From Meridianimarinicoccus roseus (lineage in GTDB: Bacteria; Pseudomonadota; Alphaproteobacteria; Rhodobacterales; Rhodobacteraceae): a stretch of DNA of 34,069 bases. Numbering within the stretch: position 1 is the stretch's first letter; each line of letters begins with the position of its first letter. Under the pieces are notes generated by a model. The model was not told where the DNA came from and did no database searches. It saw only the letters and a list, made by a program, of their open reading frames with translations. Shown here in pieces: positions 1-34,069 of this stretch. Made by a program: the position numbers and the translations under genes. The stretch lies in the NCBI RefSeq assembly GCF_003172915.1, contig NZ_QGKU01000050.1:1-34069 (forward strand). The letters are read 5' to 3'.

Positions 1-40
1 GCGCGCGGCCTCCTCCTACACCACGTCCGGGGGCACTGCT
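1..40. repeat. Terminal inverted repeat, left copy (possible IS256-type end)
   Basis: The first 40 bases are the exact reverse complement of 34017-34056. The unit cuts off the ISL3 transposase reading frame here and an IS3 orfB at the other end, so it is the edge of a third, repeated element. Reading inward from the broken genes it starts GCAGTGCCCCCGGACGTGG and continues GTGTAG. This resembles from memory the ends of IS256-family elements, which often carry TACACCA followed by a GACACT-like box. The family call is inference only, and no transposase of that element lies in the window. Confidence 0.6.
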
Positions 41-1099
41 AGAGTTCTGCGCTGTTGCGGCATCCGCCGCTCCACTCACGTTCCAGTCGAGGCAACCAAG
101 CGGTCAAGCTGCTCTCGCGGATGCGAAAAACATCTTCTCGCTCACCGCGGATGATCTGGCGGACCAAGCCGCGGCTCAGCCCGGTCAGGCGCACAATCCG
201 TTTGATGGGAACACCCTCATCTGCCATTCGGCGGACCATGTGGTTGGTCTGCTGGCGTCTTTGAAAACCCTCAAATTGCAGCCTTTCCGCTCCCGTCAAA
301 AGCCTCGGATCGAGGGTCTCTACCCCGATAGCCTTGCGAATGGCTGGCATGTTCCGGCCAGGAAGGCGGTACTTGCATTCTCTAACAGATGCCAACGATC
401 TGCGACTTGAACCGCGTCCGGCAGGGCACGCGCGGTGGCACCGCCGTAGCCACCGTTGCGATCACGGGCAACAACCTCGATCCCGGGACGCGCGCGGAGC
501 CACGCTTCCACAGTGGCGGGATCCCGGTCGGGCAGCAGATCGATGACCTTCCGCCGTTCGAGATCGCAGATCAGCGTGCCGTAGCGCTGTCCCTTCCGCC
601 ATGCCCAGTCGTCGATACCCACCACGCGGGGGTCCGCGACAACCCCCTCGGTCTTCGCCCGAACGCTGCGCAGGAACGTGTCTTTGCTCACCGGCAGCAA
701 AAGCCGTCCGGCCAGCGCCTGCGCGGGGCGCCCACCGAGAGCAATGCCGATGTGACGCACCAGTTCATGCAAGCGTGACGTCCGGCGCGCATGTGGCCGT
801 GTGACATCAGGCGGGAACCGTTCTGAAAAAATCTTCGTTGGGCAACCTACAGCGCGGCAACGAAATCGACGAACCAGCAGAACCAGTTCAACTTCTCGGC
901 CATGGGCAGGGAGATCGGCTGGCCGACGCCAATACTTGCTGTGGACATGACGAGAGACCGTGCCGCAGCGGGGACATGCTGCCGAGGCATCCAGGGAACG
1001 GGCGTGGACCCGAATCCTGTTGCCATCAAGCTCAACCCGGTCGGCCTTCAACCCTGCCGGTAGAAAATCTCGTCGCGAAAACCATGAACCCATCGGCAA
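41..1099 (-). pseudogene. ISL3-family transposase, frameshifted and truncated
   Basis: Cut-and-paste transposase of the ISL3 family. The first frame (320-1099) carries the N-terminal zinc-binding CPRCG motif and the start of the DDE domain with GIDDWAWRKGQRYGT (first Asp) and RDRNGGYGG (second Asp region). After VADRWHLLENAS the frame is lost near 355-362. Homology resumes in the next frame (to 395) with NMPAIRKAIG and an inserted helix-turn-helix (KRIVRLTGLSRGLVRQI). It then stops at GGCRNSAEL, where relatives continue for roughly 150 more residues including the catalytic Glu. One indel plus a 3' truncation at the window-end repeat makes it non-functional. Confidence 0.85.
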
Positions 1100-1165
1100 C
1101 CTCCATCAAGTTCGCCGAGATATAGCGTTCTGGCAACTCAACTGCACCAAATGCGCGACAGAGCC
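41..1165 (-). mobile_element. ISL3-family element, 3' part missing
   Basis: This element contains the truncated ISL3 transposase. Its outer end is recognised near 1165, where the minus strand begins GGCTCTGTCGCGCATTTGG, typical of ISL3-family ends (established family pattern, recalled not searched). It abuts the decayed right end of the neighbouring IS21 element at about 1166, which suggests it inserted there. The other end is missing, replaced by the terminal repeat at 1-40, so no target duplication can be checked. Confidence 0.65.
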
Positions 1166-1166
1166 C

Positions 1167-2070
1167 AATCCTGACCCTCTATCGGCGCCCAAAATTGCCC
1201 CCCTGGAGCTAAGCTGGCCCGGCGCTGCGTAGTCTCCATGTAGCGCAGCGGCGACGGGCCGGCGGGGGTGCCGTTTGCGCTATGCGCGGTTCTTGAAGCG
1301 CCAGCTTTCGTTGCCGGTTTCGACGATCTCGCAGTGGTGCGTCAGGCGATCGAGCAGCGCGGTGGTCATCTTTGCGTCGCCGAAGACGGTGGGCCATTCG
1401 CCAAAGGCGAGATTGGTCGTGACGATGATCGATGTCCGTTCGTAGAGCTTGCTGATCAGGTGGAACAGGAGCTGACCGCCAGTCTGGGCGAAGGGGAGAT
1501 AGCCGAGTTCGTCCAGGATCAGGAAGTCGAGACGGGAGATCAGGTCCGCGGTCCGGCCCTGGCGTTCGGCGCGGGCTTCGGCGTCGAGCTTGTTGACGAG
1601 GTCGACGACATTGAAGAACCGGCCGCGACGGCCATTGCGGATGCAGGCGCGCGCTATGCCCACCGCCAGATGGGTCTTGCCGGTTCCGGTGCCGCCGATC
1701 AGCACGAGATTGCGTTGATGGTCGAGGAAGTCTCCGGCGGCCAGGTCCCGGATCAGGGTCTCGTTGACCTCGGCCGCCTCGAAGTCGAACTCGTCGATCT
1801 CCTTGGCCAGCGGCAGCTTGGCGATGGTCAGCTGGTATTTGATCGAGCGCGCCTGCTTCTCACTGATCTCGGCTGTCAGGAGGTCGCCAATGATCTGTTG
1901 CGGCTCGTGCTGGCGCTTGACCGCAGTGGCGATGATCTCGTCGTAGGCCGTCCTCATGCCGTAGAGCTTCAACTGGCCCATGGCGTCGAGCACCTGTGAT
2001 CGTTCCATCCGTTGTTCTCCTGAGACTGTCGTAGCGGTCGCAATTGGCGGCACCGCGCATCCTCGTGGCG
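1167..2070 (-). mobile_element. IS21-family element remnant A (istB and right end only)
   Basis: This contains an intact istB on the minus strand plus, downstream of it (1167-1279), what looks like an IS21 right end. On the minus strand there are two similar units, GGCAATTTTGGGCGCCGATA and then GGGTCAGGATTGGG. The istA that should lie upstream of istB (beyond 2070) is absent; instead the end of a second IS21 element begins at 2071. The right end is cut by the ISL3 element near 1166. Element boundaries are inferred. Confidence 0.6.
1280..2008 (-). CDS. istB: IS21 helper ATPase IstB
   Basis: AAA+ ATP-binding helper of IS21 transposition, which normally acts with the transposase IstA to select target DNA. 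The 242-residue product has a Walker A motif [13 protein letters not shown], a Walker B motif [11 protein letters not shown] and the IstB C-terminal block [19 protein letters not shown]. The start at 2008 ([10 protein letters not shown]) is chosen because AGGAGA lies about 8 bases upstream; the reading frame continues open for 25 codons further without a ribosome site. Length and motifs are complete, so the protein is probably intact, but it is orphaned because no istA lies upstream. It is also a useful local reference for the disrupted istB at 3494-4346. Confidence 0.9.
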
Positions 2071-2100
2071 TGTTGGATGTCACTGAGAACTGACCCGGCA
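2071..2100 (+). repeat. IS21 element B left terminal repeat
   Basis: Thirty bases starting TGTTGGATGTCACTGAGAAC, pairing as an inverted repeat with 4390-4419 with 2 mismatches. The inner part TGTCACTGAGAACTGACCC recurs directly at 2112-2130 with one change, as expected for transposase-binding multi-repeats at IS21 ends. Confidence 0.85.
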
Positions 2101-2239
2101 GCAGTCGAAATTGTCACTGAGAATTGACCCATGTGGAACCTTTCCCCTGACGGAATTCGTCGGGGGTTATCGGAGTGATCGACATGGGATTTTTAAGCGT
2201 CATTCGACGTTGGGCGCTGCGAGACAAGATGCCCATCCT

Positions 2240-2660
2240 GGCCGATCAGGTGCCGGACTGGTTGGACCGGATGCTCGCACGCAAGCCGGTGAAGGTTGTC
2301 GCCGTGGCCTTGGCCGCCCGCATGGCCCGCACCGTCTGGGCACTCATCGCCCGAGAGGACAGCTACCGGACCATGCCCAGCTGAGACCGAGATCGCCGCC
2401 GGACGCGTCCAGCGGCCCCGAGACGGTGAGGCGCAGCGTGAGGTGATGGCATAGGCGGAGGACAGGAAGGACGGGACGCCCAGTTCGGACCGGAGCGGCT
2501 TGGACCGCGTGCCATTGATCGGGACCCGTCCACTCCAGCGGACTTCATCAGGGCGCGCGGCAGCTTATGCCGCAGAACAGACGCCGTATACATGGCCGCG
2601 ACCGACCGAGTGCCGAAAAGCCAAACAAAGCTCTTGCCAAGGGGCCATCCATACATGGTC
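2240..2660 (+). mobile_element. IS110-family fragment inside istA
   Basis: The frame following the IstA N-terminus encodes VPDWLDRMLARKPVKVVAVA followed by ARMARTVWALIAREDSYR and a stop at about 2384, which reads as the C-terminal end of an IS110/IS116/IS902 transposase. The following 270 bases have no good reading frame and end near CCATCCATACATGG, similar from memory to the 3' ends of such elements. Both boundaries are approximate. The fragment replaces about 200 codons of istA rather than simply interrupting it, implying a deletion as well as an insertion. Confidence 0.55.
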
Positions 2661-3016
2661 CGAGGACAATGGCGAGTGGCCAGGTCGAGAAGAACGTCTG
2701 CGATGCGCGCCACCGGCTCTGGCAGGTGATGCCAGCCTTTCCAGACTTGATGCCTTGAATGTGTGGCTTGAGGAGCGGTGCAAGGCGCTTTGGGGTGAGA
2801 CCGCGCATGGCAGCCTGCCCGGCAGCCTCGCCGACGTCTGGGCGGCCGAGAAGCTCGCGCTGATGCCGTTACCCACGGCCTTCGATGGCTATGTCGAGCA
2901 AAGCAAGAGGGTGTCACCCACCTGCCTGATCACCTTCGATCGTAATCGCTACTCTGTGCCTGCCAGCTTCGCGAACCGCCCTGTCAGCCTGCACATCTAC
3001 CCCGAACGGCTGGTGC

Positions 3017-3044
3017 CGTGCTGAAAGCACGCCTTTGGCGTGAC
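3017..3044 (+). repeat. 28-bp hairpin insert, copy 1 (in istA)
   Basis: Exactly identical to 3853-3880. It contains two overlapping potential hairpins, GTGC-TGAAA-GCAC and CACGCC-TTT-GGCGTG, which share the GCAC segment. It lies between ERLV and TAEGHV of IstA, adds about 24 bases relative to the expected protein and brings an in-frame TGA. Both copies are followed by what looks like native GTGAC. It does not resemble any element known to me. Confidence 0.8.
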
Positions 3045-3852
3045 GGCCGAAGGGCACGTGGCCTGCGAGCATCAGCGCATCATTGAACGGTCGCACCGTC
3101 AGCCAGGGCGCGTCATTTATGACTGGCGCCATTATCTCGCCGTGGTCCAGCGCAAGCCGGGCGCGCTGCGCAACGGCGCCCCGTTTGTCGAAATGCCGAC
3201 GGCATTCCGCCAGTTGGAGGATCAGATGCTGCGCAAGCCCGGTGGCGATCGGGAGATGGTCGAGATCCTGTCCCTCGTCCTGCATCACGATGAACAGGCC
3301 GTGCTGTGCGCCGTGGAAATGGCACTGGAGGCGGGCGTGCCGACCAAGACCCATGTGCTGAACCTGCTCCACAGGCTGGTGGATGGCAAATCGGCCGACC
3401 AGCCCGATGTGACGCCGCCTTCCGGTCTCGCCCTGACGAAGGAACCTGAGGCCAATGTCGCACGCTATGACGGGCTGCGGGGAGGCACACGCCATGCGTC
3501 ATGACCCCGCCGGAGCCGCCATTGTCATCATGCTGCGCAGCCTGAAGATGCCGGGCATGGCGCAGGCCGTGCATGACCTCACGGAGCAGGGAGCGCCTGC
3601 ATTTGACGCGGCAATCCCGATGCTGTCGCAGCTGCTCAAGGCTGAAATGGCCGAACGCGAGGTGCGCTCGATCGCCTATCACATGAAGGCCGCGCGCTTC
3701 CCGGCCTACAAGGACCTGTCCGGCTTCGACTTCGCCGCCAGCGAGGTCAACGAAGCCCTCGTGCGCCAGCTGCATCGGTGCGAGTTCATGGATGCGGCCG
3801 AGAATGTCGTGCTGATCGGCGGACCCGGTACCGGGAAAAGCCATGTCGCGGT

Positions 3853-3880
3853 CGTGCTGAAAGCACGCCTTTGGCGTGAC
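3853..3880 (+). repeat. 28-bp hairpin insert, copy 2 (in istB)
   Basis: Identical over 28 bases to 3017-3044 and in the same orientation, 836 bases away. It sits directly after the Walker A motif of istB and changes the frame by +1. The flanking bases differ (C before and G after in copy 1; T before and C after in copy 2), so the repeat is sharply bounded. Confidence 0.8.
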
Positions 3881-4019
3881 CATCGGCGTCCAGGCCATCG
3901 AGCACCACCGCAAACGCGTGCGCTTCTTCTCGACCGTCGAGCTGGTCAATGCGCTGGAGCAGGAAAAGGCCCAAGGCAAGGCCAGCAAGATCGCCGAGGC
4001 GCTGGTGAAGACCGAATTG

Positions 4020-4060
4020 TTCGGCATGGATCTCGAACCGATGGCGACCCATGCCTCACT
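4020..4060 (+). repeat. 41-bp palindromic insert, copy 1 (in istB)
   Basis: Starts TTCGGCATGG and ends CCATGCCTCACT. GGCATGG (4023-4029) pairs perfectly with CCATGCC (4049-4055), with TCGAACC in the centre. It matches 4645-4685 at 30 of 41 positions without gaps. In istB it adds about 13 codons in frame ahead of the Walker B motif. Confidence 0.7.
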
Positions 4061-4389
4061 CCTCGACGAACTGGGATACCTGCCGTTCAGCGCCTCGGGC
4101 GATGCGCTGCTGTTCCATATTCTCAGCAAACTCTACGAACGTACCAGCGTCGCTATTACCACCAACCTGAGCTTCAGCGAGTGGGCCAGCGTCTTCGGCG
4201 ATGCCAAGATGACCACCGCGTTGCTCGATCGCCTCACCCACCGCTGCCACATCCTCGAGACCGGCAACGACAGCTATCGGTTCAAGGCCAGCTCCGAGAC
4301 GGCGAAGAAGAAACGGAAGGAGATACCGGCATTGACCCCATCATGAACCAGCAAGCATAACAACCAGGCGGGTCAGATCTCGGTGGCAA

Positions 4390-4419
4390 TGCCGGCTCAG
4401 TTCTCAGCGACATCCAACA
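4390..4419 (-). repeat. IS21 element B right terminal repeat
   Basis: Inverted copy of 2071-2100 (28 of 30 positions). A weaker inner copy lies at 4370-4388 (15 of 19 against 2112-2130). The sequence immediately to the right is the IS5-type transposase remnant, so this marks the insertion point. Confidence 0.85.
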
Positions 4420-4785
4420 TTCTGCCTGAACACGGTCGAGTGCCACACCGGGTCATCGACACCGAGGCCCACGAACCAACTCAACTACAGGCTGTTGTCC
4501 ATTTGCTTCGTGAACTGCCGCTCGGACCGGATCGGGTAGAGAAACTGAGCAAGGCTGGTCCGGATCAGCCGTTTCGGGAAGATGGAGGAGCGCCCCTCCC
4601 CCGCTCAGAGCCCGCCGAACGAGGCATCGAAGGCCACCAGCACGTTCGCCATGGGTATCGAACCAAGGCGGATCGTTGGCTCACTTGACGACGGCCCGGA
4701 GTTTGCGCAACGGATGCCGGCCGGGAGGCTCCTCCAGTTCGAGGTGGCCGAACGACGAGCCCGCCTCCTTGTCCGATCTGCGCAC
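4420..4785 (-). pseudogene. IS5-type transposase N-terminal remnant
   Basis: The minus strand encodes, from a GTG at 4785, RRSDKEAGSSFGHLELEE and GRHPLRKLRAVV, the typical start of an IS5-group transposase. A 41-bp palindromic insert (4645-4685) follows, bringing a stop. Homology then resumes with VAFDASFGGL, RLIRTSLAQFLYPIRSERQ and LSWFVGLGVDDPVWHSTVF, interrupted by two more stops. The gene ends abruptly at 4420, at the terminal repeat of IS21 element B. The element's outer end may reach about 4870, where GGAATTTTTCAGCAGCTGC resembles IS5-type ends (recalled pattern). Dead fragment. Confidence 0.75.
4645..4685 (+). repeat. 41-bp palindromic insert, copy 2 (in IS5 remnant)
   Basis: Starts TTCGCCATGGG and ends GGCTCACT. 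It is 30/41 identical to 4020-4060 on the same window strand but antisense to the host gene. The outer stem is kept: GCCA pairs with TGGC here where copy 1 has GGCA with TGCC, so one base pair changes compensatorily (G-C to C-G). Two inner stem pairs are lost. It lies between AVV and NVLVAFDASF of the transposase. Confidence 0.65.
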
Positions 4786-4870
4786 CGCCCCCCTGTGACC
4801 ACAGTCCTCACCGTAGCACGAGGCCCGCAATGAGCGTCGAGGCTGGAATTTTTCAGCAGCTGCAAAGGCA

Positions 4871-5233
4871 TGAACCTCACCTGCGTGCCGACCCTTCGCG
4901 CACCGGCCATCGAAACGACCGCCGTGCGAGGAGGACCGGTCGCTTGCTATTCCCGCTGCCCGACCCGATACGAAACGCGCGACCCCGCGTTCAGGCACCG
5001 GCGAAGCAACGCGCGGCGAACACACGGGAACAGCCCCGCGGGAACCCATGACGGGGCCCAAGTCAAAGCCCCCCCGGCTGACCAGCCCGACCTGCAATCA
5101 TGGCCGCACCCGCCCACGGCCCGCGCCATCGGCGCACCAAACATGCGCCCTGTGCCGCGTATCGCGCGTGTTTGGGGCCTTTTCCCCTGCTCCGGGATCG
5201 GCCATAACGCGTGCGAGCACGAAAGGGACCACC
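4871..5233. other. Non-coding stretch upstream of serS
   Basis: About 360 bases without a reading frame resembling any protein on either strand. The open frames here have no homology that I recognise and overlap one another. A GGGG-CCTTTT-CCCC hairpin lies near 5174-5190, shortly before serS; no convincing promoter boxes are visible. The region probably holds the serS promoter and the old junction between the IS cluster and the core chromosome. Confidence 0.4.
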
Positions 5234-6526
5234 ATGCACGACATTCGCCAGATCCGCGAAAACCCCGCCGCCTTCGATGCCGCCATGTCCCGGCGCGGGC
5301 TGACAGGGATGGCCGATCAAGTGCTGGGCCTCGACAACATCCGCCGCAGCAAGATCGCCACCTCCGAAGCTGTCCTGGCGGAACGCAATGCCGCCTCCAA
5401 GCAGGTCGGTGCGGCCAAGGCTGCCGGGAACGAAGAAGAATTTCAGAGGCTCCGGGACCTCGTCGCCGCCAAGAAGATCGAGATGTCCGGGCTGGAAGCC
5501 GAAGCCAAACAGGCCGACGAGGACCTGCGAAGCCTCCTGATGACGCTGCCAAACATCATGGCAAGCGACGTACCCGACGGCCCGGATGAAACCGCCAATG
5601 TCGAGCTGCGCCGCGATGGCACTCCCCGGACGTTCGAATTCGACCCGAAGGAGCACTACGAGATCAAGGGCGTACAACCCGGAATGGATTTCGAGACAGC
5701 CGCGAAACTTTCAGGCGCGCGCTTCGTGGTACTGTCCGGTGCTATCGCCCGCATACATCGCGCGCTGGCGCAGTTCATGCTCGATACCCATGTCGACGTG
5801 AATGGCCTGACCGAGACATGGACACCCGTCCTGGTGCTGGAAGAAATGCTTTATGGCACCGGCCAGTTGCCGAAATTCGGCGAGGACAGCTACCAGACCC
5901 GCGAAGGGTGGTGGCTTGTGCCCACGGCCGAGGTCACGCTGACGAATATCGTCAACGGGCTAATCGTTGAGGAAAGCTACCTACCCCGCCGCTACGTGGC
6001 GCACACCCAGTGCTTCCGGTCCGAGGCCGGCAGCGCGGGCCGAGACACCGCCGGGATGCTGCGTCAGCACCAGTTCGAGAAGGTCGAGATGGTGTCCGTC
6101 GTCAAGCCGGACCAGTCGGTCGCCGAACATGAGCGTATGACCGGGCTGGCCGAAGACATCCTGCGCCGACTGGGCCTTCCGTTCCGCACGGTCGTCCTGT
6201 GCTCTGGCGACACCGGGTTCGGTGCCGTGCGGACCCATGACATCGAGGTCTGGCTACCGGGGCAGAACACCTACCGGGAGATCAGTTCCGTGTCGAACTG
6301 CGGGGCCTTCCAGGCCCGGCGCATGAACGCCCGGTTCCGCCCTGAAGGCGGCGGGAAGCCGGAATTCGTCCATACGCTGAACGGGTCAGGGCTTGCCGTG
6401 GGCCGCACTCTGATCGCGGTGCTGGAAAACGGGCAGCAGCAGGACGGATCGGTCGATCTGCCCGAAGTGCTGCACCGCTATCTTGGCGGGCATACCCGCC
6501 TTGGCGCGGACGGCCTGCTGGCCTGA
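5234..6526 (+). CDS. serS: Seryl-tRNA synthetase
   Basis: Cytoplasmic class II aminoacyl-tRNA synthetase that charges tRNA-Ser with serine. The 430-residue length is normal. The N-terminal 100 residues are the helical arm, rich in Ala/Glu/Lys, that grips the long variable arm of tRNA-Ser. The catalytic domain has motif 2 ([15 protein letters not shown], near residues 262-276) and motif 3 ([17 protein letters not shown], near 383-399). The ATG at 5234 is preferred over far upstream in-frame codons because it gives [11 protein letters not shown], the usual SerS start, and has AAGGG a few bases upstream. It converges with der across 64 bases. Confidence 0.97.
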
Positions 6527-6590
6527 TCTCTTCCCTGCCCGTCCGCCAAACGGTCGAGCATGTGAAGATCGACTTCCAATGCCGTGAAAT

Positions 6591-8033
<1,443 letters not shown>

Positions 8034-8081
8034 GCGGGTCCTCTGAACGTTCCAGACAGCAGCCCTTACACGAAGCTTGCG

Positions 8082-9476
8082 CTATCTGAAAGCGTGCAGC
8101 GTACCGTTTTCCGTCACGATGAACAGCGTGCGCCCGGCGACCACGGGCGCGGCAACGGCTGGCGAACCGAGGTCGGTCGCGCGCAGCAGCGCGCCGCTTG
8201 CGGGGTCGAATTCCCGCAGCATACCGTCGGATGAGGCCACGATCAGTCGCCCGCCCGCCAGCAACGGCCCATAATGGGCATAGACGCCCCGCCGCGCACG
8301 CACCTTCTCAGTGATGTAGAATGGCAGGGTGCCGGACCAGATCGTACTGCCGTCCCGCGCAGACAGGCGCATCAACTCGCGCTGATCCGACACCAGAAAC
8401 ACCGAACCGCCCGCCACGGTGACCGCACTGGTCGCGCCCTCGCCCGCTGTCCAGTTCCGCTCTCCGGTGCCCATGTCCACGGCGGCGAGCCTCCCGGTCG
8501 GGGTGCCTATATAGGCAGTGTTGCCGGAAATGACAGGATCGCCGGTAATATCGGTGACCTGCGCATAGGCGCGCCCGACCCGCTCGCCGGTGACCGTCGT
8601 GGACCACAACCGAACGCCGCCCAGTCGAAGGGCTGCGATCACGTCGCCCGAACCGAACGGAAACAGAACCGTGCGACCGGAAACCGCGGGCGACGCCCCG
8701 TCCGACGTAAAAGACCCGCTTTCCCCTGCCGACAAGCGCCACAGCACTCGCCCGGTTTCGCGATCGAGCGCAAGCGCTTCGCTGCCTCGGGTCGTCAGGT
8801 AGACGATATCACCCGACACCGTGGGTGCAGAGTTGGGCACGGCATCCAGTGCCTGCGTCCAGACCATCGCGCCAGAGGTCGCATCGAGCACGTGCAAGCG
8901 GCCATAGCCCGTCGTGACGTAAAGCCGGTTTCCCTCCACGGCCAGTCCGCCACCCGCCGCCTCGCCCGGACGTTCGCCCGGCGGTGTCAGGTCGCGCGAC
9001 CACAACGCCGCGCCGTTTACCGACGTGGCCTGAACGGTGCTGAACGCACCGAGCGTGAAAACCCGCCCCGACGCGACCACCGGGTCCGCTGTCGGGCGCA
9101 CCCGCCGTGTCGCCGCCTGACCGATCTGCGTGCTCCAGACCCGCGTCAGCGTGCTACCAAGCGCGGGATGCACGATCTCGTGCGTGGCGGAGCCGCCCAC
9201 ATGGGTCCATTCCGCATTGGCGCGCGCAGCAGGCAGTGACAGGCGCGGCGCCTCGCCGGTAACGACATAGGGCCGGGCCGGAATGCGCGTCGGCGGCTGC
9301 GGCAGCGGTTCGGTGGGCAGCGGCGCCTCGGGATCGAACGCCTCGACCGCTTCGGCAGTGGCGCGCGGGTCGAACCGCTCGCCGGGCAGGATTTCCTCGG
9401 GCGGGGCACATGCCGACAGCAAAAGGGCGGCCCCCAGCGTCAGCCCCGGCAGAACGCGCAGGCGGAGTGGGATCAC
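8082..9476 (-). CDS. bamB: Outer-membrane assembly lipoprotein BamB (beta-propeller)
   Basis: PQQ-type beta-propeller protein of 464 residues, matching BamB, the lipoprotein of the BAM complex that folds outer-membrane proteins. A GTG start at 9476 is chosen because it yields a clean lipoprotein signal (VIPLRLRVLPGLTLGAALL followed by LSAC, lipid-bearing Cys about residue 23). It has GGAAGG upstream inside the previous gene and starts 1 base after that gene's stop. Repeated blade motifs are visible, for example LDATSGAMVWTQAL, LDRETGRVLWRLSAG and VDMGTGERNWTAGEG. The longer frame reaching 9557 is rejected as read-through of the upstream gene. Its operon position between the yfgM-like gene and der supports the assignment. 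Confidence 0.9.
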   Translation of the reverse strand: MIPLRLRVLPGLTLGAALLLSACAPPEEILPGERFDPRATAEAVEAFDPEAPLPTEPLPQPPTRIPARPYVVTGEAPRLSLPAARANAEWTHVGGSATHEIVHPALGSTLTRVWSTQIGQAATRRVRPTADPVVASGRVFTLGAFSTVQATSVNGAALWSRDLTPPGERPGEAAGGGLAVEGNRLYVTTGYGRLHVLDATSGAMVWTQALDAVPNSAPTVSGDIVYLTTRGSEALALDRETGRVLWRLSAGESGSFTSDGASPAVSGRTVLFPFGSGDVIAALRLGGVRLWSTTVTGERVGRAYAQVTDITGDPVISGNTAYIGTPTGRLAAVDMGTGERNWTAGEGATSAVTVAGGSVFLVSDQRELMRLSARDGSTIWSGTLPFYITEKVRARRGVYAHYGPLLAGGRLIVASSDGMLREFDPASGALLRATDLGSPAVAAPVVAGRTLFIVTENGTLHAFR

Positions 9477-9477
9477 G

Positions 9478-10128
9478 TCACGCGCCTTCCAGATCGCCGC
9501 CAAGCACGATGAACAGCTGCTGTGCGCGCTGGCGCTGGCCCGGCGAGGCTTCGGCATCCGTCATGATCGGGCGCAGCAGATCCAGCGCCTTGCCGGTTTC
9601 GCCATTGTCCATGTGCAGAAGCGCCAGCTGTTCCGTCGCCATAAGCCGAAACGGCGCGCCGGGCGCTGTCAGCGGCTCCAGCCGGGCGATTTTGGCGTCG
9701 CTGAACATCGGATAGTCGGGCAACATCACCAGCTTTAGCGTGGCAAGCGCGCGGTAGATCTCGGGCAGGCTTTCGTCCGCGCTCAGCGCGTCCAGCATCT
9801 CGCCCGCCTCGCCGACATCATTCGCAGCAAGTTCTGCCGCCGTCAGCATGTCGACCAGGGCCGCGGCGACACCATCGGCCTCGATATCGGCAAGCGCCGC
9901 TGCCCGGCTAACGCCCGCTCCGCTTTCCAGCGCGGCGAAGATCTGATCGCCAAGCGACTGTGCCGCCGCGCGATCACGCGCCTTCTGCCATTCGACGAAG
10001 GCCGCGCCGCCCACGACGGCGACCAGAACAAGCGCCACGATCCAGCCATAGCGCCGTGCCAGCCCAAGCATCCGGTCGCGCCGAACCTCTTCGGTGACTT
10101 CATCAATGAAACTGTCGGTCTGGCTCAC
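9478..10128 (-). CDS. YfgM-like membrane-anchored TPR protein
   Basis: Protein of 216 residues with a short cytoplasmic N-terminus, one membrane helix (WIVALVLVAVVGGAAFVEW, about residues 29-47) and a helical periplasmic region with tetratricopeptide-like pairs (ALATLKLVMLPDY, ATEQLALLHMDNGETGKALD). This is the layout of YfgM, a partner of the SecYEG translocon and periplasmic chaperones in E. coli. The GTG at 10128 (VSQTDSFIDEVTEEVRRDRM) is preferred because GGGAG lies 7 bases upstream and the conserved N-terminus starts there; the frame to 10368 is just open. It is the first gene of the yfgM-like/bamB/der operon. The function is inferred from family and neighbours. Confidence 0.85.
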   Translation of the reverse strand: MSQTDSFIDEVTEEVRRDRMLGLARRYGWIVALVLVAVVGGAAFVEWQKARDRAAAQSLGDQIFAALESGAGVSRAAALADIEADGVAAALVDMLTAAELAANDVGEAGEMLDALSADESLPEIYRALATLKLVMLPDYPMFSDAKIARLEPLTAPGAPFRLMATEQLALLHMDNGETGKALDLLRPIMTDAEASPGQRQRAQQLFIVLGGDLEGA

Positions 10129-10252
10129 GCGATCACTCCCGGCTGCGGTGGCGCGTTCATAGCGCGCCCGGCGTCCGGTTGCCAAGGGTGCCCGGACGAT
10201 TTCGCGCGCCCCGAAGCGCGCCGAGCGACTTGAACCCGGCCCGGAAAAATGA

Positions 10253-10283
10253 TTGAACTGAACCAATCGGTTTAGCGTATACC
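10253..10283 (+). promoter_or_regulatory. Promoter with overlapping palindromic operator for the RND genes
   Basis: A -35-like TTGAAC (10253-10258) and a -10-like CGTATA (10276-10281) are 17 bases apart. The gap is filled by an 18-base imperfect palindrome, CTGAACCAATCGGTTTAG (10258-10275), in which AACC pairs with GGTT. A palindrome lodged between -35 and -10 is typical of TetR/AcrR-type repression of efflux operons. No such repressor gene is in the window, so the regulator is unknown. Confidence 0.55.
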
Positions 10284-10345
10284 GCACATCCATAGAGCGG
10301 CCGCGGCCGCGGCGGACGCCCCCGGCAAGCAAACAGGTTCGAACC

Positions 10346-11482
10346 ATGCGATTTCTTTCCATTATCACGGCGCTTGTTGTGTCGCTCGTGCTCTACGCCG
10401 TGGTGTTCGAACGTGACCGGCTGTTCGACTTCGCCGGCCGCGACGGCAGGCCCGCGGCGACGGATGCGCAGGAAGCCGCCGATACGAGCCTCCCAGCGCG
10501 TGACGACGCGCCCGGAAGCGCGCCCGCGACGGCCCGCCGCGTCGCGGTCGTCGTGATGAACAGCACCGCGACACGGGTGGACAGCGCAATCTCGCTGCGC
10601 GGCCAGACCGAGGCCGTGCGCCATGTGGACGTGCAGGCGGAAACCTCGGGCCGGGTGATTTCGGAACCGCTGCGCAAGGGTGCTTTCGTGTCGGCGGGAG
10701 ATACGCTGTGCCGGATCGATCCGGGGATCCGGCGCGCGCAACTGGCCGAGGCCGAGGCGCGGCTGGCCGAAGCGCAAATCAGCGACACCGCCGCCTCGCG
10801 TCTCGCAGAGGGCGGCTTCGCATCGGAAACGCGGGCGGTGTCGGCCAAGGCCACGCTGCAAAGCGCGCGGGCCGCCGTGGAAGCGGCGCAGACCGAACTG
10901 GGGCGGCTGGTCATCGCGGCGCCCTTCGACGGCGTGCTGGACAGCGACACCGCCGAACTGGGCAGCCTCATGCAGCCGGGCACCCATTGCGCCACGATCC
11001 TGCAACTCGATCCCATGAAGATCGTCGCCTATGTGCCTGAAACCGTTGTGGACGACGTGCAGATCGGTGCTGCGGCGCAGGCGCGGTTGTCCTCGGGGCG
11101 CGACGTGCAGGGACAGGTTACCTTCCTGTCCCGCTCGGCCGATCCGGCCACGCGCACCTTCCAGGTGGAAATCACCACGCCGAATAAAGACCTGGCGCTG
11201 CGGGATGGGCAGTCCGCCGATATCGCCATCGCCGCCGACGGCGTTGCGGCGCACAGGGTTCCGGCCTCGGCGCTGACCCTCGACGACAGCGGCACGATGG
11301 GCCTGCGCACCGTGGACGCCGACGACACCGTGCGCTTCTACCCGGTCAAGCTGCTGCGCGACACACTGGACGGGGTGATCGTGACGGGACTACCGGACAC
11401 CGTTCGCATTATAATCACCGGCCAAGAATACGTGACCGAAGGCGTGCCAGTCGACGTCACCGAAGCGGAGCAAGGATCATGA
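10346..11482 (+). CDS. RND efflux periplasmic adaptor (HlyD/AcrA family)
   Basis: Membrane-fusion protein of a tripartite or RND efflux pump, 378 residues. It has an N-terminal membrane anchor (FLSIITALVVSLVLYAVVF), a low-complexity linker, a lipoyl-like half (VDVQAETSGRVISEPLRKG with its partner LVIAAPFDGVLDSDTAELGS), a helical hairpin between them (RAQLAEAEARLAEAQIS to AVEAAQTEL), and a beta-barrel domain (VVDDVQIGAAAQARL). No lipobox is present, so it is anchored by the helix. It overlaps the permease start by ATGA, so the two are translationally coupled. GGTTCGAACC sits just before the ATG. The substrate cannot be read from the sequence. Confidence 0.9.
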   Translation: MRFLSIITALVVSLVLYAVVFERDRLFDFAGRDGRPAATDAQEAADTSLPARDDAPGSAPATARRVAVVVMNSTATRVDSAISLRGQTEAVRHVDVQAETSGRVISEPLRKGAFVSAGDTLCRIDPGIRRAQLAEAEARLAEAQISDTAASRLAEGGFASETRAVSAKATLQSARAAVEAAQTELGRLVIAAPFDGVLDSDTAELGSLMQPGTHCATILQLDPMKIVAYVPETVVDDVQIGAAAQARLSSGRDVQGQVTFLSRSADPATRTFQVEITTPNKDLALRDGQSADIAIAADGVAAHRVPASALTLDDSGTMGLRTVDADDTVRFYPVKLLRDTLDGVIVTGLPDTVRIIITGQEYVTEGVPVDVTEAEQGS

Positions 11483-14400
11483 CCGGCATGATCGACTGGG
11501 CGGCGGCGCGCGCGCGGATGATCCTCGCGTTCATCGCGCTGTCGCTGCTGGTGGGCGGATACGCCTATACCCAGCTTCCCAAGGAGGGTGAGCCGGACAT
11601 CGAGATCCCGGCGATCTTCGTGTCGGTCCCCTTCCCCGGCATCTCTGCGATCGACGCCGAAAGCCTTCTGGTCAAGCCGATGGAAACGGAACTGGCGGAT
11701 CTCGACGGGCTGAAGACCATGACCGCCACGGCGGCCGAGGGCTATGCCGGGATCGGACTGGAATTCGAATTCGGCTGGGACAAGACCAAGATCCTTGCCG
11801 ATATCCGCGCCGCCATGAACAAGGCGGAGTCGAATTTTCCGGACGGCGCCGAGCAATATTCCATCAACGAGATCAACTTCTCGGAATTTCCCATAATCAT
11901 CGTCAGCCTGACCGGCGAGGTGCCCGAACGCACATTGCTTCGGCTTGCCAAGTCTTTGCAGGACAGGCTCGAGGGGCTCGAGGCCGTGCTGGAGGCGCCA
12001 CTGGCCGGGCATCGCGACGAGATGCTGGAAGTCATCATCGATCCGGTGCGGCTGGAAAGCTACAACCTGACCGCGTCGGACCTGATCAGCGCGGTGGTCA
12101 ACAACAACCAGTTGATCGCCGCGGGCGAGCTTGAGCTGGGCCAGGGCGCTTTCGGGGTCAAGATCCCGGCCTCGTTCGACGACAGCCGTGACGTGTTCAA
12201 CCTGCCGGTCAAGACCAATGGCGACCGTGTGGTGACGCTGTCCGATGTCGCCGACATCCGCCTGACCTTCGAGGACGCGGTTGGCACCGCGCGGTTCAAC
12301 GGGCAGCAGACCGTCGCGCTGCAGGTGGTCAAGCGCAAGGGATACAACCTGATCGACACCGCCGCGCTGGTGCGCACCGAGGTGGAGGCCGAACGCGCGC
12401 TATGGCCGCAGGCCTTGCAGGACGCGGTGAATGTCACCGCCAGCAACGACCAGTCCACAATCGTCGACAGCATGGTCCGGCAACTTGAAGGGTCGGTCCT
12501 GACCGCCATCGCGCTGGTCATGATCGTGGTGCTTGCCTCGCTCGGGGCGCGGCCCGCGCTGCTGGTGGGGTTTGCCATTCCCACCTCGTTCCTGCTGTGC
12601 TTCGCCTTCCTCGCGGTGATGGGAGTGACGATCTCGAACATCGTGATGTTCGGGCTGATCCTTGCCGTCGGGATGCTGGTGGACGGGGCCATCGTGGTGG
12701 TGGAATACGCCGACCGGCGCATTTCGGAAGGGTCCGGCCCGATGCGCGCCTATGTGGAGGCCGCCAAACGGATGTTCTGGCCCATCGTCAGTTCCACCGC
12801 CACGACGCTGTGCGCCTTCCTGCCGATGCTGTTCTGGCCGGGCGTGCCGGGCGAATTCATGGGGATGCTGCCGGTCACACTGATCTTTGTTCTGTCCGCA
12901 TCGCTGGTTGTGGCGCTGATCTACCTGCCGGTGATGGGCGGCGTGTCGGGTCGGCTGGCGCGCAGTTTCGAAGTCTCGGCGCGGCTTCTGGCCGGGCGGC
13001 CCTTCTTGCTGCGCGCTGCGCTGGTGCCGGTGACGCTCTACCTGCTGTTCGTCGCGGCGATGCAGGTGATCAACCCGGCCTACCTGCTGGGCGATGCGGC
13101 ACCGGGCGGCTTTGTCGGGGCGCTGCCGGGGCTTGTGCTGTTTTGCCTTGCCGCCTCGGCCGCATCCATCGCCATGAGCGCAGTGCGGCCCGCCCGCCGC
13201 GAGCGGCGGATCGAGGCCGGGTATCGCCGCACGCCGTTCGGGCTGTTTATCCGCGCGATCGCCGGAAACCCGGTCATGCCGATTGTGACCATCGGCGCCG
13301 TCGTCTTCTTCGTCGTGTCGGTCTTCACCTATTTCGGCAGCAACAACAATGGTGTCGAATTCTTCGTCGAAAGCGAACCGGAACAGGCCATCGTCTATGT
13401 TCGCGCGCGCGGCAACCTGTCGGTGTCCGACAAGGACGCGCTGGTGCGGAAGGTCGAGGATGTCGTTATCGCCACCGAGGGTGTGTCTGCCACCTTCGCC
13501 TTTGCCGGCGCTGGCGGGCTGAATTCCAACACCGGCGGCGGTGAAGGGCCGGTCGACACCATCGGGCAGGTCCAGTTCGAGATGATCCCCTGGGCAGATC
13601 GCCCGCGCGTTCCCGTTGACGGCGGGATCTGGAAACGCCTCTTCCTGCGCGAGGAAGTGGACCCTTACTACGACGGCAACGCGGTGATCGACCGGATGCA
13701 GGCGCGGCTGGACGAGATCCCCGGCATCCGGACCGAGATCACGGACCTCGCGCAGGGTCCGGCGCAGGGCAAGCCGCTACACCTACGGTTGACCGGGCAG
13801 GACCTTGACACGCTGGCGGACGCCGCCGAAACCGTGCGCGCCCGCTTCGAGGCGACCGATGGGTTGTTCGCGATCGAGGATTCGCTGCCGTTGCCCGGCA
13901 TCGACTGGCAGATCGACGTTGATGTCGAAGAAGCCGGCCGCTTCGGTGCGGACGTGACCACTGTCGGCGCGATGGTGCAACTGGTGACCCGCGGCGTGCT
14001 GCTGGACACGATGCGCGTGGACAGTTCGGACGAAGAGATCGACATTCGCGTGCGCCTGCCTGCCGAGGACCGGCTACTGTCCACGCTCGAGACGCTGCGC
14101 GTGCGCACGGCCGAGGGGCTGATCCCGCTGGCGAATTTCATCACGATCACCCCTGTGCGCAAGCTGGCCGAGATCAATAGAATCGACCAGAAACGCTATT
14201 ACGACGTGAAGGCGGACGTGACCGCCGGGTTGACCAACGACGCGGGCGCGCCGATCAACGCGAATGAACGCATCGCGCTGCTGACAGACTGGCTGGAGGC
14301 CGATGCGCCGCTACCTGCGGGCGTGGGCTGGGAATGGACCGGCGACCAGGAGGAGCAGGCCGAGAGCCAAGCCTTCCTCGGCAATGCCTTCCTCGGTGCG

Positions 14401-15084
14401 CTTGGGCTGATGTTCATCATCCTGCTGGCCCAGTTCAACAGCTTCTACAATGCGGTGCTGGTGTTGCTGGCGGTGGTGCTGTCCACCACCGGCGTGCTGA
14501 TCGGAATGATGGTGATGGGACAGCCCTTCTCCATCATCATGACCGGCACCGGGATCGTCGCGCTGGCCGGGATCGTTGTGAACAACAACATCGTGCTAAT
14601 CGACACGTATCAGGAATACAGCCGCTACATGCCGCGGATCGAGGCGATCGTGCGCACCGCCGAAACCCGCATCCGGCCGGTGCTGCTGACGACGCTCACC
14701 ACGATGGCGGGCCTGACGCCGATGATGTTCGGGCTCAGCCTCGATTTCATCGACGGCGGCGCGACGCTGAACAGTCCGACTGCGCTGTGGTGGATCCAGC
14801 TTGCCACGGCGGTCGTGTTCGGGCTTGGCGTGGCGACGATGCTGACGCTGGTTTTCACACCGGCGATGCTGGCGCTGCGGGTCTGGGCCGGCAGTTACGT
14901 GCTGGCGCTGGGCCGGGTGATGGCGCGCTGGACAGGCGGGCGGTCGAGCCGCGCAGCGCAGGATTGGGTGCTTCGACGTCGCGCGCGCAAGCTGGGCGCG
15001 CCGGAAATTTTGTGGGACACAGACCTGCCCGATGCCGGGCTCCCGCCGCACACCTCCGATGCGCCGCTGCGCGCGGCAGAATAG
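11479..15084 (+). CDS. RND-type efflux permease, unusually long
   Basis: Proton-driven inner-membrane transporter of the RND superfamily, 1201 residues against about 1050 for AcrB. TM1 (MILAFIALSLLVGGYAY), TM4 (GLILAVGMLVDGAIVVVEYA) and TM10 (GIVALAGIVVNNNIVLID) are recognisable. The TM4 proton-relay position reads VDG (Asp about 402), not the double Asp of AcrB, and TM10 has Asn where AcrB has Lys940. Between TM6 and TM7 there are two additional hydrophobic stretches (about residues 510-531 and 545-570). TM7 follows at about 600-620. No outer-membrane partner gene is adjacent. Drug, solvent or lipid export are all possible. Confidence 0.92.
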   Translation: MTGMIDWAAARARMILAFIALSLLVGGYAYTQLPKEGEPDIEIPAIFVSVPFPGISAIDAESLLVKPMETELADLDGLKTMTATAAEGYAGIGLEFEFGWDKTKILADIRAAMNKAESNFPDGAEQYSINEINFSEFPIIIVSLTGEVPERTLLRLAKSLQDRLEGLEAVLEAPLAGHRDEMLEVIIDPVRLESYNLTASDLISAVVNNNQLIAAGELELGQGAFGVKIPASFDDSRDVFNLPVKTNGDRVVTLSDVADIRLTFEDAVGTARFNGQQTVALQVVKRKGYNLIDTAALVRTEVEAERALWPQALQDAVNVTASNDQSTIVDSMVRQLEGSVLTAIALVMIVVLASLGARPALLVGFAIPTSFLLCFAFLAVMGVTISNIVMFGLILAVGMLVDGAIVVVEYADRRISEGSGPMRAYVEAAKRMFWPIVSSTATTLCAFLPMLFWPGVPGEFMGMLPVTLIFVLSASLVVALIYLPVMGGVSGRLARSFEVSARLLAGRPFLLRAALVPVTLYLLFVAAMQVINPAYLLGDAAPGGFVGALPGLVLFCLAASAASIAMSAVRPARRERRIEAGYRRTPFGLFIRAIAGNPVMPIVTIGAVVFFVVSVFTYFGSNNNGVEFFVESEPEQAIVYVRARGNLSVSDKDALVRKVEDVVIATEGVSATFAFAGAGGLNSNTGGGEGPVDTIGQVQFEMIPWADRPRVPVDGGIWKRLFLREEVDPYYDGNAVIDRMQARLDEIPGIRTEITDLAQGPAQGKPLHLRLTGQDLDTLADAAETVRARFEATDGLFAIEDSLPLPGIDWQIDVDVEEAGRFGADVTTVGAMVQLVTRGVLLDTMRVDSSDEEIDIRVRLPAEDRLLSTLETLRVRTAEGLIPLANFITITPVRKLAEINRIDQKRYYDVKADVTAGLTNDAGAPINANERIALLTDWLEADAPLPAGVGWEWTGDQEEQAESQAFLGNAFLGALGLMFIILLAQFNSFYNAVLVLLAVVLSTTGVLIGMMVMGQPFSIIMTGTGIVALAGIVVNNNIVLIDTYQEYSRYMPRIEAIVRTAETRIRPVLLTTLTTMAGLTPMMFGLSLDFIDGGATLNSPTALWWIQLATAVVFGLGVATMLTLVFTPAMLALRVWAGSYVLALGRVMARWTGGRSSRAAQDWVLRRRARKLGAPEILWDTDLPDAGLPPHTSDAPLRAAE

Positions 15085-15146
15085 GCCCGCAACGCGCCGC
15101 CCACCTGTCCGACAAAACGCCCGCCCCTAACGGCGCAGGCCAGCCG

Positions 15147-16985
15147 TCAGGCGGCCTCGCGCGCCTGACGGGTCCAAAGGCGAGCATATTGTCCGTCGCG
15201 GGCCAGCAGCGCGTCATGGCTGCCCCGCTCGATGACTCGGCCGTCCTCCATCACGAGGATCGTGTCCGCGTCGACCACGGTGGACAGGCGGTGCGCGATG
15301 GTGATCACCGTGCGTCCCGCGCTCATCGCGCGAAGGCTGTCCTGAATGTCGCGTTCGGTCTGGGTATCTAGCGCGCTTGTCGCCTCGTCCAGCAGTACGA
15401 TGGGCGGGTTCTTCAGCAGCGTCCGGGCAATGCCGACGCGCTGCTTCTCGCCGCCCGACAGTTTCAGACCCCGTTCGCCGACCTGGGTGTCGTATCCATC
15501 TGGCAGCGAGGCGATGAAGTCGTGCAGGCGCGCGGCGCGCGCGGCGTCCTCCACGTCGGCGCGGGTGGCGTCCTCGCGGCCATAGGCGATGTTGTAGTAG
15601 AGCGTGTCGTTGAACAACACCGTGTCCTGCGGCACGATGCCGATCGCGTCGTGAAGGCTGGCCTGCGTGACGTCGCGCAGGTCCTGCCCGTCGATACTCA
15701 CCGATCCAGCCGACACGTCGTAGAACCGGAACAGCAGCCGCCCGATGGTGGATTTGCCCGCGCCCGACGCGCCGACCAGCGCGACGGTATGGCCTGGCGG
15801 CACCTCGAAACTGATGCCTTTCAGGATCGGGCGCACGGGATCGTATCCGAACTCCACACTCTCGAACCGTACATGCCCGTCGCGCACACGCAGTGGCGGC
15901 GCGCCGGGCCGGTCGGACACCTCTGGCGGCTGGTCCAGGAGCGCGAACATTTCGGCCATGTCGATCAGGCTTTGCCGGATCTCGCGATACACCATGCCCA
16001 GCATGTTCAGCGGAATCGTGATCTGGATCATGTAGGCGTTTACCATCACGAAATCGCCCACCGTCAGGCTGCCGTTCTGAACCCCCATCGCCGCCATCAC
16101 CATGACGCCGATCAGGCCGGCCGAAATCAGCAGCGACTGGCCGAAATTCAGAAAGGCAAGAGAATAGGACGTGCGCAGTGCGGCGTCTTCGTAGCCGGCC
16201 ATCGCGCTGTCATAGCGGCGCGCCTCACGGTCCTCGGCCCCGAAATACTTCACGGTCTCGAAGTTCAGCAGACTGTCGATCGCCTTCTGGTTGGCATCGG
16301 TGTCCTGCCGGTTCATCTCGCGCCGGATGCCGACGCGCCACTCGGTGACCTTGAAGGTAAACGCCACGTAAAGAACGACCGTCACCAGCACCACGACGAG
16401 ATACCAGATGTCGAACAGTGTGGCGAGCACGACTCCGACCATCAGCAGCTCCAGCAGCAGCGGCCCGATGCTGAGCAGGATGAAACGCAAAAGGAACGAC
16501 ACCGCCTTCACACCGCGTTCCATGATCCGGCTCAATCCGCCGGTCTTGCGCGTGATGTGATAGCGTAGCGACATGCGGTGGATGTGGGTGAAGGTCTCGA
16601 TCGCGACGGCGCGCAGCGCGCGCTGGCCGACGCGGGCGAAGATCACGTCGCGCAACTGCTGGAACCCGACATTGAGAACCCGCGCCATGCCATAGGCCAC
16701 CGTCAGCCCGACCGCGCCCATCGCCAGCATGAACGCCGCGTCGCCCCCGGCCTCGCCCGCCAGCGCATCGACGGCGGCCTTGTAGAAGAACGGCGTGCCC
16801 ACCGCGACCAGCTTGGCCGCGACAAGTGCCGCCAGCGCGGCCACGACGCGCACGCGCACCCACGGGGCATCTTTCGGCCAGAGGTATGGGCCGACGCGTG
16901 TGATGATGCTCAGCGCGCCCGCTTCCTCGCCATTGGGCGGCCTGAGCCTGTCCTCGGGCGCGGTTGCATCTGTGTTGGGTCTCAT
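15147..16985 (-). CDS. Atm1-type ABC exporter (permease-ATPase fusion)
   Basis: Half-size ABC exporter of 612 residues with a six-helix membrane domain followed by the ATPase. The ATPase has Walker A GASGAGKSTIGRLL (about 403-416), Q-loop IGIVPQDTVLFNDTLYYNIA, signature LSGGEKQRVGIARTL, Walker B PPIVLLDEATSALD and H-loop TIAHRLST. The stretch SLLNFETVKYFGAEDREARR is characteristic of the Atm1/ABCB7/HMT1 group, whose bacterial members export glutathione-conjugated metals or glutathione polysulfides. The exact substrate is inference. The ATG at 16985 lacks a strong ribosome site. It is convergent with the RND permease and 87 bases downstream of the LysM gene on the same strand, so co-transcription is possible. 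Confidence 0.9.
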   Translation of the reverse strand: MRPNTDATAPEDRLRPPNGEEAGALSIITRVGPYLWPKDAPWVRVRVVAALAALVAAKLVAVGTPFFYKAAVDALAGEAGGDAAFMLAMGAVGLTVAYGMARVLNVGFQQLRDVIFARVGQRALRAVAIETFTHIHRMSLRYHITRKTGGLSRIMERGVKAVSFLLRFILLSIGPLLLELLMVGVVLATLFDIWYLVVVLVTVVLYVAFTFKVTEWRVGIRREMNRQDTDANQKAIDSLLNFETVKYFGAEDREARRYDSAMAGYEDAALRTSYSLAFLNFGQSLLISAGLIGVMVMAAMGVQNGSLTVGDFVMVNAYMIQITIPLNMLGMVYREIRQSLIDMAEMFALLDQPPEVSDRPGAPPLRVRDGHVRFESVEFGYDPVRPILKGISFEVPPGHTVALVGASGAGKSTIGRLLFRFYDVSAGSVSIDGQDLRDVTQASLHDAIGIVPQDTVLFNDTLYYNIAYGREDATRADVEDAARAARLHDFIASLPDGYDTQVGERGLKLSGGEKQRVGIARTLLKNPPIVLLDEATSALDTQTERDIQDSLRAMSAGRTVITIAHRLSTVVDADTILVMEDGRVIERGSHDALLARDGQYARLWTRQAREAA

Positions 16986-17072
16986 CGGGGTGCCTGTGTA
17001 CGGGCGCCATTTCTGTGTGGCGCGGTCCGGTCAACTATCATGGATTTGACCTAGCGCCCGACGGGGCACTTG

Positions 17073-18542
17073 TCACGGGCGCGGCGACTCGGGAAGTTCG
17101 AACACCTGACCGGGATAGATCAGGTCCGGATCGCGGATCGCGTCACGGTTTGCGTCGTAGACCTGCACGTAACGGGTCCCGTCACCGTACCGGTCCCGCG
17201 CGATGGCCCAAAGAGTGGCCCCCGGCTGGACAGTGACCATCCGCGCGGGCGCGTCGGTCAGGGCGTTTGCGACCACGCTCGGCGGTTCGCGGCGGAACGG
17301 CACGGCGACGCTTCCCGACACCGCTCCGGCGGCATCGCGCCGGGTAAGGTTGAGCGCATAGTCGCCCGGCGCGACGCCATCGAGGGTGAGCGTAAAGGCG
17401 CCGCCCGCGTCAGGATTGACCTGGGCCTGCACCCGGCCGTCCAGCAGCGCGGTGACCGTGCCGCCCGGCGCCGCGCGCCCGCGGAGCACGACCCCACCGT
17501 TCGGGCCGTAATCGAGACTGTCCAGCCTGACCTGTGCTCCGCCTGACAGCGGCGGCGTGTCGAGTAACCGGACCCCCCCGGTGTCGTTCAGCAGCGCGCG
17601 CCCTGGCGCCGTCGGAGTTGCCGCCAGTCCCTCCGGCGCGGCGCCCCCCGCGGGTGCAGCCAAATCGGTAGCGGCTGGCTCAGCGGGCGGTGCGAGCCGG
17701 TCATTGCCACCGGACTGCCGTTGATCTGCGGATGTGGCGGCGACGCCGGTCCCTGCCGGGGTACTATCGGCCTCCGGTGCAGCGTCCTGCGCTGAACGTC
17801 GCGCTGGCAACGAGGGCGCCGCCCCCGATCCGGCGACCGCGCTGCCGGGCTGGGCAGAATAGCGCAGGTCGTTCGGCACCCGGGCGGGCGGCGCAGCGCG
17901 CGGGGCCAGCAACGCCACCGCCGACGGCGCGCCGTCCGGTCCCACTGGCCCGGGGACGGCAAACCCGCCGACCGGGCCTTCCGGTGCCGGCGGCGCCACC
18001 CCGTCGGGCGCAAGGATCACGGTATCGACGGAGGCCAGAACCTCGCCGTCCCGCTCGCTCGCAAGCAACCACATCACGCGCGCATCCGAACTGCTTTCCA
18101 GCGCGACGAATACCACGAACTGCCCCTGTGCGTCGCTGGTGGTGCGCGCGCGGGTTACGCCGTCGATCACAAGCGACACCTCCGCGCGCGGGCGGGCCTT
18201 GCCGGCGACAAGCGTCGTGCCGTCGGCTTCCCTGCGCACAAGATCGAAGGCAGGCTCCCCAAGATTGGCGGCCGCCGCGCTTTCGGAATCGCCCGGCTGC
18301 GGACCTGTCGCGCCGGTGCCTGCGCCGTCCTGTGCCGTGTCCGGTCTATCGGTGGTGCCTCGCGGCAGGCTTGCCTGCATGGCGGCACTGGGCGCAGTTG
18401 GGTCCGCAGCCGGATCGAGCCGTAGGCCCGGAAGCACCCACGCACCAACACCGACGGAAGCGGCCACGCCAACCGCGATCAACCACCAGGGGCGCGCGGC
18501 AAAACCGGAAGGCGATGGCGGGTCGGCGGACACGGGGTGCAC
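17073..18542 (-). CDS. LysM-domain envelope protein
   Basis: Protein of about 489 residues with an N-terminal membrane helix (WWLIAVGVAASVGVGAWVLPG), a long Ala/Pro/Gly-rich low-complexity middle with two Ig-like blocks (LVIDGVTRARTTSDAQGQF and ALLDGRVQAQVNPDAGGAF), and a C-terminal LysM domain (VQPGATLWAIARDRYGDG to DPDLIYPGQVFELP) that binds peptidoglycan. It is therefore anchored in the inner membrane and reaches the cell wall. The start is uncertain: GTG 18542 has AGGA only 4 bases upstream, while GTG 18533 is better spaced from AAAGG and also plausible. No enzymatic domain is visible; the cellular role is unknown. Confidence 0.85.
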   Translation of the reverse strand: MHPVSADPPSPSGFAARPWWLIAVGVAASVGVGAWVLPGLRLDPAADPTAPSAAMQASLPRGTTDRPDTAQDGAGTGATGPQPGDSESAAAANLGEPAFDLVRREADGTTLVAGKARPRAEVSLVIDGVTRARTTSDAQGQFVVFVALESSSDARVMWLLASERDGEVLASVDTVILAPDGVAPPAPEGPVGGFAVPGPVGPDGAPSAVALLAPRAAPPARVPNDLRYSAQPGSAVAGSGAAPSLPARRSAQDAAPEADSTPAGTGVAATSADQRQSGGNDRLAPPAEPAATDLAAPAGGAAPEGLAATPTAPGRALLNDTGGVRLLDTPPLSGGAQVRLDSLDYGPNGGVVLRGRAAPGGTVTALLDGRVQAQVNPDAGGAFTLTLDGVAPGDYALNLTRRDAAGAVSGSVAVPFRREPPSVVANALTDAPARMVTVQPGATLWAIARDRYGDGTRYVQVYDANRDAIRDPDLIYPGQVFELPESPRP

Positions 18543-18594
18543 CCTTTCCTGCTGCGAAGGAATTTCGCCTTTATAGCAAGGGGGTTACGTATGG

Positions 18595-19521
18595 TCAAAG
18601 CCCTTTGAGGCGCTCAGACCGGCGGGCCCTGCGTGCAAAGCGCACACTGTCCAGCGAATAGATCGCAAGGCCCGTCCAGATCAGCGGGAAGGCGATGGCA
18701 TGCCACTGGGTGACAGTTTCCCCGAAGATGACGGCCGCGCAGAACACCTGCAGGGTCGGATTGAGGTATTGTATCAACCCGATGGTTGGCAGAATAACCC
18801 GCTGGGTTGCATAGGAAAACAGGATCAGCGGCAGGCCGGTCAGCGGCCCGGACAGTACCAGCAGCAGGCTTGCCGAAAGGTCATGCGAGAACACACCGCC
18901 GGGCCTGCCGGTCATATCCGTCCAGCCTGCCATGTGGACGCCGGACAGCCAGATCACCGCCACCGGGGCCAGCACCAGCACTTCCGCCCCGACTGTCGCC
19001 ATCGGGTCGGCCTTCAGGCGGCGCTTGAAAACGCCATAAAGTCCGAAGGTCACCGCGATCAGCAGCGACAGGCGCGGCACCACGCCCAGACCCGCCGTCA
19101 GTAGCCCGACCGCCACCGCCGCCACAGCAACGGCCGCCCATTGCAGGGGGCGCAGCCGATCCTTGTAGAACGCGAAGCCGAACAGCACCGCGACGAGAGG
19201 AAAGATGTAGTAACCAAGCGATGCCTCCAGCCCGAAGCCGGACTGCACCGAGAAGATGAACAGCCCCCAGTTGGCAGCGATCGCGACGGCAGCGCATGTC
19301 GTCAACAGCAGCCGAGAGCGACCGCCAAGGCAGGTGCCGACCCAGCCGCGCTGGCCGCGCAGGTGCAGGATCAGCGCGAAACACGCCAGCGACCACAAGG
19401 TGCGGTGGGATAGCACCTCGAGCGGGGGAACACCGGACAGCAGCTTGTAGTAAAGAGGTGACAGCCCCCAGATCGTGCAGGCTCCGATCATGGCGAGGAC
19501 GCCTTTCATGCCGTCTGACAT
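18595..19521 (-). CDS. rarD: RarD-type EamA-family permease
   Basis: Ten-helix drug/metabolite-superfamily membrane protein of 308 residues, matching the RarD subfamily in length and in the opening GVLAMIGACTIWGLSPLYYK. Two EamA halves are visible, the second ending in GLIQYLNPTLQVFCAAVIFG and ETVTQWHAIAFPLIW. The start at 19521 (MSDGMKGVLAM) has AAGGAAG about 7 bases upstream; the open frame further upstream lacks a site. RarD proteins were named for chloramphenicol sensitivity, but their substrate is not established. It lies downstream of nothing obvious on its strand and is divergent from the P450 gene. Confidence 0.9.
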   Translation of the reverse strand: MSDGMKGVLAMIGACTIWGLSPLYYKLLSGVPPLEVLSHRTLWSLACFALILHLRGQRGWVGTCLGGRSRLLLTTCAAVAIAANWGLFIFSVQSGFGLEASLGYYIFPLVAVLFGFAFYKDRLRPLQWAAVAVAAVAVGLLTAGLGVVPRLSLLIAVTFGLYGVFKRRLKADPMATVGAEVLVLAPVAVIWLSGVHMAGWTDMTGRPGGVFSHDLSASLLLVLSGPLTGLPLILFSYATQRVILPTIGLIQYLNPTLQVFCAAVIFGETVTQWHAIAFPLIWTGLAIYSLDSVRFARRARRSERLKGL

Positions 19522-19660
19522 GCCGGGTCTTCCTTGTTGTTGCTCCGGTGTCAGACCAGAACCGCACCGGAGCCGCAAGGGCGACCGAAGCGGGCGCGTC
19601 GGCACGGGACCGGCGTTAAGCCGACTGGCGCCGGGCCACTGTCCCGGCTATGCCGAGGAC

Positions 19661-20869
19661 ATGCACAGCGTCACGCAATCGCCCGCAGATCCACAGTTCG
19701 TCCAGAACCCCTACGCTTTCTACGACCGCGCACGCGTGCTTGGCCCGGTGGTGCACTGGGCCGAATACGGGATGCCTGCCCTGCTGGGCCACGCCGAAGT
19801 GACAGCGGCGTTGCGCGACCGGCGGCTTGGCCGGGTGCCGCCCGGCGGGCTGGCGCCGTTTCCGCCGCATCTTGCCGCCTTCGGCCGGGCGGAATCGCTA
19901 TCGCTTCTCAGCCTCGAAGGGTCCGACCATGCGCGCCTGCGTGCGCTCGTGCTGCGGGCCTTCACCGCGCGCCGTGTAGCCGCGCTCGCTCCCGAAATCG
20001 AGGCCCTTTGCCACGCGCTGATAGACGGGTTTCCGGATGCGGGCGCGTTCGACCTGATGGCGCAGTATGCGACTCGGGTGCCGGTGATCGTGATCGCTCG
20101 GCTGCTGGGCGTGCCCGAGACCGCCTGCGAGAAGCTGCTCGACTGGTCGCATGCGATGGTGGCGATGTACCGGCCCGGTGTCGGACGCGATACAGAGGAA
20201 GCCGCGGACCGGGCTGCGCGCGACTTCACGGCCTGGCTGAACGGGCTGATGGACAGGCCGGGTGCGGAGCGGGAGGAGTCTCTGCTCGGCACGCTGCTTG
20301 GCGCCGAAGCCGAAGGCGCGCTCAGCCGCGACGAAAGCCTCGCCTGCGCGATCCTGCTGCTGAACGCGGGCCACGAGGCGACGGTCCATGCGCTCGGCAA
20401 CGCGGCACGCCTGCTGATGGAACAAGGTGATGCAGCCGTGCTGACTCACCCGGCCCGCGTGGCTGCCACGGTGGAGGAATGCCTGCGCCTCGTGCCGCCG
20501 CTACACGTCTTCACGCGCCACGTGCTGCACCCCGTGACCATCGCCGGACACGACTTCGCGCCCGGTCGGGAAGTCGCCTGCCTGCTCGGGGCCGCCAATC
20601 GCGACCCGGCGGTGTTCAGGGCGCCCGACAGCTTCGGGCCCGGACGGACGGGACCGACCCTGACCAGCTTCGGCGGCGGTGTGCATTTCTGCCTCGGCGC
20701 ACCACTGGCGCGACTCGAACTGCAGATCGCCCTGCGCGTGTTGTTCGAACGCTGCCACGACCTGCGGCTCGCCGAAGTGCCCGCACTTGCCGACATCTAC
20801 CATTTTCACGGCCATGACCGGTTGATGGTGGCGCGCGACTTGCCCGCCACAGCGCGCACTTTGGACTGA
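19661..20869 (+). CDS. Cytochrome P450
   Basis: Soluble bacterial-type P450 monooxygenase, 402 residues. The oxygen-binding I-helix is AGHEAT (residues 236-241), the ExxR of the K-helix is ECLR (about 272), and the haem ligand loop is FGGGVHFCLGAPLARLE with the Cys at about 344. The ATG at 19661 gives the normal length; the ribosome site GAGG is close to it. No ferredoxin or ferredoxin-reductase gene is adjacent, although an fpr-type reductase lies 5 kb away in the sulfur operon; a link between them is not shown. The substrate is unknown. Confidence 0.93.
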   Translation: MHSVTQSPADPQFVQNPYAFYDRARVLGPVVHWAEYGMPALLGHAEVTAALRDRRLGRVPPGGLAPFPPHLAAFGRAESLSLLSLEGSDHARLRALVLRAFTARRVAALAPEIEALCHALIDGFPDAGAFDLMAQYATRVPVIVIARLLGVPETACEKLLDWSHAMVAMYRPGVGRDTEEAADRAARDFTAWLNGLMDRPGAEREESLLGTLLGAEAEGALSRDESLACAILLLNAGHEATVHALGNAARLLMEQGDAAVLTHPARVAATVEECLRLVPPLHVFTRHVLHPVTIAGHDFAPGREVACLLGAANRDPAVFRAPDSFGPGRTGPTLTSFGGGVHFCLGAPLARLELQIALRVLFERCHDLRLAEVPALADIYHFHGHDRLMVARDLPATARTLD

Positions 20870-20894
20870 TCCGGCGCCAAGCCTCAGCCCGACG

Positions 20895-21371
20895 CTAGCG
20901 CCCGGCGCCCGGGATCGGCAGCGCGGTGGTCGACTTGATCCGCTCCATCGACAGGAGCGCGGTAACGTTGAAGATCCGCACCTCGGAAATTAGCGCCTGG
21001 TAGAAATCGTCATAGGCGCGCGCATTGGCCACCTGCACCTTCAGGATGTAGTCGATTTCGCCCGCAAGCCGGTGCGCTTCCAGCACCTCGGGCCTGGCCC
21101 GAAGCGTTTCGAGGAACCGGCGCTGCCATTCCGCCTCGTGTTCGGATGTGCGGATAAGCACAAAGAAGCACGCTTCCAGCCCGAGCGCATCGGGATCGAG
21201 GATCACGGTCGTCGCGCCGATCACCCCGGTCTCGCGCATCCGCCGTATCCGGTTCCAGACCGGCGTCTTGGACGAGCCGACCTTGCCCGCAATTTCGTCC
21301 AGGGTCTGGCTGGCATCTGCCTGCAGCTCGGCAAGAATTTTTCGGTCCAGATCGTCAAGTCGGGCAGGCAT
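20895..21371 (-). CDS. Lrp/AsnC-family transcriptional regulator
   Basis: DNA-binding regulator of 158 residues. It has an N-terminal winged helix-turn-helix (LDDLDRKILAELQADASQTL then IAGKVGSSKTPVWNRIRRM) and a C-terminal RAM ligand-binding domain (VLEAHRLAGEIDYILKVQV, DFYQALISEVRIFNVTALL). It is divergent from the cysG-led sulfur operon, with 145 bases between the starts and a palindrome in that gap, so it probably controls sulfite reduction and its own gene, perhaps in response to a sulfur amino acid. That role is inference from position. Convergent with the P450 gene at 25 bases. Confidence 0.92.
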   Translation of the reverse strand: MPARLDDLDRKILAELQADASQTLDEIAGKVGSSKTPVWNRIRRMRETGVIGATTVILDPDALGLEACFFVLIRTSEHEAEWQRRFLETLRARPEVLEAHRLAGEIDYILKVQVANARAYDDFYQALISEVRIFNVTALLSMERIKSTTALPIPGAGR

Positions 21372-21420
21372 TCCACACTCCGTCCAGATTCGGGGTCAAT
21401 CGTCCGATCTACGCAACAAC

Positions 21421-21442
21421 CGGAACAGAATTCCTTATTCCG
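21421..21442. promoter_or_regulatory. Palindromic operator candidate between the Lrp gene and cysG
   Basis: A 22-base dyad begins CGGAACAG, has GAATTC in the middle and ends TTATTCCG, with CGGAA at one edge mirrored by TTCCG at the other. On the minus strand it reads as two GGAAT boxes. It lies in the short divergent gap, 50 bases from the regulator start and about 75 bases from cysG. An AT-rich box (TATTCTATATC, around 21471) between it and cysG could be the -10 of the operon promoter. The binding protein is inferred from location. Confidence 0.5.
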
Positions 21443-21516
21443 CGCCGCTGCTAGGCAGATGATGGGACAATATTCTATATCTTCATCAAAGCCCAGCCCC
21501 GAGGGAGGCCGACGCC

Positions 21517-22917
21517 ATGCAACATTTTCCGATTTTCGTCGCGCTGGCCGGACGCCGCGTCGTGCTGTCCGGCGGCGGAGGGGCAGCGTTGGCCAAGCTG
21601 CGACTGCTGCTCAAGACACAAGCGAACCTGACCGTCTTCGCTGACGATCCCGCGCCCGAAATCGTGGATTGGGCCGCAGCGGGCCGGTTGCGTCTCGTGC
21701 GCCGCGCTGCGGAGCCAGGGGATGCGCTGTGCGCTGTCCTTGCCTACGGCGCCAACGAGGACGCCGCCGAGGACGCACGCTTTGCCGCGATCGCCCGTGC
21801 CGACGGCGCGCTGGTCAACATCGTGGACAATCTCGGCGACAGCCAGTTCATCACCCCCGCCATCGTGGACCGCGACCCGGTGACAGTGGCGATCGGCACC
21901 GAAGGCGCCGCGCCCGTGCTCGCCCGCCGCATCAAGGCGGATCTGGAGGCAGCGCTGCCGGTCGGGTTGGGTGTTCTGGCACGCCTCGGCAAGGGCTTCC
22001 GCAAGGCCGCCGACGCGCTGCCGATGGGCCGCAAAAGGCGGGATTTCTGGGCCGACTACTATTTCGGCCGCGGCCCGGCCGCGCTCGAGACGGACGGCGA
22101 AGAAGGCGCGCGCGCCGCGCTCGACATGCTGCTGGACCGCCACCTCGGCGCCGCGCCACAGGCAGGCCGGGTGCAGTTCGTCGGCGCCGGTCCGGGCGAC
22201 CCGGAGCTTCTGACTTTGAAGGCGCGCCGCGCGCTCGACACCGCCGACGTGGTGATCCACGACCGTCTGATCGCGCCCGAGATCCTCGAACTCGCCCGGC
22301 GCGAGGCCGACCTGATCGCCGCCGGCAAGGAAGGCTTCGGCCCCTCGGTCCCGCAGGACCGGATCAACGCGCTGATCGTGGAACATGTCCGCGCGGGCGC
22401 TCACGTGGTCCGCCTGAAGTCCGGCGATCCGTCTGTCTTCGGCCGCCTCGACGAAGAAATCGCGGCGGTGCAGGATGCGGGCCTCGACTGGTCGATCGTG
22501 CCCGGCATAACCGCTGCCTCCGCCGCAGCAGCGGGCACGGGAGGCAGCCTGACGCGGCGCGGCCGGAATTCCGAGTTGCGCTTTCTGACCGGGCACGACA
22601 TGGACGGCTTCGCCGAACAGGACTGGCAGGCACTGGCCAGCCCCGGCACCGTCGCCGCCATCTACATGGCCAAGCGCGGGGCGCGCTTCGTGCAGGGCCG
22701 CCTCATGATGCATGGCGCAGCGCCGGGAACGCCCGTCACCATCGTCGAGAACGCATCGCGCCCGGACGAACGGGTCATCGAAACCCGGCTGGGCGATCTG
22801 TCGGCCGATCTCGACGCCGCGGCGCTGGCCGGCCCCGCGATCATGCTTTACGGGCTGGCGCCGAAGGCCGCCACTGCCGCCCTGCCCCGTGTTTCAATCA
22901 AGGACATCGCGCTATGA
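21517..22917 (+). CDS. cysG: Trifunctional siroheme synthase CysG
   Basis: Makes siroheme, the cofactor of sulfite reductase, from uroporphyrinogen III. The 466-residue protein fuses an N-terminal NAD-dependent dehydrogenase/ferrochelatase domain (VVLSGGGGAALAKLRLL) with a C-terminal SAM-dependent uroporphyrinogen methyltransferase (VGAGPGDPELLTLKA; KSGDPSVFGRLDEE; VPGITAASAAAAGTGGSLT). A strong GAGGGAGG site precedes the ATG. It is the first gene of the operon and overlaps the DUF2849 gene by ATGA. Its presence with cysI explains the cofactor supply locally. Confidence 0.95.
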   Translation: MQHFPIFVALAGRRVVLSGGGGAALAKLRLLLKTQANLTVFADDPAPEIVDWAAAGRLRLVRRAAEPGDALCAVLAYGANEDAAEDARFAAIARADGALVNIVDNLGDSQFITPAIVDRDPVTVAIGTEGAAPVLARRIKADLEAALPVGLGVLARLGKGFRKAADALPMGRKRRDFWADYYFGRGPAALETDGEEGARAALDMLLDRHLGAAPQAGRVQFVGAGPGDPELLTLKARRALDTADVVIHDRLIAPEILELARREADLIAAGKEGFGPSVPQDRINALIVEHVRAGAHVVRLKSGDPSVFGRLDEEIAAVQDAGLDWSIVPGITAASAAAAGTGGSLTRRGRNSELRFLTGHDMDGFAEQDWQALASPGTVAAIYMAKRGARFVQGRLMMHGAAPGTPVTIVENASRPDERVIETRLGDLSADLDAAALAGPAIMLYGLAPKAATAALPRVSIKDIAL

Positions 22918-23219
22918 GCCGCCGTTTCACCCCCAAGATCGTCACTGCCAACGACCTGCTGGAAGGTGACGTGATCTACCTGACAGCGGATGATCGCTGG
23001 AGCCGTGACCACGCCGAGGCAGAACTGATCGAGGACGAGGCTCATGCCGAAATCCGGCTGATCCACGCCGCGCGTCAAAGCGGCAGTGTGGTGGGGGCGT
23101 ATCTCGCCGATGCACGCCCCGGCCCGTCCGGCCCCGAACCCGTCCATTTCCGCGAGGCGTTCCGCGCCAAGGGACCCTCGAACTACACGCACGGCAAGCA
23201 ATCCGAACGGCACGCCTGA
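22914..23219 (+). CDS. DUF2849 protein
   Basis: Small protein of 101 residues (MSRRFTPKIVTANDLLEGDV...) of the DUF2849 family, which in alphaproteobacteria is characteristically found between siroheme synthase and sulfite reductase genes. The start overlaps the cysG stop (ATGA), indicating translational coupling. The sequence is acidic in the middle (EAELIEDEAHAE) and has no Cys clusters or membrane segment. Function is unknown; a role in sulfite reductase assembly or regulation is suggested only by location. Confidence 0.9.
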   Translation: MSRRFTPKIVTANDLLEGDVIYLTADDRWSRDHAEAELIEDEAHAEIRLIHAARQSGSVVGAYLADARPGPSGPEPVHFREAFRAKGPSNYTHGKQSERHA

Positions 23220-23231
23220 GGAGGACCCGGC

Positions 23232-24911
23232 ATGTATACCTATTCCGAATTCGACGAATCCTTCGTGCGCAACCGGGTCGCGCAGTTCCGCGGCCAGGTG
23301 GAACGCCGGCTTGACGGATCGCTGACCGAAGACGAATTCAAGCCGCTGCGCCTGATGAACGGCCTTTACCTTCAGTTGCACGCCTACATGCTGCGCGTTG
23401 CGATCCCGTACGGGACGCTGAACGGGCGGCAAATGCGGCAGCTCGCCTATCTGGCCGAACGCTGGGACAAGGGCTATGGCCACTTTACCACGCGCCAGAA
23501 CATCCAGTTCAACTGGCCGAAGCTGGCAGACGTGCCGGACATGCTGGACGCGCTGGCCGACGTCGGGATGCACGCGATCCAGACTTCGGGCAACACGATC
23601 CGCAACGTGACGGCTGACCATTTCGCCGGCGCCGCCGCGGACGAGATCGAGGATCCGCGCCCGGTCGCCGAACTGCTGCGCCAGTGGTCCACCGACCACC
23701 CGGAATTCCAGTTCCTGCCGCGCAAGTTCAAGATTGCCGTGACCGGCAGCCCGACCGACCGCGCCGTGACCAAGGCGCATGATATCGGCCTGCGGATGGT
23801 GCGCGATGCGGGCGGCGCACCGGGGTTCGAGGTTATGGTGGGCGGCGGACTTGGCCGCACGCCCATGATCGGGAAGGTGATCCGCGACTTCCTGCCGAAG
23901 GCCGACCTGCTGCCCTATTGCGAGGCGATCCTTGCGACCTACAATCTGCTCGGACGCCGCGACAACAAGTACAAGGCGCGGATCAAGATCACGGTGCACG
24001 AAAACGGGCTGGAGGCGTTCCGCGATCTCGTGGAAGCCCGCTTCGCCGAAATCCGGCCCGAATTTAGCGGCGTGGACCAGGATTGGCTGGCCGGGATCGA
24101 GACACAGTTCTCCCCACCCCGGCTGAGCGATGCCGACACGTCCGAATACGACGCGCGCCGCGAGAGCGATCCGGTGTTCCGGTCCTGGGCGGACACGAAC
24201 CTCGCCCCGCACAAGGACCCGTCCCATGCCATCGTAACCGTGTCGCTGAAAAAGCCGGGCAACACGCCGGGCGATGCGACCGCGGCGCAGATGCGGCTGC
24301 TGGCCGATCTGGGTGCGACCTACAGCCATGACGAGTTGCGCATCAGCCACGAACAGAACGTCATCCTGCCCCACGTGCACCGGGCCGACCTGCCCGCCGT
24401 GTTCGATGCGCTGCGATCGGCCGCACTCGCGACGGCGAATGTTGGGCTTGTATCCGACATCATCGCCTGCCCGGGCATGGACTACTGCGCGCTTGCCACG
24501 GCAAGGTCGATCCCCGTGGCGCAGTCCATCGCCACGCGCTTCGAGGATCTGAAGCTGGAGCACGACATCGGCGCGCTGAAGATCAAGATCTCGGGTTGCA
24601 TCAATGCCTGTGGCCACCACCACGTGGGGCATATCGGTATTCTCGGGCTCGATCGTGCGGGTGTGGAAAACTACCAGATCACGCTTGGCGGCGACGGTAC
24701 GGAAACCGCGTCGCTTGGCGAACGCACTGGCCCCGGCTTCGCCTATGACGAAATCGTCCCGGCGATCGAACGGCTGATCCACGCCTATCTCGACCTGCGC
24801 CAGGGACCCGAGGAAACCTTCCTCGACCTCTACCGGCGGCTTGGCATGGGCCCCTTCAAGGACGCGCTTTACGGTGATGCCGCGCGCGGGAGGCAAGCCG
24901 ATGCAGCCTGA
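23232..24911 (+). CDS. cysI: Sulfite reductase hemoprotein (nitrite/sulfite reductase family)
   Basis: Reduces sulfite to sulfide with six electrons using siroheme and a 4Fe-4S cluster, 559 residues. Cluster/siroheme cysteines are at CPGMDYC (C413, C419) and CINAC (C456, C460), and the siroheme-contact block TSGNTIRNVTADHF is present. The single-polypeptide form without a flavoprotein partner suggests ferredoxin as donor, which fits the ferredoxin-NADP reductase gene in the same cluster. GAGGAGG precedes the ATG. A nitrite reductase role is the main alternative, but cysH next door favours sulfite. Confidence 0.93.
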   Translation: MYTYSEFDESFVRNRVAQFRGQVERRLDGSLTEDEFKPLRLMNGLYLQLHAYMLRVAIPYGTLNGRQMRQLAYLAERWDKGYGHFTTRQNIQFNWPKLADVPDMLDALADVGMHAIQTSGNTIRNVTADHFAGAAADEIEDPRPVAELLRQWSTDHPEFQFLPRKFKIAVTGSPTDRAVTKAHDIGLRMVRDAGGAPGFEVMVGGGLGRTPMIGKVIRDFLPKADLLPYCEAILATYNLLGRRDNKYKARIKITVHENGLEAFRDLVEARFAEIRPEFSGVDQDWLAGIETQFSPPRLSDADTSEYDARRESDPVFRSWADTNLAPHKDPSHAIVTVSLKKPGNTPGDATAAQMRLLADLGATYSHDELRISHEQNVILPHVHRADLPAVFDALRSAALATANVGLVSDIIACPGMDYCALATARSIPVAQSIATRFEDLKLEHDIGALKIKISGCINACGHHHVGHIGILGLDRAGVENYQITLGGDGTETASLGERTGPGFAYDEIVPAIERLIHAYLDLRQGPEETFLDLYRRLGMGPFKDALYGDAARGRQADAA

Positions 24912-25656
24912 CACCCATCCCGGAACCTCAGCGGAACGCGCCGCGCTTCTGAACCAGCGCTATCGCCATCATTCCGCTACGGCGGTGCTGGACCGTGCTC
25001 TGAGCGATGCACAGGTCGGCAAGGTCGGCATGGTATCGAGCTTCGGGGCGGAGTCCGTCGTGCTGCTTCACATGGTGGCCGTGGTAAACCCGAATACGCC
25101 GGTGCTTTTCATCGACACGCAGATGCTGTTCGAGGAAACGCTGGCCTATCAGTCCGACGTCGCGCAGGCGCTTGGCCTGACCGATGTGCGCCGCATCAGG
25201 GCGCGCGCGTTGGACGTGGCGGTGGAAGATCGCGACGGCACGCTGCACCAGCGCGACACCGACGCGTGCTGCGATCTGCGCAAGACACGACCGCTGGAGC
25301 GCGCGCTGAGCGACTTCGATGCGTGGATTACCGGGCGCAAGCGGTATCAGGCGGGCACCCGCGCGGCGCTGGACTTCTTCGATACGGACGGCGAAGACCG
25401 GTTGAAGATCAATCCGCTGGCGCATTGGACGCCGCAGGACGTGCAGGACTACATGGTCAACAACCGGCTGCCGCGTCACCCGCTGGTGGCACACGGCTAT
25501 CCGTCGATCGGCTGCGCGCCCTGCACCAGCAAGGTCAAGCCCGGCGAAGACCCTCGCGCGGGCCGCTGGCGCGGTCAGCAGAAGGAAGAGTGCGGCATTC
25601 ACATCGTGGACGGCAAGATCGTACGCGGACCGCAGAAGGAAGGGAAAGTGGCATGA
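24901..25656 (+). CDS. cysH: Adenylyl-sulfate (APS) reductase CysH
   Basis: Reduces activated sulfate to sulfite, upstream of sulfite reductase in assimilation. The 251-residue protein has the PP-loop SSFGAESVVLLH, the catalytic cysteine in KEECGIH (C231), and the two Cys pairs CC (C123, C124) and CAPC (C205, C208) that bind a 4Fe-4S cluster. These pairs mark the APS-using, plant-type branch rather than the PAPS reductase of E. coli. The ATG at 24901 overlaps the end of cysI by 11 bases. Its own end overlaps the DUF934 start. Confidence 0.94.
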   Translation: MQPDTHPGTSAERAALLNQRYRHHSATAVLDRALSDAQVGKVGMVSSFGAESVVLLHMVAVVNPNTPVLFIDTQMLFEETLAYQSDVAQALGLTDVRRIRARALDVAVEDRDGTLHQRDTDACCDLRKTRPLERALSDFDAWITGRKRYQAGTRAALDFFDTDGEDRLKINPLAHWTPQDVQDYMVNNRLPRHPLVAHGYPSIGCAPCTSKVKPGEDPRAGRWRGQQKEECGIHIVDGKIVRGPQKEGKVA

Positions 25657-26063
25657 GCGTGATCGTACGCGACGCGGGCTTCGGCCCGGACACTTGGGAA
25701 GGCACGATCTCGGCCCTTGACGACGTGGTGGCAGGCAACGCGACAGGCCTTGATCTGCCCGCCGACGCCGACCCGGCGATGCTTTCACCGCATCTAGAGC
25801 GGATCGCACTGATCCGTGTGAGCTTCGCCAGCTTCGCGGACGGGCGCGGCTTCACGCTGGCGCGGCGCCTGCGGCGGATGGGCTATGCCGGGACGCTGCG
25901 GGCGTCGGGCCATGTGCTGGCCGACCAGTTCGCGATGGCCCGCAGGTCCGGATTCGACGAGGTCGAGATCGGCGAAGATCTCGCCGCCCGCCAGCCCGAG
26001 GACCAGTGGCGCGCCCGCGCCGACTGGAAAGCGCACGACTATCAGTCGCGGCTCAGGGCCTGA
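25653..26063 (+). CDS. DUF934 protein (sulfur-assimilation associated)
   Basis: Protein of 136 residues of the DUF934 family, starting at an ATG that overlaps the cysH stop by ATGA. Recognisable family blocks are VSFASFADGRGFTLARRLR and YAGTLRASGHVLADQFAMAR. The family is consistently found next to cysH/cysI in proteobacteria and is often annotated as an oxidoreductase probably involved in sulfite reduction, without biochemical proof. No cofactor motif is evident. Confidence 0.9.
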   Translation: MSVIVRDAGFGPDTWEGTISALDDVVAGNATGLDLPADADPAMLSPHLERIALIRVSFASFADGRGFTLARRLRRMGYAGTLRASGHVLADQFAMARRSGFDEVEIGEDLAARQPEDQWRARADWKAHDYQSRLRA

Positions 26064-26130
26064 TTAGGGACTGGGACGCATCCGGCAAACGAGATATGAC
26101 AGGAGTGGGGCGCGCGATGACGCACCCGCC

Positions 26131-26979
26131 ATGGATGATATGAACGAACGTACCCAAGTGACCGACGCAACACCGATCAAGACCCTTCCAGACGCCCAGA
26201 CCGTGACCGAGGTGCAGCACTACACCGACCGGCTCTTCCGGTTCCGGGTTACCCGGCCCGCGTCGCTCCGGTTCCGGTCGGGCGAATTCGTGATGATCGG
26301 CCTGATGGGCGATCCGGACCCGAAGACCGGCAAGCAGAAGCCCTTGCTGCGCGCCTATTCCATCGCGTCGCCGTCCTGGGACGAGGAACTGGAATTCTAC
26401 TCAATCAAGGTTCAGGATGGACCGCTGACCAGCAAGCTGCAGCACATCAAGCCGGGCGACCAACTAATCCTGCGGCCCAAACCGGTTGGCACGCTGGTGC
26501 ATGACGCATTGCTGCCCGGCAAGCGGCTGTGGTTCTTCGCCACGGGCACCGGCATCGCGCCCTTCGCCTCGCTGATCCGCGATCCACAGACTTATTCCGA
26601 CTATGACCAGGTGATCCTGACCCATACCTGCCGCGACGTGGCCGAACTGACCTATGGACGCGAACTGGTGGAGAGCCTGAAAAGCGACGAGATGCTGGGC
26701 GAGTTGCTAGAAGGCGGGCAGGACAAGCTGGTCTACTACCCCACCACCACCCGCGAGCGTAGCCCAAAGATGGGCCGTATCACGACGCGGCTGGAAGACG
26801 GCACCGTGTTCCGCGATCTCGGGATCGACGGGATCACCCCGGGCACAGACCGCGCGATGGTCTGCGGCTCCATGGGACTGAACACCGATCTCAAGCGCAT
26901 CCTTGAAGGGTTCGGCCTGCGCGAGGGCGCGAATTCCGAACCGGCGGAATACGTGGTCGAGAAGGCATTCGTCGGCTGA
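26131..26979 (+). CDS. fpr: Ferredoxin-NADP+ reductase
   Basis: FAD enzyme moving electrons between NADPH and ferredoxin/flavodoxin, 282 residues. FAD site RAYSIASP, NADP site ATGTGIAPFASLI, and the C-terminal block VCGSMGLNTDL with terminal KAFVG match the bacterial Fpr family. It is separated from the DUF934 gene by 67 bases, so it may be co-transcribed or have its own promoter. In context it probably supplies reducing power to sulfite reductase through ferredoxin (inference). The start is either ATG 26131 or ATG 26140; neither has a strong ribosome site. A terminator follows. Confidence 0.93.
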   Translation: MDDMNERTQVTDATPIKTLPDAQTVTEVQHYTDRLFRFRVTRPASLRFRSGEFVMIGLMGDPDPKTGKQKPLLRAYSIASPSWDEELEFYSIKVQDGPLTSKLQHIKPGDQLILRPKPVGTLVHDALLPGKRLWFFATGTGIAPFASLIRDPQTYSDYDQVILTHTCRDVAELTYGRELVESLKSDEMLGELLEGGQDKLVYYPTTTRERSPKMGRITTRLEDGTVFRDLGIDGITPGTDRAMVCGSMGLNTDLKRILEGFGLREGANSEPAEYVVEKAFVG

Positions 26980-27017
26980 GACGACGCTGCACGAACAATT
27001 GCATCCCGGATTTGCAG

Positions 27018-27042
27018 AATCAGGCCCATCGGCCTGATTTTG
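27018..27042 (+). terminator. Intrinsic terminator after fpr
   Basis: Perfect 9-bp stem AATCAGGCC / GGCCTGATT with a CATC loop, followed by TTG and T-rich sequence. It lies 39 bases after the fpr stop and closes the sulfur gene cluster. Confidence 0.85.
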
Positions 27043-27084
27043 TGCTACCCTTGCGGCCCGCGCCCGGTTGAACTCCGCGCGCGG

Positions 27085-27104
27085 GTTGACTATCAATCGT
27101 CAAC
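27085..27104. promoter_or_regulatory. Inverted repeat in the infC leader
   Basis: GTTGAC and GTCAAC flank an 8-base loop, TATCAATC, 29 bases before the infC start codon and shortly after the fpr terminator. It may be an RNA hairpin in the leader or a protein site; TTGACT at 27086 could also serve as a -35 box, but no good -10 follows. Its role is uncertain. Confidence 0.4.
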
Positions 27105-27132
27105 TCAAAGCAACAATCGAAGGAACGCCGCA

Positions 27133-27678
27133 ATAGCCCGCAGACCCCACAACGCCCCGCCGTCCCGTGACACAGGCCCCCGCGTGAACGAAAAGATCCG
27201 CGTGCCTGAAATCCGCCTCATCGGGGCCGAAGGCGAGAACATTGGTTTGACCACACCCGCACGCGGGATGGAGCTTGCCGAACGTGCCGGGCTCGATCTG
27301 GTCGAGATCTCTCCGAATGCGACCCCGCCGGTCTGCAAGATCATGGATTTCGGCAAGTTCAAGTACGAGACGCAGAAGCGCGAAAGCGAAGCCCGCAAGA
27401 AGCAGAAGATCATCGAGGTCAAGGAAGTGAAGTTCCGTCCGAACACGGATCAGCACGACTACGAGGTCAAGATGCGCAACGTGTTCAAGTTCCTGGAAAA
27501 GGGCGACAAGGTGAAGGTCACCCTGCGGTTCCGGGGCCGCGAAATGGCGCACCAGAACCTCGGGCGCGAGCTTTTGGAACGGGTGGCCGACGACGTGAAG
27601 GAAATCGGCAAGGTCGAGAACATGCCGAAGATGGAAGGCCGTCAGATGGTCATGATGATCGGGCCGACGGCGCGCTGA
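27133..27678 (+). CDS. infC: Translation initiation factor IF-3 (AUA start)
   Basis: Binds the 30S subunit and checks start-codon selection. The product is about 181 residues, as in E. coli, with the N-domain ([39 protein letters not shown]), a Lys-rich linker and the C-domain ([19 protein letters not shown]). The first in-frame AUG-like codon upstream (27040) lies inside the fpr terminator and gives a tail unlike IF-3. The ATA at 27133 ([12 protein letters not shown] follows) has AAGGA exactly 8 bases upstream and gives the family's N-terminus. A rare start codon is the known device by which IF-3 represses its own translation (AUU in E. coli). Confidence 0.93.
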
Positions 27679-27702
27679 GCGCTCTGCCGAACTGTACGTC
27701 GC

Positions 27703-27728
27703 AAGGCCCGGTCATGCCGGGCCTTTTT
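27703..27728 (+). terminator. Intrinsic terminator after infC
   Basis: Perfect 9-bp stem AAGGCCCGG / CCGGGCCTT with loop TCATG and a T tract. The loop contains the reverse complement of the ureG stop codon, so the convergent ureG ends inside this hairpin. Confidence 0.85.
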
Positions 27729-28353
27729 CATGTTCGGGGCCCGGCACCAGCCCGCCCACTTCTTCCAGGAACCGCACGATGCGCGTCACGCCGACGCCCT
27801 GCCGCAGGCTCGCCAGCACGAAGGGCCGCGATCCGCGCGCGGCCGCCGCGTCCCGTTCCAGCAGATCGACCGAAACGCCCACATGCGCCGCAAGGTCGGT
27901 CTTGTTGATGATCAGCAAGTCCGACCGCGTCACGCCCGGCCCCTTCTTGCGCGGGATGTCCTGCCCCGCCGCCGTGTCGATCACGTAAAGCGTCACGTCG
28001 GCCAGTTCGGGGCTGAAGGTGGCTGCAAGGTTGTCGCCGCCGGATTCGATCAGCACGAGATCGAGATCGGGAAAGGATGCCGACAGGTCCGCCAGCGCGG
28101 CAAGGTTGATCGACGCGTCCTCACGGATCGCGGTGTGCGGGCAGCCGCCGGTTTCCACACCGCGGATGCGGGCCTCCGGCAACACCTGCGCGCGCACCAA
28201 GGCATCGGCGTCCTCGCGTGTGTAGATGTCGTTCGTAATGACGGCCATCGAATGGTGTCCCGCCATCGCGCGGCACAATTGTTCCGTCAGCGTGGTCTTG
28301 CCTGCGCCGACCGGCCCGCCGATCCCGACCCGCAAGGGCCCGTTGATGCTCAT
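27712..28353 (-). CDS. ureG: Urease accessory GTPase UreG
   Basis: GTPase that delivers nickel during urease activation, 213 residues. It has the P-loop [17 protein letters not shown], the metal-binding CPH motif within [15 protein letters not shown], and the nucleotide-specificity motif NKTDLA. AGGACC precedes the ATG. It is the last of ureE-ureF-ureG on this strand and its stop lies inside the infC terminator hairpin. Confidence 0.95.
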
Positions 28354-28376
28354 GCCTTTGGTCCTTTCCGGTCGGC

Positions 28377-29033
28377 TCAGGATTGGAAGAGCCGCACCTC
28401 CTGGGTTTCATGCAACATCGCCGCAAGGTCCGCGCCAGGCACGCCGCTGGCCAGATCGTCCAGCCCGCTGCGCGCGGCGGCGGCGCCCAGCGTCGCGAGC
28501 GTGTCCGCAAGCCCGGCAAGAACCGCCTGCGCCTCTGTCTGGCCCAAGGGCACGATCCGGGTGGCGATGCTTGTCAGGTTGCCCGCGAAGGCCTGCAGAT
28601 ACAGCGCGGCGACCGTCGCGGCGGGCACCGATAGCCCGCGGGCCCGCGCCCCGACCGCAACCGGAAGCGCACAGTCCGCCGCAAGCGCGGTGCTGCAGAT
28701 GGCGTTGGTGGTCCGCACGAAGGCACGGCCCTGCGTCAGCGTTTCATGCCAACGCTCACGGCACGGACAAAGCGCGGCGGCAAGATCGTTCAGTACCTCC
28801 GGATCGCCGCCCGCCATCGCCTGCGTCAGCAGGATCGCGTCGGACCGTCCCGCCCCGAAGCGCAGCACGGCGTCGAGCCAGCCCCCGAACCCCGCCGCAT
28901 CGCGCAGATCGCCCGCCGCGACGGCATGGTCCAGCCCGTGCGAGAAGGCAAAGCCGCCGACCGGAAAGGCGGGCGATAGCCACTGCGCAAGCGCCAGAAG
29001 ATCCCGTGCGGAGGCGTCAGCCGTCATGGTCAT
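28377..29033 (-). CDS. ureF: Urease accessory protein UreF
   Basis: All-helical accessory protein (218 residues) that joins UreG and UreD/H on apo-urease and gates nickel insertion. The family blocks [22 protein letters not shown] and [14 protein letters not shown] are present (first block shown from residues about 11-32 in two overlapping parts: LSPAFPVGG and [11 protein letters not shown]). The start is ATG 29033 or ATG 29027, both overlapping the end of ureE; the long frame upstream belongs to the ureE region. The gap to ureG is 23 bases. Confidence 0.92.
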
Positions 29034-29532
29034 GGTCGCGGGTTTGCGTGTGGGCGTGATCTGCCGGACCATGCGCATGGCCGAAGGTCCGACCGTGGCC
29101 ATAGGCGCCGCCTTCGGGCACGAAGGGCGCTTCCAGCGGCGCGACGCTCGCGCCAAGCCTGGCCAGCATGTCAGCCAGCACCGGATCGGCACGGATCAGC
29201 AAGCGCCCGTCCTCGATCCGGCAGGGCGTGTGCCGGTTGCCGATATGCCAGGCAAGTCGTGGCAGGTCCCCGCGCACTTCCAGCAGCGGTTCGGGCGCGG
29301 CGCACACCGCGACGGCACTGCCGTCGGACAGCGACAGAACCTCGCCATCGGCCAGCGCGCGAGCCTGCGGCAAGTCGATAAGGAAGGCGCGCCCGCCATC
29401 GCTGACCAGCCGCTTGCGGCGCACGAAGCGTGCATCATAGTCCAGCGTGATCGTGTCGTCATGGGCTGCGCCGGGCCCGATGGCGGTCACACCGGGCAGC
29501 GCGGTCGGGAGGGGCTCTGTCGTGTCGCTCAT
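29017..29532 (-). CDS. ureE: Urease accessory nickel chaperone UreE
   Basis: Nickel-binding metallochaperone of urease maturation, 171 residues from ATG 29532 (MSDTTEPLP). The conserved central block WHIGNRHTPCRI carries the metal-site His region, and the C-terminus is a His/Asp-rich nickel tail (HGRTFGHAHGPADHAH, ending RDHDHDG). The gene overlaps ureF by 17 bases. It follows rnd by 50 bases on the same strand. No ureA, ureB, ureC or ureD gene is present in the window. Confidence 0.93.
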   Translation of the reverse strand: MSDTTEPLPTALPGVTAIGPGAAHDDTITLDYDARFVRRKRLVSDGGRAFLIDLPQARALADGEVLSLSDGSAVAVCAAPEPLLEVRGDLPRLAWHIGNRHTPCRIEDGRLLIRADPVLADMLARLGASVAPLEAPFVPEGGAYGHGRTFGHAHGPADHAHTQTRDHDHDG

Positions 29533-29582
29533 GGCGCAAGATTGCCCTGCGCCGCACCGCTGCACAAGAAGTCCCGCACCGT

Positions 29583-30746
29583 TCAGAGCGGAATGATCGC
29601 CACATAATTGCCCTTCGCGGCGAGGGCGATCTCGCCTTTGCACAAACGAAGGGCATCGCTGCCGAAAACCTCGCCGCGCCAGCCGCGCAGGGCCGCCACA
29701 TCGCGTTCACCCGCGGCGATCAGGTCAAGGTCGGCGGAACTGGCGATCAGCTTCTGCGCCACGCCCGCGCCTTCCGACTTCGCCTTCAGCAGCACGCGCA
29801 GCAGATCGGCCAAAGCGGGGTTTACCATAAGCTTGTCGCGGCTGCGGTCCGGGCGCGGCGCGTCGTCCGCCGACATCGCCAGACCATCTTCGACCGCCTT
29901 CAGGATACCGTCGGCGATGTCGCCCTTGCGCGCCTCGCGCAGCAACAGCCGCAGCTTGCCCAGATCGTTCGCACTGGTCGGCTTGGCAGAGGCGAGTTCG
30001 ACCAGCGCGTCGTCTTTGTAGACCCGGCTGCGCGGCACGTTACGGGTCTGCGCGTAGCGTTCGCGGAACTCCGCCAGCTTGGCGACAACAGCCATGAATC
30101 GCGCTGAGGTGGTGCGCGTCTTGACCCGCTTCCACGCGTCTTCGGGACGGATCACGTACGTGTCGGGATGGGTCAGAACCTCGATCTCTTCCTCCACCCA
30201 TTTGCGGCGCCCCTGTTTGTCGAGGCTGGTGGCCAGCGACTCGTAGATCGTGCGCAAATGCGTCACGTCGGCCAGCGCATAAGTCTTCTGGGCGTCCGAC
30301 AGCGGTCGACGGCTCCAGTCCGTGAAGCGCGAGGACTTGTCCAGCGGTTCATGCGCGATGCGCTTTACCAAAGTCTCGTAGCCGACCTGTTCGCCAAACC
30401 CGCAGACCATCGCGGCGACCTGCGTGTCGAACAGCGGGGTCGGAAAACACTTGCCGTCGAAATAGAAGATTTCGAGGTCCTGGCGCGCCGCATGGAACAC
30501 CTTCACGACCGATGTGTCGCGGAACAGGTCGTAAAGCGGTTCCAGCGACAGGCCGCCTGCCAGCGGATCGACCAGGACCGCGCTGTCCTCCGCATCCTCG
30601 GGAATGGCCAGCTGCACGAGACAAAGCTGCGAGTAGTACGTCCGCTCGCGCAGGAATTCCGTGTCGATCGTGATGTAGGGGTGGCGGCGGGCCCTTTCGC
30701 AGAAGGCCGCAAGCTCCTCGGTCGTCGTCAGCGTGATGATGTTCAA
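29583..30746 (-). CDS. rnd: Ribonuclease D
   Basis: 3'-5' exoribonuclease that trims tRNA and other small RNAs, 387 residues. DEDDy exonuclease motifs: Exo I IDTEFLRERTYY, Exo II VFHAARQDLEIFY, Exo III with YALADVTHL. An HRDC region follows (RNVPRSRVYKDDALVELA), then a C-terminal helical part. It lies 71 bases after purN on the same strand, with a GC hairpin between. The ATG at 30746 gives MNIITLTTTEELAAFC, a typical start. Confidence 0.95.
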   Translation of the reverse strand: MNIITLTTTEELAAFCERARRHPYITIDTEFLRERTYYSQLCLVQLAIPEDAEDSAVLVDPLAGGLSLEPLYDLFRDTSVVKVFHAARQDLEIFYFDGKCFPTPLFDTQVAAMVCGFGEQVGYETLVKRIAHEPLDKSSRFTDWSRRPLSDAQKTYALADVTHLRTIYESLATSLDKQGRRKWVEEEIEVLTHPDTYVIRPEDAWKRVKTRTTSARFMAVVAKLAEFRERYAQTRNVPRSRVYKDDALVELASAKPTSANDLGKLRLLLREARKGDIADGILKAVEDGLAMSADDAPRPDRSRDKLMVNPALADLLRVLLKAKSEGAGVAQKLIASSADLDLIAAGERDVAALRGWRGEVFGSDALRLCKGEIALAAKGNYVAIIPL

Positions 30747-30789
30747 GTCGTTGTCTTTCGCTTCGCAAGGCGCTCAGGTTATCGGTCTC

Positions 30790-30812
30790 GGCGGCGATTT
30801 CAAGGCGCCGCC
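30790..30812 (-). terminator. GC-rich hairpin between purN and rnd
   Basis: A perfect 7-bp stem GGCGGCG / CGCCGCC with a 9-base loop, just after the purN stop. There is no T tract on the minus strand, so it may be a weak terminator or an mRNA-end stabilising stem rather than a full stop to transcription. Confidence 0.4.
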
Positions 30813-30817
30813 TCCGG

Positions 30818-31417
30818 TCAGCCCGCCTCTATGGTAACCGGTGTGCGCACGCCGTCCGCGAAGCGCCGCAGCACAAGCGGGTAAAGCGCGTGTTCGAACG
30901 GCAGAAGCCGGGCGGCGAGGGTGTCAGGCGTATCGCCGGGCCGGATGCCGATGCGGGCCTGCCCGAGGATCGGCCCGCCATCGAGTTCGGCGGTCACCTC
31001 GTGCACGGTGCAGCCATGCATGCGGTCCCCGGCCGCCAGCGCCCGCGCATGGGTGTCGAGCCCGCGATACTTCGGCAGCAGCGATGGATGGATGTTCAGC
31101 ATCCGCCCGGCCCAGCGGTCGGTGAAGGCCGATGTCAGAACCCGCATGAACCCGGCAAGGCAGATCAGGTCAGGCGCCGCTGCATCGAGCGCACGGTTCA
31201 GCGCCGCCTCGAAACCGGGGCGGTCGCCCTTGAAAGCGCGGTGATCCACGACTGCCGTATCGATGCCCATGCCACCAGCCAGCCCCAGCCCGCCCGCTTC
31301 GGGGCGGTTGGACAGGACCAGCACGGGTCGCGCCGGATGATCGCCGGTCATCGAACGCGCCAGCGCCACCATGTTCGACCCGCCGCCCGAGATCAGGATG
31401 GCCGTTCTCAGCGTCAC
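30818..31417 (-). CDS. purN: Phosphoribosylglycinamide formyltransferase PurN
   Basis: Folate-dependent third step of purine synthesis, converting GAR to formyl-GAR, 199 residues. It has the phosphate loop ISGGGSNM, the active-site block [17 protein letters not shown] (Asn and His), and catalytic Asp in [14 protein letters not shown] start at 31417 overlaps the purM stop as GTGA, showing coupled translation; the long frame to 31612 is antisense-like read-through of purM and is rejected. Confidence 0.94.
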
Positions 31418-32466
31418 GCCAGCGTTCCGTCGTAGGCGACCCCCTGCCCCTCGATCACTGTGCCGATACGATGCACCGTTTCGCCCTCGGCCTCCAGCAG
31501 CGCGGCAAGCGCTCCGGCGCGGCCAGCGTCCACCACCAGCACCATGCCGATCCCGGAGTTGAAGGTCTTGAGCATTTCGGGCACCGCGATTCCGCCGGTT
31601 TCGGCCAACCACCGGAACACCGGCGGCAGCGGCCAGGCTGCAAGATCGATCCGCGCACCCAGCCCGTCGGGCAGCACCCGCGGCAGGTTCTCGGTCAGCC
31701 CGCCGCCCGTTATATGCGCAAGGCCGTGCACGCCGCCCGCCCGGATCGCCGCCAAGACAGGTCGGACGTAAAGCCGCGTGGGTGCAAGCAGAGCGGCGCC
31801 AAGCGTCATCTCGGGTCCGGCAAAGGGCGCCGGAGCCTCCCAGCCAAGTCCGGACATTGCCACAACGCGGCGGACCAGCGAGTACCCGTTGGAATGCACC
31901 CCGTCAGAGGCCAGCCCCAGCAAGACGTCGCCGTCGCGCACGCCGTCTGGCAAGGCGCAACCCCGTTCCATCGCACCCACGGCGAAACCGGCAAGGTCGA
32001 AATCGCCCTGTGCATACATGCCAGGCATCTCGGCCGTTTCACCGCCGATCAGCGCGGCGCCAGATTGCGCGCAGCCAGCGGCGATGCCCTCGATGATGCG
32101 CGCGGCGGTGTCGGTGTCCAGCTTGCCAGTGGCGAAATAATCAAGAAAGAACAAAGGCTCGGCGCCCTGGCATACCAGGTCGTTCACGCACATCGCCACG
32201 AGGTCGATGCCGATTGTGTCCACCTGCCCGGTGTCGATGGCGATACGCAGCTTGGTTCCGACACCGTCGGTCGCTGCCACCAGAACCGGGTCGCTGAAAC
32301 CCGCGCCCTTCAGATCGAACAACGCACCGAAACCACCAAGCCCAGCCATCACCCCCGGCCGTGCGGTCGCTGCCGCGGCGGGCTTGATGCGTTCCACCAA
32401 CGCGTTGCCCGCGTCGATATCCACCCCGGCTTCTGCGTAGGTCAGCCCGTTCTTGCCCTCGGTCAT
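31414..32466 (-). CDS. purM: Phosphoribosylformylglycinamidine cyclo-ligase PurM
   Basis: ATP-dependent fifth step of purine synthesis (AIR synthetase), 350 residues. Family blocks: [67 protein letters not shown] and [16 protein letters not shown]. The ATG at 32466 has AAGGAG about 7 bases upstream, fixing the start (the frame is open 23 codons further up). It is the first gene of purM-purN, divergent from the tRNA gene. Confidence 0.95.
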
Positions 32467-32553
32467 GCCGTTCTCCTTGCCGCTCAACCGTGGCCGCAGG
32501 CCGTAGCGCAGAGCGCGCGGAAAGGAAAGCGCCAAGGCGCAGCGGGTGACGAC

Positions 32554-32581
32554 TTGACGGCCCGGGCGGGTCTGGTATCGG
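32554..32581 (+). promoter_or_regulatory. Promoter of the tRNA gene
   Basis: TTGACG (32554-32559) and TATCGG (32576-32581) are 16 bases apart and end 10 bases before the tRNA. The spacing and closeness suit a stable-RNA promoter; assigned by eye. Confidence 0.55.
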
Positions 32582-32591
32582 TCATACTCAG

Positions 32592-32668
32592 GGGCCTGTA
32601 GCTCAATTGGTTAGAGCAGAGCGCTCATAACGCTTTGGTTGCGGGTTCAAGTCCTGCCGGGCCTACCA
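32592..32668 (+). tRNA. tRNA with CAU anticodon, probably tRNA-Ile2 (lysidine type)
   Basis: A full 77-base cloverleaf folds by hand: acceptor GGGCCTG with CGGGCCT (G1-U72 wobble), D stem GCTC/GAGC, anticodon stem GAGCG/CGCTT around loop CTCATAA (CAT at 32626-32628), T stem GCGGG/CCTGC, discriminator A and encoded CCA. The acceptor has C4-G69 and C5-G68, known determinants for TilS, which converts this anticodon to read AUA isoleucine codons. Elongator tRNA-Met is the alternative; the initiator is excluded by the paired stem and missing GGG/CCC anticodon stem. Confidence 0.85.
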
Positions 32669-32722
32669 AGCATGTTTTTTTATTTATTTTTCAATGCCTT
32701 TGACGCCAAGGTGGACCACGCC

Positions 32723-33187
32723 TCAGCTGTCGTGGTCCAGACCCTCGAATTTGAAGGCGCCGAGCTTTGCCATACCACGAGCCGCGAGGCTGGCCTTCTC
32801 GACCTGTTTGGTGTAGGCCTCCGACGTTTTCGCTTGGTTGTGCGCCATGATTGCCATGATTTCGTACTACGTAGCCCCACACTGAGCGAGGATGTTAGCA
32901 GCGCCTTTCCGGATCCCATGTTGCGTAAGCCCTTTTGGCAACTCAGCAGCATTGATCCACTTTTGAACTCGATTTCTCAGAGCCTCCGCGGAGGCAAATG
33001 CCTTGCCGGTTTCGGTCAGGATGAAAGCCTCTCTATATTGGTGCATGGCAAGTTCCGAAAGGAACTGGGGCAGTGCTGGCACCACCACAAAAGCGGAACC
33101 CTTTTTCGAGGGTTGAAACTGGATCGTCATTCCGCTTGTGATTTGGACAAGGTGACCTTCCCCCCTGTATCCGGGCCATTGCGAACT
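32723..33187 (-). pseudogene. Tyrosine integrase, C-terminal remnant
   Basis: The catalytic end of a phage/island-type site-specific recombinase on the minus strand. Visible are MTIQFQPSKKGSAFVVVP, the HxxR box (LTQHGIRKGAANILAQCGA), a second His (MAHNQAKT) and the nucleophile context SEAYTKQ, ending GAFKFEGLDHDS. A TAG at 32867-32869 interrupts the frame just before YEIMAIM, where a Tyr codon is expected; both sides stay in the same frame. The N-terminal part is lost at the IS3 element. Its position 54 bases from the tRNA 3' end fits an element once integrated at that tRNA. Confidence 0.8.
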
Positions 33188-34016
33188 GGAACTTTCCACC
33201 TTTGAATGGATGAAGGAGGAAGACCCAAGAAGCGGAAGCGTTTCACGGAATAGCAGATCATCGGCGTGTTGAAGGAGAGCGAGGCCGGAGCCAAGACGGA
33301 TGACATCTGTCGTCGGCACGGCATCAGTTCGGCCACGTTCTACACCTGGCGGAAGAAGTACGGTGGCATGGATGCGTCGGAAGCCAGGCGGCTGCGTGAG
33401 TTGGAGGCCGAGAACGCGAAGCTCAAGCGGATCGTGGCGGACCAGATGCTGGACATGACCTCGATGAAGGAACTTCTGGCAAAAAACTGGTGACACCCAT
33501 GGCAAAGCGCAAAGCCGTGGGGTTTCTGATAAGTGAGATGGGTCTGAGCGAACGCAGGGCTTGTCGGATCGTCGGGCTGTCTCGATCGGTGCAGCAATAC
33601 CGTCCGCTGCTCAAAGATGACGTGATAGCCATCAAGCGCATGAAGGAGCTGGCGTCGGAAAACCGGCGCTATGGCTATCTGCGCCTGCACGCCATGCTGC
33701 GACGGGAAGGCCTGGTCGTGAACCACAAGCGCACCTACCGGCTCTACACCGAGCAAGGTTTGCAGGTTCGGACGAAGAAGCGGCGCAAGCTGCCAAGGCG
33801 CGATCGCGTCGCACCGCGGGTACCGGTAAGGCCAATGCAACGATGGTCCCTGGACTTCGTCAGCGACCAGCTCGCTGATTGTCGCCGGTTCCGGGTGCTC
33901 AACATTGTCGATGATCACAGTCGGTTTTGTCCGGGCCAGATCGTCGACATCTCCATCCCCGGGGCACGTGTCGCGCGGTTCCTCGATGACCTGGCGTTGC
34001 GCGTCGGGCTTCCGGA
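33188..34016 (+). mobile_element. IS3-family element, 3' part missing
   Basis: Contains orfA and the first half of orfB in the usual overlapping arrangement. The left end is placed by eye near TGGAACTTTCCACC (33188), where integrase homology stops. The right end is lost at the terminal repeat beginning 34017. It interrupts the integrase remnant. Confidence 0.75.
33206..33493 (+). pseudogene. IS3 orfA (helix-turn-helix protein) with in-frame stop
   Basis: Encodes MDEGGRPKKRKRFTE, then a TAG at 33251-33253 where relatives have Glu, then QIIGVLKESEAGAKTDDICR, the HTH GISSATFYTWRKKYG and a leucine-zipper-like tail (ELEAENAKLKRIVADQ). A single G-to-T change explains the stop. Near its end A-AAA-AAC (33481-33487) sits in the correct frame for the programmed -1 frameshift by which IS3 elements fuse OrfA and OrfB. 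Confidence 0.85.
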
Positions 34017-34041
34017 AGCAGTGCCCCCGGACGTGGTGTAG
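33490..34041 (+). pseudogene. IS3 orfB transposase, truncated
   Basis: Integrase-core (DDE) transposase in the -1 frame relative to orfA. Present are the HTH_21 region (SENRRYGYLRLHAMLRREG), the first Asp (WSLDFVSDQL) and the second Asp (NIVDDHSRFC). Homology stops at RVGLPEA (about 34019), just before the usual DNGPEF and the catalytic Glu. The last residues VPPDVV and the stop come from the terminal repeat. Inactive. Confidence 0.88.
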
Positions 34042-34056
34042 GAGGAGGCCGCGCGC
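34017..34056. repeat. Terminal inverted repeat, right copy
   Basis: Exact reverse complement of 1-40. It replaces the remainder of IS3 orfB. The sequence continues for 13 more bases to the window end (GGAGCCTCCGGCG), whereas the left copy starts exactly at base 1, so the true repeat is longer than can be seen. Confidence 0.6.
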
Positions 34057-34069
34057 GGAGCCTCCGGCG

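Follow-up and report, generated by a model that had tools for sequence, protein, structure and literature searches.

The closest described counterpart of the element reported here appears, from its choice of insertion sequences (ISs) as targets, to be RUP of pneumococcus. RUP is described as a small non-coding mobile repeat that targets ISs of more than six families and inactivates their transposases; it is 107 bp long, has terminal repeats like those of IS630-Spn1 and inserts at TA with duplication of the target (PMC2229807). The same source gives a length of 105–146 bp for the RPEs of Rickettsia (PMC2229807). GTAG-tagged REPs, which occur with RAYT transposases, are characterized as palindromes of 20–40 bp present in many copies, mostly between genes, and CGTC-tagged REPs as alphaproteobacterial palindromes with no known transposase in that account, having a stem that starts with AT pairs, a CCA-like tail at the end and a terminal motif CGTC, TGTC or CCTC (PMC3733652).

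The window, i.e. the whole stretch of 34,069 nt that was analysed, contains two copies of a hairpin element in genes of two IS families, as well as two copies of a palindrome of different sequence, designated kind A. The relevant features are:

1280..2083, minus strand: istB, intact but diverged, without hairpin element
3018..3044, plus strand: kind A palindrome, inside istA
3494..4346, plus strand: broken istB (IS21), host of copy 1
3854..3880, plus strand: kind A palindrome of 27 bp, unlike the hairpin element in sequence, inside istB; shifts the frame
4019..4059, plus strand: hairpin element copy 1, within istB, where 5 host bases are replaced (relatives have GGTGA); net +36
4430..4784, minus strand: remnant of an ISRsp13-like IS5 transposase, interrupted by copy 2
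4644..4684, plus strand: hairpin element copy 2, inside the IS5 (ISRsp13-like) transposase remnant; net +37

In the initial annotation a structured insert was placed at 4020–4060 and 4645–4685. These stretches align without gaps and are identical at 30 of 41 positions, as reported there; the outer stem of copy 1 is a perfect 7 bp, and copy 2 retains four outer pairs, one of them through a G-C to C-G exchange, with the loss of two inner pairs. The two copies are located as proposed, but comparison with other copies moves both ends back by one position (4019–4059 and 4644–4684), the last base of each originally reported copy being host sequence. Alignment to uninterrupted relatives of both hosts shows that the insert is absent from them: the site of copy 1 is uninterrupted in IstB of Sagittula, Ponticoccus and Paracoccus, with a best flank identity of 90.8% among the loci compared, and that of copy 2 is uninterrupted in ISRsp13 of the IS5 family and in a Rhodobacter IS5. 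The hosts had also been considered to read continuously apart from the insert. Uninterrupted relatives exist for both, but the istB carrying copy 1 is already broken upstream by the 27-bp palindrome at 3854–3880. The intact istB at 1280–2083 is indeed free of the insert; as a relative, however, it is diverged. The reading frame is kept by copy 1 and shifted by copy 2. A third copy in the same genome (L041) lies in an ISPko1-type IS5 gene for which the empty site is known.

The window copies belong to a large family. A 24-base core, allowing up to 3 mismatches, is present in 27 of 295 Rhodobacteraceae genomes (one genome per genus of the bacterial family to which the window belongs), whereas the reversed pattern used as a control was found in 0 of 295. 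A covariance model was built from 20 copies, comprising the two window copies and 18 of 30 core-search loci (including L041); seven others (L030, L031, L032, L034, L035, L039 and L049) were excluded because they lack the remainder of the element, four (L033, L054, L056 and L057) were left out, and L058 corresponds to window copy 1. The family-wide search with such a model, as proposed in the initial annotation, gave matches in 133 of the 295 genomes at E≤1e-3 and, counted among the matches listed, in 108 at E≤1e-5; a single genome has as many as 19 matches, and the window's own has 7. Paracoccus denitrificans and Ruegeria pomeroyi are among the carriers. When 337 genomes drawn across the class were searched, no more than 4 reached E≤1e-5, and these belong to the same family as the window. 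A plasmid search yielded 36 records with the hairpin, mostly from Paracoccus and relatives and one from Azospirillum, so that the hairpin is not strictly confined to the family. The latter copy (L214, 901–941) lies in an IS5-type gene of an Azospirillum brasilense plasmid. Phage records gave no hairpin match, a degenerate 20-base core had 0 exact matches in viral contigs, and no Rfam family matched window positions 2000–5000 at E values up to 1; no recognised description of the element was found in a literature search of open-licence papers. The copies analysed were 136 among the matches listed, reduced to 129 by removal of identical sites and to 117 by merging of like flanks; the 87 distinct sites are those among the 97 best-scoring copies, with identical flanks merged. 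Sampling comprised 60 regions beyond the loci from the covariance search, themselves among the matches listed, and 12 plasmid copies from the 36 records.

The element is approximately 40–43 nt long and consists of the end positions N0N1, a TC/TC internal loop, a stem of 7 bp, usually a one-base bulge, a further 3 bp and a 13-nt loop, which is conserved and similar to TCGRACCRRTGGC. At most sites N0N1TC reads GTTC, CCTC, ATTC or GCTC. The stem starts with GCC, unlike that of the CGTC-tagged REPs, and the unpaired GTAG end of GTAG-tagged REPs does not occur among the end bases of 117 sites. In the alignment of 20 copies 95.7% of the outer-stem cells are paired and 11 stem cells are changed on both sides, values that were each reached in 0 of 500 shuffles. 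In a set of 116 distinct copies, obtained from the 117 by removal of one partial copy, the pairs N0:N0' and N1:N1' and stem pairs 2–6 all score above every one of 1000 shuffles. The N0:N0' pair is G-C in 67 of these copies, C.A in 21, A-T in 17 and C-G in 5. These outermost pairs vary between sites within one loop type, a property for which the preferred model given below does not account and which is counted against it. On the reverse strand, the two copies tested, one of them a composite, adopt a single nested fold with GA opposite GA. An alternative inner stem was rejected, as it shows no covariation.

Insertion of the hairpin is accompanied by replacement of a few host bases. Among the loci compared, an uninterrupted homologue was found for 56 of the 129 copies (50 distinct sites), and host bases are replaced at all 56 empty sites: four in 32, five in 23 and six in one. 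Host identity is high until two bases before the first base of TTC/CTC, drops to about chance between the two junctions and is high again from the pyrimidine after N0'. The left host base is C at 105 of 117 sites; on the right, T is found at 70 and C at 47. The replaced bases are thus flanked in most cases by C on one side and by a pyrimidine on the other. Replacement is also seen with annotated intact transposases as reference, with four bases replaced relative to an IS3 of Leisingera and five relative to an IS21 that the carrier strain of Paracoccus aminovorans has on a different replicon. No target duplication is present at the aligned junctions of the 56 comparisons, in contrast to the TA duplication of RUP and to MITEs. 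The net lengths are 36 (n=11), 37 (n=18), 38 (n=25) and 39 (n=2), so the frame is kept in 13 of 56 cases and shifted in the other 43. RPEs are likewise palindromes inserted within genes, and they keep reading frames open. The analogy with RPEs drawn in the initial annotation, that of an in-frame insert, fails because the insertions are mostly out of frame; moreover, they occur in both orientations and replace few target bases. Right-hand junctions fall at the second codon position in 44 of 81 cases, as counted with unmasked references. No rule deriving N0N1 from the lost host bases emerged, and sites that lost GGCGT carry two end types. Two of them (L070, 1501–1542, and L077, 1501–1541) contain different copies with different end pairs, and comparison with their empty homologues gives an identical loss, GGCGT, which suggests a hot spot.

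The copies are concentrated in transposase genes. Annotated plasmids, together with ORFs of carrier loci that had been checked with Pfam, supplied the transposase references; since eleven of these ORFs contained translated element sequence, the element-coded residues were masked in them before the final counts. With the masked references a transposase match lies beside 109 of 129 copies (on both sides in 81, on one side in 28) and beside 73 of the 87 best-scoring distinct sites (52 and 21, respectively). The host genes represent seven families, IS3, IS5, IS256, IS481 (a name that rests on annotated plasmid matches), IS66, IS21 and IS110, in addition to unassigned DDE genes. The orientation of the hairpin is opposite to that of the host gene in 45 cases and the same in 36. 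As a control, the masked references cover 6,260 of 351,923 bases (1.78%) sampled from the window's own genome, and this 352-kb sample contains 0 hairpin copies; it was chosen non-randomly and comes largely from the interiors of contigs, which are poor in ISs, and this is counted against the preferred explanation. Also counted against it are the lower figure of 45 of 129 copies (32 inside, 13 on one side) obtained with annotated plasmid references alone and the 14 of 87 sites that have no transposase match. These 14 include L130, which falls in an ORF region carrying a domain of DDE transposases, L063, which by eye resembles the ISPko1 site, and a non-IS host in L127, where the copy at 1473–1513 lies within an open 695-codon frame matching both phage terminase GpA domains. 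In the window's own genome 6 of 7 copies have a transposase match and the seventh (L166) is adjacent to an ORF with an IS66 domain according to Pfam. Among the plasmid copies 9 of 12 are matched, the others being L206 (like L205), L207 and L211. Independent movement of a structured insert into unrelated IS families, as initially proposed, is supported; further copies are numerous, and the bases of the insert are not present as coding sequence in uninterrupted relatives.

The kind A palindrome, GTGCTGAAAGCACGCCTTTGGCGTGAC, is identical in istA (3018–3044) and istB (3854–3880), and two diverged relatives are present in an IS110 gene of the window's genome. A search of 100 genomes gave 12 matches in 6 genomes, and 9 of these matches have an IS21 or IS110 gene nearby. 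The exact matches obtained from GTDB genomes form 11 stretches, of which 5 are near IS21 genes and 6 have no transposase match; several of the latter lie in longer hairpins. Other genera also have kind A in their IS21 genes, and it occurs in hairpins between genes as well; it is often preceded by CGTC. Two empty-site comparisons, in which the alignments are ambiguous, suggest that kind A may also replace a few bases. In a Sulfitobacter MAG (L021, 5079–5185) four kind A copies are arranged head to tail, three exact and one with one change. New with respect to the initial annotation are the size of the first family, its concentration in transposase genes and the presence of this second hairpin family in that istA and istB.

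Taken together, the insert is probably one copy of a family of non-autonomous mobile hairpins of approximately 40–43 nt, which occurs mainly in one alphaproteobacterial family, is concentrated in transposase genes and is moved by an enzyme acting in trans. Mobility is indicated by the comparison of occupied and empty sites: many copies at many sites share a structure with compensatory changes and sharp junctions at which 4–5 bases, once 6, are replaced. Mostly open neighbouring host frames (see below) speak for this reading; against it, no mover turned up among the Y1 and Y2 transposases searched. Recognition by the enzyme would rely on the conserved 13-nt hairpin loop together with the TC/TC internal loop, which reads GA/GA on the opposite strand; the hairpin would be joined into a short opening of the target, whereby a patch of 4–5 bases would be discarded and, as the usual effect, the transposase would be broken. 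The preference for ISs may stem from an enzyme or a DNA intermediate belonging to the ISs; alternatively, it may reflect host defence or the survival of insertions in dispensable DNA.

The hairpin shares with RUP its preference for ISs of several families, but at approximately 40 nt it is much smaller, it occurs in a different phylum, and its ends probably differ from those of RUP as described. Very small mobile hairpins are also represented by cyanobacterial small dispersed repeats and mitochondrial double-hairpin elements; to our knowledge, neither shows a preference for transposase genes. A passenger of IS91/ISCR elements would be a further possibility, but the Y2 (IS91-type) transposase, present in 4 of 13 high-copy and 2 of 12 zero-copy genomes, does not track the hairpin. 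In its proposed role the hairpin would be a widespread mobile element far under the usual size, residing mainly in the enzymes of other mobile elements. Its signature, a short replaced target with no duplication seen and end pairs that vary between sites yet remain complementary, is explained by none of the classes compared and points to an integration chemistry of its own. Whether insertion sequences are policed by bacteria or by selfish hairpins can thereby be put to the test. If such inserts are not recognised, the transposases look merely decayed in annotation.

A different origin of the distribution, which we consider unlikely, is that the hairpin inserts anywhere, is selected out of other genes and persists in ISs that multiply it. 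IS copies are dispensable, and some carriers have multiplied since they were interrupted: five G007 contigs (L103, L104, L105, L106 and L126) share the same insertion in an IS5 gene, indicating that the interrupted IS has multiplied, and three G242 contigs have one common insertion. Against this explanation, 87 distinct sites are left after merging of identical flanks, and intergenic DNA is dispensable too, yet no more than the 14 sites mentioned above are without a transposase match. The neighbouring host frames are, in addition, mostly open. Beside 99 matched copies only 29 stops were counted in 10,311 host codons, and 83 of the 99 have no stop, figures that give a lower bound on decay because matches tend to end at stops.

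It is rather doubtful that the hairpins are written into transposase genes by a host defence in order to disable them. The concentration in genes of seven IS families, the predominance of frameshifting insertions (43 of 56) and the sharing of one istA and istB by two hairpin families that differ in sequence would agree with such a role. On the other hand, no defence system was identified, the many-copy carriers vary widely in copy number with no known cause, and kind A is also found outside IS genes, as 6 of its 11 stretches and 3 of its 12 places have no transposase match. A dedicated bacterial system that writes structured hairpins into transposase genes, replacing 4–5 bases each time and thereby disabling mobile elements, would be a prokaryotic counterpart of repeat-induced mutation, a speculative proposal to which we give little weight; if it were true, one kind of machinery would have produced both of the hairpin families that share this istA and istB.

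Still less probable is that the hairpin is tolerated, being removed from the message or skipped in translation in the manner of mitochondrial byps. The mostly open host frames and the multiplied carriers would fit this idea, and some copies are read through in frame, e.g. in an IS256 in L067. The occurrence of both orientations (45 opposite, 36 same) does not fit, nor does the presence of up to six copies in some IS regions; in L074 (854–1899) six copies in both orientations lie within approximately 1 kb of one IS-rich 3-kb locus.

Movement of the hairpin as a REP repeat by a RAYT (Y1) transposase is highly improbable. Like the GTAG-tagged REPs it is palindromic, similar in size and present in many copies, and relatives are described from alphaproteobacteria (PMC3733652). 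Unlike them, it lies mostly inside genes, namely those of transposases, and Y1 transposases are nearly absent: Y1_Tnp was found in 1 of 13 high-copy genomes, i.e. it is missing from 12, and in 1 of 12 zero-copy genomes. Chance similarity of two coding stretches is refuted by the absence of the insert from uninterrupted relatives, the empty reversed-pattern control (0/295) and the covariation, and nothing was left in its favour after the searches.

At the ends of the window, positions 1–40 and 34017–34056 form a perfect 40-base inverted repeat beside transposase-like ORFs, as if repeats had ended the contig.
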